From NCBI GenBank assembly GCA_910575165.1, contig CAJTDS010000002.1, forward strand, positions 1 through 64,000: a stretch of DNA of 64,000 bases, written 5' to 3'. This DNA is from Eggerthellaceae bacterium (lineage in GTDB: Bacteria > Actinomycetota > Coriobacteriia > Coriobacteriales > Eggerthellaceae). Every line of letters begins with the position of its first letter. The stretch's first letter is position 1. This document shows positions 1 to 64,000 of the stretch, in pieces. Made by a program: the position numbers and the translations under genes. Under the pieces are notes generated by a model that was given only the letters and a program-made list of their open reading frames with translations, did no database searches and was not told the origin of the DNA.

Positions 1-8
1 CCGTGCGG

Positions 9-32
9 GAACGGCCCCTCGCGGGGCCGTTC
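9..32 (+). terminator. Hairpin terminator of a gene upstream of the window
   Basis: A perfect 10-bp stem (gaacggcccc / ggggccgttc) with a tcgc loop is followed by tctcctt. It probably ends a plus-strand gene lying to the left of the window. The T-tract is weak, so Rho-independent function is inferred. Confidence 0.55.
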
Positions 33-116
33 TCCTTAAATCACATCAATCTATGCAATTATTCATAGGTCATCTGCGCTTTTGTCTGATATTGACCCAC
101 ACAAACTACCGAAGAG

Positions 117-243
117 CCTGAAATCTCCGGTTTTGCATAAGGAGAGGGCTCCTTAGGTGTGTAAAGCCGGAGAAATCAGCCATTTGGCGATGTAAAACCG
201 GAGATTTCAGCCAGCGCCCATGCAAAAGCGGAGAAATCAGCCA
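117..243. repeat. Array of four 23-bp repeats (copy A)
   Basis: Four copies of a 23-bp unit resembling tgcaaaaccggagatttcag + cca lie here. One (117-139) is on the minus strand; three (160-182, 191-213, 221-243) are on the plus strand, spaced 30-31 bp start to start. A second array with the same 3+1 layout, inverted, lies at 55331-55459. The spacing is about three helical turns, which suits protein binding better than an RNA or CRISPR role. The function is unknown. The remaining sequence up to position 331 shows no gene. Confidence 0.8.
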
Positions 244-331
244 AAAAAAGCTGAGCTCCATGGCTTGCCGGCTGTGGCCGCATCGTTCGCTGCGAGGGGG
301 AGGGGGTGGCTGCTCCGCGTTTGGTGCGGGG

Positions 332-1729
332 CTACTCGCGTTCGAAGGGGACGATAGCCTCCACGGTGAAGCCGTCGGCATCGTCGCCGGCGTGGAAGAT
401 GCCACCTAGCACGTGCACGCGCTCGGCCATGCCCTGGATACCGTGGCCCTGGCCGTCGCGGGCTTCGGGCAAGCGCGAGCTCTCCAGCGCAACACCGGCG
501 CCGCGGCCGTTGTCGTGGATGACCAGGGTGGCGTTGTCGTCGCTCGATTCCAGAACCAGGCTCACGGCAGTGGCGCCCCCGTGCTTCACGATGTTGGTGG
601 ACGCTTCCCGCGCGATGCCGAACAGCGCCATGTCCACGTGGGCGGGCACCTGGTCGCGGTGGTAGCCGCTCTCGTCGAAGGTTACTGTAAGGCCGGCGCC
701 GCGCAGGTAGTTCGCGATGTCTTCCAGCTGGTCGGTGCCTTGGGCGGGCGTGCGTTCGGCCGGCTCGTCGCCATGGCGCAGCACGCCGATCATCGACCGA
801 ATGTCGCCCAGGGCCTGGCGCGACGTTGCCCGCACCGTGGCGATGGCCTCCTTGGCCGCAGCCGGGTTCGTGTCGATGAGCCGCTCGGCCGCGGCCGCCT
901 GGATGCTTACGGCGGACAGCGAATGAGCGGTGATGTCGTGCACCTCACGGGCGATGAGCACCCGCTCGGCCTCCACGCGCTTGGCTGCCTCTTCCTCGCG
1001 GGTGCGCTCGGCAGCCTCGGCTCGCTCCTCCACGGCCCGCACATAGGCGTTGCGGGTGCGCATGGCCCAGCCCGCCAGAAGCGATGCCGCCAGCAGCGCG
1101 ATGTTCTGGAAGCGTGTGAAGAACGCCAAGGTGAGCGCCTGGTCGGGGTCTTGCAGCACGAAGATGGCCGCTCCCGCCGTCACGCCGGCGACCACGGCCT
1201 TCGGCAGCCCCTTCTGGAAGGCGATGGTGTACAGGGCAACCATGGGCCCCACTGCCATGAACGAAATGCTCGCGAAGTAGGACTGGGCAACCAGGAATGC
1301 CAGCGTGCTCGTGGCGAAGACGGTCCACGGGGCTATGCGGCGAAACACAACGGGCAGCACGGTGAGCGCCAACGCCACAACCACCTGCGGCGACGGCGTG
1401 ATGCTTAAGGTTCCCAGGTACTGGCGCAGGGCGACGTCCTGGATGATGATGCTTGACGCCGTGAGCATGAGCTGGCCCCAGCCGAAGAGGAAGGCGCCCG
1501 CGGCGATGGCGACGTCGGCCAGCCACCGGCGCATCGCGTGGGTGAAGTCGGCCGGGGTGGGCTGGGGGCCATCGGCCGCATCGCTGCCGGTCGGGGTGTC
1601 GGCTGCAAGCGCGCTATCGGCGAGTGCGCTTGCGTCGGCCCTGCCGCCAGCGGCGTTGATGCCGGCTGCAGGCGGGTTGCCGTCGGAATCGTTCGACGGG
1701 CCGAGGGTATGTTCGCTTCGTTGCTCCAT
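332..1729 (-). CDS. NarL-type sensor histidine kinase
   Basis: A 465-residue membrane histidine kinase of the HisKA_3/NarX-DesK class. After an Ala-rich N-terminus (about residues 1-65) come roughly five to six hydrophobic segments (about 70-230), then a charged coiled coil (about 235-262). The dimerisation/phosphoacceptor motif REVHDITAHS follows, with the predicted phospho-histidine near residue 264, and a C-terminal HATPase with N-box-like HGGAT and G-box HDNGRGAG/GQGHGIQGM. Kinases of this class normally pair with a LuxR/NarL response regulator. No such regulator is adjacent inside the window; the divergent neighbour is a LytTR regulator, which usually pairs with a different kinase class. 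The partner may lie left of the window, although a repeat array and terminator intervene. The start ATG at 1729 is the furthest upstream plausible one. Confidence 0.9.
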   Translation of the reverse strand: MEQRSEHTLGPSNDSDGNPPAAGINAAGGRADASALADSALAADTPTGSDAADGPQPTPADFTHAMRRWLADVAIAAGAFLFGWGQLMLTASSIIIQDVALRQYLGTLSITPSPQVVVALALTVLPVVFRRIAPWTVFATSTLAFLVAQSYFASISFMAVGPMVALYTIAFQKGLPKAVVAGVTAGAAIFVLQDPDQALTLAFFTRFQNIALLAASLLAGWAMRTRNAYVRAVEERAEAAERTREEEAAKRVEAERVLIAREVHDITAHSLSAVSIQAAAAERLIDTNPAAAKEAIATVRATSRQALGDIRSMIGVLRHGDEPAERTPAQGTDQLEDIANYLRGAGLTVTFDESGYHRDQVPAHVDMALFGIAREASTNIVKHGGATAVSLVLESSDDNATLVIHDNGRGAGVALESSRLPEARDGQGHGIQGMAERVHVLGGIFHAGDDADGFTVEAIVPFERE

Positions 1730-1945
1730 GGCTCAATGGTAGGGCAACAGCGCCCCCGATTCTATACACCAGCCATGGTATTTTGCCGAGCTGTGAAGCG
1801 CCGACCGCTTTCCACAGCATGCCCCGAGGGCGTACGAATTGTGCGCAAGAAATGGTCGCGACAACGTTATCCCAGGTCATTTTCGCATCTTTTATGGGCG
1901 CGGGGGCGCAAGGTCACTTTCCGTATTATTTCGGTTTGAGTATCC

Positions 1946-2144
1946 TATAATGCCATGAACGGCGCACGGGGCCTCCGCTTTCGTGCGCATTCGTTACGCG
2001 GAAGGTCTGCGTAGGGGAGATGTCCGCTGGGTTTCGCAGCGCGAGTCGTCCGAGGTTGCGGGTCCGGAAGGGGCCCGGGTCGGGTGGTTTCGCAGACGCG
2101 GCGCCCGGCGATAGCCATAGGATTTGCGAAGACGGGAGGTTCGG
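1946..2144 (+). promoter_or_regulatory. Promoter and long leader of the LytTR regulator gene
   Basis: A consensus TATAAT lies at 1946-1951 with no good -35. From there to the start codon is about 190 nt of untranslated sequence with a gcgcacg/cgtgcgc hairpin near 1962-1990 and two copies of a ggtttcgcag element. The rest of the 1730-2144 gap is the divergent promoter region of the kinase gene, with a TATAGA-like box on the minus strand, and holds no gene. Confidence 0.5.
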
Positions 2145-2858
2145 ATGCTGAAGGCCATGGTCGTCGACGACGAAGCACCTGCACGCTCTGAACTGAAGTA
2201 CCTGCTGGAAGAGCTGGGCCAGACCGAGGTGGTGGCCGAGGCCGCCAGCGTACGCGAGGCCATCGAGAAGCTGAAGGAGTACCCGTGCGACGTCATGTTC
2301 CTTGACGTGAACATGCCGGAAGCCACGGGGCTGCAGCTGGCCGACGCCTTGCAGCATTTGAAGTTCCCGCCGGCTGTGGTGTTCGTGACCGCCTACAGCG
2401 AGCATGCTCTGGACGCCTTCAAGGTGAACGCTATCGATTACCTGGTGAAACCGGTGGAGACCGAGCGTTTGGCCCAGGCCATCGCCCGCGTGCGCGAGCA
2501 TGTGTCGCTGCATGCTCAGGCTCAGAAATCCGAGCGTATCCCCGTGGACAAGGGCGGCAAGAAGATCCTCATCGGCATCGACACCGTGCGCTTCGTCATG
2601 GCTCGCGACGACTACGCCTACCTGCGCACCGACACCGACCGCTACTTCTCCACGGTCAGCTTGGCGCAGCTTGAGAAGCGCCTGGATGGCCACGGGTTCT
2701 TCCGCGTGCATCGCGGGTATCTGGTGAACCTTTCCATGGTGGAAGAGGTGGAATCGGTTTCCGGCGGTACGCTGCTGCTCACCCTGAACGGCGTGGACGA
2801 GAAGGTGCCCGTTTCCCGTCGCCGCGTCTCCGCGCTGAAGAAGGCACTGGGACTGTAA
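2145..2858 (+). CDS. LytTR-family response regulator
   Basis: A 237-residue cytoplasmic transcription factor. Residues 1-120 form a CheY-like receiver: acidic pair VVDDE at the N-terminus, phospho-acceptor Asp54 in MFLDVNMPE, the conserved T in FVTAY, and K in LVKPVE. Residues about 135-237 match the LytTR DNA-binding domain (DDYAYLRT, FFRVHRGYLVNL, PVSRRR). The ATG at 2145 has a good GGGAGG site five bases upstream; an in-frame TTG seven codons earlier lacks one. Nine bases separate it from the isomerase gene, whose ribosome site overlaps this stop codon, so the two are probably co-transcribed. LytTR regulators usually answer a 5TM-type histidine kinase; none is next to it here. Confidence 0.92.
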   Translation: MLKAMVVDDEAPARSELKYLLEELGQTEVVAEAASVREAIEKLKEYPCDVMFLDVNMPEATGLQLADALQHLKFPPAVVFVTAYSEHALDAFKVNAIDYLVKPVETERLAQAIARVREHVSLHAQAQKSERIPVDKGGKKILIGIDTVRFVMARDDYAYLRTDTDRYFSTVSLAQLEKRLDGHGFFRVHRGYLVNLSMVEEVESVSGGTLLLTLNGVDEKVPVSRRRVSALKKALGL

Positions 2859-2867
2859 GGAGGCCTC

Positions 2868-4664
2868 ATGCTTTCAGGCGATATGGAAAAGCTGTACCCG
2901 TCGGCGAAAACGCTGGTGAAGGAATGCGTGGCCAGTCGCTTGCATGCCAAGGACGCTACGCTGTTCGAGTTCTCCGACGAGGCGATGCACTGCGCCGAGC
3001 AGTTCATGGGCTGGACCGACTTGGCCAGCAACCCTCCCTTCCCGCTGGCCCAGATTCAGGCGTTCGCCGATTCGGTGCTTAGCCAGGGGCTCAAGACGGT
3101 CATGCTCATCGGTCAGGGCGGTTCCACCCAGGCTCCCATGACCATCACCAAGTACCACAAGCCCGACCAGTCGCGCGTGTCCTTCAAGACGCTGGATTCC
3201 GATTCCCCGGTGCGCGTTCGGGCGCTTCTATCCGAGCTCGACCCGCGCACCACGCTGTTCGTCATCTCGTCGAAGAGCGGCGGCACCATCGAGCCGCGGC
3301 TGGCCTTGCGGGCCGTGCGCGAGTCGGTGGCCGATCGCATTTCCGACGAAGAGCTGGTGAAGCATCTGGTGGCCATCACCGACCCCGGCTCCGACTTGGA
3401 GGCGCTGGCCCGTCGCGAGGGCTGGGCGGCGGTGTTCAACGGCGAGCCTTCCGTGGGCGGCCGCTTCTCGGCGCTTTCCGTGTTCGGACTGCTTCCCGCG
3501 GCGCTGGCGGGGCTTTCGCTGGACGAGTTCATGGCCCATGCGGTGCAGGCCGAGCAGCAGTGCAGCGAAGACGCCATCGACAACCCGGCCATCGGGCTGG
3601 CGGCGTTTCTGTACGACAACTACCTGCGGGGACGCAACAAGTTCTCGTTCCTCACGCCGAAGCGCGGGCGCGTGCTGGGCCTGTGGATCGAGCAGCTGGT
3701 GGCCGAGAGCCTGGGCAAGAACGGCCAGGGCATCCTGCCCAACATCGAGATCGACTCGCTGGTGCTGGCTAAAGACCCGGGCGACCGCAGCGTGATCATG
3801 TACCAGACCAAGACCGACCTGTGGGACGAGATCCGCAACTTCGAGATGAGCCTGTCCTACATCGACCAGGCCATTCCGCGGCTGAACTTCCGCATCGAAT
3901 CGGCGGCCGAGCTGGCGGAGCACTTCGTCATGTGGGAGTACGCCATCGCCATGTGCGGCTACCTCATGAAGGTGTGCCCCTTCGATCAGCCCGATGTGGC
4001 CGCCACCAAGTCCAACGTGCTGGAGATTCTGCAGGCCGGCATGCCCGAGCCCGATTTTGTGGAAGACTTCCTGGGTGACATCCAGATGGGCGAGGCCGAG
4101 GTGCGGCTGGCCCCGTGCTTCAGGGACCAGCGCACGGTGCGCGATGCCTTGCGGGCGCTGTTGGCCAGCATCAAGCCGGGTGACTACTTCGCGCTCAACG
4201 CGTTTCTGCCGTTCACGGGCGAGGGGCGTCGCGAGGCGCTGGAATCCATCCGCCACGGCGTGGCTGCCAAGCGCGGCGTCGTGTCGTGCCTGGAGGTGGG
4301 CCCGCGCTACCTGCATTCCACGGGCCAGCTGCAGAAGGGCGGCCCGAACTGCGGCGTGTTCCTGGTGCTGTCGGCCGACGAGCTGAAGGACATCCCCTTG
4401 CGCGAGGAGGCGGAGAGCTTGGGAAGCCTGGCGAAGGCCCAGGCGGTGGGCGACACCGTTGCCCTTACCGAACGCGACCGGCGCGTGGTGCACCTGCACC
4501 TGCCCGACAACTCCAGCGTGACGCTGCGTCTGCTGGCCGAGACCATCGGCGAGCTCATGGAGGAGCTGGTGGTGGAAGAGGAGCTGGCGGCGCAGGCGGC
4601 GACCGGCGTTGCGGAGACGGCGACAGCTGCAGCGGCGGGGACAACCGGGGTCGCGTCGGCCTAG
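2868..4664 (+). CDS. pgi: Glucose-6-phosphate isomerase
   Basis: A 598-residue enzyme that interconverts glucose-6-phosphate and fructose-6-phosphate. It has the sugar-phosphate-binding SSKSGGTIEP motif (near residue 137), the SIS fold, VGGRFSALSVFG (about 195) and a catalytic region LVAESLGKNGQGILP (about 275). The protein resembles the isomerase half of bifunctional transaldolase/isomerase fusions rather than E. coli Pgi, but the transaldolase half is absent. The C-terminal 40 residues are Ala/Thr-rich and probably unstructured. The Shine-Dalgarno sequence AAGGAGG overlaps the stop of the LytTR gene. Assignment of the family is firm; the exact subtype is inferred. Confidence 0.88.
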   Translation: MLSGDMEKLYPSAKTLVKECVASRLHAKDATLFEFSDEAMHCAEQFMGWTDLASNPPFPLAQIQAFADSVLSQGLKTVMLIGQGGSTQAPMTITKYHKPDQSRVSFKTLDSDSPVRVRALLSELDPRTTLFVISSKSGGTIEPRLALRAVRESVADRISDEELVKHLVAITDPGSDLEALARREGWAAVFNGEPSVGGRFSALSVFGLLPAALAGLSLDEFMAHAVQAEQQCSEDAIDNPAIGLAAFLYDNYLRGRNKFSFLTPKRGRVLGLWIEQLVAESLGKNGQGILPNIEIDSLVLAKDPGDRSVIMYQTKTDLWDEIRNFEMSLSYIDQAIPRLNFRIESAAELAEHFVMWEYAIAMCGYLMKVCPFDQPDVAATKSNVLEILQAGMPEPDFVEDFLGDIQMGEAEVRLAPCFRDQRTVRDALRALLASIKPGDYFALNAFLPFTGEGRREALESIRHGVAAKRGVVSCLEVGPRYLHSTGQLQKGGPNCGVFLVLSADELKDIPLREEAESLGSLAKAQAVGDTVALTERDRRVVHLHLPDNSSVTLRLLAETIGELMEELVVEEELAAQAATGVAETATAAAAGTTGVASA

Positions 4665-4736
4665 GACCGGCTGTTGCTGGCTTCGCTTGGTTTCGGCCTG
4701 ATACCGGGACCGGGCAACGTCGCGCTGTTCCGAATG

Positions 4737-4780
4737 AGAGCTTTGCGGGTCCGCTATGGGTTGGCGGGCCCTTTCTCTTT
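4737..4780 (+). terminator. Possible terminator after pgi
   Basis: gggtccgc (4747-4754) pairs with gcgggccc (4764-4771), with one wobble, followed by tttctcttt. It lies between pgi and the hypF ribosome-binding site. Confidence 0.4.
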
Positions 4781-4853
4781 GGGCGGTGACCTTCGCTTGA
4801 GTGTGTGCTACGCTTTTCTGACATGCGGCATCGGCTGAGAAAAGGAGCGCACC

Positions 4854-7484
4854 ATGATTGAGGCGCTGGATATTCACGTCAAAGGCATCGTGCAAGGGGT
4901 GGGGTTTCGTCCCTTCGTTTATCGGTTGGCGAAGAAGTACCTGGTCAATGGCTGGGTGCTGAACGCTGTCGACGGGGTTCACATCCATGCGGAAGCGGAG
5001 AGCGGGCTGCTGGACGAGTTCGTGATGGAGCTGTCGCAGAATCCGCCGGCGGCCTCGCAGGTGCGCGAGATCGACCTGAAGGAGGTGCCGCTGCAGGACT
5101 TCGGCTCCTTCGAGATCCGCTTCTCGGAAGACGAGCAGGTGCAGGAGACCACGCTGGTGTCGCCTGAGCTTGCCACCTGCGACGACTGCGTACGCGAGCT
5201 GTTCGACCCGGCCGACCGGCGCTTTCGCTATCCTTTCATCAACTGCACGAACTGCGGTCCGCGCTTCACCATCATCGACGGGTTGCCCTACGATCGCGCC
5301 GCCACGTCCATGAAGGATTTCCTCATGTGCCCAGCCTGCGCGGCGGAGTACGCCGACCCGTCCGACCGACGCTTCCATGCGCAGCCCGACGCCTGTTTCG
5401 CGTGCGGGCCGGCGTTGGATTGGCGCGAGCATCGGGCTGATGGGGGTCTGTCGGCCGAGGGCTCGGTGCCCAGGGGCGGCGACGGGCCGCTGGCCGGGGA
5501 GCCCGCGCTTGCGGACGGCGAGGGGCTGTTGGCGGGAGAGCTTGTCGTGCCGGCGGGTGCGTGGGGGCCGGTGGAGGCGCCGCTGACGCCGGTGGTCCGC
5601 GGCGAGAACCGCCAGATAAGCGATGAAATACTTGCCCGCGCCGTCGAACTGCTGGCCGACGGCGCGGTGGTGGCCGTGAAGGGGCTGGGCGGCTTCCATC
5701 TGGCATGCGACGCCTGCAACAGCCAGGCTGTGGCGCTGCTGCGAGGTCGCAAACGGCGCGAGGGGAAGGCCTTCGCCGTCATGATGGCATCGGTGGACGA
5801 CGTACGGAAGGTGTGCTTCGTCAGCGATGCGGAGGCCGAGGTGCTGCGCTCGCCGGCCCGGCCCATCGTGCTGTTGCGCAAACGGCCCGATGCGAATCTG
5901 GTGCCGGGGCTTGCCGACCATCTGCCCGAGCTGGGGGTTATGCTGCCCGCCACGCCGGTGCAACATCTGTTGATCTGCGACTTCGCGGCGGCGCGGGCGA
6001 AGGCGAGCGCGGGGATGGGGACGGGCGCCGGGGCATGCGAGGATGCAGGCGGCATAGCAGGTGCGCTTCCGCCCATGCTGGTGATGACCTCGGGAAACAT
6101 CCACGACGAGCCTATCTGCAAGAACGATGGCGATGCCTGGACCCAGCTGGCGTGCGTGGCCGACGGCTTCCTGGGGAACAACCGCGAGGTGCTCACTCGT
6201 TTCGACGACTCGGTTGTGCGCGTGCTGCGTTTCGGCGAGGGCGATGACGCGGTGGAGGCCCTGCAGTTCATCCGCCGGGCGCGAGGCTATGCGCCGCTGC
6301 CGTTGGCGCTGGGGGAGGAGCGCGCGGGCGACGGTTCTTCGCGTTCTGCGGTCTGCGATCCGCTTCTGGCTGTTGGCTCGCAGCAGAAGAATACCTTCGC
6401 TCTGGTGCGCCCCGGCCAGGCCTTCGTCAGTCAGCATATAGGCGACTTGGAGAACGCCGACACGTTCGACGCATGGCTTGAGGCGAAGAATCGCTACGAG
6501 CGCCTGTTCGACATTGCGCCCAAGCGGCTGGCCTGCGACAGCCATCCCGAGTACCTGGCTACGAAATGGGCCAAGGAGCAGGGGCTGCCGCTTACCCAGG
6601 TGCAGCACCACCATGCCCACGTGGCTTCGGTGCTGGGGGAGCACGGCATCGACGAGGCGGTATGCGGCTTCGCCTTCGACGGGACGGGCTTCGGGGCCGA
6701 CGGGGCCATCTGGGGCGGCGAGGTGCTGCTGGCCAATCGGCGCGACTTCGAGCGGTTCGCCAACTTCGCCTACGTGCCCATGCCCGGCGGCGCGGCGTGC
6801 GTGAAGCATCCGCTGCGCATGGCCTACGGAGCGCTGTGGGCCTTCGATTTGCTGGAACACCCGGGGGCTGCGGCGGCGCTGGAGGCGCTGGGCGAGCAGG
6901 CCGCCCTGTGCGACAAGATGATCGAGAACGGGCTGAACACCCCCATGACCTCTTCGGTAGGGCGGCTGTTCGATGCGGCCAGCGCGCTTTTGGGCCTGTG
7001 CGCGCAGCCTGCTTACGAGGGCGAACCCGCCATCTTGCTTGACGCTGCGGCTGCGGCCTGCGCCACCGACGAGCGCGAGCGGGCCTACGCCATCGACGTA
7101 GTGAAGAACACCGCCACCGCCGAGAGCACCGCTCACGACACTTCGGTGCTGCTGCTGGATGCGGCGCCGGCGTTTCGGGCGCTGCTGGACGATGCGGCGG
7201 CCGGCGAGCCCGTGCAAGCTGTGGCCCTTCGCTTCCAGTGGGCGTTCGTGCAGGCTGTGTCCACTGCCGCCCAGCTGGTGCAGGGGCTCTACGGTATCAG
7301 CACCGTGGCGCTTTCCGGCGGCGTGTTCATGAATCGCTTCCTGGTGGAGCGCTGCGTGGAGCAGCTGCAGCTGCTGGGCTTCACGGTGGCCATCAACCAG
7401 GACCTGCCGCCCAACGATGGATGCGTGTCCTTCGGCCAAGCTGTGGTAGCATGGGCGGCGGAAACCGAAGACGCGACCGACTAG
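4854..7484 (+). CDS. hypF: Carbamoyltransferase HypF (hydrogenase maturation)
   Basis: An 876-residue cytoplasmic enzyme that turns carbamoyl phosphate into carbamoyl-adenylate and passes the group to the HypE cysteine. This is the source of the cyanide ligands of [NiFe]-hydrogenase. Domains in order: acylphosphatase-like (1-92, IVQGVGFRPFVYRLA); two zinc-finger motifs (CDDC...CTNC, then CPAC...CFAC, about 108-180); YrdC-like (about 250-440); and a Kae1-like carbamoyltransferase (about 490-870) with HHHAHVASV, FAFDGTGFGADG and LSGGVFMNRF. About 60 residues of Gly/Ala/Pro-rich sequence separate the zinc fingers from the YrdC domain and look like a lineage-specific linker. hypC follows 21 bp later. 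Start ATG at 4854 follows AAAGGAG. Confidence 0.96.
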   Translation: MIEALDIHVKGIVQGVGFRPFVYRLAKKYLVNGWVLNAVDGVHIHAEAESGLLDEFVMELSQNPPAASQVREIDLKEVPLQDFGSFEIRFSEDEQVQETTLVSPELATCDDCVRELFDPADRRFRYPFINCTNCGPRFTIIDGLPYDRAATSMKDFLMCPACAAEYADPSDRRFHAQPDACFACGPALDWREHRADGGLSAEGSVPRGGDGPLAGEPALADGEGLLAGELVVPAGAWGPVEAPLTPVVRGENRQISDEILARAVELLADGAVVAVKGLGGFHLACDACNSQAVALLRGRKRREGKAFAVMMASVDDVRKVCFVSDAEAEVLRSPARPIVLLRKRPDANLVPGLADHLPELGVMLPATPVQHLLICDFAAARAKASAGMGTGAGACEDAGGIAGALPPMLVMTSGNIHDEPICKNDGDAWTQLACVADGFLGNNREVLTRFDDSVVRVLRFGEGDDAVEALQFIRRARGYAPLPLALGEERAGDGSSRSAVCDPLLAVGSQQKNTFALVRPGQAFVSQHIGDLENADTFDAWLEAKNRYERLFDIAPKRLACDSHPEYLATKWAKEQGLPLTQVQHHHAHVASVLGEHGIDEAVCGFAFDGTGFGADGAIWGGEVLLANRRDFERFANFAYVPMPGGAACVKHPLRMAYGALWAFDLLEHPGAAAALEALGEQAALCDKMIENGLNTPMTSSVGRLFDAASALLGLCAQPAYEGEPAILLDAAAAACATDERERAYAIDVVKNTATAESTAHDTSVLLLDAAPAFRALLDDAAAGEPVQAVALRFQWAFVQAVSTAAQLVQGLYGISTVALSGGVFMNRFLVERCVEQLQLLGFTVAINQDLPPNDGCVSFGQAVVAWAAETEDATD

Positions 7485-7505
7485 GTGCGCATGTAAGGAG
7501 CAGTT

Positions 7506-7823
7506 ATGTGCTTAGCCATTCCTGCGAGCATCCAAGCCATCGAGGACGGAGGGCTTGCCACCGTCGACATCCTGGGTGTGACCCGCAGCATTTCCGTGGA
7601 TTTGACTCCTCAGGCGAAAGTGGGCGACTACGTGCTGGTGCACGCCGGGTTCGCCATCGAGGTGGTGGACCAGCAGTTCGCCGAGGAGACGCTGGACCTC
7701 ATCCGCGAGTTCCCCGAACTGGCCGCCGACGAGGTGGGCACCGCCACTGCCCCCATGGCCTCAACCATGGTGCAGCTGGCGGCGGCGCTGGAGGCCGACG
7801 AAGCAGCGAAGGCGGATGTTTGA
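7506..7823 (+). CDS. hypC: Hydrogenase maturation chaperone HypC
   Basis: A 105-residue HypC/HybG-family chaperone. It begins MCLAIPA with the essential Cys2, which with HypD carries the Fe(CN)2CO group to the hydrogenase large subunit. The OB-fold core (GVTRSISVDL, VGDYVLVHAGFAIE) is intact. It is longer than the usual 75-90 residues, by an acidic Ala-rich C-terminal tail. It follows hypF by 21 bp with its own AAGGAG site. The downstream hypD is separated by about 300 bp that hold a short membrane peptide gene and a candidate antisense RNA. Confidence 0.95.
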   Translation: MCLAIPASIQAIEDGGLATVDILGVTRSISVDLTPQAKVGDYVLVHAGFAIEVVDQQFAEETLDLIREFPELAADEVGTATAPMASTMVQLAAALEADEAAKADV

Positions 7824-7826
7824 TAG

Positions 7827-7887
7827 GTAATACGTATTACGTTACACTGGCCGCATAGGCAGGCGGGACTGCTTCCTTCGAAGGAAG
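7827..7887 (+). promoter_or_regulatory. Two perfect palindromes before the 27-codon peptide gene
   Basis: gtaatacgtattac (7827-7840) is a 14-bp perfect palindrome three bases after the hypC stop codon and suits a dimeric regulator. cttccttcgaaggaag (7872-7887) is a 16-bp perfect palindrome whose right arm contains part of the AAGGAAGGAG ribosome site of the small ORF. Folded in RNA it would mask translation initiation. Confidence 0.5.
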
Positions 7888-7895
7888 GAGCAGCT

Positions 7896-7979
7896 ATGTA
7901 CGTAAGCTGGATGGAACTTCTGACGTTTTGTTTGGTGATCGTAGCGGTGATTGAGTTGACGGCGCGGGTTCGCAAGTAG
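7896..7979 (+). CDS. 27-residue single-span membrane peptide, holin-like toxin candidate
   Basis: The frame MYVSWMELLTFCLVIVAVIE + LTARVRK encodes one hydrophobic helix (about residues 7-20) with a basic tail. It sits behind a very strong AAGGAAGGAG site. Size, single helix and basic end resemble the short 'putative holin-like toxin' peptides known from Firmicutes and the type I toxins Fst/TxpA; this likeness is by eye, not by search. A minus-strand promoter and terminator immediately downstream predict an antisense RNA convergent with this gene, as in type I toxin-antitoxin pairs. It could instead be a small regulatory membrane peptide. The gene interrupts the hypC-hypD cluster. Confidence 0.6.
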   Translation: MYVSWMELLTFCLVIVAVIELTARVRK

Positions 7980-7998
7980 GCGGGCGCGCGGCGGCAAT

Positions 7999-8091
7999 GA
8001 AAAAGCCGCCCCTAGCATAGGAACGGCTCTTCACCACATTATCTATCCCATAATGTGAAGCAGCCGGCCCGCGGCAACGGGCTAACCGCCT
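7999..8091 (-). ncRNA. Candidate antisense antitoxin RNA
   Basis: The predicted minus-strand transcript of about 90 nt starts near 8091, seven bases after a good -10 box, and ends at the terminator hairpin 8004-8028 followed by T residues. It contains a further imperfect hairpin (cttcacattat paired with ataatgtggtgaag, 8030-8060). The peptide transcript read from the plus strand would run into it, giving complementary 3' ends. The existence of the RNA is inferred from the promoter and terminator signals alone. Confidence 0.45.
8000..8028 (-). terminator. Minus-strand terminator of the candidate antisense RNA
   Basis: Read on the minus strand, agccgttccta pairs with taggggcggct (11 bp with two G-U pairs, 3-nt loop) and is followed by tttt. 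On the plus strand the same pairs would be A-C mismatches, so the signal is directional. Confidence 0.6.
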
Positions 8092-8097
8092 GCCTGC

Positions 8098-8126
8098 ATT
8101 CTACACAGAAGAAGGTGCTTCCGCAA
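8098..8126 (-). promoter_or_regulatory. Minus-strand promoter inside the hypD leader
   Basis: On the minus strand TTGCGG (8121-8126), a 17-bp spacer and TAGAAT (8098-8103) form a plausible housekeeping-sigma promoter directed away from hypD. It overlaps the hypD start codon, so the two transcripts may interfere. Confidence 0.5.
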
Positions 8127-9223
8127 TGGCGAATTCCATGCAAGACGACCTGAACGCCTTCCGCGACCCGGAGCTGGCGCGGGGGCTTATCGAATCTATC
8201 CGCAAGCTTGCGCCGGCGGGCGGGGCGACGCTCATGGAGGTGTGCGGCACCCACACGGTGTCCATTGCCCGTGGCGGCATCCGCGATCTCATGCCCGAGG
8301 GCACGCGGCTGGCCAGCGGTCCTGGGTGTCCGGTGTGCGTGACCTCCAACGCCGATATCGACACGGTGATCGCGCTGTCGCGGGTGCCGGGCGTGATTAT
8401 CGCAACGTTCGGCGACATGACCCGCGTGCCCGGCTCCACTTCCAGCTTGCTGGCCGAGCAGGCGGCGGGACGCAACGTGCAGATCGTGTACTCGCCGCTG
8501 GACGCCTTGGCCCTTGCCCAGGCCAACCCCGCCTCCCAGGTGGTGTTCGTGGGCGTGGGCTTCGAAACCACCACGCCGCTGGTGGCCATGGCCATCAAAC
8601 GCGCGAAGGCCATGGGCCTTGAGAACTTCAGCGTGTTCGCCGCGCACAAGAACATGCCCGGCGCCCTTGACGTGATCGTGTCTGACCCGTCGTTGAAGGT
8701 GGATGCGCTCATTCTTCCCGGGCATGTGAGCACCATCATCGGCGCCGAGCCCTACCGGTTCCTGGCACAGAAGTACGGCATTCCCGGGGTTATCACCGGG
8801 TTCGAGCCGGTGGACATCCTGCAGGGCGTGGCCATGATCATGCGCCAGCTGCATGAGGGTCGCGCCGACATCGAGATCGCCTATGCCCGCGGCGTGATGC
8901 CCCAGGGCAATCCCGTGGCCCTGGCTGCCATCGACGAGGTGTTCGAGACCTGCACCGCCACCTGGCGCGGGCTGGGCCCCATTCCCGGTTCAGGCTACCG
9001 CATCCGTCCCGAGTTCGCCCAGTTCGACGCTGTGGCGCGTTTCCAGCCGCAGGTGGAGCCCACCATAGAGCCGAAGGGCTGCCGCTGCGGAGACGTGCTG
9101 CGTGGTATTATGGCGCCGAGCGACTGTCCGCTGTTCCGCCGCGTGTGCACGCCCGAGAACCCCGTGGGCCCCTGCATGGTTTCCAGCGAAGGCAGCTGCG
9201 CGGCATACTATAGGTATTACTAG
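8126..9223 (+). CDS. hypD: Hydrogenase maturation protein HypD
   Basis: A 365-residue [4Fe-4S] protein that, with HypC, is the scaffold on which the Fe(CN)2CO moiety is built. It has the family signatures MEVCGTHT (about residue 38), SGPGCPVCVT (about 62-71), GFETTTP (about 150) and a C-terminal cluster region GCRCGDVLRG...CPLFRRVC...GPCMVS. Length is typical for the family. hypE, which normally follows hypD, is absent here, as are hypA, hypB and the hydrogenase itself; they must be elsewhere. The ATG at 8126 overlaps the -35 of the candidate antisense promoter; an AAGG site lies about ten bases upstream. Confidence 0.96.
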   Translation: MANSMQDDLNAFRDPELARGLIESIRKLAPAGGATLMEVCGTHTVSIARGGIRDLMPEGTRLASGPGCPVCVTSNADIDTVIALSRVPGVIIATFGDMTRVPGSTSSLLAEQAAGRNVQIVYSPLDALALAQANPASQVVFVGVGFETTTPLVAMAIKRAKAMGLENFSVFAAHKNMPGALDVIVSDPSLKVDALILPGHVSTIIGAEPYRFLAQKYGIPGVITGFEPVDILQGVAMIMRQLHEGRADIEIAYARGVMPQGNPVALAAIDEVFETCTATWRGLGPIPGSGYRIRPEFAQFDAVARFQPQVEPTIEPKGCRCGDVLRGIMAPSDCPLFRRVCTPENPVGPCMVSSEGSCAAYYRYY

Positions 9224-9278
9224 GGCAGGGGGTTCGCCAGCAGAGGGATGTAGGCAGCTTGGGGGAAGGGGATTTGCT

Positions 9279-9524
9279 ATGGGTTTGCTCGGCGATACGA
9301 TGGACGCATTCAAGCGAGGTGCCTCGGGCGATGAAGCCGGCGTGTACGAGCGCGCGGGGCGACCGGTCATATGCTCCCATTGCGGAGGCACCAGCTTCGA
9401 CAAAGGGTCGGCGCTGCTCAACAGCCGCGGCCTTACCTTCTTCGATCTGGACTGGGCTAACGCCTCTGCTGACACCTACATCTGCAAAGCTTGCGGCCAC
9501 ATCGAGTGGTTCGTCGAGCTGTGA
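9279..9524 (+). CDS. Small zinc-ribbon protein
   Basis: An 81-residue soluble protein. Two CxxC pairs (ICSHCGG near residue 31 and ICKACGH near 71) should bind one zinc ion, with a short beta-rich segment between. The start ATG at 9279 follows GGGGAAGGGG. It lies 55 bp after hypD in the same direction and could be co-transcribed. No function is known to me; similar small ribbon proteins are common in this family. Its last two codons and stop belong to the first unit of a 52-bp tandem repeat. Confidence 0.75.
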   Translation: MGLLGDTMDAFKRGASGDEAGVYERAGRPVICSHCGGTSFDKGSALLNSRGLTFFDLDWANASADTYICKACGHIEWFVEL

Positions 9525-9622
9525 GGGCGCCCTGGTGTGGGCGGGCCGCAGCCTGCTTCGGTCTGCGGCTCTGTGAGGGCGCCCCGGCGCAGGCTGGCTG
9601 CAGCTTGCTGCGGTCTGCGGCT
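9519..9622. repeat. Two 52-bp imperfect tandem units
   Basis: Units 9519-9570 and 9571-9622 both begin ctgtgagggcgcc and end cggtctgcggct. The first unit supplies the end of the zinc-ribbon gene. Confidence 0.7.
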
Positions 9623-9639
9623 CTATGCGGCCGCTTGGA

Positions 9640-9699
9640 ATCGTGCATGCCGGGCAGGTTCACGCACTTTTTCGCTTGAACCAGCCCGGTATGCACGAT
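9640..9699. repeat. Large 23-bp stem hairpin
   Basis: Positions 9640-9662 pair with 9677-9699 (21 of 23 Watson-Crick pairs, one G-U) around a 14-base loop containing acttttt. It lies in the 437-bp gap between the zinc-ribbon gene and the amidinotransferase gene; the gap has no convincing gene. It may act as a bidirectional terminator or be a mobile palindromic unit. Confidence 0.65.
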
Positions 9700-9961
9700 T
9701 TGCTTTTCAGCGGCGCAGCGTGGTGCGGTGCGGTGGCGCTGCTCGGTGCGCTGGAGTGGCGCAGTCTGGTGCGGCAGCGTGGGCTGGCGCGGCTCTTCGG
9801 CGGGCGCGAGCTGTTTCTTCACGCTGATTCGGCGCAGGGGGGTTTCGGCTGCGCGGGGTTGCTGTATTATTGTGCAAGCGCCATAACCCGTGCCGGTGGG
9901 CTATCTGCGGGCGCGGGCGTTTCGATAGGCAGCGTCGGGCTGCCGGTGGAAAGGAGATAGC

Positions 9962-11110
9962 ATGGCGAAGATCGTTAACTCATGGAACGACTGGGATCCG
10001 CTGAAGCGCGTTATCGTCGGCCGTTGCGACAACTCGGTGATTCCTCCCGAGGAGCCCGCGACCTCCGAGAAGGTGCCGATCGACTCCGAGATGCGCGGCA
10101 TGTGGGGCCTGCGTCCCCTCAACACCGTGGAGCGCGGCAACGAATGCCTGGAGAACCTGGTGCGCGAGCTGGAGGACCGCGACATCATCGTCGACCGTCC
10201 CACGCCGCTGCAGTGGAACCAGGCCATCGGCACGCCGGACTTCCGCAACGACTCCATGATGACCTGCATGCCTCCGCGCGACATCCTGCTGACCGTGGGC
10301 CCCGAGATCATGGCCGCCGCCAACTCCTTCCGCTGCCGCTACTTCGAGTACCTGGCCTACTGGCCGCTCATGATGGAGTACTTCGAGGAGGACCCGGAGT
10401 TCCTGTGGACCCAGGCGCCTCGTCCCCGTCTGACGGACAAGTCCTACAAGCACAACTACTACGACGAGAAGATCACCCTGGAAGAGCGCCTGGTGCGTAC
10501 GGCCAACAAGGACTTCGTGACCACCGAGGTGGAGCCCATGTGGGACGCCGCCGACGTCATGCGTATGGGCAAGGACTTCTTCATCCAGCATGGTCTCACC
10601 ACCAACCGCACGGCTATGGACTGGTTCCAGCGCTACTATCCCGACATCCGCATCCATGCGATGAACTTCCCGGGCGACCCGTACCCCATCCATATCGACG
10701 CCACCTTCGTGCCGCTGCGTCCGGGTCTGATCATCAACAACCCGCATCGTCATCCGGCCGAGGGTCAGCTGGACATCTTCACCGCTAACGACTGGCAGGT
10801 AGTCGACGCCGCTCAGCCCGCCCATGACGAGCCGCCGGCGCTGTGCTACTCCAGCGTGTGGCTGTCCATGAACTGCCTGGTCCTGGATCCGAAGACCGTC
10901 ATCGTCGAGGCCTCCGAGGTGTACCAGCAGCAGCAGATGGACGAGCTGGGCATGAACGTCATTCCGGTCGACCTGCGCGACGCCTATCCCTTCGGCGGCG
11001 GCTTGCACTGCTCCACCGCCGACGTGTACCGCGAAGGCGACTGCCTGGACTACTTCCCCAACCGCGTTCCGGACTGCACCCTGGTGCGTCCCGAGATGTG
11101 GGAGGACTAG
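9962..11110 (+). CDS. Glycine amidinotransferase-like enzyme
   Basis: A 382-residue member of the amidinotransferase (GATM/StrB1) family, which moves the amidino group of arginine to an amine acceptor and releases ornithine. The guanidino-modifying fold residues are present: DAADVMRMGKD (about 195-205, matching the AGAT aspartate region), HIDATFV with the catalytic His at 244, and GGGLHCSTAD with the nucleophilic Cys at 350. The His-Cys spacing of 106 is close to that of human AGAT. The acceptor cannot be told; glycine (giving guanidinoacetate), inosamines and lysine are known for the family. AAAGGAG precedes the ATG. A strong terminator follows, so it is probably monocistronic. The next gene is a solute symporter that could carry substrate or product. 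Confidence 0.88.
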   Translation: MAKIVNSWNDWDPLKRVIVGRCDNSVIPPEEPATSEKVPIDSEMRGMWGLRPLNTVERGNECLENLVRELEDRDIIVDRPTPLQWNQAIGTPDFRNDSMMTCMPPRDILLTVGPEIMAAANSFRCRYFEYLAYWPLMMEYFEEDPEFLWTQAPRPRLTDKSYKHNYYDEKITLEERLVRTANKDFVTTEVEPMWDAADVMRMGKDFFIQHGLTTNRTAMDWFQRYYPDIRIHAMNFPGDPYPIHIDATFVPLRPGLIINNPHRHPAEGQLDIFTANDWQVVDAAQPAHDEPPALCYSSVWLSMNCLVLDPKTVIVEASEVYQQQQMDELGMNVIPVDLRDAYPFGGGLHCSTADVYREGDCLDYFPNRVPDCTLVRPEMWED

Positions 11111-11144
11111 TTCGCACAGGGCTTCGTTTGGAGCTGACGGACGC

Positions 11145-11176
11145 AAGGGAGCTGCCTGCGGGCGGCTCCCTTTTTT
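11145..11176 (+). terminator. Strong terminator after the amidinotransferase gene
   Basis: A 12-bp stem (aagggagctgcc / ggcggctccctt, one G-U) with a tgcg loop runs into six T residues. Confidence 0.9.
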
Positions 11177-11289
11177 GATGGCGGTGAAAGCTGTTTTTGT
11201 GCAGTTGCACCAGTTCACGGGCTTGCTTAAGTTTTGATGAGTTGCAAATTTTGTTCACTGTTCGTTGCTGTTTCGCGGTGAAGTTACGC

Positions 11290-11476
11290 TATAGTGAAGA
11301 AGCTCCGCACGCTTCCGACGCCGAGGGGAGCGGCATCGTGCGCAGGAATTGCGGCCTTCGGGCGTAGCGCAATTCCTTGACGGGAAACCCGGACCGCAGC
11401 GCACGATGCGCATTGGAGCCAAGGTGACGGCCGATTCGGCATTTCGGGGCAGCCGCGACCCATGTAGGGGAGTTGT
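11290..11476 (+). promoter_or_regulatory. Promoter and structured leader RNA of the MHS symporter gene
   Basis: TATAGT at 11290-11295 predicts a start near 11302 and a leader of about 175 nt. The leader folds into a three-way junction. P1 is 11 perfect pairs (11333-11343 with 11399-11409). P2 is 10 perfect pairs (11344-11353 with 11368-11377), capped by gcc-ttcg-ggc with a gtag bulge. P4 is cggg-aaa-cccg (11381-11391). The arrangement resembles a riboswitch aptamer, but I do not recognise a known class. The ribosome site GGGGAG lies downstream. Confidence 0.6.
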
Positions 11477-12832
11477 ATGAGTACGAGCGAGTCAAGCGCA
11501 TCCACCACCTCGACCTTCGATCTGTGCAGCGAGGAGGAGAAGCACCGTATTCTGAAGAAGGTGACGTTCTCGTCGTTTCTGGGGAACTTCATCGAATGGT
11601 TTGATTACGCCAGCTATTCGTATCTGGCCACCGTCATCGCGCTGGTGTTCTTTCCGGACACCGATCGCACCGTGGCCGTGATGTCCACCTTCGCGGTGTT
11701 CGCGCTGTCGTTTCTGGTGCGTCCTATCGGCGCCATCTTCTGGGGCAACATGGGCGATAAGAAGGGCCGCAAGTGGGCGCTGTCCATTTCTATCCTGCTC
11801 ATGAGCGGCGCGACGTTCCTTATCGGCTGCCTGCCGGGCTACGCTGTGCTGGGCATCGGCGCGCCGCTTCTGCTGCTGTTGCTGCGCATGGTGCAGAGCT
11901 TCTCGGCGGCGGGCGAGTACGCGGGCGCTGCCACCTTCATCGCCGAGTACGCGCCGAAGAACCATCGCGGCTTCTACTGCTCCATGGTGCCGGCTTCCAC
12001 GGCCGCCGGCCTGCTGGTGGGTTCGCTTCTGGCCACGTTCATGTTCAACGTGTGGGGCGCCGATTCGGCCTTCGTGGTCGATTGGGGCTGGCGCATTCCC
12101 TTCCTGTTGGCGCTGCCGCTGGGCTACATCACCCACTACATCCGCACGCACCTGGAGGATTCGCCGGTCTACGAGCAGATGCAGAACCGCCTGAAGGCCG
12201 CCGGCCGCGAGGTGGAGCATCCCATCCGCACCCTGTTCAAGAAGCATTTCCGCGTGCTCATCATTTCGTTCGGCGCCTGCGTGCTGAACGCCGTGGGCTT
12301 CTACGCGGTGCTCACCTTCCTGCCGAACTACCTTGAGACCACGCTGAACTACCCGGCCGGCGACGCCTCCACCATCACCACCATCGTGCTGGTGGTCTAC
12401 ATCGCCTTCATCTTCCTGTCGGGCCGTATCTCCGACCGCTTCGGGCGCAAGAAGATGCTCATCGGCGCCTGCGTGGGCTTCATCGTGTTCACCATCCCGG
12501 CGTTTGTGCTGCTGGGCACTATGAACTTCTGGGTTATCCTGCTGGTGGAGCTGGTCATGTGCCTGATCCTCACCATCAACGACGGCACGCTGGCAAGCTA
12601 TCTGACCGAGACGTTCCCCACCGACGTGCGCTACTCCGGCTTCGCGCTGTCGTTCAACCTGGCCAACGCCATCTTCGGCGGCTCGGCGTCGTTCATCTCG
12701 CTGTGGCTGATCGACATCACCGGCAACGACATCGCGCCGGCCTTCTACATGGTGGTCATCGCGGCGGTCGCGCTGGTGGCCATGATCGCCTCGCACGAGC
12801 ATTCCAACAAGGACCTGGCCGACGTGAAGTAG
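11477..12832 (+). CDS. MHS-family proton symporter (MFS)
   Basis: A 451-residue transporter of the metabolite:H+ symporter branch of the major facilitator superfamily (ProP, KgtP, ShiA relatives). It has the N-terminal FLGNFIEWFDYASY signature (about residues 35-48), the loop GNMGDKKGRKWAL between helices 2 and 3, its repeat GRISDRFGRKKML in the second half (about 314), and 12 predicted membrane spans. Known substrates include organic acids, betaines and amino-acid derivatives; which one applies is not visible. Position after an amidinotransferase suggests a guanidino compound or ornithine-like solute. Translation starts at ATG 11477 after GGGGAG, behind a highly structured leader. Confidence 0.9.
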   Translation: MSTSESSASTTSTFDLCSEEEKHRILKKVTFSSFLGNFIEWFDYASYSYLATVIALVFFPDTDRTVAVMSTFAVFALSFLVRPIGAIFWGNMGDKKGRKWALSISILLMSGATFLIGCLPGYAVLGIGAPLLLLLLRMVQSFSAAGEYAGAATFIAEYAPKNHRGFYCSMVPASTAAGLLVGSLLATFMFNVWGADSAFVVDWGWRIPFLLALPLGYITHYIRTHLEDSPVYEQMQNRLKAAGREVEHPIRTLFKKHFRVLIISFGACVLNAVGFYAVLTFLPNYLETTLNYPAGDASTITTIVLVVYIAFIFLSGRISDRFGRKKMLIGACVGFIVFTIPAFVLLGTMNFWVILLVELVMCLILTINDGTLASYLTETFPTDVRYSGFALSFNLANAIFGGSASFISLWLIDITGNDIAPAFYMVVIAAVALVAMIASHEHSNKDLADVK

Positions 12833-12856
12833 CGGACGGCGCCTGATGGTAGAATA

Positions 12857-12891
12857 GCCCCGCAGGCCTTCGGGTCCGCGGGGTTCTTTTT
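12857..12891 (+). terminator. Terminator after the MHS symporter gene
   Basis: ccccgc pairs with gcgggg, with an inner ggcc-ttcg-ggtc helix, followed by ttcttttt. A TAGAAT box at 12850-12855 could start the tetR transcript ahead of the hairpin. Confidence 0.75.
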
Positions 12892-12908
12892 CGAAGGGGG
12901 AGTTGGGT

Positions 12909-13514
12909 ATGACAGAGGCGGCATTGAATCCGAAGACGCCGAAAGCCCAGGCCACGCGCGCGTCGCTGGTGATGGCAGCTGCCGAGCTCTTGCGTGAGGA
13001 GGGTCCTGCGGCCGTGACGTACCGCGGCGTTTCCAAGCGCGCCGGAGCCGCTTCTTCCTCGGTTGGCTACTACTTCGATTCGGTGAACCAGCTGTTGGGG
13101 GAGGCGGGCCGTTTCAACATCCAGCTGTGGAGCGAGCGTGCCGAGCTGGTGGCTGCCCAGGCCCAGGAGCTGGACGAAGGCGAATGCCGCGAGCGGGCGA
13201 CCATGCTGCTGATTGCTGCATGCCTGCCGAACGACGAGGCCATGCTGCCCGCCCACTACGCCCAGCTCATTGCCGCGTCGGACGCGCCTGCGGTGACCGA
13301 CGCCTACCAGACCGGCCATGGCGAGCTCCACGATGCCGTGGCAGCCATCCTGAAGCGGGCGGGCCTTGCGGGCTTTCCGCCGTCGCTGGTGAGCATGCTG
13401 GTGGACGGTGCGGCCGTGGCGGCGCTTTCCGAAGGTCGCAACGTGCACGAAACCGCCGAAGCGGTGCTGGGTCAGGCTATCGATTTGTACGAGAGGTCGC
13501 AGGCGCGCGCGTAG
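12909..13514 (+). CDS. TetR-family transcriptional regulator
   Basis: A 201-residue repressor-type protein. The N-terminal helix-turn-helix (residues about 12-60: ATRASLVMAAAELLREEG, TYRGVSKRAGAASSSVGYYF) is typical of TetR; the rest is an all-helical ligand domain without recognisable specificity. ATG 12909 follows GGGGGAG; a TTG two codons earlier is less likely. It lies downstream of the symporter beyond a terminator and upstream of an ABC exporter; either could be its target. Genes like this next to drug-type ABC exporters often control them. Confidence 0.88.
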   Translation: MTEAALNPKTPKAQATRASLVMAAAELLREEGPAAVTYRGVSKRAGAASSSVGYYFDSVNQLLGEAGRFNIQLWSERAELVAAQAQELDEGECRERATMLLIAACLPNDEAMLPAHYAQLIAASDAPAVTDAYQTGHGELHDAVAAILKRAGLAGFPPSLVSMLVDGAAVAALSEGRNVHETAEAVLGQAIDLYERSQARA

Positions 13515-13653
13515 GCTGCGGTTGCAGCTGAGACCGCGGCTGCGGCTGGGAGAGCGGCCGACGGGCGCAGTGCACGAGGAGGGGGTTCTGCAGGATTTCG
13601 TGCGGAACCTGCCCCTTGTGCGCTCTCGGCGCGGGTGTGGGGGCGGCGAAGCG

Positions 13654-13752
13654 GCGAATCGAAGAGGGACGGAAGAGGGGCTGAAGAGCGAATCGAAGAG
13701 GGATTCAAAGAGGGATTGAAGAGGCGGAATCCTAGAACGTGACAATTGTCAC
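13654..13752. promoter_or_regulatory. Purine-rich direct repeats and a GTGACAATTGTCAC palindrome
   Basis: The 319-bp gap 13515-13833 holds no gene. Two copies of gcgaatcgaagaggga (13654-13669 and 13688-13703, 34 bp apart) lie within a run of gaagaggg-like words. They are followed by a perfect 14-bp palindrome at 13739-13752, about 80 bp before the ABC ATPase start. The palindrome is the best operator candidate for the adjacent TetR protein. Confidence 0.5.
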
Positions 13753-13833
13753 TTCCTTCTTTTGGCTGGTTGGGACACACTTCTGCTGACAGCGGTCCAA
13801 GCAAAGGGCGTTGGATAGAGGCAGGAGTGCATC

Positions 13834-14772
13834 GTGAGCGACATCGTATTCGTCGACAACTTGGTGAAGCGCTACGGCAGCATGCTGGCGCTCGACCATC
13901 TGGGCATGACCGTGCGCGGCGGCGAGATCTTCGGGCTTTTGGGCCCTAACGGCAGCGGCAAGACCACCGCCATCAACTGCATCCTGCAGCTGCTTACCTA
14001 CGACAAGGGCACCATAGAGCTATTCGGCGAACCTATGACGCCTACTCGCTACGACCTGAAGCGGCGTATCGGCGTGGTTCCCCAGAACGTGGCCGTGTTC
14101 GACGAGCTGACCGTGCGCCAGAACGTGGACTACTTCTGCGGGCTGTACGTGCCCGAGCGCGCCCGTCGCAAGGAGCTGGTGGCCGAGGCGCTGGAGTTCG
14201 TGGGGTTGGAGGACTACGAGCGGGCTCTGCCGAAGAAGCTTTCGGGCGGCCTGCAGCGGCGCCTCAACATTGCCTGCGGCATCGCCCACAAGCCGCAGCT
14301 GGCGTTCTTCGACGAGCCCACGGTGGCGGTGGACCCGCAAAGCCGCGCTTCCATCCTGGAAGGCATCAAGCGCATGAACCGCGCAGGCATGACCGTGGTC
14401 TATACCAGCCACTACATGGAGGAAGTCGAGGAGATCTGCTCGCGCATCATGATCATGGACCACGGCAAGACTTTGGCCATCGGCACGAACGATGAGCTGA
14501 AGGCCCAGGTGAAAGTGGGTGAGCGAATCCGCATCGACCTGGGCGCCGTGCCCGGTGGGCTGCTTGCAGACGTGCGAGCGCTGGCCTCGGTGCGAAGCGC
14601 CCAGGTCGACGAGGGCGCGCTGGTGGTGGTGTGCGAGAACGGGTCGCACAACGTAGCCGACGTGCTGGGGGTGCTGCGGCGCCATCGGGCGGTGCCAGGC
14701 CGCATATGGGCCGAACCGCCCACCTTAAACGACGTGTTCCTGGAAATAACCGGCCGCGAGCTGCGCGATTAA
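13834..14772 (+). CDS. ABC transporter ATPase, DrrA-like exporter type
   Basis: A 312-residue nucleotide-binding subunit. Walker A GPNGSGKTT (about residue 35), Q-loop PQNVAVF, ABC signature LSGGLQRRLNIA (about 135), Walker B LAFFDEPTVAVDP and the switch histidine in TSHYMEE are all intact. The C-terminal 80 residues match the extended domain of daunorubicin-exporter-like ATPases. It starts at GTG 13834 after GGCAGGAG. It heads an operon with two ABC-2 type permeases (18 bp, then a 14-bp overlap). The exporter substrate is unknown. Confidence 0.94.
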   Translation: MSDIVFVDNLVKRYGSMLALDHLGMTVRGGEIFGLLGPNGSGKTTAINCILQLLTYDKGTIELFGEPMTPTRYDLKRRIGVVPQNVAVFDELTVRQNVDYFCGLYVPERARRKELVAEALEFVGLEDYERALPKKLSGGLQRRLNIACGIAHKPQLAFFDEPTVAVDPQSRASILEGIKRMNRAGMTVVYTSHYMEEVEEICSRIMIMDHGKTLAIGTNDELKAQVKVGERIRIDLGAVPGGLLADVRALASVRSAQVDEGALVVVCENGSHNVADVLGVLRRHRAVPGRIWAEPPTLNDVFLEITGRELRD

Positions 14773-14790
14773 CGAAACGGGGTGCATGGC

Positions 14791-16059
14791 ATGCTGGTGA
14801 CGTTTCGCGCGGTGTTCGTATCGCTGATGCGCAACCCGGGGCTTTTGGTGTGGGCCGTGGGCCTGCCGCTGGCCCTTTCCACTATGTTTATCTTCATGTT
14901 CGACTCCCTGGAGCGCAACGATGCCATGGGCGAGCTGCCTGTGGTAGTGGTGCGCGGCGAGGGCGCAGGGGGCGCAGCAGAAGACGGATTCGGCGGACTT
15001 GCCGCCGGCTGGAGCGACGCTGGTAGTTTTGCGGGCTCCGTCGACGACGAGGGGGCGTTTCTGCGGTTCGTCGAAGCGGTGAGCGCGGACGGCGATCCTG
15101 ACGGCGACGGCCTTCTCTCGGTGACCTATGCAAGCAGCGCCGAGGAAGCGCAGCGGCTGGTGGCCGATTCCCAGGGAGGCGACGATGCGTTCGTGGGGTA
15201 TATCGCCTTCGAGGGCGGACAGCCGAGGGCGTATTTGTACCCGACGACGGAAACGGTGGCCGACCTGGCGAAGCAATCAATCGTGGTGCTGCTGTTGGAC
15301 CAGTATGTCAGCCGTGCGAGCCTGGTCCGGGGCATCGTGCAGTCCGATCCGATGCTGCTTGCCGACGGACGGCTGATTGCGACGATGACCGACCCCTTCG
15401 AGGCCACGGAGCGCATCAGTGTTACGCAGAACCCCCTGAGCGAGAAGGTGCGCTACTATTTCGCGCTTTTAGGGTTTGCGGCTCTCAGCTGCGCGACCAT
15501 GGGGTTGACGGCCGTCTTGGGCCTGCGGGGATGCAGCGGGCCGCTGGGTGCGCGGCGGGCGGTGGGCGGCGTGTCCCATAGCCGCGCGCTGCTGGGAACG
15601 CTGCTGGCCAGCTGGGCGGCATCGTTTTTGTGCCTGCTGGCGGTGTTTCTGTTCATGAGCCTGACCGTGGACTTCGGCGACCGGGTGCTGGGGTGCTTGG
15701 CGGTGCTTCTGGTGGCGTCGCTTACGGCGGTGTCGCTGGGGTGCGCGGTGGCGGTTATCCCCAAGCTGCCCGACAGTACGCGGGCGGGGATCATCACCGC
15801 CGTCACCTGCATGGCGGCGCTGTTTACCGGGCTGTACGGGCAGCCCACCATGGAGCTTGCCGACCGCATAGCCCGGGCGGTTCCCGCAAGCACGCTGGTC
15901 AATCCCGCAGCCCAGATAGCGGAGGCGTTCTACGGGCTGCTGTACTACGATAGCTTTGCGCCCACCCTCGGGCATTTGGCAATCCTGCTTGCCATGTGCG
16001 CCGTCCTGTTCGCCCTTTCCGCCCGCGCCCTGAGGAGGCAGCGCTATGCAAGTCTTTAA
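14791..16059 (+). CDS. ABC-2 type permease, first subunit
   Basis: About 422 residues. One N-terminal membrane span (about 20-40) is followed by a large outer domain of roughly 180 residues, then a block of five to six spans (about 225-420). This is the layout of ABC-2/YhgE-like exporter permeases such as YbhS/YbhR. The ATG at 14791 is preceded by ACGGGG; a GTG three codons upstream (14782) is an alternative start. The downstream permease starts 14 bp before this stop. It should form a heterodimer with that protein and use the ATPase at 13834. Confidence 0.88.
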   Translation: MLVTFRAVFVSLMRNPGLLVWAVGLPLALSTMFIFMFDSLERNDAMGELPVVVVRGEGAGGAAEDGFGGLAAGWSDAGSFAGSVDDEGAFLRFVEAVSADGDPDGDGLLSVTYASSAEEAQRLVADSQGGDDAFVGYIAFEGGQPRAYLYPTTETVADLAKQSIVVLLLDQYVSRASLVRGIVQSDPMLLADGRLIATMTDPFEATERISVTQNPLSEKVRYYFALLGFAALSCATMGLTAVLGLRGCSGPLGARRAVGGVSHSRALLGTLLASWAASFLCLLAVFLFMSLTVDFGDRVLGCLAVLLVASLTAVSLGCAVAVIPKLPDSTRAGIITAVTCMAALFTGLYGQPTMELADRIARAVPASTLVNPAAQIAEAFYGLLYYDSFAPTLGHLAILLAMCAVLFALSARALRRQRYASL

Positions 16060-17395
16060 GCTGTGCCTGTGCAAGATTGCGCGCAACCCCTTGTTCTTCA
16101 TCGTCTACGTGGTGGGGCTCAGCTTCATGGGGCTAGCCATGGCGGCGGGCCTCACCTTGTCGCAGTCGATGGAGGATTTCGAACGGCAGTCGACCCAGTT
16201 CGCGGTGATCGACCGGGACGACAGCGAGCTGTCCCGAGGCGTGGTGGCGTATCTGGAAACCCAGGGCCTGCGACAGCCGGTGGAGGATTCGGGGACCGGG
16301 CTGCAAGATGCGGTGGCCAAGGGTGGTGTCGAGTACATCCTTATCATCCCGGAAGGCTATGGCCGGGCATTCGCCGAAGCGGTGGAAGCAGGGGTGGCGC
16401 CGGAGCCTTTGGAGTCGGTGTACAGCTTCGACGCGGCAACAGGAGTGCTTGTTGACCAGCGAGTTAATAACTACATAAATATTGTTTTCGACCTGGCGAC
16501 CGCGGAGAGCGCGGCAGGTTCGGCGGGGGAGGCCGAGGCGATTGGCAGTCATGCGGGCGCTGTTGCTGGCGGAGGCACTGCTGCCGGCTTGGATGTTGGT
16601 GAGAGTGCAGGCGAAAGCGAACGTTTGCGTGCGGGAGCGGATGATGCCAGCGTAGAAAGCGCGGGCTTGTGGGAGCTTCTGGCAAGTGAGGCTCTGGAGA
16701 TGGCGGACGCGAAGGTGCAGGCCAGCTACATGGATGCCGCTGCGCACAGCGACGGGGCGCAGTTTCTCTTCTACCTTGAGTGGAGCATGTACGGTCTGTT
16801 CGCTGGCGTGGTGGCGTCGGTGTGTGGTCTGAACGGCTCCCTTTCGCAAACCGACCTACGGCGCCGAAACGCCGTGGCGCCTCTTACTCAGACCTCCTAC
16901 AACGTGCAGGTGGCTCTGGCGTGCCTGGTCATAGGCCTGGTGGCGTGGGCGTGGGACTTCGGGGTGGGCTGTGTGGTCTTCCGCGAATCGGCGTCGGCCC
17001 TCTCTGCCCCTGCGCTTATAGGCCTAGCGAACGCGCTGTTCGCCTTCATGCTGCTGGCGCTTTCGGTCGGGTTTCTGCTTAGCAAGGTGCGCTGCGGCAT
17101 CGCTGCGGCCAATGCGGCGGGCAACATCGGCGGCCTGGTGCTGTCGTTCATGGGCGGCGTGTGGGTGCCCTTGTCGGTGATGAGCGCCGAGATGGTGGCC
17201 ATCGCCCACTTCCTGCCGGGCTACTGGTATACGGTTGCATGCGAGAAGGCGGCGACGATTCCGGCGGGGCTGTCTGCGCAGGAGCTGCTTGTCCAGCTGG
17301 GGCCGGTGGCCTGGAGCTTGGGCGTGCTGCTGTTGTTCGCGCTGGCGTTTTTCCTGGTTGCCCTTGTGGTGGGCAAGGCGAGGACCAGGGACTGA
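16046..17395 (+). CDS. ABC-2 type permease, second subunit
   Basis: A 449-residue paralogue of the preceding permease. An N-terminal span (residues about 15-38) leads to an outer domain carrying a Gly/Ala-rich stretch (about 155-205), then five to six membrane spans to the C-terminus. Its start overlaps the previous gene by 14 bp behind GAGGAGG, indicating translational coupling. The extracytoplasmic Gly/Ala-rich insert is probably disordered. The operon likely ends here, since a separate promoter lies before the LuxR gene. Confidence 0.88.
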   Translation: MQVFKLCLCKIARNPLFFIVYVVGLSFMGLAMAAGLTLSQSMEDFERQSTQFAVIDRDDSELSRGVVAYLETQGLRQPVEDSGTGLQDAVAKGGVEYILIIPEGYGRAFAEAVEAGVAPEPLESVYSFDAATGVLVDQRVNNYINIVFDLATAESAAGSAGEAEAIGSHAGAVAGGGTAAGLDVGESAGESERLRAGADDASVESAGLWELLASEALEMADAKVQASYMDAAAHSDGAQFLFYLEWSMYGLFAGVVASVCGLNGSLSQTDLRRRNAVAPLTQTSYNVQVALACLVIGLVAWAWDFGVGCVVFRESASALSAPALIGLANALFAFMLLALSVGFLLSKVRCGIAAANAAGNIGGLVLSFMGGVWVPLSVMSAEMVAIAHFLPGYWYTVACEKAATIPAGLSAQELLVQLGPVAWSLGVLLLFALAFFLVALVVGKARTRD

Positions 17396-17440
17396 GGCTG
17401 CAAGGCCGGCTTGCTTGGCGCTCGCAGGGTCGCTCTCGGG

Positions 17441-17446
17441 TATACT
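17441..17446 (+). promoter_or_regulatory. -10 box giving a probable leaderless transcript
   Basis: TATACT ends seven bases before the ATG at 17454, so transcription would start at or beside the start codon. No ribosome site is present. The -35 region is poor (TTGGCG at a 20-bp spacing). Confidence 0.45.
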
Positions 17447-17453
17447 GCACGGT

Positions 17454-18326
17454 ATGAACAGGGTGATAGACGGCATAGCGGCGTTGCTTGCGAGCGCGTT
17501 CCTTGCGTTGGGGAGCGCGGGCCAAGCGTACTCAGAGAAGCAGGACGCCCTGGCGCTGCTGGTGGCGGGGCTGCTGGTGGCCACGGTGCTGCTCTGCGCG
17601 GCGTTTCTTGCGAAAGGACCGCGTGCGGCAACGGCGATTGCGCTGCTGTCAGTTGCGCTTGCGGCATTTGCCCCCGGGTCGGCTTGCTTTCTTCCGGTGG
17701 CGGCATATCTGGGCATGATGCAGATGGTGTGGCCGGTGCGCGTGCTGTGGGTGCTGGCGTGGCTGTGGGTTGTTGCGCATGGGGCGCCGCCGCTGGTGGC
17801 CGCGGGGTCGCTGGCCTTCGGCGCGCTCGTTTCCGCCTTCGCCGTGCGCACGGTTCGCACTGAGGCGCTGCTGAGCGGCTTGCAGAGCGCTCGGGATGAC
17901 GTGAGCGAGCGGCTGCTCGAGCTGCGAGCCGAGCGGGCTGCGGCACCGGCTGGGGGAGGCGAGCTGCATGGCGGCGCGGACGGCCAGGGAGACGGTGGAG
18001 GCGCTGATGCCTCATCTGCCGGTCTGCGAGGTTTCGCTGCTGACGGTTGCGCCGGTCGCCTCGCAGGCGCTGTCTTCCGGCCAAGTGCCGCAGCCGCCTT
18101 TGATGCGCCGCAACTTGCGGATGAGCAGGTGTTTCGCCAGGGGATTTCCCGCCTGACCGAGCGGGAGCTCTCCATCGCCCGGCTGGTCGCCGAAGGGTGC
18201 ACGAACCGCCAGATCGCCGGGCGCCTGTTTCTTTCTGAAGGCACCGTGCGCAACCACGTAAGCAGCATCCTGCAGAAAACCTGCGCCGAGAACCGAACCC
18301 AGCTAGCGCTGCTGTTCCGCCCCTAG
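17454..18326 (+). CDS. Membrane LuxR-type regulator
   Basis: A 290-residue protein with four to five hydrophobic segments (about residues 5-130), a charged helix (about 145-165), a Gly/Ala-rich linker (about 165-225) and a C-terminal LuxR/GerE helix-turn-helix (LTERELSIARLVAEGCTNRQ; GTVRNHVSSILQK, about 230-285). The helix after the membrane part looks like the dimerisation region of a histidine kinase, but no HATPase domain or phospho-acceptor motif follows. It is therefore a one-component sensor-regulator. The start at ATG 17454 is chosen because coding upstream runs antisense-like through the permease gene and a -10 box sits just before it. The ABC exporter is a possible target. Confidence 0.8.
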   Translation: MNRVIDGIAALLASAFLALGSAGQAYSEKQDALALLVAGLLVATVLLCAAFLAKGPRAATAIALLSVALAAFAPGSACFLPVAAYLGMMQMVWPVRVLWVLAWLWVVAHGAPPLVAAGSLAFGALVSAFAVRTVRTEALLSGLQSARDDVSERLLELRAERAAAPAGGGELHGGADGQGDGGGADASSAGLRGFAADGCAGRLAGAVFRPSAAAAFDAPQLADEQVFRQGISRLTERELSIARLVAEGCTNRQIAGRLFLSEGTVRNHVSSILQKTCAENRTQLALLFRP

Positions 18327-18361
18327 GAGCGATTGTTTCGCCGTGGGCTGCAGCTGGGAGT

Positions 18362-19027
18362 CTAGGCGGGCGAGAAGCTGGGGCACAGGCCCTTCTGGCC
18401 TACGGGGCATTCGGCGCATTTCGGGTTTCTTGCCTGGCAGTACTCGCGTCCGAAATGCACCCATTGGTGGTTGATGAACAGCCATTGGTCCCGAGGGTAC
18501 ACGGCCAGTAGCGCTGCTTCGGTCTTCGCAGGGGTGTCGGCCGAGGGGCCGGCCAACTTCAGCCGATGGGCGATGCGGTACACGTGGGTGTCCACGGCGA
18601 TGCCCTGGGGGTCGCGGAAGGCCTCGCACATCACGCAGTTCGCCGTCTTGCGGCCCACCCCCGGCAGCGTCTGCAGCGCATCCACGTCCTGCGGCACCAC
18701 GCCGCCGAAGTCCAGGCAGAGCTTCTGGGCCAGCGCGATCAGGTTCTTCGCCTTCGCGCGGAAGAAGCCGAGCGTGCGGATGACGGCCTCCACGTCCTCC
18801 AGCTTGGCGCCGGCTAAGGCCTGCGGGGTGGGGTAGGCGTCGAAGAGCGTGGGGGTGACCTTGTTCACGGCCGCGTCGGTGCACTGAGCCGAAAGGACCA
18901 CGGCGCAGGTGAGCGTGAAGGGGTCGCGGTAGTCCAGCGAGCAGGCGCCCTCGCCGTACAGCTGATACATCACCTGCTCGATCTCGGCGGCGCGCTGGAT
19001 TTTGGCGGCTTTGCTCTCCCTGGGCAT
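18362..19027 (-). CDS. nth: Endonuclease III (DNA glycosylase/AP lyase)
   Basis: A 221-residue base-excision repair enzyme that removes oxidised pyrimidines. It has the HhH motif LPGVGRKTANCVM (about residues 115-127) with the catalytic Lys, the catalytic Asp in VDTHVYRI (about 140), and a C-terminal [4Fe-4S] pattern C-x6-C-x2-C-x5-C (CQARNPKCAECPVGQKGLC). The ATG at 19027 has AAGGAG at good spacing; an upstream in-frame ATG would add 16 residues without a ribosome site. It converges with the LuxR gene, 35 bp apart. Confidence 0.95.
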   Translation of the reverse strand: MPRESKAAKIQRAAEIEQVMYQLYGEGACSLDYRDPFTLTCAVVLSAQCTDAAVNKVTPTLFDAYPTPQALAGAKLEDVEAVIRTLGFFRAKAKNLIALAQKLCLDFGGVVPQDVDALQTLPGVGRKTANCVMCEAFRDPQGIAVDTHVYRIAHRLKLAGPSADTPAKTEAALLAVYPRDQWLFINHQWVHFGREYCQARNPKCAECPVGQKGLCPSFSPA

Positions 19028-19088
19028 GATGCTCCTTTGCTGGTGGTGCTTGGTCGGCATGGCGGCTGACGGCATGAGGTTCTGCTAG

Positions 19089-19206
19089 GCCGCCGCCGCG
19101 GCAGCGGGCGGGGGCTTCGCTTGTCCTCGCTCGCCTGTTTCTGGCGGCTTGCAGCTTTTCGCCGCTGCGGAATCGCTCAGCCCCCGTCCGCTGCCGCGAC
19201 GGCGGC
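19089..19206. repeat. 28-bp near-perfect inverted repeat at the island border
   Basis: Positions 19089-19116 and 19179-19206 are inverted copies matching at 26 of 28 bases, separated by 62 bp that hold a smaller hairpin (gcggcttgcagc...gccgc). It lies just before the restriction-modification island. Between 19207 and 19358 only the hsdM promoter region (TATATT near 19301) is seen. Confidence 0.8.
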
Positions 19207-19358
19207 GTGCGGCTAGCTTGCGGTCGCTGGTCGGTTCCCGTAAACCATGAGCGTAAGGTATTGTAGCGATATGGCAGCGCGTTTTCGACGTGTTATACAG
19301 TATATTGCTTACGAGAGGTGTGATGTGAGGCTTGTGAACCGAACGGGGAAGAGGAAGC

Positions 19359-20888
19359 ATGATAACAGGTGCAACCAAGGGCAAGGTTGATGCGATTTGG
19401 CAGAAGATGTGGGAGGGTGGCATCACAAACCCCATCGAGGTCATAAGCCAGCTCACCTATCTTATGTTCATCCGTTCTCTTGACGAGAAGCAGCTTGAAG
19501 CCGAGCAGATGGAACAGATGCTCGGGGTTCCGCAGAAGCGCATTTTCCCTGAGGGCGTATACCGAAATGCCTATGGGGCGGAAATGCCTTATGATGCGTT
19601 GCGATGGAGTCGTTTCAAGGACAAGCCGTCCGAGGAGATGTATCGAATCGTTGATCAATTCGTGTTCCCCTTTATCAGGGAAATGGGAGGCGATTCTGCG
19701 TTCTCGAAGGCGATGGAGGGGGCGACGTTCGGTTTCCCGGCGGGGAAGACATCCCTGCTGGAGAAAGCGGTTGACGGCATAGAGGAGCTTCTCTCGGGCT
19801 TCGACGATAACATCGGCGACCTGGGAGACTTGTACGAATATATGCTTTCGAAGCTGAGCACTGCTGGCACGAACGGTCAGTTCCGAACGCCAAAGCATAT
19901 CCGCGACATGATGGTGGCCATGGTAGCTCCCAAGCCCGGCGAGCTTATCTGCGATCCGGCATGCGGCACGGCGGGCTTTCTCATATCGTCGGCTGAGTTC
20001 ATCCGCAACAATCACGAGTCAGGCATGAGTGCAGCGGATTGGGATGCCTTCGCGGGCACCAATGGCGCAGAACCCCAATTTTCCGGGTTCGAAATGGATC
20101 AGACCATGCTGCGTATCAGTGCCATGAACCTTATGCTGCACGGTGCCGAGGCGCCCGACGTTCGCTATCTGGATAGCATTTCGAAGAACAACACGGTATG
20201 CGGAAAATACGACGTCATTCTGGCGAACCCCCCGTTCACAGGGTCTGTCGACGTCGAGGATATCGACAAGAGCCTGCGCGCCATCGTCGACTCTAAGTCG
20301 ACGGAGCTCCTGTTTGTTGCGCTGTTCCTGCGTATGTTGAAGCTGGGCGGTCGCTGCGCATGTATCGTTCCCAACGGCGTGCTGTTCCGCAGCAACTCGA
20401 AAGCCTATGGGCAGCTGCGGCGCGAGCTCGTGGAGAATCAAAAGCTTGAAGCGATTATCTACATGCCCAGCGGGGTGTTCAAGCCCTACTCTGGGGTGAG
20501 TACGGCCGTTCTCATTTTTACGAAGACGAATGCTGGCGGCACGGATGATGTGTGGTTCTACAACATGGAAGGGGACGGCTACACCCTTGACGATAAGCGC
20601 GATCCCGACGATAAGCACGACGATATCCCCGACATTCTGAAGCGTTGGACGAATCTGGAGGGCGAGAAGTCTCGTGCGCGGAACGAGAAGAGCTTCCTGG
20701 TGCCCAAGCAAGAAATCGTCGACAATGACTACGATTTCAGCTTTAACAAGTACACCGAAATGGAATACAAACGCATTGAGTATCCCCCAACCGAAGAGAT
20801 ACTCAAAGAGCTTGATGAGCTGAACGTCCAAATGGCAGAGGGACTTGCTGAAATTAGGCGCCTTTTGGCAGGTGATTTTGATGCCTGA
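19359..20888 (+). CDS. hsdM: Type I restriction-modification methyltransferase subunit HsdM
   Basis: A 509-residue N6-adenine methyltransferase that forms M2S1 with HsdS. It has an N-terminal helical HsdM_N domain (1-140) and a methyltransferase domain with the SAM-binding motif CDPACGTAGF (about residue 197) and catalytic NPPF (about 290). The C-terminus is a helical tail that contacts HsdS. It starts at ATG 19359 after GGGGAAGAGGAAG. Its stop overlaps the hsdS start by eight bases. Base composition is visibly less GC-rich than the flanking genes, consistent with acquisition by transfer. Confidence 0.96.
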   Translation: MITGATKGKVDAIWQKMWEGGITNPIEVISQLTYLMFIRSLDEKQLEAEQMEQMLGVPQKRIFPEGVYRNAYGAEMPYDALRWSRFKDKPSEEMYRIVDQFVFPFIREMGGDSAFSKAMEGATFGFPAGKTSLLEKAVDGIEELLSGFDDNIGDLGDLYEYMLSKLSTAGTNGQFRTPKHIRDMMVAMVAPKPGELICDPACGTAGFLISSAEFIRNNHESGMSAADWDAFAGTNGAEPQFSGFEMDQTMLRISAMNLMLHGAEAPDVRYLDSISKNNTVCGKYDVILANPPFTGSVDVEDIDKSLRAIVDSKSTELLFVALFLRMLKLGGRCACIVPNGVLFRSNSKAYGQLRRELVENQKLEAIIYMPSGVFKPYSGVSTAVLIFTKTNAGGTDDVWFYNMEGDGYTLDDKRDPDDKHDDIPDILKRWTNLEGEKSRARNEKSFLVPKQEIVDNDYDFSFNKYTEMEYKRIEYPPTEEILKELDELNVQMAEGLAEIRRLLAGDFDA

Positions 20889-21987
20889 CAACAAATGCCG
20901 ATTTGTCGGGGAGCGAGTTTCGTTCTCCGACGTACTGAGGGACGCGTCAAGAGGAATAGCGAAGATCAAGCAAAACGAATATCGAGATTCTGGTTCATGC
21001 CGGGTGGTGGACCAGGGAAACGATAGCCAGGCGTTGTATTGCGATGTGAAAAAAGGCATCTGCACCGACGTTCCGTGCCTGGTGTTTGGTGACCATACCC
21101 GTTGCGTGAAGTATATTGACGAGCCTTTCGTCAGGGGGGCGGACGGCGTCAAAGTTCTAACAACGTTGAGGGCGGATGACAATGTCAGGTACTGGTATCA
21201 TGCGCTACGTTCAGCGCGCGTTCCTAATCTCGGATACAGTCGTCATTTCAAGCTTATCAAGGAGCTCTGCTTTGCCGACCATGCTCCCGACGATCAGTGC
21301 AGGATTGCGTCGTTGCTCGACGCCATTTTGCGTCAAGTCGAGATTTGTGAGCGCAAACTTTCCCTCCTCGACCAGCTGGTCAAATCCCGGTTTGTAGAGA
21401 TGTTCGGGATGCTTCAAGACAATCCAAACAACTGGCCAATCCGCGATTTCGGAGAGTTTGCAGTCATCGACACGCGAATGACAAGAGATTTTGGACGGTA
21501 CGCCAACGTTCCTCACGTTGGCATCGACAGCATCGAAAGTGGCACCGGAGTATTGTCAGGTTATCGCACCGTTGCGGAGGACGGCGTGAAAAGCGGAAAG
21601 TATCCTTTTGGGCCACAGCACATCATTTACAGCAAGATCCGTCCAGCTTTAAACAAGGTGGCACTCCCTGATTTTGAAGGAGTGTGCTCGGCTGACGCAT
21701 ACCCGATACTCCCAAACCGCAAGAACTGCAACAGGGTATTTCTCGCCCATGTACTGCGCTCGGAATATTTCCTCGATTACATCCTGCCATTGTCGGGGCG
21801 CGCCCAGATGCCCAAGGTAAACAAAGAGGCACTTAAGGGATTTTCCATACCCCTCCCACCGCTCGCCCTCCAGCAGGAATTTGCGTCCTTCGTCTCCCAG
21901 GTCGATAAATCGCAATTTGTCGTTCGACAGCAGATTGAGAAGCTTCAGACGCTGTACGATAGTCTTGCGCAAGAGTATTTCGCTTAA
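20881..21987 (+). CDS. hsdS: Type I specificity subunit HsdS, active copy
   Basis: A 368-residue DNA-recognition subunit. TRD1 (about residues 14-140), a central conserved helix region (LSLLDQLVKSRFVEMFG, about 155-175), TRD2 (about 178-325) and a C-terminal conserved helix (LALQQEFASFVSQVDKSQFV, about 326-350) are all present. ATG 20881 overlaps the hsdM stop, so translation is coupled. The three conserved blocks are repeated, inverted, in the silent copy at 27650-28741: 27, 38 and 55 bp. Recombination between them would exchange TRD1, TRD2 or both. The C-terminal end after the third repeat (RQQIEKLQTLYDSLAQEYFA) is unique to this copy. Confidence 0.94.
   Translation: MPDNKCRFVGERVSFSDVLRDASRGIAKIKQNEYRDSGSCRVVDQGNDSQALYCDVKKGICTDVPCLVFGDHTRCVKYIDEPFVRGADGVKVLTTLRADDNVRYWYHALRSARVPNLGYSRHFKLIKELCFADHAPDDQCRIASLLDAILRQVEICERKLSLLDQLVKSRFVEMFGMLQDNPNNWPIRDFGEFAVIDTRMTRDFGRYANVPHVGIDSIESGTGVLSGYRTVAEDGVKSGKYPFGPQHIIYSKIRPALNKVALPDFEGVCSADAYPILPNRKNCNRVFLAHVLRSEYFLDYILPLSGRAQMPKVNKEALKGFSIPLPPLALQQEFASFVSQVDKSQFVVRQQIEKLQTLYDSLAQEYFA
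20892..20918 (+). repeat. Inverted repeat IR1, active side
   Basis: 27 bp starting caaatgccgatttgtcggg, codons 4-13 of hsdS. It matches 28715-28741 on the opposite strand with one mismatch. Confidence 0.9.
21362..21399 (+). repeat. Inverted repeat IR2, active side
   Basis: 38 bp identical to 28186-28223 in inverse orientation, encoding the central conserved helix of HsdS (LLDQLVKSRFVE). Confidence 0.93.
21866..21920 (+). repeat. Inverted repeat IR3, active side
   Basis: 55 bp identical to 27650-27704 in inverse orientation; with three mismatches the match extends back to 21848. It encodes the C-terminal conserved helix of HsdS. Confidence 0.93.
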
Positions 21988-21999
21988 GGAGACGCTGCA

Positions 22000-23100
22000 A
22001 TGGGTAAGAAGAAGGCCGAGCCGGGCGAAATTGTGGGGATCGACGTGCGCAGCAGCGCCGGTGAGTTTCTGTCTTTTACGGCGGCTTCGGGCGGTGACGG
22101 CATAGACGGTTTCTTTAAAGACGAGATGATTTGGGCTACTCAACGAACGATGGCCGAGCTTTTCGACACCACCTCCCAGAACATCACCGCGCATCTACGG
22201 CAGCTCTATTCCGACGGCGAGCTGCGGGAAGAGGCAACTTGTAAGGAATTCTTACAAGTTCAAACCGAGGGCGGCCGCGAAGTAAAGCGGAATCGGAAGT
22301 TCTACCGTTTGGATGCGGTCATTGCTGTCGGTTATAGGGTGAATTCCTCTCGTGCGGCGCAGTTTCGGCAGTGGGCGACAACCGTGCTTGCGGAGTACAC
22401 CATCAAAGGCTATGTAATCGATTCGGACCGCATGAAGGAGGGGGCGTTTCTCGGGGAGGATTACTACGAGCACCTTCTTGAGGAGATTCGCGAGATCAGG
22501 GCCAGCGAACGGAGGCTCTACCAGAAGATTACAGACCTGTATTCTACTGCGGTTGACTACAACGTTGATGCGCCCACGACGAGGGATTTTTTTGCCACGG
22601 TACAGAACAAGCTCCATTATGCGGTCCATGGAAGCACCGCTGCTGAGGTGATTGTCGAGCGTGCGAGCGCCGAGTTTCCGAATATGGGATTGCGCACTTG
22701 GCAGAATGCGCCTTCGGGAAAAATCGTTCGGAGCGACGTGGTGATTGCGAAGAACTACCTTGACAAAGACGAGATGCGAGAGCTAGAGCTTATCGTGAGC
22801 ATGTATTTGGATTATGCTGAACGGCAAGCCCGAAGGCACATTCCCATGACCATGCAGGATTGGTCAGAGCGGTTGAATGCGTTCCTCCGGTTTAACGAGG
22901 AAGAGGTGCTTGATAGTCCCGGGAAAGTTGCGGCCGAAGTGGCGAAGTCTTTCGCTTTGAGCGAGTTCGAGAAATACCGCATCAAGCAAGATGCACTGTT
23001 TCAAAGCGACTTTGACCGCTTTTTGCAGGCTGCGGAGGGGGACCAGCAAAGACTGCCTTTTTTCGAGGAGAAAGACGGGGAGGGGGAAGCTGAGCAATGA
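22000..23100 (+). CDS. RhuM-family protein
   Basis: A 366-residue protein of the 'virulence RhuM' family, often found inside type I restriction operons and in islands. Its N-terminal half holds a winged-helix-like segment (TQRTMAELFDTTSQNITAHL, about residues 47-66) and the family motifs FYRLDAVIAVGYRVNS (about 103) and FRQWATTVL (about 124). The C-terminal half is helical. It lacks catalytic motifs that I can recognise; the biochemical role is unknown. It follows hsdS by 12 bp and overlaps hsdR by four bases (ATGA), so the four genes form one operon. Confidence 0.85.
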   Translation: MGKKKAEPGEIVGIDVRSSAGEFLSFTAASGGDGIDGFFKDEMIWATQRTMAELFDTTSQNITAHLRQLYSDGELREEATCKEFLQVQTEGGREVKRNRKFYRLDAVIAVGYRVNSSRAAQFRQWATTVLAEYTIKGYVIDSDRMKEGAFLGEDYYEHLLEEIREIRASERRLYQKITDLYSTAVDYNVDAPTTRDFFATVQNKLHYAVHGSTAAEVIVERASAEFPNMGLRTWQNAPSGKIVRSDVVIAKNYLDKDEMRELELIVSMYLDYAERQARRHIPMTMQDWSERLNAFLRFNEEEVLDSPGKVAAEVAKSFALSEFEKYRIKQDALFQSDFDRFLQAAEGDQQRLPFFEEKDGEGEAEQ

Positions 23101-26100
23101 CAAATTTTAGCTTCCTGAAAGAGCAAGACGGTTACTACGATTTGTTTGCGGACGCTTGCGTCGATGCGGAACGAATCTATGCGACGTCTCCCGCCTTGTG
23201 TGCGGTTGGTTGTCGGAAAGCGCTTGAGCTGGCGGTGAAATGGGTTTATGCCGCAGACGACTCCATCAGCATGCCCTATCGCGATAATCTGTCGTCGCTT
23301 CTGCACGAGCAGTCCTTTAAGGTGTGCGTTGACGAGCGTGTGTGGCGGCAGCTACTCAGCCTCAATAAGCTGGGGAACCGTTCCGTGCACACCGAAGAGC
23401 GGATCACCTCGGTGGACGCGCTTATTGCGTTGCGAATTCTTTTCAACTTCGTGGACTGGATTGATTACTGCTACGGCCCCGCCTATGAGGACCGCGCCTT
23501 CGACGAAGGAAAGATTCCACCCCAGGGCATCCCTCTGACGAAGGACCAGATTGGCGCCATTAAGGCCACTGGAGAATTGGTAGCCAGGAAGGACGAGGTT
23601 ATTCGTGCCCTGGAGGCCGAGGTTCAGGCGATGCGTGAGCAGCTGGCCGCCAGTCGGCAGGAGAACGAGAAGACCCGGTCGTTCAACCCCGACGAGCTGT
23701 CGGAGTACGAGACCCGTAAGCGGTATATCGATTGGGATTTGGAGCTAGCCGGATGGGCTGTCGGTGATACAGTCATCGGGGAGCGCGAGGTTCACGGCAT
23801 GCCTGGTGATGCTGGTGATCTGACGGGAACCGGTTTCGTCGACTATCTGTTCCTGGGCAAGGATGGTAAGCCTCTGGCTGTCTTGGAGGCGAAGAAGACG
23901 AGCTATGCTGCCGAGAAGGGGCTTGAGCAGGCACGCCGCTACGTTGATTGCTTGCAGCGGGAATTCGGATATCGACCCCTGGCGTTTCTCTCCAACGGCT
24001 TTGAGACCTTCCTGGTCAACGATGAGGAGGGCGCTTATCGCCAGGTAAGCTCTGTGTTTTCGCGCGACGACATGCAGAGGATTCTCAATCGGCGCAATAG
24101 CATGTTGCGGCCGTCGGCGATTCCGGTGAACGAGCAGATTGCTGGCGGTGGAACGAATCGATACTACCAGATAGAGGCCATCAAACGCGTTTGCGCCAAT
24201 ATCGAGCAAGGGCATCGCAGGAGTCTGCTGGTTATGGCGACGGGCACGGGCAAGACGCGAGTGGCTGCGGGGTTGACCGACGTCCTCATGCGGGCGGGGA
24301 TGGTGAAAAACGTTCTGTTCCTGGCGGATCGCGTGGCGTTGGTGTCTCAGGCGACCCGCGCGTTCCAGAAGTACTTGCCGGAGACCTCCCGCTGTAACCT
24401 GTGTAAGAACAAGGACGAGCGGGATGCTCGCATCGTCTTCTCGACGTATCCGACTATTCTGAACGCAATCGACACCGTGCGTAACGAAGATGGTGTGCGG
24501 CTTTACGGGCCGGCGCACTTCGACCTCGTCGTCGTGGATGAAGCCCATCGGTCCATCTTCAAGAAGTACAAGGCAATATTTGACTACTTTGATGCGCAGA
24601 TCGTAGGTCTCACGGCCACTCCTGCAAATGAAGTGGACCGTAACACCTACGACTTCTTCGAGGTGGAGCGCGGCGTACCTACCTATGTGTACGACTACGA
24701 TACGGCCACCAAAGAGGACCATGTGCTCGTACCGTATTTGGGCATCGAAACCCATACGAGCTTTTTGGACGAGGGTATAACATACGACGATCTTTCCGAT
24801 GACCAAAAGGAAATTCTAGAGGAAGATTTTGAGGCGGTAGGTGAGGAAACTCCCGATTACATTGCGGAAACCCAGATTAATAGCTGGGTATTCAATGAGC
24901 AGACGGTGGACGTGGTACTCGAGACGCTTATGGAGAAAGGCATTCGCGTCAACGGTGGTCAAGACCTGGGCAAGACAGTGATATTCGCGCAGAACCAACG
25001 GCATGCGCGCTACATCGTCGAACGTTTCGGGAAGCTGTATCCGGGCTATCGGGGTGACTACATTAAGACGATTCTTCATTCGGACGACTATTCCCATACC
25101 ATTATCGACGATTTCGAGCTCAAGCCGCATCCGGTCATCACGGTGTCGGTGGACATGATGGACACTGGTATCGACGTGCCCGAAATCGTGAACCTGGTGT
25201 TCTTCAAGAAGGTGCGCTCGAAGATAAAATTCTGGCAGATGATAGGCCGGGGCACCCGGCTATGCGAAGGGCTTGAGGTGCTCGACCCTCTGCCCCCGGA
25301 GAGTGGTGGCGGCTTCCACGAGGACAAGAAGCGGTTCTTTATCTTCGATTGGTGTCGTAATTTCGAGTTCTTCCGTGAGAACGGCAACGTTGTGGAGGGA
25401 AAGCTGGGTTCCTCGCTATCGGAAACGGTATTCACCAGGCAGGCCCATCTTGCCAGGACGTTCCAGGGGAGCGCCTTTGCGGGAGATGAATACCAGCAAT
25501 GGCGTGAGCAGATGGTCTCTACTATTCATTGTCAGGTGACGGGCCTGAACGACGAGCTTGTGGTCGTGCGGCTTCGCCGGCATGCTGTGGAGAAGTTCAA
25601 GCAGAAGGAAGCGTACCAATTCCTGAGCGGCCAGGATGAGGGTCAGCTTAAGACTGAGCTGGCGCCGCTCGTGCACAACGACGAGGATGACGTGGACGCC
25701 CTCAGATTCGATGCGCTTATGTATGGATTCATGTGCTCGTTGTGCGATGGATATCGGATTTCCTCCTACGTGGGCCGTTTGAACGCCATCGTTGCAGGTC
25801 TGCAGCAGATGGTGACCATTCCCCAGGTAAAGGAGAAGCTGCCCTTCATTCAGCGGATTGCCGACGAGCGTTTTTTCGACGAAATCTCGGCCTTGGCCCT
25901 GGAGGAGATTCGCCAGGAGCTTCGTGGTCTGATCAAGTTCCTTGTTGGTGGCCGTCGGCGGAAGGAGGTCCTTACGCACCTGAATGATCCGGTCGTGTTG
26001 GTCCAGTACGGGGTTGATGCCGGAGTATCAGAGGATTTCACCGACTACAAGCTGAAAGTCGAACGGTACTTCAAGGACTACGGCAACTCAACCGTCGTGC

Positions 26101-26501
26101 ACAAGCTGCATCAGAACCTGCCGATGACCCCGATGGAGTTCAAGGAGCTCGAGCGGATTTTTACCGAGGAGCTGGGGGACTCCGGCGACTATTCCCGCGC
26201 ATACGGCGATACACCTTTCGGCCTTCTGGTTCGGCGGCTCATCAAGCTAGACCATGAGGCGGCTATGGCGGCTTTCGGCGATTTCCTCAACAGCCAGGAG
26301 TTGAATGAGCAACAGATGTCCTTCGTGCACAAGGTGGTCAGCTATATCGAGGAGAATGGGTACATGGAGCCCGTTGCTTTGGGGCAGGCGCCTTTCGATA
26401 GGCCGCAATCTTTCGTGAAGATGTTTACTCGCAGCCAGCAAGAAGCGCTGCTGGACATCATTAAGGAGATTCGGTCCAACGCCGAGCGCCCTGCGGCTTA
26501 G
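23097..26501 (+). CDS. hsdR: Type I restriction endonuclease subunit HsdR
   Basis: A 1134-residue motor and nuclease subunit. Residues about 10-130 resemble a DUF4145 domain. The PD-(D/E)xK nuclease follows (FVDYLFLGKDGKPLAVLEAK, about 246-266). The superfamily 2 translocase has Walker A MATGTGKTRVA (about 380), DEAH (about 480), GLTATP (about 503) and motif VI QMIGRGTR (about 715). The C-terminal part matches the EcoEI-type R-subunit domain. It starts within the rhuM stop (ATGA). With HsdM and HsdS it cuts unmodified DNA at a distance after translocation. It lies inside the segment bounded by the hsdS inverted repeats, so its orientation should flip when they recombine. Confidence 0.96.
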   Translation: MTNFSFLKEQDGYYDLFADACVDAERIYATSPALCAVGCRKALELAVKWVYAADDSISMPYRDNLSSLLHEQSFKVCVDERVWRQLLSLNKLGNRSVHTEERITSVDALIALRILFNFVDWIDYCYGPAYEDRAFDEGKIPPQGIPLTKDQIGAIKATGELVARKDEVIRALEAEVQAMREQLAASRQENEKTRSFNPDELSEYETRKRYIDWDLELAGWAVGDTVIGEREVHGMPGDAGDLTGTGFVDYLFLGKDGKPLAVLEAKKTSYAAEKGLEQARRYVDCLQREFGYRPLAFLSNGFETFLVNDEEGAYRQVSSVFSRDDMQRILNRRNSMLRPSAIPVNEQIAGGGTNRYYQIEAIKRVCANIEQGHRRSLLVMATGTGKTRVAAGLTDVLMRAGMVKNVLFLADRVALVSQATRAFQKYLPETSRCNLCKNKDERDARIVFSTYPTILNAIDTVRNEDGVRLYGPAHFDLVVVDEAHRSIFKKYKAIFDYFDAQIVGLTATPANEVDRNTYDFFEVERGVPTYVYDYDTATKEDHVLVPYLGIETHTSFLDEGITYDDLSDDQKEILEEDFEAVGEETPDYIAETQINSWVFNEQTVDVVLETLMEKGIRVNGGQDLGKTVIFAQNQRHARYIVERFGKLYPGYRGDYIKTILHSDDYSHTIIDDFELKPHPVITVSVDMMDTGIDVPEIVNLVFFKKVRSKIKFWQMIGRGTRLCEGLEVLDPLPPESGGGFHEDKKRFFIFDWCRNFEFFRENGNVVEGKLGSSLSETVFTRQAHLARTFQGSAFAGDEYQQWREQMVSTIHCQVTGLNDELVVVRLRRHAVEKFKQKEAYQFLSGQDEGQLKTELAPLVHNDEDDVDALRFDALMYGFMCSLCDGYRISSYVGRLNAIVAGLQQMVTIPQVKEKLPFIQRIADERFFDEISALALEEIRQELRGLIKFLVGGRRRKEVLTHLNDPVVLVQYGVDAGVSEDFTDYKLKVERYFKDYGNSTVVHKLHQNLPMTPMEFKELERIFTEELGDSGDYSRAYGDTPFGLLVRRLIKLDHEAAMAAFGDFLNSQELNEQQMSFVHKVVSYIEENGYMEPVALGQAPFDRPQSFVKMFTRSQQEALLDIIKEIRSNAERPAA

Positions 26502-26562
26502 CCTCCTTCGCGCGGTACCTTTTCCCAGCCGGTCGGATGAGCCGGGGGAAGGAGAAACGACG

Positions 26563-27534
26563 ATGGAGAACGAAATATGCCGAATCGAGCGGATGATGGC
26601 GTCAGCGCTCGATGGCGACCAGATGAAGATGCTGCACGGGGTGCTGATTGCATGCCTGTGCGGTGTGGGGCAGGAGCCCGGTGCGTCCCGGACTCCTGAG
26701 GAACACCTGGCGGCCTTCTTGGCGGCGAAGGAGCTCGAGGGTTGCTCGTTGCGGTCTACCCGCTACTACGCGAGCACCCTCGGACGGTTCATTTCCCAGA
26801 TAGACAAGCCAGTAAGCGAAATCGTGACTGACGACATCCGTGCCTACTTAGCTGAGTACGCTTTACGAAACGGCGCAGGTAAAGTGACCATCGACAACAT
26901 CAGACGCGTCATCTCGAGCTTTTTTTCGTGGCTGGAGTCGGAAGATTACATCTACAAGAGCCCGGCAAAACGCGTGAAAAAGATTCGCTCGATGCGCGTC
27001 GTGAAACCGGTGTATTCGGACGAAGCCCTGGAATCCCTTCGCGATGCTTGTGACGAGAGGCGAGATTTGGCGATGGTCGACCTGCTTACCTCAACAGGAA
27101 TGAGGGTGGGAGAGCTTGTGAGGCTGGACAGAATGGACATAGGCTTCGAGGCGCGGGAGTGCATCGTGAAAGGGAAGGGCGACAAGGAGCGAAAGGTCTA
27201 CTTCGATGCACGGGCCAAGATCCATCTGCTTGCCTACTTGGAGGAGCGCGACGATTTCAATCCTGCGCTTTTTGTGTCGCTGAACAGGCCTCATAGGCGT
27301 TTGGAAATAAGCGGTGTGGAGTCGCGCTTGCGTAAACTTGGGCAGCGAGCCAGGGTGAAGCAGGTGCATCCCCACAAGTTCCGCCGGACGCTTGCAACGA
27401 AGGCCATAGACAAGGGGATGCCCATCGAGCAAGTACAGGTTTTGCTGGGGCATAGCAAGATTGACACGACGCTTTGTTACGCCATGGTCGACCAGGACAA
27501 CGTGAAGCAGTCCCATCGCAAGTTCTTTAGCTAG
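26563..27534 (+). CDS. Tyrosine recombinase of the hsdS inversion system
   Basis: A 323-residue XerC/D-like integrase. The SAM-like core-binding domain (about residues 40-130) is followed by a catalytic domain with Arg in STGMRVGELVRL (about 187), Lys in KGKGDKERKV (about 216), the HxxR box HPHKFRR (about 273), His in LLGHSKIDTT (about 300) and the nucleophilic Tyr in TLCYAMV (about 308). All catalytic residues are present. Its place between an active hsdS and an inverted silent hsdS is the hallmark of recombinases that switch type I specificity (CreX/PsrA in streptococci). No phage genes accompany it. It starts at ATG 26563 after GGGGAAGGAG. Confidence 0.92.
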   Translation: MENEICRIERMMASALDGDQMKMLHGVLIACLCGVGQEPGASRTPEEHLAAFLAAKELEGCSLRSTRYYASTLGRFISQIDKPVSEIVTDDIRAYLAEYALRNGAGKVTIDNIRRVISSFFSWLESEDYIYKSPAKRVKKIRSMRVVKPVYSDEALESLRDACDERRDLAMVDLLTSTGMRVGELVRLDRMDIGFEARECIVKGKGDKERKVYFDARAKIHLLAYLEERDDFNPALFVSLNRPHRRLEISGVESRLRKLGQRARVKQVHPHKFRRTLATKAIDKGMPIEQVQVLLGHSKIDTTLCYAMVDQDNVKQSHRKFFS

Positions 27535-27649
27535 CCAAAGCGTCGGGCGGGGATGCTCGTTTGGTCTCTGCTGCGGTGATTGCAGATGGCGGGGTATACG
27601 ACTTGAGGGGCAGGCTTCACAGTCGCCGATTCCCGTTCCGGCGCAAATA

Positions 27650-27704
27650 ACAAATTGCGATTTATCGACCTGGGAGACGAAGGACGCAAATTCCTGCTGG
27701 AGGG
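27650..27704 (-). repeat. Inverted repeat IR3, silent side
   Basis: 55 bp, exact partner of 21866-21920; weaker homology continues to 27722. Confidence 0.93.
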
Positions 27705-28185
27705 AGAGGGGAGGGAGGGGTATCTGCACGTTGGCGATCCCTTCCTGGTTTATCGTGTACTGCCCTGCGGATGTTTTGAGCCCTTTGCAAATTTGCTCGC
27801 GCCCGAATGGGCTGTTAACAAATTGGGCAATGTATATCGGTTCAAAATATCCGGGAGCAATCGTCGCCCTAATGATGTGATCGTTGTGAAACACGGGCTC
27901 ACTGATGCCGAAGAATGCTGAGCATCTTCCAACATTGTCGGGGTTTCCGTTTACTCTTGCAAATAAAATATCTCCGTCGTTCAGGAGGAACTTCGCCTTT
28001 TCCCTATCCGTTAAAACCATTCGATTGACCGAAGAGTAGTCAATGAGGCCTTCTTGCAGCTCAACAAGCCTCAGGACAATAGAGCCTTCCGTATCGTTGT
28101 CCCGCCTAGTTATTCCGTTGTTGACATGCTTGCAATAATCTCCCAGGCAAACCACTGGATTGGGTTTTCCGGTTTCGATAAACAC

Positions 28186-28223
28186 CTCTACAAACCGGGA
28201 TTTGACCAGCTGGTCGAGGAGGG
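28186..28223 (-). repeat. Inverted repeat IR2, silent side
   Basis: 38 bp, exact partner of 21362-21399. Confidence 0.93.
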
Positions 28224-28714
28224 CAATTTGCTTTTCCGCCAAAGAAATCTGATGCTCGATAGACTTGAGCTTGGCAACCCTCCGCTCCTGTTCTGCAAGA
28301 GCTGGAAGGAAAATGGAAATTCGAGATAGAGCCTCGAATTTCAAATTACTTCGGACCGTTCCTGTCGACTGGAATGCAACTTGGCTCTGGCCAGGAACGC
28401 TTTTGAGAAAGCGCACGAGGTATGCCGGCAAAAGCTTTTCGGCATTAGTCGAAAATACTATATAAAGGGGGCTCACAACAACCTCGTCCGATTTATCCTG
28501 CAAGGCAACCGAACCGACGTTGATTCGGGAGGGATTGTACGCGATCATGCCCCGCTTTACGATTCTATACGTGTTTAGTTCTTTGCTGAACACTTCTTTA
28601 TTGAAATAGTCTGCAGAGGGAACGAAGCCTTGGGAATTTGTAACGCTATAAACCGTTTGACAAGAGGCCCCTTTGTTCCTCAAAGTCGAAGCTTCGATTA
28701 GCTCCCCAAGCTTC

Positions 28715-28741
28715 ACTCGCTTCCCGACAAATCGGCATTTG
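28715..28741 (-). repeat. Inverted repeat IR1, silent side
   Basis: 27 bp, partner of 20892-20918 with one mismatch. Confidence 0.9.
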
Positions 28742-28759
28742 CTGGAGGCGAGTGGCGGG

Positions 28760-28799
28760 AAAAGGCTGATGCGGCGAGTCTGATACCGCCGCATCAGCC
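28760..28799 (-). terminator. Terminator of the AAA ATPase gene
   Basis: On the minus strand a perfect 12-bp stem (ggctgatgcggc / gccgcatcagcc, 12-nt loop) runs into TTTT directly after the stop at 28802. It insulates the silent hsdS cassette. Confidence 0.85.
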
Positions 28800-28801
28800 T
28801 G

Positions 28802-30196
28802 CTATTCGCACAGCACCACGTTTGCTCTCTGCTGAGCAACATCTCGCAATGCGTCGCTGAATCCTGCGATACTGAAGAGCACGAAATACTCTCTGCGACC
28901 GAGCTTTCCCCACTTCACATGGGCGCTCTTTTCTTCTAGCTCGGTCAGAACGTCGACGCCCACGGGCGTACTCCGAAACTTGCATTCGCCGAACACGATA
29001 GCGTTGTCCGTCTCCGAAAGGCCCACAACGTCAATCTCCCGTTCGCTCGCATCCCACCAGCGACCGACCTTTTCCAGAAACACGGGAACGTCCCCTTGCG
29101 CCGATAGCTCCCAGAGACGATCACGGCATATGTCTTCGTAGACGTAGGCCACATGGCGGTCGATAAAGCTTTTCCTGATACGGTTGAGCACCATTTCCTC
29201 GTGACCTGATTCCAGGTAGCTCAAGCCCGGCTGTACGAACTGGAACCAGAACTGCAGGAAATTATCTTTAAGGCGGTAGAGGCTTTTCTTGCTGTTGTCA
29301 GGGTTCGATTCGGTTACGGGAATCTCGCGCTCCACCATATCCAGCGAAATCAGCGTCTTGAGATAGCGCGACAGGTGCGTTTGGGGAACCTCTAAACGCG
29401 ACGCGATAGCGCTGGCTTTCCGGTTGCCTGCTGCTATCGCTTTGATGATGGAGAAGTAGCTTCCAATTTCCGAAACCTCTTTTTGCAGCAGAAAGGTGGG
29501 CTCGTCAAAGAGGAAGCTGTCGGGGTTGAGAACGCTATGGCTAATCGCCTGGTAAACATCAGATTCGTCTTCGAAGAGCTCGATATACTTAGGCACTCCT
29601 CCCGTTACGCTGTAGAACTCTACGAGTTCGCGCCGATCTTTTCCTTCGAAAAAATCACCGTAGAAGCGAAAGGGAAGGGGGCGCATGCGAATTTGGGCTG
29701 TTCGTCTCCCGTAGAGCGGGCTTTCGTAGTCGAGCACCTGGGCGCTCATGAGCGTCACCAGCGAGCCGCAGAGGATGACCATGACGTTATGGCGGCTCAA
29801 TATGGTGTCCCAAATTCGCTGGAAGACCGAAGGAAATGCTTTGTTGGCTTTGCCGAGATACTGGAACTCGTCGAACACGATGACGAGGCGTTCCTCCGGG
29901 TTCGCGTCCTTCACAAGCAGCGAGAACAGGTCTTCCCAACGATTGAACGAAGCTTGGGAGATAAGGGGGTTTCCCAGGTGGTCCGCTACCATGTCGCGAA
30001 AGGCTGCACGGTTCTGATTCTCGGACTCTTCGGTGGCAAGATAGTAGATAGTCGGCTTATCTTTGCAGAACTCGTTGATAAGAGCGGTTTTGCCCACACG
30101 CCGGCGTCCGTAGATGACGACGAACGACGCCTCGCTGCGGCGGTATTCTTGCTCTAATGTGTCCATCTCCGACTGGCGATCGATAAAGCGATTCAT
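28802..30196 (-). CDS. AAA ATPase with DUF234-type C-terminus
   Basis: A 464-residue protein of the archaeal-type ATPase (PF01637-like) family. Walker A GRRRVGKTAL (about residues 30-39), Walker B LVIVFDEFQYL (about 105), a sensor region (ILCGSLVTLM, about 142), a winged-helix segment (ASAIASRLEVPQTHLSRYLK, about 262) and a C-terminal PD-(D/E)xK-like DUF234 domain (REIDVVGLSE...IVFGECKFR, about 395-415) are visible. The biochemical role of this family is not settled; the nuclease-like fold and the position beside a restriction system suggest mobile-DNA or defence functions. Its leader carries a hairpin that masks the ribosome site and an upstream 15-bp palindrome. Confidence 0.85.
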   Translation of the reverse strand: MNRFIDRQSEMDTLEQEYRRSEASFVVIYGRRRVGKTALINEFCKDKPTIYYLATEESENQNRAAFRDMVADHLGNPLISQASFNRWEDLFSLLVKDANPEERLVIVFDEFQYLGKANKAFPSVFQRIWDTILSRHNVMVILCGSLVTLMSAQVLDYESPLYGRRTAQIRMRPLPFRFYGDFFEGKDRRELVEFYSVTGGVPKYIELFEDESDVYQAISHSVLNPDSFLFDEPTFLLQKEVSEIGSYFSIIKAIAAGNRKASAIASRLEVPQTHLSRYLKTLISLDMVEREIPVTESNPDNSKKSLYRLKDNFLQFWFQFVQPGLSYLESGHEEMVLNRIRKSFIDRHVAYVYEDICRDRLWELSAQGDVPVFLEKVGRWWDASEREIDVVGLSETDNAIVFGECKFRSTPVGVDVLTELEEKSAHVKWGKLGRREYFVLFSIAGFSDALRDVAQQRANVVLCE

Positions 30197-30199
30197 ATG

Positions 30200-30305
30200 T
30201 GCTCCTAGCCTGTGCGGCTGACGCTAGGAGCATGCTAGCATGTTCGTCGATAAAATAAAAGATTATGCAGCAAAACATTATGTGTATTTGCATAATGTTT
30301 TGCTG
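30200..30305 (-). promoter_or_regulatory. SD-masking hairpin and 15-bp palindrome before the ATPase gene
   Basis: gctcctagc (30200-30208) pairs with gctaggagc (30222-30230); in the mRNA the stem contains the AGGAG site three bases before the ATG. Further upstream, cagcaaaacattatg (30268-30282) and its perfect inverse (30291-30305) flank an 8-bp spacer and enclose CATAAT -10-like boxes. The catgctagcatg palindrome also lies between. The rest of the 30197-30388 gap shows no gene. Confidence 0.6.
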
Positions 30306-30388
30306 GGGCTGGTTCGGCACGCTGTGCTGCCTCGTTATTGGGGGCAGTTGTGGTGGGTCGTTTGGACTCTCGTGCTGACGGGGGAGGG

Positions 30389-31615
30389 TTAGGCTTGCTC
30401 TCGCGCCTCAGCTAGCAGCAGGTCGACCATGCGGCCGTAGCTGCGGGTGCCGTCGGTTTGGTTGTTGGCTTGCAGGTAGGCGTTGTTGGCGGCGTTGGAC
30501 ATCTGCGCCACGGGGCCTTCGAACTGGGCCAGGAAGCGCGATCTCTCCTGGCGGTCGGCCTTCACGGCGTCGCTCAAGGTGGCGCTGATGGCCGCGGCCT
30601 TCTCGGGATCGACCTTGCGCAGGGCGCTTATGGCGTAGTCGTAGGCCAGGGAGTAGCCGCTGTAGCGCATGAGGGCATCGTCGGCGTTTGCGCAGGCCAG
30701 ATAGGCGATGAAGTTGGCCTCGTCCTCGCGCATGAAACCGGCCTGGTGGGCCAGCTCGTGGGCCATGGTGGCCGGCAGCGGGAAGAAGGGGCCGCTGGTG
30801 TTGATGTTGGATTCCACGGTGAAGGGGAAGTAGATGCCGGCGATGTCCGCGTAGCTCATGAGGGTGCTGGCAAGCACGGGCTTCGGCGGCGAGAAGAGCG
30901 GGCGGTCGAAGGCGGGGTAGCGGCTGGCCAGGGCGCTTACGGCCCCAACCGCGCCATCGGCATAGGCCGCGAACCCGCCGTGGGCGGCCGCGTACTCGTC
31001 CAAGGTGGCAACGCCTTCCGCGGCCATGGCTTCTTCCAGCTGGGATCGGGCCTGCGTCATGTCCGCGGCCAAGCCCTCGCACAGCTGCGTCAGCTCCTCG
31101 GTGGACGACTCGCGGATTTCCAGGCCCGACTGCTCGGCGAAGGTGTGGCGGTAGTAGTTCGCGCCGCATAGCATCACGAAGGCGAAGTACAGGACGCTTG
31201 CGATGCCCAGCAGCCCGGCTACCGCTTTCACCAGGGCATGGCCTTTCGCCCTCGGGCGGGCGCGCAGAATCGAGCGGACGGAAAGCGCCAGGTAAACCGT
31301 TACTCCCAGCATTACTGCCACCACGAACCACTCGGCCACGGAGAAGGGAAGCAGCGAGGGAAGGAACGCCACGGCGCTGGAGAGGGCCGGGTAGACGCCG
31401 CGGCTGAACACCGTTTCGGTCCAATCGGGGTTGTGCCGGGCGAACTCCGTCAGGGCGAATCCCGCCACCGCAAAGCCCAGCAAAAGCCAGCGCCAGGTGA
31501 GCAGCGCACGCCAACCCGAGCGGCTGGCCCCTTCGGGCTTCGGGTTCGTGCGGCGCGCTCCATCCGGTGCGGGGCCTGGCGTGGGCTTCTGCGATCTGTC
31601 TTTCTGCAACGTCAT
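30389..31615 (-). CDS. DUF3810-type membrane metallopeptidase-like protein
   Basis: About 408 residues. Three hydrophobic segments in the first half (about residues 35-55, 75-100, 125-150) precede a large outer domain with the zinc-protease-like motif TMAHELAHQAGFMREDEANF (about 278-297): HExxH plus a downstream Glu. This matches the DUF3810 family. The N-terminal 30 residues are basic and Pro-rich. The ATG at 31615 is preferred over a TTG 11 codons upstream; neither has a strong ribosome site. The substrate is unknown. Confidence 0.82.
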   Translation of the reverse strand: MTLQKDRSQKPTPGPAPDGARRTNPKPEGASRSGWRALLTWRWLLLGFAVAGFALTEFARHNPDWTETVFSRGVYPALSSAVAFLPSLLPFSVAEWFVVAVMLGVTVYLALSVRSILRARPRAKGHALVKAVAGLLGIASVLYFAFVMLCGANYYRHTFAEQSGLEIRESSTEELTQLCEGLAADMTQARSQLEEAMAAEGVATLDEYAAAHGGFAAYADGAVGAVSALASRYPAFDRPLFSPPKPVLASTLMSYADIAGIYFPFTVESNINTSGPFFPLPATMAHELAHQAGFMREDEANFIAYLACANADDALMRYSGYSLAYDYAISALRKVDPEKAAAISATLSDAVKADRQERSRFLAQFEGPVAQMSNAANNAYLQANNQTDGTRSYGRMVDLLLAEAREQA

Positions 31616-31825
31616 GCCCGCATTGTAGCTCGCCTGCTTGCGCAACAAAGCATCGCCCCTGTTCTTTCAGCCAAACTGCAGCCGTTCGGTTGGGTCGCCG
31701 CCGCTTCGCCTTGCAAGGTTTCAAAGCCGAAAGGTAAAGGTTACGGCATCGGTAGGTACGGGTTAGCACCCCGTAATCTTGGCGCCTTACACTGGGAACC
31801 AGTGGAAAAAAGGAGAGGTAAAGCC

Positions 31826-31852
31826 GTGCAAGCAAGGGGCGAAGCGGCATAG
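31826..31852 (+). CDS. Possible 8-codon leader peptide
   Basis: GTG CAA GCA AGG GGC GAA GCG GCA TAG (MQARGEAA) sits behind an excellent AAAAAGGAGAGG site, 18 bases before the next gene. A cactgg-gaa-ccagtg hairpin and a tacggg/cccgta hairpin lie just upstream. It may regulate the following gene by translation or be chance. The 31649-31825 gap otherwise holds no gene. Confidence 0.3.
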   Translation: MQARGEAA

Positions 31853-31870
31853 AGCGAATGGAGGCAGGCT

Positions 31871-32272
31871 ATGGTTACGAAGCGTACGAACCCGTCGAGG
31901 CAGCCCCACAAGCGAACCTACCATGTCTATCGCACCGAGAGCCTGGAGCCTTCGCCGGTGCTTCCCGTAATGTCTGCGCCTAATCGGTTGGTGCCGGTGC
32001 GCGTTCCCGGCTATGTGTCGATGGCGCCGGTGGATCTTTCCGAATCCGACCGCGAGTTCACGATGCCTATGCCGCTGCGCATCATGATGGTGGTGCTGGC
32101 TGCGGTGGTGTTCGCCTTCGCGGTGAACCTGACCTCGCTTGCCGGCGAGCCTTTGGAGGCGGCGGCGGACAACCCGGTGGTTGCCAAGCGCACGGCGGAG
32201 CAGGTGGAAGCCGGCTATACGTACGGCCCGGTCACACAGCTGTACTCCGTCGTCGATACGCTGGCAGCGTAG
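31871..32272 (+). CDS. Single-span membrane protein of unknown function
   Basis: A 133-residue protein. The first 70 residues are basic and Pro-rich without hydrophobic segments, then one membrane helix (IMMVVLAAVVFAFAVNLTSL, about residues 75-94) and a short outer tail. This is a type II-like topology with the N-terminus inside. I do not recognise the family. ATG 31871 follows GGAGG. It is divergent from the DUF3810 gene and is preceded by a structured leader with a possible uORF. Confidence 0.65.
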   Translation: MVTKRTNPSRQPHKRTYHVYRTESLEPSPVLPVMSAPNRLVPVRVPGYVSMAPVDLSESDREFTMPMPLRIMMVVLAAVVFAFAVNLTSLAGEPLEAAADNPVVAKRTAEQVEAGYTYGPVTQLYSVVDTLAA

Positions 32273-32361
32273 GGCGTGCGGACTGCAGCCCTGCGCGGGC
32301 GTAGCAGCGGTGGCGGGCGCATCGTTGGCGGCAAGCGGGCGGTGCGCCTGCGGTCGTCGCG

Positions 32362-33516
32362 TCAGTCCTGTGCGAGCACCATGAAAGACAGCAGTTCCGC
32401 CACCTGCCGGTCGGTGGCCTCGGGCATTCCCAGCACGTCCTTGATGCGGCTCAAACGGTAGCGCACGGTATTGGGGTGCTGGAACAGCGCCTCGGCCGTG
32501 GCGCGCACGTCTCCGCGGGCCTGCGCGAAGGCCTGGGCGGTGGCCAGCAGCAGCGTGCCGTGGGCGTCGTCGTACTCCTGCAGCAGGGCGGCCACCAGCG
32601 ACGCGGTGCGCGAGAACATGCGGTCGGTGCGGGCGGCGGCACGGAAGGCGTCATAACGCAGCGACGTGAAGCGGACCGTAGATTCCTGACGGGCACAGGC
32701 GGTTTGCAGCGCGGCAAGGGCCTGGCGGATGGCTAGGTCGCCCTCGCCGAGAGGCAGCTCCTGGGATAGGCCACAACACATGGGGCCGGCCTGCACCACG
32801 TACTTCGCCAAGTTCGCTTCGGAGATGGTGATGACCGATTGCGGCGGGCGCTTGAAGGCGACGAACCCCAAGATCATATCGTCGTAGATGCAGGCGAACG
32901 CACCGCCCACCTCTTCGAAGCGGGCTGCGTAGTCGTCGAGGGTTTGGCGGACGCTGCCCCAGAGGGCCCGCAGCAGCGCCAGGTCGCGCATAGGCGGACG
33001 AATGGCAAGGCATTGCAGCGTGGCGCCGTTGAGACCGGAGATCTGGTAGATGAGCGAACCCACCTGGCGCTCGTCGGAAGGGGCGAGCAGCTGGTCGATG
33101 AGCTGGCTGCGGCCCGAATCGGCGGCGTCCGAGTCGATGAGCGCCATGGCCGAGGCCAGGATGCGTTCCATGTAGCGTCCGTCGTAGAAGAAGACAGGCA
33201 CGCCGCGCCGCGTGCTGGCTTGTCGCACCGTATCGGGCAGGTCCTTGATGGCGTAGGGCTTGATGGCCAGGGCCGCCACGTCCCGCTCGATGAGCGCCAG
33301 CATGGCCTCTTCGGCCAGCTCCGGATGGATTTGGGCGAACCCAAGCGAGGTGAAGATGAACTCGCCGGGGACGAACATGTCATAGTCGTGGAAGAACGGC
33401 TCGCCTTCCAAGGTGCCGCAGTTGATGACGGGGCGGTCGAGGTAGCGCTCGCACGGGGCGGCTAGGCGCACGTTGTCGAAGACCGGCAGCTCTAGGACGT
33501 TGCGGACGGTGATCAT
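32362..33516 (-). CDS. PucR-family transcriptional regulator
   Basis: A 384-residue regulator. Residues 1-125 match the PucR N-terminal domain (TVRNVLELPVFDN, GEFIFTSLGF); the middle is a GGDEF-like/ligand region; the C-terminus carries the PucR helix-turn-helix (AEALFQHPNTVRYRLSRIKD, about 347-366). Such regulators control purine, amino-acid or other catabolic genes. The divergent small gene at 33686 is a possible target. The ATG at 33516 follows AAGGAGGAG. Confidence 0.9.
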   Translation of the reverse strand: MITVRNVLELPVFDNVRLAAPCERYLDRPVINCGTLEGEPFFHDYDMFVPGEFIFTSLGFAQIHPELAEEAMLALIERDVAALAIKPYAIKDLPDTVRQASTRRGVPVFFYDGRYMERILASAMALIDSDAADSGRSQLIDQLLAPSDERQVGSLIYQISGLNGATLQCLAIRPPMRDLALLRALWGSVRQTLDDYAARFEEVGGAFACIYDDMILGFVAFKRPPQSVITISEANLAKYVVQAGPMCCGLSQELPLGEGDLAIRQALAALQTACARQESTVRFTSLRYDAFRAAARTDRMFSRTASLVAALLQEYDDAHGTLLLATAQAFAQARGDVRATAEALFQHPNTVRYRLSRIKDVLGMPEATDRQVAELLSFMVLAQD

Positions 33517-33685
33517 GGCGGCTCCTCCTTAGCAGCTGGGATGCTGCGCTCGCCCCTATATGTTTGGACTATTATCCAGTATACAGCAGGTATATCTGTG
33601 CAATCGAACAACTCTTTAGGCATTCTGCGTCTCTATACTCGAACCACGCACACAAGACGAGCGCGAAGCCGAGAAGGAGACCATT

Positions 33686-33955
33686 ATGAGCATTCTGAAC
33701 CAAAAGGCCCTGTCGAGCCTGAGCAATCTGGACGAAGCGGACAAGGCCTACTGCCTGAAGCTTTCGAAGCACCTGGAGAACATGGGCCTGTCCGCAGGCA
33801 TGGTCTCCTCCGCCGTTGTGTCCCTGGCCGACGGCGACAACGTTCCCACGTTCATCCCCTGTGTGGCCACCCCCTCCCAGTTCGGCGCCGGGAAGGCCGA
33901 CGCACCGGCAGCGCAGAAAGCCGCCGGTTTCGAGGAAGCGGCGGCAGTGGCCTAA
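33686..33955 (+). CDS. Small soluble protein of unknown function
   Basis: An 89-residue protein with a helical N-terminal half (LSNLDEADKAYCLKLSKHLE) and an Ala-rich acidic tail; one Cys at residue 22 and one at 59. The family is not recognised. AGAAGGAGA precedes the ATG. It is divergent from the PucR gene (169 bp) and ends three bases before the convergent TorD gene. Confidence 0.6.
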   Translation: MSILNQKALSSLSNLDEADKAYCLKLSKHLENMGLSAGMVSSAVVSLADGDNVPTFIPCVATPSQFGAGKADAPAAQKAAGFEEAAAVA

Positions 33956-33958
33956 GCC

Positions 33959-34657
33959 CTACCGGAAGAACTCCGGCTGCTGCACCTCAAGGCCCCGCCA
34001 GCCGCCCATGGCTTCCAGCGTGAGCCGCGCAAGGTCGGCCAAGCCCTGGTAGAAGGGATGCTCAGCGGCGGCGCGCAGCTGTTCCAAGTAGTGGGACGAC
34101 CAGGGCAGCAGGTGCAGCGCCAAGAGCTCGTCCAGGGCGCCAGGCTGCTGGGCGGCCACGGTCGCCGTCAGGGCCAGCAGGTTGCCCATGTGGTCGTCGG
34201 GGGCGTTCTGGGCGGTGGAGCGCTCGATGCCATGGGCGCGCAGCCAAGCCCGCAGCTGCAGGTTCCCTTCGCCGAAGATGACGCCTTCCTTGTCGGTGTA
34301 GACCGACCCCCAGGGCGGCGCCGGCAGCTTTCCCGGCCCTACGAACAGGCGCCGGTACTCGCGGGCAAGCTGCTCCATGGAAGCGGCGTCGTCCGGGTCG
34401 AAGCTTCCCGCCATGGCTGCAAGTGCGTCGGCGGCTGCGGCGGTATCGTCGACGAAGGGCCAGTTGGCAGCAGCCTCTGGCACGTCGAGGGCGTGCAGCG
34501 CTGCGAGCACGGGGCCGGCATTGCCCCGCAGCGGGTCCTCCAGGAACAACGGCGAGAGCGTGTTACCCACGAAGGCGATGCTTTCGCAGGCGGCCTTTCC
34601 CCATGGTTGGGAGGTGACCGCCTTCGCTGCGTTTTCGGAATCGGCCATGTTTGTCAT
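33959..34657 (-). CDS. TorD/DmsD-family redox enzyme chaperone
   Basis: A 232-residue all-helical chaperone that binds the Tat signal and apo-form of molybdopterin reductases until the cofactor is inserted. The family pattern EYRRLFVGPGKLPAPPWGSVY (about residues 95-115), then the acidic PDDHMGNLLALT (about 150-161), is well conserved. It starts in the stop codon of the LuxR gene (ATGA overlap) behind GGAAG. Its client is most likely the divergent molybdopterin oxidoreductase at 36559. Confidence 0.9.
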   Translation of the reverse strand: MTNMADSENAAKAVTSQPWGKAACESIAFVGNTLSPLFLEDPLRGNAGPVLAALHALDVPEAAANWPFVDDTAAAADALAAMAGSFDPDDAASMEQLAREYRRLFVGPGKLPAPPWGSVYTDKEGVIFGEGNLQLRAWLRAHGIERSTAQNAPDDHMGNLLALTATVAAQQPGALDELLALHLLPWSSHYLEQLRAAAEHPFYQGLADLARLTLEAMGGWRGLEVQQPEFFR

Positions 34658-36288
34658 AGGGGCTTCCTTCCTGCCGGGCTGGCCGGTCTTGGGTCTTCGC
34701 GCTGCTCGAGCTCTTCGAACAGCTGCAGAAGCTCGCGCCGCTTGTGGACGTCGAGCTTCGTATACAGGCGCTTGACATGGGTTTTCGCCGTGTTCTCCGA
34801 AATGGTGAGCTTGCTTGCGATGTCGGCGGCGGTGTTGCCCCGCACCAGCAGCTCCATCACCTCGGCCTCGCGGGTGGTCAGCAGATAGCGCTTGGTCAGC
34901 ACGCGGCACTGCTTCGACACGCGGTCGCGGATTCCCCCCTGCGCATCGTCGGAATCGCCCTCGGCCTTGGCGGCTCCCAGCGCCTGCAGCGCGGCGGCCC
35001 GCTTCGACGCGGCGGCTTCCATGCGCTTGGCGGCCGGCTTGGTTGCAGCTGCTTCGCCGGGTGCGTCGAGGACGGGAGCAGGTGTGGCCAGGGCTAGAAA
35101 CTCGATGTCGGGCACCGAGCGGCTGCCGTCCAGCCGCCGTGTGGCCACGTGGGCGGTCATCAGGAACAGCCACGTGGAGATGAGCGCGAAGGTGGCCAGC
35201 TGGGGCGATGCGTGCAGCACCAGGGCCTCGGTGGAATAGCCGAACAGAAACCCGCAGGCCTGCAGCGCGTAGACGATGCCGCCGAAGAACCCGTAGACGA
35301 AGGTGGGGCTGATGCCGTCGTTGCGGGAGGTCTGCATGCACTGCACCATCATTACCATGATGGCGAAGCTGAAGATCAGGTACATGATGCCCGAGAACGC
35401 GTAGAGGTAGGCTTGGTTCAGGTAAGGCATGAGCAGAAACGCCGTGGCCACCACCGGAGCCACGATGCGGAACAGCCGCCGTGTGTCGAAGGAGAACGAA
35501 TGGCGCTGCCACAGCCACAGCAGCAGCACAGCGGCTAGCAGCAACCCCGCCATAGCGAAGGCGTTCACCACCGATCCCATGGCCGGATCCTCCAAGGCGA
35601 TGGCCCGGGTGATGCCGCTGGCGAAGCCGAACGCTCCCACGCACAGGGCGCTCTTCGCGCTGTGGGCAATCACGTTGCGGTAGACGGGGCGGTGCTGCCG
35701 CGGTTCGTCGGAGAACATGGGCTGGTCGAAGTCCATGGTGCGCGACGATTCGATCAGGCACACCTCGGACAGCGGTACGAACACAAGGGGTATGGAAAAG
35801 GCCGCCACCGCGCTGGGAATCAGGTGCATGAGCGCATAGATGGGCGCCGAAAGTCCCATGCCCACCACCAAGTCGATGGTGCCCTGGTGGTTGCTGCGCG
35901 AGGCGAACAGCCGCTGCCATGACAGGAAGAACAGTGCCGCCCCCAGCCCGAACAGCGCCCCGCCCACCACGACGAAGGCCATGGTGGCGGCTGCGAAGTA
36001 CAGCGGGGCAATCAGGCACAGCGACCCAGCGACCATAAACGGGCTGCCCAGCACCGACGAGCTGTGCCGCAGCAGCAGCGGATTGGTGAACGACAGCAGC
36101 ATCCCCAGGAAGAACATGCTGCAGAAGGCCACGGACTCCATGAGGAAGTAGGCCGTCAGTACGTCGTAGGTTTGGAAGTCGGTGGGAAGCATGGGGAAGG
36201 CGCCGCCCCAGGCCGACGTGGCATAAGTGGCGAAGAACAGCCCGAAGCCCAAGGATGCGACGCTTGGCATGAACGCCTTCCGGCCCAA
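34654..36288 (-). CDS. Membrane LuxR regulator of the reductase module
   Basis: A 544-residue protein with about 12 hydrophobic segments (residues 10-395), a charged linker (about 400-455) and a C-terminal LuxR helix-turn-helix (LTTREAEVMELLVRGNTAAD; NTAKTHVKRLYTKLDV, about 470-530). This membrane-LuxR architecture is greatly expanded in Eggerthellaceae, usually beside exported reductases. The start is TTG 36288 after GAGGAGGG; ATG 36270 is an alternative. The torD gene overlaps its stop. It is divergent from the dmsA-like gene and presumably controls it in response to an electron acceptor or redox signal. Confidence 0.9.
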   Translation of the reverse strand: MGRKAFMPSVASLGFGLFFATYATSAWGGAFPMLPTDFQTYDVLTAYFLMESVAFCSMFFLGMLLSFTNPLLLRHSSSVLGSPFMVAGSLCLIAPLYFAAATMAFVVVGGALFGLGAALFFLSWQRLFASRSNHQGTIDLVVGMGLSAPIYALMHLIPSAVAAFSIPLVFVPLSEVCLIESSRTMDFDQPMFSDEPRQHRPVYRNVIAHSAKSALCVGAFGFASGITRAIALEDPAMGSVVNAFAMAGLLLAAVLLLWLWQRHSFSFDTRRLFRIVAPVVATAFLLMPYLNQAYLYAFSGIMYLIFSFAIMVMMVQCMQTSRNDGISPTFVYGFFGGIVYALQACGFLFGYSTEALVLHASPQLATFALISTWLFLMTAHVATRRLDGSRSVPDIEFLALATPAPVLDAPGEAAATKPAAKRMEAAASKRAAALQALGAAKAEGDSDDAQGGIRDRVSKQCRVLTKRYLLTTREAEVMELLVRGNTAADIASKLTISENTAKTHVKRLYTKLDVHKRRELLQLFEELEQREDPRPASPAGRKPL

Positions 36289-36398
36289 GCTCTTCCCTCC
36301 TCGGTCCTCGTCGGCCGCACGGCGACCGATGCTGGCGGCAAGCAGTGCCGCCAGCGATGTTATTCGCCGACGAGTATAGCAAAGCCCCTGTGCGCCCG

Positions 36399-36515
36399 TT
36401 CACCCGATTAGCGTGAATTGAGGGGGTGCCATTCGTGCGGCCGTGGGCTTCGTGCTCGCTTTTCGCCATAATTCACCCGTTTCGCGGTAAGGGGGCAACC
36501 GCTTCGCGTGCCATA
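36399..36515 (+). promoter_or_regulatory. Divergent control region with repeated TTCACCCG boxes
   Basis: ttcacccg occurs at 36399-36406 and 36472-36479, 73 bp (seven helical turns) apart, each followed within 15-20 bp by a ggggg run. The first copy is part of ttcac-ccgattagc-gtgaa. A TGnCATAGT extended -10 lies near 36508-36516 for the reductase operon. These are candidate LuxR operators. Confidence 0.5.
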
Positions 36516-36558
36516 GTGGGACCATCGGTTTTCCGGATTCCAGAAGAAGGGGGAAGCT

Positions 36559-39066
36559 ATGACCGACGAGAAGAGGGGATTCACCCGGCGCGCGTTCGTG
36601 AAGGGGTCGTCGCTGGCGGCGCTTGCCGCGGCGGCGGGGACGAGCGCCCTGTACGGTTGCTCCAAGCAGGACGCGCCCACGCCCGAGGCTCCCGAGCCAG
36701 TAGAGGCCCAGGCTGATCCGGCGGACGGGGCGCTTGAGCTGGGGGATTCCTATGCCATCTCGCATTCGGCCGATCAGGACGAGTGGCATTGGGGAACCTG
36801 CAAGTCCGACGGCTGCGGCCAGACCATCTGCCCGCTGCGCTACCACGTGAAGGACGGCGCCATCACGCTGGTGGAGCCGGACAACACCGGCGACGACAGC
36901 TTCGAGGGCTATCAGGCCCGCGGCTGTTTGCGCGGGCGCTCCATGCGCCAGTGGCACAACCACCCCGACCGCCTGAAGTACCCCATGAAGCGCGTGGGGC
37001 CGCGCGGTTCGGGCCAGTTCGAGCAGATCAGCTGGGAAGAGGCGGTGCAGACCATCGCCGAGAAGCTGAAGTACACCATCGACACCTACGGCAACGCCGC
37101 CATCCATTCCGGCGTCACCGCCATCCGCAACGACCAGGCCGTCGAGCGACTGCTGAACTGCCTGGGCGGCTTCACCTACGGCTACGGCGACGACTCCCAC
37201 GGCCAGATGGCCCGGGTCATGCCCTACATGTACGGCAGCAACCCCGGCCCGAACGGCTCGTCGTTCACCAACGCCTGGAAGGGCACCGACTGCGACCTGG
37301 TGATGATGTTCGGCAACAACCCGCAGACCACCCGCATGGGCGGCGCGTCGGCCAACCACGACTTGGCGCTGGCCCGCGAGCACGGTGCCGAGGTCGTTAT
37401 CGTGGACTACTGGATGAACGACTCCTGCGTGGGCCATCCCGAGCAGTGGCAGCCCATCCGCTCCGGCACCGACGCCGCCCTGGCCTCCGCCATGGCCTAC
37501 GTGCTGATCACCGAGGGCTTCGTCGACGAGGAGTGGGTGAACACCTACGTGGTGGGCTACGACGAGTCCACCATGCCCGAATCGGCCCAAGGCCAGAACA
37601 AGTCCTACAAGGACTACATCCTGGGCACCGGCTACGACATGGTGCCGAAGACCCCCGAATGGGCCGCGCCGATCACGCTCATCCCGGCCGAGCGCATCGT
37701 TGAGCTGGCCCATAAGCTGGGCAACGCCAAGTGCGCCTTCGTGAGCCAGGGTTGGGGCCCGCAGCGCCACACCAACGGCGAGTCCACCTGCCGCGCCATC
37801 GCCATGCTGCCGCTGATCACCGGCAACATCGGTCGTTTGGGCACCAACACCGGCATGCGCGACGGCGTGACCGTGGGCATGGCCAACCCCTTCACCACCA
37901 TCCCCGGCGGCGTGAACAACGTCGGCATAGGCATCTCCTGCATCAGCCTCATGGACGCCATCGACCACGGCCGCGACTTCACCGCCACCCACGATGGCGT
38001 GGAGGGCGCCGACGCGCTGGGCACCGACATCAAGTTCCTGTTCCTTGACGGCACGAACCTGGCCAACCAGCGCGGTGATTTGCGCCGGACCCACGAGATT
38101 CTGAAGGACGAGTCGAAGTGCGAGTTCATCGTGGCCCAGGACATGTTCATGACCTTCACCACCAACTACGCCGACATCCTGCTGCCGGGCATCACCCGCA
38201 ACGAATGCGATTCGGTCATCGCCCTTGCCACGTCCGGCGAGTCCATCGGCCAGCTCTACATCGACGGCTTCCTGAAGCCGCCCTTCGAGGCCCGCAACAA
38301 CTACGATTGGTGCACCGAGATTGCCGACATCCTGGGCGTGAAGGAGGCCTACGCCGAAGGCCGTACCTGGAAGGAATGGCAGCAGTTCCAGTGGGAGTCC
38401 ATCCTGCCCTACAAGGACTTCCTGCCCGACATCAAGGACATGCCCACTTGGGAGCAGATCGAGAAGGATCACCTGTGGAAGGCCGAGGTGCCGCTGGTGG
38501 CCAAGATGACCGACTACTTCGCCGACCCGGAGGCCGCGCCGCTCGATACGCCGTCGGGCAAGATCGAGGTGTACAGCGAGCGCTTGGCCGAGCTCAACGA
38601 CACCTGGGAGTTCGACAACGAAGCCGACTTCATCAGCCCCATCCCCGTGTACACCCCGGGCGTGGAGAGCTACGAGGAGCTGACCGACGAGTACCCGCTG
38701 TACCTGTCCGGCTGGCATCCGCGCGGGCGCTTCCACTCCACCTTCGACAACCTGGAGAATCTGCGCCAGGCCACGCGCCAGCAGCTGTTCATCAACCCCG
38801 TGGATGCCGATTCGCGCGGCATCAAGAACGGCGACATGGTGTCGGTGAAGAACTCCCGCGGCGAAGTGCATGTGGAAGCTCGCGTGACGCCACGTATCAT
38901 CCCTGGTCAGGTTGGTATGCCTGAGGGCGCTTGGGCGCAGATCGACTTCGACGGCGACGGCATCGACCGCGGCGGCAACATCAATGTGCTGTGCAACAGC
39001 CATCCGTCGCCTTTGGCCAAGCACAACGGCAACAACTCCTGCATCTGCCAGGTAACGAAGCTCTAG
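36559..39066 (+). CDS. Tat-exported molybdopterin oxidoreductase (DMSO reductase family)
   Basis: An 835-residue catalytic subunit. It has a Tat signal TRRAFVKGSSLAALAAAAG (residues 9-27) ending near a YGCS lipobox-like site. An N-terminal [4Fe-4S] site has Cys81, Cys86, Cys91 (C-x4-C-x4-C) and a fourth near 125 (ARGCLRGR). MGD-binding regions follow (MMFGNNPQTTRMGG, VSQGWGPQRHTNGE). The C-terminal cofactor domain runs to LAKHNGNNS. It sits outside the membrane with two Fe-S subunits and an anchor encoded downstream, so it would reduce (or oxidise) a substrate using the quinone pool. The substrate is not visible; relatives handle S-oxides, N-oxides and catechols. ATG 36559 follows GAAGGGGG. 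Confidence 0.94.
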   Translation: MTDEKRGFTRRAFVKGSSLAALAAAAGTSALYGCSKQDAPTPEAPEPVEAQADPADGALELGDSYAISHSADQDEWHWGTCKSDGCGQTICPLRYHVKDGAITLVEPDNTGDDSFEGYQARGCLRGRSMRQWHNHPDRLKYPMKRVGPRGSGQFEQISWEEAVQTIAEKLKYTIDTYGNAAIHSGVTAIRNDQAVERLLNCLGGFTYGYGDDSHGQMARVMPYMYGSNPGPNGSSFTNAWKGTDCDLVMMFGNNPQTTRMGGASANHDLALAREHGAEVVIVDYWMNDSCVGHPEQWQPIRSGTDAALASAMAYVLITEGFVDEEWVNTYVVGYDESTMPESAQGQNKSYKDYILGTGYDMVPKTPEWAAPITLIPAERIVELAHKLGNAKCAFVSQGWGPQRHTNGESTCRAIAMLPLITGNIGRLGTNTGMRDGVTVGMANPFTTIPGGVNNVGIGISCISLMDAIDHGRDFTATHDGVEGADALGTDIKFLFLDGTNLANQRGDLRRTHEILKDESKCEFIVAQDMFMTFTTNYADILLPGITRNECDSVIALATSGESIGQLYIDGFLKPPFEARNNYDWCTEIADILGVKEAYAEGRTWKEWQQFQWESILPYKDFLPDIKDMPTWEQIEKDHLWKAEVPLVAKMTDYFADPEAAPLDTPSGKIEVYSERLAELNDTWEFDNEADFISPIPVYTPGVESYEELTDEYPLYLSGWHPRGRFHSTFDNLENLRQATRQQLFINPVDADSRGIKNGDMVSVKNSRGEVHVEARVTPRIIPGQVGMPEGAWAQIDFDGDGIDRGGNINVLCNSHPSPLAKHNGNNSCICQVTKL

Positions 39067-39088
39067 AGCGCGGGAAGGAGAGACGATC

Positions 39089-39712
39089 ATGACCCAGTAC
39101 GGATTCTATTTCGACAGCTCGCGCTGCACCGGATGCAAGACCTGCGAGCTGGCCTGCAAGGACTACAACGACCTTGGCGCCGATATCCTGATGCGCAAGA
39201 TCATCGACTTCGAAGGCGGCGCGTGGAACAAGGGCGCCGACGGCACCTGGACCACCGAGGCCTTCGGCTACTCCGTGTCCGCCGGATGCAATCACTGCGA
39301 CAACCCGGCTTGCGCGATGAACTGCCCCACGGGCGCCATGGTGAAGGACGCCGACACCGGGCTGGTGTCCAGCAACCCCGAGGTGTGCATCGGCTGCGGT
39401 ACCTGCGTGCAGTCGTGCCCCTACGAGGTGCCGAAGCTGGACACGGCGAAGTCGCAGTGCGTGAAGTGCGACGGCTGCAAGGACCGCGTGCTGGCCGGCG
39501 GCAAGCCCATGTGCGTGGACGCCTGCCCGCTGCATGCGCTTGATTTCGGCAAGATCGAGGATTTGCGCAGCCGCTACGGTTCCGTCTCCGACATCGATCC
39601 GCTGCCCGATTCGTCGCTGACCGGGCCGAACCTGGTGGTGAAGCTGACGCAGGCGGCCGAGGGTGCCGGATCGAAGGGCGGGTTTGTCGCCAACCCGCTT
39701 GAGGTCGCCTAG
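39089..39712 (+). CDS. DmsB-like 4x[4Fe-4S] electron-transfer subunit (first copy)
   Basis: A 207-residue ferredoxin-like subunit with four cysteine clusters: RCTGCKTCELACKDYND (about residues 12-28), CNHCDNPACAMNCPTGAM (about 67), CIGCGTCVQSCPYEVP (about 100) and CVKCDGCKDR...CVDACPLHAL (about 128-150). It should pass electrons between the membrane anchor and the molybdopterin subunit. It follows the catalytic gene by 22 bp with AAGGAGAG. A paralogue of about half identical residues by eye lies directly downstream. Confidence 0.94.
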   Translation: MTQYGFYFDSSRCTGCKTCELACKDYNDLGADILMRKIIDFEGGAWNKGADGTWTTEAFGYSVSAGCNHCDNPACAMNCPTGAMVKDADTGLVSSNPEVCIGCGTCVQSCPYEVPKLDTAKSQCVKCDGCKDRVLAGGKPMCVDACPLHALDFGKIEDLRSRYGSVSDIDPLPDSSLTGPNLVVKLTQAAEGAGSKGGFVANPLEVA

Positions 39713-39844
39713 ATATTGCGGCGTGATTCGGCGCTTGGCGGACGCTAGGCGCAAGGGAGGGTGCCGGCTGCTTTCGGGCGGCCGGCACTGCCCGTTTTCG
39801 GCGCGAGGCGCTATCATGGCCTGATCGCAGCAAGAGGGGGTGCC

Positions 39845-40468
39845 ATGGCTTCGACATACGGCTTTCTGGTTGACGCGTCCCGGTGCACCGGGTGCAAGAC
39901 CTGCGTTATGGCCTGCAAGGATTACAACGACCTGGACGCGAGCTGCGCCTATCGCCGCGTTTGGGACTACGAAGGGGGTACCTGGGAGCGGGACGAAGCC
40001 GGGGCGTGGACCCAGCGCGCGTTCTGCTACAGCCTGTCTCTGGCTTGCAACCACTGCGAGGAACCGGTGTGCGTGCAGGTGTGTCCCACCGGCGCCATGC
40101 ACAAGGAGGCCAACGGGCTTGTGCGCGTAGACCGCCATGTGTGCGTGGGCTGCGGCTACTGCGAGCTGGCCTGCCCCTATCGGGCGCCCCATGTGGGAGC
40201 CGACACGCTGCAGAGCCAGAAGTGCGACGGCTGCTTCGACCGGGTAGGCCGCGGTGAAAAGCCCCTGTGCGTGGAGGCTTGCCCGCTGCACGCGCTGGAT
40301 TTCGGGCCCATGGACGAGCTTCGGGCCTGCGACGGCGCAGTGGACGCCATAGCCCCGCTTCCCGAGCCTGATTACACGCACCCGTGCCTGGTGGTGCGCC
40401 CTCCGCTGTGCGCGCGGCCCGTGGACGATCGGGAGGGGTTCGTGGCCAATCCCAAGGAGGTGCAATGA
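39845..40468 (+). CDS. DmsB-like 4x[4Fe-4S] subunit (second copy)
   Basis: A 207-residue paralogue of the preceding gene with the same four cysteine clusters (RCTGCKTCVMACKDYND, CNHCEEPVCVQVCPTGAM, CVGCGYCELACPYRAP, QKCDGCFDR...CVEACPLHAL). Both end in the same -GFVANP-E- tail. It is separated from the first copy by 132 bp and overlaps the anchor gene by four bases (ATGA), so it may be the subunit that docks on the anchor. Two tandem Fe-S subunits are unusual for a DmsABC set; a duplication with divergence is the simplest explanation. Confidence 0.93.
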   Translation: MASTYGFLVDASRCTGCKTCVMACKDYNDLDASCAYRRVWDYEGGTWERDEAGAWTQRAFCYSLSLACNHCEEPVCVQVCPTGAMHKEANGLVRVDRHVCVGCGYCELACPYRAPHVGADTLQSQKCDGCFDRVGRGEKPLCVEACPLHALDFGPMDELRACDGAVDAIAPLPEPDYTHPCLVVRPPLCARPVDDREGFVANPKEVQ

Positions 40469-41379
40469 CCTCCGCCTTCCATCTGCAGTTGCTGCTGTTC
40501 ACGGTGCTGGGGCCGGGCGGTGCGCTGGGGTTCGTCGCGGCATCGGCGTTCGTGGTGACCGCTCCGAAGGATGCGCCGTGGCTGTTCCGCCTGCAGCGAT
40601 GCCTGCTGCTGCCCATCGCGCTGTGCATGCTGGGGCTGGTGATCGCCGCCACGCACTTGGGCACGCCGCGCAACGCCCTGTACGTGCTGCTGGGCGTCGG
40701 GCGCTCGCCGCTTTCCAACGAGATGGTGGCCACCATCTCGTTTCTGGCCCTGTCGTGGCTGTTCTGGCTGATGCTGGCAACGCGGCGTCTGCCGGTGCCG
40801 GTGACGAAGGCGTGGGTGGCGGCGGCAAGCGTGGCGGCTCTGGCCATGGTGCGCGAGACGGCGCTGGCTTACTCCATCAACACCGTTCCCGCATGGAGCT
40901 TGCCGGTGGTGCCGTGGATGTTCTGGATGGGCGCGCTGGTGCTGGGATGCGCCGTGGCGTTCTGCACCCTGCGAATCGCGCGGGTTCAGGTGCCCGCATG
41001 GAGCCTCCGGGTGCTTCTGGGCGTTCAGACGGCGGCGCTTGCGGCCGGCGTTGCGTCCATGGCGCTGTTTCGCGGCGGACTCGAAGGAGTTTCGAGCGCG
41101 TTGGGCGACGCGATGACGCTGGTGCCGGGCTACGGGCTGTATGTGGCGGCGTTCTTGCTGATGGGGGCGGTGTCTGCTGCTTGCGAAGCGCGCGGGCTGT
41201 TCCGCGTGGGCGATAAGGGATCCGATGGCTGTCGAGAGACTGGCAACGACTGCACGCCGCCGCAGGTCGCGGATTGCCCGTCGGTGCCCCGCGCAGCGCT
41301 TTCGGTCCTGCTGGCCGCAGGAGCCGTAGTGGCCATGCGCGTGCCCTTCTACCTAACCTACATGACCGTGGGCCTGTAG
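40465..41379 (+). CDS. DmsC-type membrane anchor
   Basis: A 304-residue integral membrane protein with about eight spans, matching DMSO reductase anchor subunits that oxidise menaquinol and pass electrons to the DmsB subunit. Family-like features include ATHLGTPRNA (about residue 62), GRSPLSNEM (about 82) and the spans after it. The start overlaps the stop of the second Fe-S gene behind AAGGAGG. It is the last gene of the module; the 330 bp behind it hold a repeat and no clear terminator. Confidence 0.92.
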   Translation: MTSAFHLQLLLFTVLGPGGALGFVAASAFVVTAPKDAPWLFRLQRCLLLPIALCMLGLVIAATHLGTPRNALYVLLGVGRSPLSNEMVATISFLALSWLFWLMLATRRLPVPVTKAWVAAASVAALAMVRETALAYSINTVPAWSLPVVPWMFWMGALVLGCAVAFCTLRIARVQVPAWSLRVLLGVQTAALAAGVASMALFRGGLEGVSSALGDAMTLVPGYGLYVAAFLLMGAVSAACEARGLFRVGDKGSDGCRETGNDCTPPQVADCPSVPRAALSVLLAAGAVVAMRVPFYLTYMTVGL

Positions 41380-41485
41380 TCGCCGTTCGCCGCGTCCACC
41401 AATCGGCACCGTCGCCTCATTCCGACCCGCGCCTTCAGCTCACGGTGTCTCAATGCCCTCCCAAGCAAAGCCGCACATGCTTGCT

Positions 41486-41588
41486 ATCCTTTCCGCGGTT
41501 TCCTGGCTTGATTTTCGATTCAGCCCGCATAATCGTCAGCTTCGTCACGATTTCTTGATGAAGCTGACGATTATGTACGATTTCGACT
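41486..41588. repeat. 103-bp hairpin repeat, left copy
   Basis: 99 of 103 bases are identical to 43712-43814 in direct orientation. Inside, cataatcgtcagcttcgtca pairs with its inverse around an 8-base loop (20-bp stem, one G-U). With the right copy it brackets the membrane-protein gene. The flanking 41380-41485 and 41589-41709 hold no gene. Confidence 0.9.
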
Positions 41589-41709
41589 CTGGACGGAGTT
41601 GTTCACGAGGTGCATGGGCTGTAGACTGCTGCCATAGGTTGTCCGTTATGTGGGGTGACGTGGCAAACGAGCATGGTGTCGTATGTGCTCGAAAGAAGGG
41701 GGTGCACCG

Positions 41710-43566
41710 ATGGCCGATGCGATGGCTTCAAGTGTCTGCGATAGCGGCGTGGGTCAGTCTTGTAAGATGATGGGCGTAATGCCTGATCGCAGATGGTTGC
41801 TTTCCTATCTGGTGAAAGCCACAATACTGATGGGGTTTCTCTATCTGACGAGCCTGGTACTTCCCTGTGCTCCTCCGATTGCGGCTGCGGCGATTCTCGC
41901 GATACTCAGTATAATCGGAGCCACAAGCGCCGTCTACGGCTGGGTTATGCGTAAAACTCTTAAGCAATCGGAGTACGCGAAGGAAGGGAATCTGGCAAAG
42001 CTCAACGAGGGACGTGTTATTTGCTTCGCGGTGTGCTTTGTGGTTTCTGCAGCATCAATGGTGGGGCTTGCGTTGGAATCGCCGAAATGGTCGATGCTCG
42101 ATTGGACTATCGTGGTGCTTGCGATTCCGTTGTACGGTTTGGTCTGGATACTTGTCAGGATGAGGCTTCGCCGGGAATACGCCCCGCTGTTCCTGCCGGC
42201 TGGAGTGTTAAAAGTCGCTCCGCTAATTGTCGCTGTATTGCTATTTGTCGCTTTCGGACTAGCAAGCGTTCTCACTCCTCCGATTAGCTATGAAAGTGCG
42301 CAAGAAGCGTTTCTGGCGGTGAATCGTGCATATAGCCAATCGCCATCGACGCTGCTCGAAGAGGTTGAATACCTAGGGTCGTTGAAAGATGGACTCGTTG
42401 GTTATGGTTTGTCTGAATTTGGCCGGGCAGCATCACCGTTTTACCTGGTATTTCATATAGCTCTGTACGGTTTCATCTTCTTTGGCGTGGCTAATATGCT
42501 CGGGGTGTGTGCGTTGGACACTCGTGAATTGCGGCGTGTCTTCGAGCCGCTGCAGCGCATAGCTGATCAAGCCACCCAGACGCGTCCCATTGTGCGCTTC
42601 GCCGTCCTTGCTGCAGCGATGCCGCTCTGCTTCATGGGGTTGTTCGTCGTTGTGGATAAGCAGGTGTCGCGTGCGATTGAATCGGGCGAGCTCACTCCTA
42701 TACAGCAGTTCGTGCGGGACCAGATGGCTCTTTCGGTTTTCGTGCTTGACGGGGAGTATTACGAATACCAAGCCGTCCAAGAGCTGGTAGACCAAACGAT
42801 AGATGATGCGGAAGCCCTGAGGCGCGAGGCGCGAGAGACCTTGGTACCGCTAATAAATGCATCCTTCGACATGCGCATTGCCAATGTGGATTCGTATCTT
42901 GATTGGTATTACAGCCTACCTGCCGATTACGAGCGATTAGGCAGCATCGTCACAGGGGCTGCAGAGAGCTATCTTGAGGAGCAGCTGACGGCTCGCATCG
43001 AGGAGGGTGTTGACGACTCCGAGCTCTTCGCGCAGCTATCGCATTTTACTGACGAAGCCGACTCGTTGCGAAGGTCGTTCTCTGAGGGCATGGCGAATAG
43101 CCGGTTCGAGGGACTTCCTTCATGGCTTTTTAAAAGCGTTACCGTTCTTAGCGATTCCGTTATCGGGCAATCGCTGGCACCGACTCAATCACTTATGACC
43201 GCGAGTGAGCGATTCGCCGTCAGCGGCACGGCGGGCGTGGGGGCTGGCCTTATTGCGAAGAAAGTAGCGCAGAGAGCGGTCGGTAAGAAGTTTTTTCAAG
43301 AACTGGTAACCAGAGTAGGTAAGGTTATAGGTGGGAGGGCTATAGGGTCAGCGGCGGGTGGCGCTCTGGGCTCTATCGGGGGGCCTGCGGGGGCGGCTTT
43401 GGGTCTAGCTGTGGGCGCGGGTGTAGGTGTCGGCGTGGATGCGCTGCTGCTCAATATCGACGAACTTCATAACCGGGATGCCTACAGAGCCGAGCTGGTA
43501 GATGCTATCGAGCAGGAGAGAGCTGAAATGCTTGCGTTGTTCGAGGAATCAGCCGAGGCTGAGTAG
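41710..43566 (+). CDS. Membrane protein with glycine-zipper tail, between direct repeats
   Basis: A 618-residue protein of a family I do not recognise. Four N-terminal spans occur in pairs (about residues 30-75 and 100-135), with further spans near 165-185 and 250-270 and another around 305-325. A long helical outer or inner domain rich in acidic residues follows (about 335-480). Near the end a Gly/Ala-rich stretch with GxxxG repeats (GGRAIGSAAGGALGSIGG, about 545-590) could insert in a membrane. ATG 41710 has AAGGGGG upstream; ATG 41683 does not. Codon choice is less GC-biased than the neighbours. The flanking 103-bp repeats suggest it moved or was inserted as a unit. Confidence 0.75.
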   Translation: MADAMASSVCDSGVGQSCKMMGVMPDRRWLLSYLVKATILMGFLYLTSLVLPCAPPIAAAAILAILSIIGATSAVYGWVMRKTLKQSEYAKEGNLAKLNEGRVICFAVCFVVSAASMVGLALESPKWSMLDWTIVVLAIPLYGLVWILVRMRLRREYAPLFLPAGVLKVAPLIVAVLLFVAFGLASVLTPPISYESAQEAFLAVNRAYSQSPSTLLEEVEYLGSLKDGLVGYGLSEFGRAASPFYLVFHIALYGFIFFGVANMLGVCALDTRELRRVFEPLQRIADQATQTRPIVRFAVLAAAMPLCFMGLFVVVDKQVSRAIESGELTPIQQFVRDQMALSVFVLDGEYYEYQAVQELVDQTIDDAEALRREARETLVPLINASFDMRIANVDSYLDWYYSLPADYERLGSIVTGAAESYLEEQLTARIEEGVDDSELFAQLSHFTDEADSLRRSFSEGMANSRFEGLPSWLFKSVTVLSDSVIGQSLAPTQSLMTASERFAVSGTAGVGAGLIAKKVAQRAVGKKFFQELVTRVGKVIGGRAIGSAAGGALGSIGGPAGAALGLAVGAGVGVGVDALLLNIDELHNRDAYRAELVDAIEQERAEMLALFEESAEAE

Positions 43567-43711
43567 TCTTTTGGCTGTCGCAATTTGCTGTTGTGCTGTC
43601 TCATCGCGATGGTCAAAATCATCGACCAACAATTGCTGTCTCTGTGTTGTGCTGCTCCGAGGGCTTCCCTTTGTATCGCGTGCCTGCGTGTTTGAATTGA
43701 GTATATCCATC

Positions 43712-43814
43712 ATCCTTTCCGTGGTTTCCTGGCTTGATTTTCGATTCAGCCCGCATAATCGTCAGCTTCGTCACGATTTCTTGATGAAGCTGACGATTAT
43801 GCGGGATTTCGACT
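43712..43814. repeat. 103-bp hairpin repeat, right copy
   Basis: Direct repeat of 41486-41588. Here the stem is longer: four extra outer pairs (cccg/cggg) give 24 pairs in all, one of them G-U. The remaining gap 43567-43924 has no gene. Confidence 0.9.
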
Positions 43815-43924
43815 CCCGCAGAGATGTTCGGCTCTAGGGCTAGAGATGCCCTGGAGAGCGGTCGGGTCGTTGCAGTTTGCTGTTTCGCAGGCGAAGGCCG
43901 GCGGCGGCTTTCGTCCGTCCTGCA

Positions 43925-44656
43925 TTACAGCAATGACAGAAACTCCTGGTAGACAGTGCTGTCTTGCGTCAGTTCGGGATGGAAGGCGCAGGCTAGCTGG
44001 TTTTTGTAGCGAACGGCCACTATGCGGCCGTCGACACGGGCGAGTACTCGGCAGCCCTCTCCTGTTTGGGAGATGTAGGGCGCGCGGATGAACACTAGAG
44101 GTATGGCAGGACGGGTGCTAGGCGTCGCTTCGGGGCCGGAAGCCACCGCGGCTGGCTCTTCGGCGCCGAAGGGGGCGCGGGCGACAAAGCTGCCCAGTTG
44201 GCGGCCGTAGCCGTTGCGCACTACGGTGCAGGGAAGCGTTGCGAGCCGCTGCACCGTAGTGCGCCCGGCCACAAGCGACGGGTCCAGGCCCTCGGCATCT
44301 CCGGCGCCTTCCGCGGCCTGGGCCAGCAGCACCATGCCGGCGCAGGTGCCGAGCACGGGCAGTCCGTCCAAGATTCGCTGCCGCAGCGGTTCGAGCATCC
44401 CCAGGTCGGTAAGCAGCTTTCCCTGGGCCGTGCTCTCGCCGCCAGGCAGCACCAGGCCGTCGAAGGGCTGGTCCAGGTCGCGGAGCTGGCGCAGTTCCAC
44501 CACGTCGCAGCCGAGTTCGCGCAGACGCCTCTCGTGCTCGATGAATGCCCCTTGCACCGCCAACACGGCGATGACGGGGCGCCGGCCTGAACCAGCGGTC
44601 GACGGGACGGTTTCTGCAGTGATTGCAGTTGCTGCTTTGGTCACGGTGGCGACCAT
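43925..44656 (-). CDS. pdxT: Pyridoxal 5'-phosphate synthase glutaminase subunit PdxT
   Basis: A 243-residue class I glutaminase that feeds ammonia to PdxS. It has the catalytic Cys in LGTCAGMVLLA (about residue 105), the His/Glu of AFHPELT (about 228), the substrate loop LPGGESTAQGKL (about 72) and the family start IAVLAVQGAFIEHERRL at about residue 29. It thus carries an N-terminal extension of about 28 Ala/Thr-rich residues beyond the usual start; an internal start is possible but no better site is evident. Its ATG lies one base after the pdxS stop, so the two are co-translated. Confidence 0.95.
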   Translation of the reverse strand: MVATVTKAATAITAETVPSTAGSGRRPVIAVLAVQGAFIEHERRLRELGCDVVELRQLRDLDQPFDGLVLPGGESTAQGKLLTDLGMLEPLRQRILDGLPVLGTCAGMVLLAQAAEGAGDAEGLDPSLVAGRTTVQRLATLPCTVVRNGYGRQLGSFVARAPFGAEEPAAVASGPEATPSTRPAIPLVFIRAPYISQTGEGCRVLARVDGRIVAVRYKNQLACAFHPELTQDSTVYQEFLSLL

Positions 44657-44657
44657 G

Positions 44658-45566
44658 CTAGATTCCGCGTTCTTCCATGATGACGGCAATTTCGGAGGGG
44701 TTGATGCCTACCATGGCCTCGCCCAGGTTTTCAGAAAGGCTGGCCAGCAGTTCGGCGTCCTGGTAGTTGGCCACGGCCTTCACGATAGCCGCAGCTCGCT
44801 TGGCCGGGTCGCCCGACTTGAAGATGCCGCTGCCCACGAACACGCCCTCGGCACCTAGCTGCATCATGAGCGCCGCATCGGCCGGTGTGGCGATGCCGCC
44901 GGCGGCGAAGTTCACCACGGGAAGCTTGCCGGTTTCGTGCACCTGGCGCAGCAGCTCGTAGGGCACCTGCAGCTCTTTCGCCGCCTCGAACAGCTCGTCG
45001 TCGCGCAGGCCGCGCACGCGGGCGATCTGGGAGTTCATCTGGCGCATATGCCGCACGGCCTGCACCACGTCGCCGGTGCCCGGTTCGCCCTTGGTGCGGA
45101 TCATGGTGGCGCCTTCGGCAACGCGGCGCAGCGCCTCGCCCAGGTTGCGCGCCCCGCAGACGAAGGGGACTGCGAAGCGGGTCTTGTCGATGTGGTACAC
45201 GTCGTCAGCGGGGCTGAGCACCTCGGACTCGTCGATGTAGTCGATTTCGATAGCCTGCAGGATCTGTGCCTCGGCGAAGTGCCCGATGCGGCATTTGGCC
45301 ATGACCGGGATGGACACCGCCGCCTGGATGCCGCGGATCATGGCCGGGTCGCTCATACGGGACACGCCGCCGGCCGCGCGGATGTCGGCGGGGATGCGCT
45401 CTAGGGCCATGACGGCGCAGGCTCCCGCTTCCTCGGCGATGTGGGCCTGCTCGGGCGTGGTGACGTCCATGATGACGCCGCCCTTGAGCATCTGGGCCAG
45501 CTGCCGGTTCAGGGATATACGCTGATCGGGCGTACTTTCTTCGTTCGAGCCGTGTACAGCGCTCAT
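44658..45566 (-). CDS. pdxS: Pyridoxal 5'-phosphate synthase subunit PdxS
   Basis: A 302-residue TIM-barrel synthase that builds PLP from ribose-5-phosphate, glyceraldehyde-3-phosphate and ammonia. Family features: [20 protein letters not shown] (about residues 29-48), the conserved Lys in [10 protein letters not shown] (about 89), [10 protein letters not shown] (about 140), the second Lys in [11 protein letters not shown] (about 157), and [16 protein letters not shown] (about 213). ATG 45566 is preceded by AAAGGAG. The pair with pdxT is divergent from the MocR regulator gene. Confidence 0.97.
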
Positions 45567-45670
45567 GGCGGAGCTCCTTTCTAGGGGCGCTTGAGGTCGT
45601 CGCGAGGTGGGCTTCGGGCGCTTCCCAAGCGAGTGCATCTGTTTCAAGGCGATGAGTTTAGGTTAGATTT

Positions 45671-45694
45671 GAATATAAACAATATTCAGAATAT
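45671..45694. promoter_or_regulatory. PdxR operator candidate between pdxS and pdxR
   Basis: An A/T-rich island holds gaatat (45671), atattc (45682) and gaatat (45689): direct repeats 18 bp apart plus an inverse copy. It lies between the divergent genes, where MocR/PdxR regulators are known to bind repeated half-sites. Confidence 0.5.
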
Positions 45695-45849
45695 GATAAA
45701 TTGATATGACCAGATACGTAACGCGCCTCGTTTTGGACGGGGGCAAGAAGCGAGGGGCGCGAAGGGATCGGTGGCGATGCGGTACGCGGCGGTATGCTGT
45801 CGCGCGCCGATGTTTACGAAGGAATTCGGGAAAGCTCAAAGGGGAACCG

Positions 45850-47589
45850 GTGCTCACCTACCCGCTTGACCGCCGTTGCGTGCGCGGCCTTTACGACCAG
45901 TTGTATGGTTTTTTGAGAGACGACATAGAGCGCGGGGCCATTGCGCCTGGCCAGAAACTGCCGAGCAAGCGGACGTTCGCGCAGCATCTGGCCGTGAGTG
46001 TCATCACCGTGGAAGCGGCTTACAAGCAGCTAGCGGCCGAGGGCTATGTGAGCGCGCGGGAGCGCAGCGGCGTGTTCGTCAACGACATGGGGCCGGCGTT
46101 GCGTCTCGGGTCCGCGCTGGGCGGCGAGGAGCGGTACCGCGTGCGTAGCGGGGAGGAGGGTGCCGCGGTCGAAGTGGATGCTGCTGGAAAACCGTGTTCG
46201 ACCTGGGTGGCTCCTGCGGGGGATGTGCGGTACCGTGGCGGCGTGGACAATCCGGCAGGGGCGCAGCCCTTCGGGGGCGCGTCCTTCGCGGGTAGGCTGC
46301 AGCATTGCGAAGGGGAAGGTGCCGAGGACCGTTGGACGCAGCTGGCCTGCGGGCACGGGGACTCGGCCCTTACCGTTTCCAGGGACGTTGTCGACCTGAC
46401 GGGCCGACAGGGAGGGGCGCGCGTGTTTCCCTACGAGGCGTGGGCGCGCACCCAGCGCAAGGTGCTCTCCGAATGCGACGAGCCGACGCTGCTTCGGGCC
46501 GGGCAGGCTCAAGGCTCGCTGGAGCTGAGGCAGGCGATCGCGGGCCATCTTCGAGGGTTCCGGGGCATGGAGGTGTCTGCCGACCAGGTGGTGGTGGGAG
46601 CCGGCGCGCAGGTGCTGTACCCCTTTATCGTGCAGCTGTTGGGGCGTGACCGCGTGTTCGCCCTGGAGACGCCAGGTTACCGACGGCTGGCTCAGGTGTA
46701 TGCGAGCAACGACGTGGCCCTGGCCGCTGTGCCGCTAGACGCCGACGGCATTTCGGTGGAGGCGCTGGCGAAGACCCGGGCCAGCGTGGTGCACTGCATG
46801 CCCTCCCATCAGCTGCCGGGCGGCATGGTGCTGCCGATCGCCCGCCGCCGCGAGCTGCTGCAATGGGCGCAGGGCGCGGAAGAAGGCGCCGCCGCAATGG
46901 CGGGGGCCGCCGGACTGCCGTCGGCGGCCTTCAGGCGCTACATCGTGGAGGACGACTACGACTGCGAGTTCCGCATGGCAGGGCGACCCATTCCACCGCT
47001 TCAAGCCATTGACCAGGCAGAATGCGTCATCTACGCGAACACGTTCACGAAGACCCTCGGCCCGGCGCTGCGCATGGCCTACCTGGTGCTGCCGCCCCAT
47101 CTGGCCGACGAGTTCCGCGAGCGCATGGGGTTCTACTCGTGCACGGCCAGCGCCACCGATCAGCTGACCTTGGCGCGCTTCATCGCGTCGGGCGACTTCG
47201 AGCGCCATGTGAACCGTCTGCGCACCCGCTACCGCAAGGTTCTCTCCGCGCTGGTGGAGGCGCTTGAGGGCAGCGCCGTGGCCGACAGCCTGCGACTTCG
47301 CCATGTGGGGTCGGGCCTGCATTTCCTGCTGGAGGTGGAAGGTGCGAGCGCGCTGCAAGCCGCTTGTGCCCTGGGCGAGCATGGCGTGGCGGTGGAGCCG
47401 CTGGAGACGTTTTGCCTGGATGCGCTTTGCCGCGCGCACGACGGCTCGTCTGGCGGCCCGGCGGGCGGCTTCGGCAAAGCGAGCGCCCCGGCCGATTCGA
47501 CAGCCGGGGCGCTGGTAGTCAACTTCTCTGGACTGGCGGCGGAGCAGGTGCCGGTCGTGGCGCGCGCTTTCGAGCAGGCGTTCGGCTGA
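45850..47589 (+). CDS. pdxR: MocR-family regulator of PLP synthesis (PdxR)
   Basis: A 579-residue GntR/aminotransferase fusion. The N-terminal winged helix (about residues 10-75: LYDQLYGFLRDDIERGAIAP, KRTFAQHLAVSVITVEAAYK) is joined by a long linker (about 80-185) to an aminotransferase class I domain. That domain has the PLP lysine in NTFTKTLGPALRMAY (about 402) and the DDYDCEFR motif (about 368). In this family PLP binding tunes transcription of pdxST. The GTG at 45850 gives VLTYPLDRR, close to the usual MocR start, with AAAGGGGA upstream; an ATG far upstream (45706) would add 48 atypical residues. Confidence 0.92.
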   Translation: MLTYPLDRRCVRGLYDQLYGFLRDDIERGAIAPGQKLPSKRTFAQHLAVSVITVEAAYKQLAAEGYVSARERSGVFVNDMGPALRLGSALGGEERYRVRSGEEGAAVEVDAAGKPCSTWVAPAGDVRYRGGVDNPAGAQPFGGASFAGRLQHCEGEGAEDRWTQLACGHGDSALTVSRDVVDLTGRQGGARVFPYEAWARTQRKVLSECDEPTLLRAGQAQGSLELRQAIAGHLRGFRGMEVSADQVVVGAGAQVLYPFIVQLLGRDRVFALETPGYRRLAQVYASNDVALAAVPLDADGISVEALAKTRASVVHCMPSHQLPGGMVLPIARRRELLQWAQGAEEGAAAMAGAAGLPSAAFRRYIVEDDYDCEFRMAGRPIPPLQAIDQAECVIYANTFTKTLGPALRMAYLVLPPHLADEFRERMGFYSCTASATDQLTLARFIASGDFERHVNRLRTRYRKVLSALVEALEGSAVADSLRLRHVGSGLHFLLEVEGASALQAACALGEHGVAVEPLETFCLDALCRAHDGSSGGPAGGFGKASAPADSTAGALVVNFSGLAAEQVPVVARAFEQAFG

Positions 47590-47630
47590 GGGTTGCGACG
47601 GGGCGCAGGGTGGCCGCCGCTGCCGTTCGG

Positions 47631-48323
47631 TTAGAACTCGCGCTTGAGGTACAGCTTGCCGGCCAGCAGGCACGATCCGCCGTAGACGACTACGGTCAGC
47701 GCCACCATCGCCGCCAACCCTACCGGCGTGAGCAGCGCGTCGAAGACGTTCACGATCCATGCCACGGAAGTCACGTCCCCTCCGACGCCGGCGAAGAAGA
47801 GCACGAACGCGAGCACCGCCACCAGGGGAACCCAGCGTATGGCCTTGGTCATGCCGAAGCAGAAGCACAAGGGCAGCATGATGGCCAGAAGCACGCTGCA
47901 CAGAAACACCGAGAGCACGGCGACGAACGCCATCGCGAATCCGTCGAGGCCGGCGCCGGCCAGTTCGGCAAGCTGCGAAACGCCGGGGAAGAGCAGCGCG
48001 AGCCCGTAGGCAATCAGGGCGGCGAGAACGCCTAGCAGCGTGCTGTAGCAGGTGAGCGCCAGCAGGCTGGCGTAGCGGCCCCGCACCACGTCGGCGCGGG
48101 AAAGCGGCAGCGCCAGGCGGAATCCCTGCCAGTTGGATGCCTCGTCTAAGGCTATCACGGTAAAGGAGATGGAGAAGGCGATCATGAAGCCGATGAACGG
48201 CGGGATGGCGTAGAGGCTGCCGGACATCGCAGCGACGAAGATGCCCACGACGAAGGCGATGATCGTCTGCTGCTTCAGGTACTTGCGCACGGCGATCACG
48301 TCGGACAGGAACATGGCTTTCAC
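47631..48323 (-). CDS. ABC-2 type permease (ABC2_membrane_5-like)
   Basis: A 230-residue integral membrane protein with six spans and no large outer domain. It matches small permeases paired with YtrB/BcrA-like ATPases. Start: GTG 48323 overlaps the stop of the upstream ATPase gene (GTGA); ATG 48314 is an alternative. With the ATPase and the GntR regulator it forms a three-gene operon of the type induced by cell-envelope or lantibiotic stress. The substrate is not visible. Confidence 0.88.
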   Translation of the reverse strand: MKAMFLSDVIAVRKYLKQQTIIAFVVGIFVAAMSGSLYAIPPFIGFMIAFSISFTVIALDEASNWQGFRLALPLSRADVVRGRYASLLALTCYSTLLGVLAALIAYGLALLFPGVSQLAELAGAGLDGFAMAFVAVLSVFLCSVLLAIMLPLCFCFGMTKAIRWVPLVAVLAFVLFFAGVGGDVTSVAWIVNVFDALLTPVGLAAMVALTVVVYGGSCLLAGKLYLKREF

Positions 48324-49207
48324 AGCAGTTCTCCCTTCAGGGTCAGGTTCATGAAGCTGTCGATGTCGGCGTGCTCCACGGGAATGTTGGGGAAGGCCTG
48401 GGCGAATGCGAAGCGGTCGGGTACCAGCACCAGCGTGCTCAGCGGCTGCTTCAGGGTGCGCAGGGTGCCCGGTGCGTACAAGCCGCTCTCGGCGACGGCC
48501 AAAAAATCGGCCTGGCGGCATTGGGCTACGCCGGCAAGGCCGGTGATGGAGTCGGTTTCCACGGAGAACACCATGTGGCCTCCGTCGATGCACAGGATGT
48601 AGTCGGCCAGTTTGTCCAGGTCGCTGGTGATGTGGCTGGACATGAGGATGGCGTGGCTCTCGTCGGCGACGAACTCCCGCAGGATATTCAGCGCCTCGTC
48701 GCGGGCAATGGGGTCGAGTCCGGCGGTGGCTTCGTCCAGGATGAGCAGGTCGGGTTGGGCGGCCAGGGCGCAGGCCAGGGACAGCTTCATGCCCATGCCG
48801 CGGGAAAGCTCTCGCACGCACTTGCGCCGGGGCAGCGCGGACCGCTCGACAAGCTGGTTGAACTTCGCAGTGCTCCAGTTGCGGTAGCACGCGGCCATGA
48901 AGCGGCCCACTTCGTCGACGGTGCTTTCGGCGGGGAAGGCGCAGGTGTCGAAGACCACGCCCACGCGTTGGCGCAGTTGGGCGAAGCGGCTGTCGGGCAT
49001 GCCCACGGTCTCCTCGCCGAACAGCTGGATGCTGCCTCCGCTGGGCCGCACGAGCCCCAGGATTGACTTGATGGTGGTTGACTTGCCGGCGCCGTTGCTT
49101 CCCACCAGGCCAACTACGTTGCCAGCGGGCACGGCGAAGCTTATGTCTTGCAGATCGAAGCCCTCGTAGTGCTTCGACAGGTTCTCAACGTTTAGCAGGT
49201 TGCTCAT
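48320..49207 (-). CDS. ABC transporter ATPase
   Basis: A 295-residue nucleotide-binding subunit with Walker A GSNGAGKSTT (about residue 37), signature LSRGMGMKLSLACALA (about 138), Walker B LLILDEATAGLDP (about 160) and switch His in MSSHITSD (about 196). The signature is LSRG rather than LSGG, as in several bacitracin- or YtrB-type ATPases. It lies nine bases after the GntR gene and overlaps the permease gene by four bases. Confidence 0.93.
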   Translation of the reverse strand: MSNLLNVENLSKHYEGFDLQDISFAVPAGNVVGLVGSNGAGKSTTIKSILGLVRPSGGSIQLFGEETVGMPDSRFAQLRQRVGVVFDTCAFPAESTVDEVGRFMAACYRNWSTAKFNQLVERSALPRRKCVRELSRGMGMKLSLACALAAQPDLLILDEATAGLDPIARDEALNILREFVADESHAILMSSHITSDLDKLADYILCIDGGHMVFSVETDSITGLAGVAQCRQADFLAVAESGLYAPGTLRTLKQPLSTLVLVPDRFAFAQAFPNIPVEHADIDSFMNLTLKGELL

Positions 49208-49216
49208 GGCTGTTCC

Positions 49217-49591
49217 TTATTGCTCCTCGGTCAACAGGTCGATCATGGCGTGCAGGTCCTGGGCGGTAAGCCCGGCCTCCCGCGCTTGGTCAACGGCCTT
49301 GCTCAGCAGCTCCTCGACGGATCGAAGGTGCTCCTCGCGCAGCAGTTCGGCGTTGCCGCCGGCGACGAAGCTGCCCTTGCCCTGCACCGTTTCGATGAAG
49401 CTCTGGGCTTCCAGGTCGGCGTAGGCGCGCTTGGTGGTGATCACGCTGATGCGCAGGTCGTTTGCCAAGGCGCGGATGGAGGGAAGCTGCTGGCCCTCGG
49501 CGAGCTCGCCGGTCATGATGAGGCTTTTCATCTGGCTGGCGATCTGCTCGTAGATGGGCTTGTCGCTGGCGTTCGATACGATGATGTCCAA
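49217..49591 (-). CDS. YtrA-type GntR regulator
   Basis: A 124-residue repressor: an N-terminal GntR winged helix (PIYEQIASQMKSLIMTGELA, about 12-31; SIRALANDLRISVITTKRAY, about 39-58) with only a short C-terminal dimerisation helix, the YtrA subfamily layout. The start is TTG 49591, with GGAG five bases before it; no ATG or GTG with a site is available. It should bind the inverted repeat at 49760-49786 in its own promoter and be released under envelope stress. Confidence 0.9.
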   Translation of the reverse strand: MDIIVSNASDKPIYEQIASQMKSLIMTGELAEGQQLPSIRALANDLRISVITTKRAYADLEAQSFIETVQGKGSFVAGGNAELLREEHLRSVEELLSKAVDQAREAGLTAQDLHAMIDLLTEEQ

Positions 49592-49759
49592 CAGCGCTCC
49601 ATTCTGGTTGTCGCGCCGGCTCGGTCGGGATTCGGACTGCCGTCGGTCGGGTCGGATGCGGACATCCTTGCGACGGCGGTTCGGTCCCGGCGGGCCGATG
49701 CGGCCTTGCTGACGGGCGGCTACGTTGGCGTCCCTTCGCAGCCAGCATGCAAACTGTAC

Positions 49760-49812
49760 AGTGTGTATATACCCGATATGCACACTATAAACAGTAGCCC
49801 AAAGGCTGTCAA
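49760..49812 (-). promoter_or_regulatory. Consensus promoter with overlapping GntR operator
   Basis: On the minus strand TTGACA (49807-49812), 17 bp and TATAGT (49784-49789) form the best promoter in the window. Directly on its start region lies an inverted repeat of 11-bp arms (agtgtgtatat / atatgcacact, 10 of 11 matching, 5-bp spacer, 49760-49786). The rest of 49592-49937 holds no gene. Confidence 0.8.
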
Positions 49813-49937
49813 CAGTTTTTTTCGGAGCTGCAGAGAAATGGGGCAGGCTGGCGGGCCAGGGCGGTAGTGCGACAGGGGCCCCAGGGGCGGCAGCGGGGCC
49901 CAGGGCGGTGGTGCGGCAGAGGGCCAGGGTGACAGCC

Positions 49938-51326
49938 CTATGAGGTTGCGGCGCCTTCGCCTTCCGCAAGCGGGCGAAGCAGCATGCGCTTGCTGACGGC
50001 ATAGGTGAGCAGGAAGTATACGCCGAACAGCGCGAGCGCGAACCCGATGCAGCCGGCGCACACCAGTCCGTAGGACTGCGAGCCAATCACCAGGGCCAGA
50101 AACCCAATGAGCAAAAGACCGAATACGCAGTGGACCAGCGCAAACGCTGTGGGCGTGACGAAGCAGTAGCCCACGAAGCTGCGCAGCGACCGCTCCATGA
50201 GCCGGCGTTCGCACCCGAGCTGCTCAAGCAGGCGGAACCGCTGCTGACTGTCCGAGGCGGCCGTCATCAGCTGCAAGGCGAGTACCGCCATGGCCGACAC
50301 CAGAAACGTTGCTCCGTAGAAGATGCCGATGAAGCCGACGGGCGCCATGGTGTCGGCCAGGCCCGCGCTGCTGCCCGGCCCGCGCATGCCCACGCTGAAG
50401 GCGAATCCCGCCACCATCATGCAAATGCCCACGGCCGAAAGTACGCAGGTGCATGCCAGAGCGTTCGATCCAGAGGACACGCGCTCCTCGATCTGGCGCA
50501 GGGTGAAGCAGCGAAGCCCCTGCCAGTAGCGGTCGGGATGATTGCGCGCGCGACGCGGCCGACGCTGCGCCTGCAGGCGAAAGACGATGCCCGTGGCGAA
50601 CACAGCGGCGAATCCCAGCGGAATCATGAGCATGATGAACTGCACCGGCTGCAGGATGCACATGCCCCACACCACCGCCAGCAGCACAGCGGCCACGATG
50701 CCTTGCATCACGGGCGGGAACAGCCGGATACGCTGGATCTTCTCGGGGGCGCTGGCGGCGTCCATCAGCGAGATGAGCGTGCGCTTTCCCAGATCGCGGA
50801 CTGAAAGCAGCGTTGCGGCAGCCATGATGGCCGCGAAGCACTCGGCGGTCCACAGGGCGGCGTTCTGGGAAAGGGCGATGCGGAAGGCCCAGGGTGCGTT
50901 GAACACGAAGGCCGTCACGGACCCCATGAGGGGCGACAGCAGCACGCCCGCTCCGATGCCGGCAGCCAGCGACAGGAGCCCTACCAGCACGTTCTCGTAG
51001 CAGAGGATGCGTGCGACTAACCCCGGCTCCATGCCCAGCAGCTGGTAGAGCCCGAATTCGCGGGAGCGGCGGCGCAGGATGAACCGGTTGGCGTACACGA
51101 TGAGGAAAGCGAACACCACTACGGAGAACACCGAGAACGCCTGGGTGATCGACGAGCAGGTTTCGTAGAACCCGCGCTGGTCGTCGGTAAGGTCCAGGGA
51201 GAGCAGGTAGTCGCCCGAGGCGGTGAAGCTGTACAGCAGACATGCGGCAAGGGCCAACGCGAAGAAGTAGACGGAGTAGTCCGAAAGCGAGCGTCTGATG
51301 TTGCCGAATGCGATTTTTACGAACAT
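49938..51326 (-). CDS. FtsX-like ABC permease without a neighbouring ATPase
   Basis: A 462-residue membrane protein with about ten spans. The N-terminal MFVKIAFGNIRRSLSDYSVYF is typical of BceB/YxdM-type permeases, and two FtsX-like cores are seen (about residues 50-160 and 285-450) with RRRSREFGLYQLLGME between spans. BceB-type permeases normally follow a BceA ATPase in the same operon; none is upstream (270 bp without a gene) or downstream. The protein also lacks the large outer domain of BceB. It may use an ATPase encoded elsewhere. ATG 51326 follows GGGAGG. Confidence 0.85.
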   Translation of the reverse strand: MFVKIAFGNIRRSLSDYSVYFFALALAACLLYSFTASGDYLLSLDLTDDQRGFYETCSSITQAFSVFSVVVFAFLIVYANRFILRRRSREFGLYQLLGMEPGLVARILCYENVLVGLLSLAAGIGAGVLLSPLMGSVTAFVFNAPWAFRIALSQNAALWTAECFAAIMAAATLLSVRDLGKRTLISLMDAASAPEKIQRIRLFPPVMQGIVAAVLLAVVWGMCILQPVQFIMLMIPLGFAAVFATGIVFRLQAQRRPRRARNHPDRYWQGLRCFTLRQIEERVSSGSNALACTCVLSAVGICMMVAGFAFSVGMRGPGSSAGLADTMAPVGFIGIFYGATFLVSAMAVLALQLMTAASDSQQRFRLLEQLGCERRLMERSLRSFVGYCFVTPTAFALVHCVFGLLLIGFLALVIGSQSYGLVCAGCIGFALALFGVYFLLTYAVSKRMLLRPLAEGEGAATS

Positions 51327-51584
51327 AGTGCCTCCCTGGGTTTTGCGGATGCTTCGCACTGTACGGCGCTCGGGCGGAGCGTGCCATCGATTGCGCTTAC
51401 CGGCTGCGAACGTTTTCGTAAGGTTGCGGTGGTGGCGGGCGAATCGGCTGGCACACTGGTCGCACATGCGCTAGCACCAGTTTCGGGGGAGAGTGAGGGA
51501 GGCCGGGCTGCGGATAAGGCGCCAGCTCTTGCAGCCGTGCGGTGTGGGCTTTGCGGGACCGGCCGGCGATAGGGCGAGCTGGGA

Positions 51585-51590
51585 TATAAT
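51585..51590 (+). promoter_or_regulatory. -10 box giving a probable leaderless transcript
   Basis: A consensus TATAAT ends six bases before ATG 51597, so transcription should start at the start codon. No Shine-Dalgarno sequence is present. The rest of 51327-51596 holds no gene. Confidence 0.55.
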
Positions 51591-51596
51591 CGGCCC

Positions 51597-51920
51597 ATGG
51601 ACGATTTCGAGAAAAGATGGGCGCGGTTGCGCGACCAGCTGGGAGCCGAGGCCCGGGGCGAGGCGCAGCCGCGACTGTGCTCCCAGCGAACGCTCTTCGG
51701 CATCAAGAGCAGCGTGGAGGCTGCAATCGACCAGGTAGCTGCCGAGCAGGAGGAACGAGCGCAACGCAAGCTTGAGGCCGAACGTCAGCGTCGGCGGGAG
51801 GCGGCGGGCGCGAGGGGAGCCGAGGCCCGGGGCGGCGCGGATGGGCCGGCCGGCACTGCGAATGCAGCCGACGGCACGGTCGATGCGAGCGCCGACGCGG
51901 CCGACGGGGAGGATCTGTAG
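51597..51920 (+). CDS. Charged coiled-coil protein of unknown function
   Basis: A 107-residue soluble protein: a Lys/Arg/Glu-rich helix (about residues 1-65, QVAAEQEERAQRKLEAERQR) followed by a low-complexity Ala/Gly/Asp tail. The family is not recognised. The gene has a -10 box immediately before the ATG and no ribosome site; it ends one base before the VanZ-like gene, whose ribosome site lies within this gene. Confidence 0.6.
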   Translation: MDDFEKRWARLRDQLGAEARGEAQPRLCSQRTLFGIKSSVEAAIDQVAAEQEERAQRKLEAERQRRREAAGARGAEARGGADGPAGTANAADGTVDASADAADGEDL

Positions 51921-51921
51921 C

Positions 51922-52431
51922 ATGGCGCTTTCCCGACGCCGTGCGCTGCGATGGGTCACCGGTGCGGCCGTAATTGTGTGGATGATGGTGATCTTCTCCG
52001 CTTCGGCCCAGACCGGCTCCGACTCCGGCGGCATGAGCCGCACCGTGGCCGACGGGCTGCTGTCGGCGTGGAGCGCCCTGACCGGCTCGTCCTTCGAGGG
52101 TGCTGCCCGGGATGCGGCCATAGAGGCGCTGCAGCTGCCCATTCGCAAAGGCGCCCACATGGCCGAGTACGCGCTGCTGGCCGTGCTGGCCTTCGCTCAT
52201 CTGCTTACCTATCGTCGGTGGGCGCGGATGGAAGTTGCCGCGCTTGGTAAACCTGCAGCTCTGGCCTGGGCTTTCGCTACCCTGTACGCGGCCACCGACG
52301 AGTTCCACCAGCTGTTCGTCCCCGCCCGCGCCGGCATGGTCACCGACGTGCTGGTGGATTCCGCGGGCGCCCTGATCGGCGTGCTTCTGGCCTGGCTCGT
52401 TCTGCGCGTCCTTCGCCGTCGCGCTCGCTAA
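51922..52431 (+). CDS. VanZ-like membrane protein
   Basis: A 169-residue protein with about four spans and the VanZ signatures SASAQTGSDSGG (about 20-31), RKGAHMAEYALLA (about 74-86) and ATDEFHQLFVPARAGMVTDV (about 120-139). VanZ-family proteins alter envelope properties and sensitivity to glycopeptide-like drugs; the mechanism is uncertain. ATG 51922 follows GGGGAGG and is one base after the upstream stop. Confidence 0.9.
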   Translation: MALSRRRALRWVTGAAVIVWMMVIFSASAQTGSDSGGMSRTVADGLLSAWSALTGSSFEGAARDAAIEALQLPIRKGAHMAEYALLAVLAFAHLLTYRRWARMEVAALGKPAALAWAFATLYAATDEFHQLFVPARAGMVTDVLVDSAGALIGVLLAWLVLRVLRRRAR

Positions 52432-52461
52432 CCGCCTGCAGCCTGCGCGATGCCGCAGGCG

Positions 52462-53406
52462 CTAGAGAACCGCATTCTGCTGGTGGCCGCCCAGCCACGC
52501 ATAGAGGTTGTCGAAGACTATTTCGGCGCGCTCTTCCATGGATTCGGCGGTGTAGAAACCGATATGCGGCGTGACCAGGATGTTCGGGCAGTGCAGCAGC
52601 GGGCAGTCGGCGGGTAGCGGCGGCTCTTGGTCGAACACGTCGCAGGCAGCGCCGGCGATGCGTCCTTCGCGCAGGGCCTCGGCCAGGGCATCGGCGTCCA
52701 CCACGGGGCCGCGTGCGGTGTTGATCAGCAGCGCCGTCGGCTTCATGAGCGCCAGCTGCTCGGCTCCTATAAGCCCCTTCGTGTCGGCGGTAAGCGGGCA
52801 GTGCAGCGTGACGATGTCCGAACGCCGCAGCAGCTCGTCTAGCGACACGGACTCGTCGATAGCCGGGTCGCTTACGGGGCGGCGGTTGTGGGCTAGGGTG
52901 CGGCAGCCGAAGGCCTTGGCAAGCTGCGCCACGCGCTTGCCGATGACGCCGGCGCCAACGATGCCCACGGTCTTTCCCGCCAGCAGGTTCGCAGGCAGTC
53001 CCGCCTTCGTGGCGCCTTCGCGGCAGCGCACCTGGGCGGCGTCCACGCTGCGCAGCAGGTCGATCATGAAGCCGATGGTCAGCTCGGCCACGGCCTGGGT
53101 GGCGTAGCCCGACGCGTTGCTGACGGCGATGGACCGCTCGCGGCAGACGTCAAGCGGGATGTGGTCGACGCCGGTGAACGCCACGTCGATGAAGCGCAGG
53201 TTGGGTGCGGCGGCAACCGCTTCGGCAGCCAGGGGCATGTTCGCCAGGATGACGGCCTCGGCGTGGCCGATCTGCCGAGTTTGGACGGTGGGGTCGGCGC
53301 TGCGCTCGCAAACGGCCAGGCTGTGGCCCATCGCGGCCAGCTTCTGCGCATGGCCTTCGATCACGGCGTCAGAAACGCCCAGGCTCTCCAGCAAAACGAT
53401 GTCCAT
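52462..53406 (-). CDS. D-2-hydroxyacid dehydrogenase
   Basis: A 314-residue NAD-dependent dehydrogenase. The Rossmann motif GKTVGIVGAGVIGKRVAQLA (about 138-157), the catalytic Arg in NTARGPVVD (about 229), Glu near 258 (DQEPPLP) and His in TPHIGFYT (about 278) are all present. It reduces 2-keto acids or oxidises D-hydroxy acids; the side-chain specificity is unknown. The active-site His is in the GF context typical of glycerate/hydroxypyruvate-like subfamilies. ATG 53406 follows GAGGAAG. Confidence 0.92.
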   Translation of the reverse strand: MDIVLLESLGVSDAVIEGHAQKLAAMGHSLAVCERSADPTVQTRQIGHAEAVILANMPLAAEAVAAAPNLRFIDVAFTGVDHIPLDVCRERSIAVSNASGYATQAVAELTIGFMIDLLRSVDAAQVRCREGATKAGLPANLLAGKTVGIVGAGVIGKRVAQLAKAFGCRTLAHNRRPVSDPAIDESVSLDELLRRSDIVTLHCPLTADTKGLIGAEQLALMKPTALLINTARGPVVDADALAEALREGRIAGAACDVFDQEPPLPADCPLLHCPNILVTPHIGFYTAESMEERAEIVFDNLYAWLGGHQQNAVL

Positions 53407-53484
53407 ACGCCCATCTTCCTCTCGTTGTCGTACCAGTGCGTTAGTTCGCCTATTGTTCCACAACAGATGCGGCAAGCGATAAAG

Positions 53485-53540
53485 GGTGACAAAGGGTCAC
53501 ACCAAATGCCATAGTTTTTTGCCACGTGGTGTGACCCTTT
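53485..53540. repeat. GGTCACACC hairpin repeat (copy A)
   Basis: aaagggtcacacca (53491-53504) pairs perfectly with 53527-53540 around a 22-base loop containing six T. The block 53485-53520 recurs, inverted and shortened by three bases, at 59585-59617. It is between the dehydrogenase and glycosylase genes (gap 53407-53640, no gene). Confidence 0.75.
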
Positions 53541-53640
53541 GGCATCGGACGGCGGTGCCGACGCTTCACCCGTGTTCGCCCCGCTAGTGCGCATCCTCGT
53601 TACCCGTGTTCGCCCTGCTAGCGCACCGCTTCGCCACTCT

Positions 53641-54300
53641 CTAGGAGCGGCGTTTCTTCGGCGCCGGGTCGGTGAGACCCTCGATGGCACCGTGGGAGAC
53701 CTCCCAGAAGAACAGCGAGGCGGTAGAGCCGTAGGGACGCAGGCGCCGGCGGTACTTCGCGAAGAGCTGCGGCGTGATGGCGCGGTGGCGGTAGACCATG
53801 CGCATGCCCCGCTGGATGGCCAGATCGCCGAAGCTCAGGATGTCCGGCCGCCCCAGGCAGAACAGCAGAATCATCTCCGCCGTCCAGCGGCCGATGCCCT
53901 TGATGGAGCAGAGCGCGTCGATAGCCGCCTCGTCGTCCATGGCGGCCACCGCGTCCAGATCGAAGCACCCGCCGCGCACAGAGGCGGCGAAGTCCTTGAT
54001 GTAGGACGTTTTGCGGAAGGTAAGGCCGCAGCCCTGGACGTCTTCCTCGCTTGCGGCGCAGAGGGTTTCGGGCGTGACAGCGCCGAACCGCTCCACCATG
54101 CGCCGCCAAACAGTCTCTTGAGCTGCGGTGGAGATCTGCTGCCCCACGATGGAGCGCACGACGGACTGGAACAGGTCCTCGTCCATGGCGCGGCGGATGT
54201 GCCCGCGCGCTTCGATGGCGTCGATGGCCGCCGCCAGCTTCGGGTCGGCCGCCCGCAGATGGGCCAGCTCGACTTCGCCGTATTCGAAGTACCGCGTCAT
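53641..54300 (-). CDS. DNA-3-methyladenine glycosylase, AlkA-like
   Basis: A 219-residue HhH-GPD repair glycosylase: SIVGQQISTAAQETVWRRM (about 50-68), the hairpin-helix-hairpin IKGIGRWTAEMILLF (about 133-147) and the catalytic Asp in SFGDLAIQRG (about 156). No Fe-S cysteine loop is present, which separates it from endonuclease III and fits the AlkA/Mag branch that removes alkylated bases. The short N-terminus lacks the TBP-like domain of E. coli AlkA. Confidence 0.92.
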   Translation of the reverse strand: MTRYFEYGEVELAHLRAADPKLAAAIDAIEARGHIRRAMDEDLFQSVVRSIVGQQISTAAQETVWRRMVERFGAVTPETLCAASEEDVQGCGLTFRKTSYIKDFAASVRGGCFDLDAVAAMDDEAAIDALCSIKGIGRWTAEMILLFCLGRPDILSFGDLAIQRGMRMVYRHRAITPQLFAKYRRRLRPYGSTASLFFWEVSHGAIEGLTDPAPKKRRS

Positions 54301-54373
54301 AATCGCCCCCTTGTTGCGGTCATCATAGCAGGTTGCAGGAGCCGCCGGTCGAACGCGCGATCGCGCAGCGCGG

Positions 54374-55159
54374 CTACTCGTCGGTCTCCTTGGCGTTGTC
54401 CAGGAAGGTCCGCAGGGCTTGCATGCGTGCGTCCAGGTTCGCTGCGGTTTCCGCCAGGTCGGCCAGCTCGTTGGCGACGGCCTGGGCCTCGGCTTCGGGC
54501 AGGCTCTTTTTGTAGCGCAGCTGGTGTTCCAACGACGCCCAGAAGTTCATGGAGATGGTACGTAGCTGTACCTCCACCTTTACCAGGCGTTTCTCCCGCT
54601 CAAGGAAGATGGGGATCTCTATAATGAGGTGCAGGCTGCGGTACCCGCTAGGCTTGGGGTTGCTCACGTAGTCGCGCCGCTCCACCAGCCGTACGTCGTC
54701 TTGGGCCAGCAGCGCGTCGGCCAGCGTGAAGATGTCTTCGGGGAAGGTGCAGACCACGCGCACGCCGGCCACGTCGAAGATGTTGCGCTCGATGGATTCC
54801 ACGGACAGAGGGAAGCCCTTGCGCGAGAGTTTCTTCGCCAGGCTGTCGGTGCTCTTCAGGCGCGTCTTGATGGACTCGATGGGGTTGCGGTCGTGCTGCA
54901 GGCCGAATTCCGCATCCAGCACACGGAACTTTGTTTCCGCCTCCATCATGGCGCACTCGTAGTAAGTCATGAGCCGGCGGTAGGGGGCGACGTTACGCTG
55001 GATTGCGGCAGTGAGTTCGTCGCTAGCAGCCAGGCGCGTCACCACCTGGGTGGCCACATCCTCGCGACGGCGCTGCAGCTGGCCGAGGAAGTCGCTGCCG
55101 CTGCTGGATGCAGGGTGGTTGCTGCCCTCTTCGGGGGAGAGGGATGGAAAGAGGTTCAT
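54374..55159 (-). CDS. Small alarmone synthetase (RelA/SpoT domain)
   Basis: A 261-residue single-domain (p)ppGpp synthetase. The synthetase core runs about residues 60-220: RNPIESIKTRLKSTDSLAKK, DVAGVRVVCTF, RDYVSNPKPSGYRSLHLII and VEVQLRTISMNFWASLEHQL. These contain the ATP- and GTP-binding motifs and catalytic Glu. There is no hydrolase or TGS domain, so it belongs with RelP/RelQ-type small synthetases. The N-terminal 40 residues and the last helix are charged. Confidence 0.92.
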   Translation of the reverse strand: MNLFPSLSPEEGSNHPASSSGSDFLGQLQRRREDVATQVVTRLAASDELTAAIQRNVAPYRRLMTYYECAMMEAETKFRVLDAEFGLQHDRNPIESIKTRLKSTDSLAKKLSRKGFPLSVESIERNIFDVAGVRVVCTFPEDIFTLADALLAQDDVRLVERRDYVSNPKPSGYRSLHLIIEIPIFLEREKRLVKVEVQLRTISMNFWASLEHQLRYKKSLPEAEAQAVANELADLAETAANLDARMQALRTFLDNAKETDE

Positions 55160-55330
55160 GGCGGCTCCTCAAATGTTCGGCTCGTCCCATTGTGCCAAAC
55201 GCCCGAAGGGCGGCGACGGACGACGGCGCGGTTCCGTACGAACAGCAGAATAGTGCCAAGGGCTGCAAAGGGCTACAAGGGGCCACCCCCCCGGTGCCCC
55301 TTGCCTCGCCGTATTGGGAGCCTCGATTTT

Positions 55331-55459
55331 TGGCTGGTTTCTCCGCTTTTGCATCAGCGATGGCTGAAAACTCCGGTTTTGCATGGCCGATTGGCTGATA
55401 TCTCCGCTTTTGCATAGGAAAGGGCCGCCCCTCTCATGCAAAACCGGAGATATCAGCCA
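55331..55459. repeat. Array of four 23-bp repeats (copy B)
   Basis: Units at 55331-55353, 55361-55383 and 55392-55414 (minus) and 55437-55459 (plus) match the units of the array at 117-243; spacing is again 30-31 bp. The layout is the mirror image of copy A. Confidence 0.8.
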
Positions 55460-55554
55460 AAAAGTCGTCGATAGGACTCCCCGCCCTCATAGAAAAACTC
55501 GCCTCTTTGCGAAAAAACGAATAGAAGTCGACAAGAGGGATGGCGAGCGGCAGG

Positions 55555-55740
55555 GAAGAGGCGGTAGGGGAGCCATCCGGTGGCTACGCGTGGCTTGCGT
55601 CGATGGCGTAGCCGGTGAAGAGGCGGTAGGGGAGCCATCCGGTGGCTACGCGTGGCTGGCGTCGATGGCGTAGCCGGTGAAGAGGCGGTAGGGGAGCCAT
55701 CCGGTGGCTACGCGTGGCTGGCGTCGATGACGTAGCCGGC
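55555..55740. repeat. 62-bp tandem repeat, three copies
   Basis: Three near-identical units (55555-55616, 55617-55678, 55679-55740) with one to three differences each. Each unit holds ggctacgc and its inverse gcgtagcc, so each could form a hairpin. It lies in the 653-bp gap 55160-55814 with no gene. Confidence 0.95.
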
Positions 55741-55814
55741 GAAAGGGGGGCGGGTTGAAGGGGGGCGGGAGGCAGCAATTCGACGCCGCTCACGGCTGAT
55801 GAGCGTGCCGGATG

Positions 55815-57263
55815 CTAGCAATAACGATTCATCAGATTCGAAAATTCCTGGCGGCTGTGAACGCCTGCTTTCTTGTACATGTTTCGCAGGTGCGTGTAGA
55901 GCGTTGCCTTGGAAATGAAAAGCTCTTGGGATATGGCGGCATTGTCTTTCCCTTGGAGCACGCGAATTGCGATTTCCTTTTCGCGCTCGGTCAGCTTGAT
56001 CTCGGCGGCCATTCGCTCCACGCACAGGCGGCATGCGCCCTCGTCGGCTCTATCGAGTAGGGCCCTCTGGTCTTGAACCACCTCGCGAACCTTCTGCTCG
56101 TTCAGCAGGAACAGAGACGTGAGGATGGAAACAATGCAGATGGAGGCAATGATGAAGAGGCTGTCGACGCTGAAAAGTGCGGCAAGGGCTCTCAGCCCCT
56201 CCGCAGCAAGCGTGCACAAGGAAAGGATGGCCGACCCTAGAGAGAACGCGGCCAGCGGGGGAACGGTCGTTTTCGCGGCGGCGATGCACCATATTTCCCA
56301 GGCGAAAATGATGAAGAAGGTCCACCCGAATCCAATCGCCACCACCTCGTAGGGTTGCTGATCGGCCTCGATGGCGAACACGAGAAACGTACATATCACG
56401 ATGACGGGAAGCATAAGCCTGAAGACGAAGGTGAGGTCCACGTTGCGCGGCAGGAACGCCGCAATGCCGGCGATGCACAGCGAGACCGCCAGGCCCACAT
56501 AGAGCGTGAGGAACTCGTCGGGCGCTCCGGTTTTGCCTTCGGACAGGCCGTTGGTCAGGAGCAGGGCTGCGCCGAATATCCCTACGCCTAGAAACACTCT
56601 GTAGGGGACGGTGCGACTGCGCCCCTGCAGCCCATCAGCCGTGCTTTCGTCGCAAGCGCCTGCGCGCTTCACCACGGCAAACCAGACGCCTGCCGACAAG
56701 GCCGGAAGCAGCAGTTGCGCGGCTTCGACCACGAAAGGCGGCGTGGCGACGAAGATCAGCGTCCCGACGTAGGAGAACGCATACGAGCCGGCGATGACCA
56801 GCAGAGAGGCGCGAATGCCTACCGAGCACAGCTGCTCTCCCCAAAGCACGGCGATGCACGCGGCGCTGGCGAACATAACGCGGCCGGCTATCGAGAGAGG
56901 AAACGCCTGCGCCCCGAGTAGCGGGGCGAGCAGAAACAGCCCAACGCCGAGGCAGAGAATTGCGGTTGAGGCAACCATGAGCGCTTTTCGGTTGATGCGG
57001 TTCGTTCTCAACACAACGATGCTGAGGACGATGAGCACTGCGGCATAGACGACGTCTTCCCCAAACGCTGCGGACCGCTCCGCTGCCAGTAGCATGCTTT
57101 GGGCAGGTATGAACAGTGTGGGCGAGCCGCCTATCAAGCTCCATGTTCGCAGTAGTCCGAACCCCAGAATAACGAGAGCGGCAAGAGGGGCATCTGCAGG
57201 CGAGAGCACGGCGGGTCTCGCCCATGGCTCCCTCCCCTTGCGAGCTGAGCTCTTGAGAGACAT
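55815..57263 (-). CDS. Membrane LuxR regulator of the flavin reductase
   Basis: A 482-residue protein with about 12 hydrophobic segments (residues 28-395) and a C-terminal LuxR helix-turn-helix (LTEREKEIAIRVLQGKDNAA; KATLYTHLRNMYKKAGVHSR, about 420-475). It has the same architecture as the protein at 34654-36288. It is divergent from the reductase gene at 57582 and probably its regulator. ATG 57263 is preceded by a run of nine G (on the mRNA strand) 11 bases upstream, which may act as or near the ribosome site. Confidence 0.9.
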   Translation of the reverse strand: MSLKSSARKGREPWARPAVLSPADAPLAALVILGFGLLRTWSLIGGSPTLFIPAQSMLLAAERSAAFGEDVVYAAVLIVLSIVVLRTNRINRKALMVASTAILCLGVGLFLLAPLLGAQAFPLSIAGRVMFASAACIAVLWGEQLCSVGIRASLLVIAGSYAFSYVGTLIFVATPPFVVEAAQLLLPALSAGVWFAVVKRAGACDESTADGLQGRSRTVPYRVFLGVGIFGAALLLTNGLSEGKTGAPDEFLTLYVGLAVSLCIAGIAAFLPRNVDLTFVFRLMLPVIVICTFLVFAIEADQQPYEVVAIGFGWTFFIIFAWEIWCIAAAKTTVPPLAAFSLGSAILSLCTLAAEGLRALAALFSVDSLFIIASICIVSILTSLFLLNEQKVREVVQDQRALLDRADEGACRLCVERMAAEIKLTEREKEIAIRVLQGKDNAAISQELFISKATLYTHLRNMYKKAGVHSRQEFSNLMNRYC

Positions 57264-57273
57264 ACTGGCGTCA

Positions 57274-57282
57274 CCCCCCCCC
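57274..57282 (-). repeat. G9 homopolymer tract in the LuxR leader
   Basis: Nine consecutive C on the plus strand read as G9 in the mRNA, 11-19 bases before the LuxR start codon. Length change by slippage would alter the spacing of the ribosome site or promoter. Confidence 0.7.
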
Positions 57283-57581
57283 TATGCGTTGGTTGATTCC
57301 TTCCTTGTCGCTATTATGGCACAACCGCGCTTCCCTCGTTTCGCGCCGTTTCAAGGCCTTCGTCATCATGCCTGCTCACATGATCTATACCTAAGAAATA
57401 CCAAACCCTATGACGCTGCTTACCCATTATTTCCGCAACCATGGGCCCTTGGGCGGTGGTTGCCTCCCGATAGACTCCTTCTAGGTCGAAGCGGCCGTGT
57501 GCGAATGAGCGAGGAAGGTCGTTCGGCCAGCTGTTGGGAGTCTGCGAAGGGCAGGCGAGCGAAAGGAAAGGAAGGGTTGAT

Positions 57582-59498
57582 ATGAGGGAGACGAAAACGG
57601 GTATCGACAGCTCCATGAGCCGGCGTGCGTTTCTCGCGAGCGCGGCTGCGGGAACGGCAGGCATTGCAGCGGCGGGTATTTTGGCTGGCTGCAGCAGCGG
57701 ATCGGGAGCCAACGGCGCGAAAGAAGACAACGATCGGGACGGTCGTGCGGAAGAGGGCGATGCGAAGAAGACCGATGCGGTTGCTGCCCCCGATGTGTTC
57801 ACCGACGGAATCTATTTGACGAAGGCGGTGAGCATGCATGGCCCCATCAACGTTAAAACCGTGATTGCCGATGGGAAGATTGCCGAAGTGGCCGTGCTCA
57901 ACAACCGCGAAAGCTATGTTATCGGCGAAGCCGCCGTGAAGGCCATGCCGCAGCGAATCGTCGAAAGTCAGTTCGTCGATGTCGATTGCGTGACCGGAGC
58001 CACGCTGACGAGCATGGCGATTCGGAATGCCGTCCGCGAGGCTATAGGCAATGCCGGTGGGGATGCGCGCGATTTCGAGGGCTACGTGGCGCCCGAACTC
58101 CAGAAAAGCGATGTGTCCAAGGAGTGCGACGTCGCCATCATGGGTGCGGGCATGGCTGGGCTTATGGCGGCTTGGCAGCTGGCAGAGGATGGGAAGAACG
58201 TCATCGTTTTCGAGAAGATGCCCTATGTCGGAGGGTGCCTTCCCATTACGAGCACGGCCTGGAACGCTCAGGAGACGATCATTCAGAAGGCGTGGGGGCC
58301 GGAGCAGATCTTCGAGGGCTGGAACACTATGCAGGCTCAGCTTGATCAGTACCTCAACGGCAGAATCGAACCCGATAGCCCCTATTACAACCCCGACATG
58401 CCTTTCATCAAGCCCATGTTCGAAGCGGTTCGCGACGCGACGGACAAGATGATCAATATCGGCGTGGGCTTTTGTCCGATTAGTGACTGGCCGGCTCCGC
58501 AGCTTGCGCCGGGCGCGTTCTCTATCGGCGGCAAATTCTGCCTGGATATCATCACCAACTACCTCACCTATCAGCTTGGGGTCAATATCATCACCGAAGC
58601 GCCGGTGACCAAGCTGGTCATGGACGGCGATGCCGTGAGGGGGCTTGTTGCCGAAGGTGCGGACGGCACAACCTACAACGTCTCGTCTAAGGCGGTTCTG
58701 CTTGCCAGCGGTGGCTATGCCTACAACAAAGACCTGATGAAGCAGTACCAGCCCGATGACCTGAAATTCACCATCATGGCTCCGCCGTGGGCGACGGGCG
58801 AAGGGATGCTCATGGGGCAAGATGTGGGGGCTGCTCTTGTTGCCATGGATCAAGGCGTTACCAGCCACTACTCTGGAGCTGTGTCGAATGCCGAGATATC
58901 CTACATCCATTACGTGTGTCCGGGTGTCGTCGTGAACGGAAACGGCAGTCGATTCGTCAGCGAGAGTCTGGAGTACAAGCAGGCCCTGAGGCAGTTCAAG
59001 GAGCAGGATTCCACGGATTTTTACTGGGTGTTCGACGAGATATCTCGCCAGGGGATGGTCCCCTCCGGCAACTCGTACCGCCTGGACTACACGTTTTTGC
59101 TTGAAACGGGCGACGCGACAGAAGGGGAGAACTACCGCGATCTCGCCGAGAAGCTTGGCCTCCCAGAACTCGTTGCCTCCCTCGATGCGGTTAACGCGTG
59201 CGTCGCAAACGGAACGGAGGACGAGTTCGGTAACGTCAAGCTGCGTACCATGCTGGTCGACGGCCCCATGTACGCGATCAAGGTCACGCCGACTCCCTAC
59301 ATCGCGCAAGGCGGCCTCATGATTGACCCGGCGTGCCACGTGCAGCGCGAGGATGGTTCTCCCATCAAGGGTCTCTACGCTGCAGGCGACGTTACCGGCA
59401 GCGTAGAGAATCGCGATGGCGCCATGTATCGCGTCGGCTTGACGCAGGCGATCGGCTACGGCCTCATTGCCGGAAGAACCATGAGCGCCGAGGTTTAG
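57582..59498 (+). CDS. Tat-exported FMN/FAD reductase (fumarate-reductase flavoprotein family)
   Basis: A 638-residue flavoprotein. A Tat/lipoprotein-like signal (SRRAFLASAAAGTAGIAAAG ... LAGC, residues 13-37) is followed by an acidic linker. An FMN-binding domain (about 75-160) has the covalent attachment motif VTGATLTS (Thr141). The FAD-binding domain begins CDVAIMGAGMAGLMAAW (about 181). The C-terminal GLYAAGDVTG (about 603) and GLTQAIGYGLIAGR close the fold. No CxxCH haem sites are present, so electrons enter via the FMN domain. Relatives reduce fumarate, urocanate, cinnamates and other acids; the acceptor is unknown. ATG 57582 follows AAGGAAGGG. Confidence 0.93.
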   Translation: MRETKTGIDSSMSRRAFLASAAAGTAGIAAAGILAGCSSGSGANGAKEDNDRDGRAEEGDAKKTDAVAAPDVFTDGIYLTKAVSMHGPINVKTVIADGKIAEVAVLNNRESYVIGEAAVKAMPQRIVESQFVDVDCVTGATLTSMAIRNAVREAIGNAGGDARDFEGYVAPELQKSDVSKECDVAIMGAGMAGLMAAWQLAEDGKNVIVFEKMPYVGGCLPITSTAWNAQETIIQKAWGPEQIFEGWNTMQAQLDQYLNGRIEPDSPYYNPDMPFIKPMFEAVRDATDKMINIGVGFCPISDWPAPQLAPGAFSIGGKFCLDIITNYLTYQLGVNIITEAPVTKLVMDGDAVRGLVAEGADGTTYNVSSKAVLLASGGYAYNKDLMKQYQPDDLKFTIMAPPWATGEGMLMGQDVGAALVAMDQGVTSHYSGAVSNAEISYIHYVCPGVVVNGNGSRFVSESLEYKQALRQFKEQDSTDFYWVFDEISRQGMVPSGNSYRLDYTFLLETGDATEGENYRDLAEKLGLPELVASLDAVNACVANGTEDEFGNVKLRTMLVDGPMYAIKVTPTPYIAQGGLMIDPACHVQREDGSPIKGLYAAGDVTGSVENRDGAMYRVGLTQAIGYGLIAGRTMSAEV

Positions 59499-59518
59499 CC
59501 TCGCTAGTTTGCTGTAGG

Positions 59519-59548
59519 TGGAGCGGCCAAGATATCTTGGCCGCTCCA
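59519..59548. repeat. 30-bp perfect palindrome after the reductase gene
   Basis: tggagcggccaagat and its exact inverse complement abut with no spacer (59519-59548). No T-tract follows on either strand, so it is not a classic terminator. The gap 59499-59704 holds no gene. Confidence 0.8.
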
Positions 59549-59584
59549 AAAGGGGTCCGCGTCCCCCTGCCACCCCGTTTCGCG

Positions 59585-59617
59585 AAAAAATGCCATTCGG
59601 TGTGACCCTCTGTCACC
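59585..59617. repeat. GGTCACACC repeat (copy B)
   Basis: Inverted relative of 53485-53520: a run of six A, tgccattcggtgtgaccctc and tgtcacc. Confidence 0.65.
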
Positions 59618-59704
59618 TGCCGACGCGACAAACGGCGCAGCTTCTGTCACAATCGAATGGGCTACACAAAATGCGGGGTCTTTCGATAGCGGGAGGCTAT
59701 GGGG

Positions 59705-60193
59705 ATGGCGGAGGATAGCAGCGGTGCCGGTAAAGTGATTGCGAGCTTTCGGGCTACGGATGGCTCGGGGGTGTGGGAACTGTACCGCTGGGGCATTTCC
59801 GTAGGCGGGCAGAAACATTATTTCACCAAGCAGTCCCATATCGTGTCCACGGGCGCTCTCGGCAGGACCGAGCGGAGCATGCAGGTGGTCGAGGAAGCCG
59901 ACGATGGATTCGGTTCATTGGTTGCTTTAGCGGTCTACCAGGAGACAGGCAGCTGGCGGGATGCGGGATTGGCGGCCTGGGCCCTGGGCGGTTCGGATGT
60001 GCGGGTGCGGACCGAGGAGCGTCAAGTGCCGGGTAGCGTACAGCTGTCCATCGGCGGTCTGCGACTGGGCCGCCGACGCGACGTCTCGCTTCGCTATCGG
60101 GAGGACGGCCGGCGGGTCCAAGCAGATGCTATTGCCCGCTTTGCCGACGCGGCCTTGGTTGCCATCAGGGATTATCGCATGAGCTCACTGTGA
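59705..60193 (+). CDS. Protein of unknown function
   Basis: A 162-residue protein without signal peptide or membrane span. It is rich in beta-like alternation (VWELYRWGISVGGQKHYFTK; RRDVSLRYREDGRRVQ). The family is not recognised. ATG 59705 is placed eight bases after GGGAGG; ATG 59699 is too close to that site. It precedes the haem-binding kinase by 131 bp on the same strand. Confidence 0.65.
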   Translation: MAEDSSGAGKVIASFRATDGSGVWELYRWGISVGGQKHYFTKQSHIVSTGALGRTERSMQVVEEADDGFGSLVALAVYQETGSWRDAGLAAWALGGSDVRVRTEERQVPGSVQLSIGGLRLGRRRDVSLRYREDGRRVQADAIARFADAALVAIRDYRMSSL

Positions 60194-60324
60194 GGGGAGA
60201 AGGTGTTCAGGGCGTTGAGGTAGAGCAATTGCTGACCTCGCGACTCCTTTGAACTCGGTGAGTCGGTATGGTAGGATTCCCGGGACTGCGCGTAGGCGGA
60301 GGGTTTTGGCGAAGACGGGGAGCC

Positions 60325-61998
60325 ATGAGACATCGCAGGTTCAGCCTGAAGACCATCTATTTGGCCGTGCTTACGGCTGCGTTTTCCCTGTCGTTCTTCG
60401 CGTTCGTCATGTTCGATATCGGCTCCCAGCAGCGCCAGGCCGAGGCCGCCTTGCTGGAAGAGGCCCGCACCTTCGCTCGGGAGATGGACGCGGTGTGGCA
60501 GTTCATGGACAACTCGCAACACACCATCAACAACACCTCCGACGGCACCTACGAGTTCAAAGGCCTCCATTGCGCCGTGGTGGGCAAAAGCGTGGGGCGC
60601 CTGTTCTCCGTGGGCAGCGACTACGCCATCCGCTACACGAACTTCGACCCTCGCAGCGAGCAGGATATCCCCGACGCGTTCGAGTCGGAAGCCCTGGCGA
60701 CGTTCTACGTCGATTCTTCGGTGACGGAACGCTACGGCGTGGCTGACTACAACGGCGAGCAGCGGTTTCGTTACATGCAGGCGCTCGAGGTGGACGAGAG
60801 CTGCTTGGAGTGCCACGGCTCTCCGGCCGGCGAGCTGGACATAACGGGGCACGCGAAGGAGGGCTGGGAACGGGGCGGCGTTGGCGGTGCCATCAGCATC
60901 GTCATTCCCATGGACCAGCAGCAGCAAGCGCTTCGGGAGAACGTCATCCACGACACGCTGTTCTTCCTGCTGCTCATGATGGTGATAGGCGGGGTGGTGT
61001 ATCTGACCACCACCAAGTTCGTGATGAAGCCGCTAGGGCGTTTGCATGGCGCGTTCGAGGAGATGGGCGAAGGCCGCCTGGAAACCTATGTCGACGAGGG
61101 CAATGCGGCGAAGGAGGTGGGAAGCCTCATCGACGAGTTCAACGGCATGGCGGGCGAGCTGCGCGGCATGTACGAGCATCTGGAATCGCAGGTGCAGGTG
61201 CGCACCGGCGAGCTGCGCCAGGCCAACGAGCTGCTGGAGCGCCAGCGCGACTCTCTGGAGAAGCTCAACGGCGAGCTGGCGCAGGAAACGCAGTTCAAGT
61301 CAGACATGCTGTCCATGGTGAACCACGAGCTGCGCACACCGTTGACCTCCATCATCACCTTCGCCCAGATATCGCGCGACGCGTGCGGCCCCGACAGCGA
61401 CAAGGAGCGGCGCGCCTGGGATCACGTGGAGAAGAACAGCCAGATCCTGCTGACCATGATCAACGACATGCTGGACATCGCCCGCTCCGACGCTGGCACC
61501 GTGCATGCCACGTGCGAGCCCATGGACCTGGGGGACGTGGTGGCACTGGTGCGCGGTACCATGGCGCCGCTGGCGACCCGCTACGAGGTGTCCTTCTCCG
61601 CATCGGTAGCTTCGGATGTGCCGCTGGTGATGGGCGACTACGAGAAGACCGCCCGCATGGTGGAGAATCTGGCCAGCAACGCCATCAAGTTCACGCCCGA
61701 TGGCGGAAGTGTGGACGTGCGCGTGACGCTTGCGAAGAAGCCGGCGGCGGTGGTGATCGCCGTGAGCGACACCGGCATCGGTATCGCCGACGAGGACCAG
61801 GGGCGCATCTTTGAACGCTTCGTGCAGGTGGACAGCACTTCTACGCGCAAGTACGCGGGAAGCGGGCTGGGCCTTGCCCTGGTGCGCGAGTACGCCGACC
61901 TGCAGGGATTCGCGGTGTCGGTGGAAAGCCGGCTTGGCCAGGGCGCCACCTTCACCATAACCATCCCAGCGAATCTGATTGTGGACGGGGACGAGTGA
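60325..61998 (+). CDS. Haem-binding sensor histidine kinase (DUF3365 type)
   Basis: A 557-residue membrane kinase. A first span (about residues 8-30) and a second (about 212-233) frame a periplasmic domain of the DUF3365/Tll0287-like class with one c-type haem motif CLECH (160-164). A HAMP domain (about 235-285), a coiled coil (about 285-325), the phospho-acceptor box MVNHELRTPL (His334) and a HATPase domain (NAIKFTPDGG; DTGIGIADED; GSGLGLALV) follow. It should sense a redox state or small ligand through the haem and phosphorylate the regulator at 62141. ATG 60325 follows GGGGAG; ATG 60268 is an upstream alternative. Confidence 0.93.
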   Translation: MRHRRFSLKTIYLAVLTAAFSLSFFAFVMFDIGSQQRQAEAALLEEARTFAREMDAVWQFMDNSQHTINNTSDGTYEFKGLHCAVVGKSVGRLFSVGSDYAIRYTNFDPRSEQDIPDAFESEALATFYVDSSVTERYGVADYNGEQRFRYMQALEVDESCLECHGSPAGELDITGHAKEGWERGGVGGAISIVIPMDQQQQALRENVIHDTLFFLLLMMVIGGVVYLTTTKFVMKPLGRLHGAFEEMGEGRLETYVDEGNAAKEVGSLIDEFNGMAGELRGMYEHLESQVQVRTGELRQANELLERQRDSLEKLNGELAQETQFKSDMLSMVNHELRTPLTSIITFAQISRDACGPDSDKERRAWDHVEKNSQILLTMINDMLDIARSDAGTVHATCEPMDLGDVVALVRGTMAPLATRYEVSFSASVASDVPLVMGDYEKTARMVENLASNAIKFTPDGGSVDVRVTLAKKPAAVVIAVSDTGIGIADEDQGRIFERFVQVDSTSTRKYAGSGLGLALVREYADLQGFAVSVESRLGQGATFTITIPANLIVDGDE

Positions 61999-62140
61999 TT
62001 CGGCGCATGTGACGGGCGACGGCGGCGTGTACGGCTGAGCAGGCGGGTCGCGCGGTCGAGCGGGATGCGGGCGGCGCGACCGGATGCGGGCCGGCGCGTT
62101 CAGCCGAGGCGGGAAGACGAGCGAGGGCAAGGAGACGTTA

Positions 62141-62863
62141 ATGTACAAGATCATGGTGATCGACGACGAGGAGGAGCTGCGCCAGGCCCTGGAGGAGCTT
62201 CTGGTGACCAACGGCTACGCCTACGTGGGGGCGGCCGACGCAGTGAGCGGCATGGAGTTGCTGGCCCGCGAGAAGCCCGACCTGCTGCTGCTTGACGTCA
62301 TGCTGCCGGGCATCAACGGCTTCGACCTGTGCTCCCGCATTCGCGAAGAGGGTCGGCGCGTGCCCGTCATCTTCCTCTCGGCGAAGAACGATATCGTGGA
62401 CAAGAGCATCGGTTTTCGCGTGGGCGGGGATGATTATGTGACGAAGCCCTTTGATGCCGCCGAGCTGCTGCTGCGCATCGAGGCGAACATCCGTCGCCAC
62501 AAGGAGGACCTGGATTTCTCGCGCGTGCACAACCGGAAGGGGTCGGCGCGTATCGGGGAGCTGGAGGTACGCTTCGGGGAGTACGAGGTGCGGCTTCGAG
62601 GGCAGGTGGTGCCGCTCACCACCAAAGAGTTCGAGATTCTTGCCTGCTTGGCGGCCCATCCCGGCAAGGTGTTCACCCGCCAGCAGATTCAGGAGCACGT
62701 GTGGGGAGAGTCCGACGAGGGGCTCAAGCCCACTAACAACATCACCGTATTCGTGCGCAAGATTCGCGAGAAGATTGAGGAGAACCCTTCCGAGCCGAGG
62801 TACTTGCTGACGGTTCAGCGGGTGGGCTACAAGATGGCAGAAGCCGTGGAGCAGCTCTGTTGA
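62141..62863 (+). CDS. OmpR-type response regulator
   Basis: A 240-residue regulator: receiver domain (acidic pair IDDEEE, phospho-Asp52 in LLLDVMLPG, Thr/Ser in IFLSAKN, Lys in VTKPFD) and an OmpR/PhoB winged helix (about 140-237: LTTKEFEILACLAAHPGKVF; NNITVFVRKIREKIEENP; VQRVGYKM). ATG 62141 follows AAGGAG. It is 142 bp after the kinase gene and 236 bp before the second molybdopterin oxidoreductase, which is its likely target. Confidence 0.94.
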   Translation: MYKIMVIDDEEELRQALEELLVTNGYAYVGAADAVSGMELLAREKPDLLLLDVMLPGINGFDLCSRIREEGRRVPVIFLSAKNDIVDKSIGFRVGGDDYVTKPFDAAELLLRIEANIRRHKEDLDFSRVHNRKGSARIGELEVRFGEYEVRLRGQVVPLTTKEFEILACLAAHPGKVFTRQQIQEHVWGESDEGLKPTNNITVFVRKIREKIEENPSEPRYLLTVQRVGYKMAEAVEQLC

Positions 62864-63099
62864 TACCGGTTTGACCAGGTGATTTATCTGCCGTTAAGAT
62901 TTTTTTAACCGGCGGTTTCCCGAAACGGACCAAAACTAACGGCCGATTTATAGCTTCGTTTCGACCCCAGCCGTAAAGTTGCTCTCAGAAGCCCGGGGAG
63001 AGGGCTTTTCAGCTTGCCGAAGCGAGGGGCCGTCCCCCTCGTACCCCTCGTGGGTGCAGGCGAAGACGAGTGCTCGGCCATTTCGACAGGAGGAGACCT
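62864..63099 (+). promoter_or_regulatory. Leader of the second molybdopterin reductase
   Basis: The gap holds TTGACC (near 62871), a TTAAGAT-like element followed by seven T (near 62895), an interrupted gtttcc-cgaaac palindrome near 62926 and an agaagcccgggga-agggctttt hairpin (about 62988-63008). An AGGAGGAG site precedes the start. Phosphorylated OmpR-type regulator sites would be expected here. Confidence 0.4.
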
Positions 63100-64000
63100 A
63101 TGGCTGAACAAACGACGCAGGGGTTCACCCGCAGAAGCTTCATCAAGGGTGCGGCTGCGCTCACCGCTGCCGGTGCGCTGGTGGGCTGCAGCTCCCAGAC
63201 CGACAACCTGAAGGAGATCGACGCCGATCAAGTAGCCGATTCCTCGCAGGGCGATACCCAGGTGAAGGCCGACGCGGTTCCGGTTCCCGAGACCAAGATC
63301 TTCGCCGGCGCCTGCCGCGCTCAGTGCGGCCAGGGCTGCTACCTGAACGTCCACGTGCGTGACGGCCAGGTAGTGCGCACCACGGCTGGCCACTTCGACG
63401 ACGGGCCCGAATTCGACCGCATCTGCCCCAAGGGCCTCACGCAGCCGGCGCGCGTTTACAGCTCCGAACGCCTGCAGTACCCCATGCGCCGCGTGGGCGA
63501 GCGCGGCGAGGGCAAGTTCGAGCGCATCAGCTGGGACGAGGCCATCAAGGAGGTCACGGACAAGTTCAAGGCCTACACCGAGGAGTTCGGGCCGAAGTCC
63601 ATCGCCATGTTCCTGGGCAGCGGCAACACGGCAACCCTTGGCGGCGCGGCGCCGGAAGGCTCGCTCATGAAGCGCCTGCTCGCCGTCATGGGCGGTAGTC
63701 GCGTGTTGCCCGATCGTGACATCGCTACGCCCATGGCCTGGGCTTACATGTTCGGCGCTGGGCCTTATGCGAACCGTTGCTCCGATACCGTCAATGCGAA
63801 GCACCATGTGATCTGGGGCGGCGACATCGCCGTGTCCGACAAACAGCGCGCCCACTTCTTCCTGGAAGCACGCGACAACGGCACCGAGCTGGTGGTCATA
63901 GACATCGCCTTCCGCACCATGCCTTCCAAGGCCGACTGGTTCATTCCCGTGCATCCCGCTACCGATGGCGCCTTGGCGCTGGGGGCCATCCGCTACATCC
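63100..64000 (+). CDS. Tat-exported molybdopterin oxidoreductase, N-terminal part
   Basis: The first 300 residues of a DMSO-reductase-family catalytic subunit; the gene continues beyond the window. The Tat signal TRRSFIKGAAALTAAGALVG (residues 9-28) is followed by a Cys in a lipobox-like position. The [4Fe-4S] site is Cys72, Cys76, Cys80 (CRAQCGQGC) and a fourth in ICPKG (about 109). A MGD region (WGGDIAVSDKQRAHFF, ELVVIDIAFR) is seen. The C-x3-C-x3-C spacing differs from C-x4-C-x4-C in the paralogue at 36559, so the two belong to different subgroups. ATG 63100 follows AGGAGGAG. The upstream haem-kinase/regulator pair probably controls it. Confidence 0.92.
   Translation, partial: MAEQTTQGFTRRSFIKGAAALTAAGALVGCSSQTDNLKEIDADQVADSSQGDTQVKADAVPVPETKIFAGACRAQCGQGCYLNVHVRDGQVVRTTAGHFDDGPEFDRICPKGLTQPARVYSSERLQYPMRRVGERGEGKFERISWDEAIKEVTDKFKAYTEEFGPKSIAMFLGSGNTATLGGAAPEGSLMKRLLAVMGGSRVLPDRDIATPMAWAYMFGAGPYANRCSDTVNAKHHVIWGGDIAVSDKQRAHFFLEARDNGTELVVIDIAFRTMPSKADWFIPVHPATDGALALGAIRYI

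Follow-up and report, generated by a model that had tools for sequence, protein, structure and literature searches.

An MHS-type symporter gene in the 64,000-nucleotide stretch of Eggerthellaceae DNA analysed here (the window) is preceded by a leader that is predicted to fold into a three-way junction, with the start codons of two upstream ORFs on opposite strands of its closing stem. We favour the view, to which we assign a probability of about 0.4, that this is a lineage-specific translational-control leader, probably coupled to its leader ORFs rather than acting as an aptamer. Since the leaders of orthologous symporters are often control regions, cis-regulation of the window's symporter is plausible.

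The symporter leader and its predicted fold

The MFE fold of the leader contains exactly the three helices, within about 80 nt, that an earlier note had named from the sequence, and the coordinates of the junction are confirmed (Table 1). The closing stem (GCATCGTGCGC, 11333-11343, paired with GCGCACGATGC, 11399-11409) has 11 bp and the first arm (AGGAATTGCG, 11344-11353, paired with CGCAATTCCT, 11368-11377) has 10 bp, both of them perfect. The first arm is extended by a GCC-UUCG-GGC helix with a 4-nt GUAG bulge, and the second arm is the hairpin CGGG-AAA-CCCG at 11381-11391 (strands 11381-11384 and 11388-11391). These helices are simple perfect stems that leave few residues unpaired.

The earlier note had considered such an arrangement unlikely by chance. 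The junction core, a post hoc choice for this comparison, has an energy of -42.2 kcal/mol against a mean of -27.8 kcal/mol for dinucleotide shuffles (z -4.5; equalled by 1 of 2000 shuffles), whereas the full 175-nt leader reaches a z of only -1.6 to -1.9. A z beyond that of the core was found for 16 of the 3197 plus-strand stretches sampled within the window, and of 93 other orthologous leaders that were folded, 4 formed some unrelated three-way junction of comparable size. Judged by these folding energies, the junction is a real structure that stands above chance, and it is not extraordinary for a GC-rich genome.

The placement of the junction between a promoter and a ribosome site was borne out as regards a Shine-Dalgarno sequence and a -10-like box (Table 1), but a two-box sigma-70 match was lacking in the promoter scan. 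The terminator scan found no terminator after the junction, its sole hit being that of the amidinotransferase gene; control exerted by the junction would therefore be translational. A hairpin predicted to form early in transcription is the MFE structure when the 5' transcript stops at 11347, 11377 or 11392, but not at 11362. This hairpin and the closing stem of the junction are predicted to exclude each other; the hairpin gives way to the junction once position 11407 has been reached, and in the full leader it is about 6.5 kcal/mol less stable (one of its six forced pairs being non-standard).

Both upstream ORFs are listed in Table 1. The first, which starts with GTG, has a Shine-Dalgarno sequence (AGGGGAG, 11324-11330) at a spacing of 7 nt, and in the predicted fold this sequence and the start codon are almost wholly paired. 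Its peptide starts with Met-Arg-Arg; an orthologous copy is absent, the peptide conserved in relatives is a different one, and frequent Arg codons are to be expected in GC-rich DNA. The second, of 24 codons, lacks a Shine-Dalgarno sequence of its own, its frame is open from 11349, and its TGA stop overlaps the ATG of the symporter gene as ATGA. The predicted closing stem covers the ATG of this ORF, not the symporter ribosome-binding site (RBS).

Table 1. Coordinates and basis of the features discussed; locus numbers are given for leaders in other genomes
Feature	Position or loci	Strand	Basis or remark
AGAT-like amidinotransferase gene	9962..11110	+	PDB matches: L-arginine:glycine amidinotransferase, E 8e-77
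Intrinsic terminator of amidinotransferase gene	11145..11172	+	Terminator scan
-10-like TATAGT of symporter leader	11290..11295	+	Sequence and inference; good -35 box absent
Early hairpin, CGCACG 11306-11311 / CGTGCG 11337-11342	11306..11342	+	Prediction only
Three-way junction	11333..11409	+	Predicted MFE fold; single-genome element
Short leader ORF, GTG start, MRRNCGLRA-stop	11338..11367	+	Sequence
Second upstream ORF, MRIGAKVTADSAFRGSRDPCRGVV-stop	11406..11480	+	Sequence; ATG in 3' strand of closing stem
Symporter Shine-Dalgarno, AGGGGAG	11466..11472	+	Sequence; partly paired in prediction
MHS-type (ProP-like) MFS symporter gene	11477..12832	+	Pfam MFS_1, 8.8e-47
TetR-family regulator	12903..13514	+	Pfam TetR_N
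Type U leaders (examples)	L041, L092, L114, L118, L132, L167 and others		FLGDYH ORF before symporter
Type C leaders (n=9)	L022, L068, L080, L082, L100, L104, L105, L165, L185		Before orthologous symporters
Type S leaders (n=5)	L151, L154, L156, L161, L166 (Slackia)		Before symporter

In searches for homologues the leader stood alone. It gave no match at the gathering score in Rfam 15, and the best sub-threshold matches are attributable to chance; the opinion of the earlier note that it matches no guanidine-I, -II or -III, glycine, SAM, TPP or cobalamin riboswitch agrees with the empty Rfam search of the window. BLASTN of the leader against its own genome and 99 relatives returned the self-match only. 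A covariance model of the junction, which is weak because it was built from one sequence and which a distant relative could escape, found no homologue beyond the window in 138 genomes of the Eggerthellaceae family; two further matches (E about 0.01 per genome), neither of them before this symporter, are at chance level. The same fold is absent from all other distinct leaders among about 100 orthologous ones, and among the loci compared only that of the window contains the arm pair. Nothing resembling conserved unpaired aptamer-like residues was found, and the closest orthologues have other elements in their leaders.

Leaders of the orthologous symporters

Homologues of the symporter are present in 63 of the 119 family genomes, about half, and the closest are 72-89% identical. 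About half of the orthologous symporter leaders carry an overlapping upstream ORF (type U) of 16-37 codons, which ends in ..LGD[YFSC]H plus a few residues and has its stop at +8 to +20 inside the symporter gene. In 30 of the 31 non-redundant leaders of this type a start could be assigned, nearly always with a Shine-Dalgarno-like site, and the symporter ATG often lacks a canonical one. Conservation is generally higher at the first two codon positions than at the third; the residues GD are invariant in 30 of the 31, and their codons vary at the third position only, with one exception. Two paralogue leaders (L109 and L111) have kept FLGDYHE without an overlapping symporter start, which suggests that the peptide itself is under selection. 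Furthermore, the LGDYH-ATG pattern has 44 matches in the 119 genomes, mostly at this symporter, against 4 for the reversed control. The FLGDYH ORF is a candidate nascent-peptide sensor or coupler. At another locus (L205), a permease gene is preceded by a similar ending, MLGDYHG, with its stop at +8.

The second upstream ORF of the window resembles the type U ORFs in that it precedes the same gene, occupies the same position and ends at the symporter start, and its 24 codons compare with their 16-37. It differs from them in its phase, with a stop at +4 rather than +8 to +20, and in lacking both LGD[YFS]H and a Shine-Dalgarno sequence. The window leader is thus outside type U, and the LGDYH pattern is absent from its own genome. 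In the window, the 34 nt that precede the symporter gene score 1.2, against a type U minimum of 8.2. A score as high as that of this tail was reached by 11 of 960 control RBS regions (68 of 960 for the upstream part alone), so that the tail is far nearer to type U than most RBS regions, as would be expected if it descended from such a leader; we regard this descent as weakly supported.

Two smaller groups of orthologues have structured leaders of unrelated kinds. In type C leaders the arms are conserved and form a long stem that is interrupted by single mismatches, likewise conserved (..CAGNYAGTCAGC../..GTAGAYTGGTTG..), and capped by a terminal loop whose length varies from 3 to more than 100 nt; both sides have changed in 5 of 20 pairs, and the covariation score was reached by 1 of 500 shuffles. 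Type S leaders form two hairpins and a third over the Shine-Dalgarno sequence, with compensatory changes in all three helices; both sides have changed in 10 of 28 pairs, and none of 500 shuffles scored as high. Covariation among so few related sequences is suggestive, not proof. Like the window leader, those of types C and S are structured and occur once per genome, always before the same symporter, but they differ from it in sequence and architecture. An Rfam search of 16 orthologous loci gave nothing, types C and S matching no family, and covariance models of type C (R1) and type S (R2) had no match in the window's own genome. Both types may be among published microbiome-wide candidate lists, e.g., PMC8040213. 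A likeness between the 5' hairpin of the window (CTTCC/GGGGAG) and a Gordonibacter/Eggerthella element (GGCGT..CCC/GGGGG..ACGCC) is suggestive by eye, but the alignment was poor and we do not claim it.

Possible modes of action of the window leader

In the reading that we favour, the junction would bury the start region of the 9-codon ORF in the 5' strand of its closing stem and the start of the 24-codon ORF in the 3' strand. Ribosomes at work or paused on the first ORF, which begins with Met-Arg-Arg, would open the closing stem, and the opened stem would free the second ORF, whose translation may then raise that of the symporter by coupling across the ATGA overlap. What we infer here is translation of either ORF in the window, a switch, a ligand and a direction of control; what we observe are the positions of the two ORFs, the predicted helices, the lack of a terminator and the overlapping, coding-conserved leader ORFs of orthologues. 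The arrangement would be reminiscent of leader-peptide attenuation by TnaC, SpeFL and ErmL, with which it shares a short ORF with a Shine-Dalgarno sequence in a structured leader, a nutrient gene downstream and start sites within helices that are, in our case, predicted to be mutually exclusive. Unlike those systems, the window leader has neither a conserved peptide nor a terminator; a conserved ending (FLGDYH) exists in its relatives only, where arrest is putative.

Several observations weigh against the favoured reading. The window ORFs have neither the FLGDYH ending nor the same phase, and the tail scores below every type U member. The second ORF would depend on initiation without a Shine-Dalgarno sequence, and the symporter has a decent one of its own that the modelled junction leaves uncovered. 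There is also no homologue for a comparison of conservation, the early hairpin is the less stable structure, and Arg codons are common.

For these data, a structured but non-switching 5' UTR is nearly as likely an explanation as a translational-control leader. The junction might stabilise the mRNA, insulate the RBS or be neutral, and such an undemanding role is compatible with a lineage-specific element; it would account for the 138 family genomes without a homologue, the modest z of the whole leader, the unrelated junctions in 4 of 93 leaders and the symporter's own downstream Shine-Dalgarno sequence. It fits less well with two perfect helices of 10-11 bp and a core z of -4.5, with the presence of both upstream ORFs' start codons in the closing stem, and with orthologous leaders that look selected as control regions. 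The possible unclassified riboswitch of the earlier note, for a guanidino or amino compound, we consider unlikely. A compact junction near an RBS, a transporter gene downstream and an AGAT-like gene upstream would suit it, as would the lack of an Rfam match, and in other genera the orthologous genes are preceded by unrelated structured leaders in which compensatory changes occur, as if the gene tended towards RNA control. However, neither BLASTN nor the covariance model found homologues, and there is no positive evidence: the genomes searched offer no homologous leader in which the conserved core and covarying helices by which riboswitches are recognised could show, few unpaired residues are available for a pocket, and there is no expression platform, given that a terminator is lacking and the symporter RBS is not clearly sequestered. 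The Rfam riboswitches (guanidine-I to -IV, glycine, SAM, TPP, cobalamin and others) are likewise 5' leader RNAs before transporter genes, but the window leader has no match to them at or near threshold.

It is very improbable that the repeats act as DNA, as operators bound by the TetR-family protein encoded downstream or by some other factor. Perfect inverted repeats do lie just 3' of the promoter, and a TetR gene follows the symporter here, as does a similar one, by ORF reading, in Slackia (loci L147 and L161). Yet no second exact copy of the half-site GGAATTGCG exists in the window, and hence none near the TetR gene; the 11-mer GCATCGTGCGC of the closing stem is found at other places in the genome as single sites only; and arm centres that lie 24 and 66 bp apart would be uncommon in a TetR operator. 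Least probable by far is a copy of a mobile palindromic repeat, an alternative that the earlier note had raised: a family of this kind does exist in the genome, where it occupies about 12 places, two within the window, but the leader is not among its matches and is single-copy by BLASTN, pattern and covariance model, and within the sensitivity of these copy searches we regard the idea as refuted. The two copies of this dispersed repeat in the window, near-perfect palindromes of about 50 bp at 41489-41604 and 43715-43840, flank an ORF at 41683-43566.

Likely substrate and biological meaning

The neighbour that the earlier note had called an amidinotransferase beside an MHS symporter is indeed AGAT-like (Table 1), and most symporter-bearing genomes also hold such a gene, often alongside the symporter. 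The symporter itself matches NCBIfam TIGR00883 at 1.4e-114, yet below the family cut-off. In Adlercreutzia, a paralogous symporter gene directly follows a creatininase gene that passes the NCBIfam creatininase cut-off and adjoins an EamA-type permease gene; in other genera an EamA gene lies between the AGAT and symporter genes. At two Adlercreutzia loci (L199 and L202) the creatininase gene has an end that reads GDFHEN and runs into the start of the paralogous symporter gene, and this junction sequence is of the same kind as that of the leader ORFs. In mice, colonisation by E. lenta has also been shown to lower creatine in the colon (PMC11149096). Because of this finding, the AGAT-like neighbour and the creatininase gene by the paralogue, we infer creatine, creatinine or guanidinoacetate as the best guesses for the substrate. 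Upstream of the amidinotransferase gene, at 9638-9702, the window contains a long near-perfect hairpin with a z of about -8.

By itself, the junction is a single-genome curiosity, and the comparative picture of the leaders is more useful. One transporter family of common gut bacteria has a codon-conserved leader peptide in many genera and two unrelated covarying RNAs outside Rfam in others, and from the variety of these leaders the symporter seems to have been repeatedly controlled through its leader. It is conceivable, although we think it quite improbable, that a symporter for a guanidino compound (creatine-like) has acquired different leader sensors by lineage in the Eggerthellaceae, namely the junction, the type C stem, the type S double hairpin and the FLGDYH peptide. 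If all four kinds of leader answered the same metabolite, they would constitute several independent unclassified sensors for one ligand. The symporter leaders are ready test objects for the sensing of creatine or arginine-derived compounds by gut Coriobacteriia.
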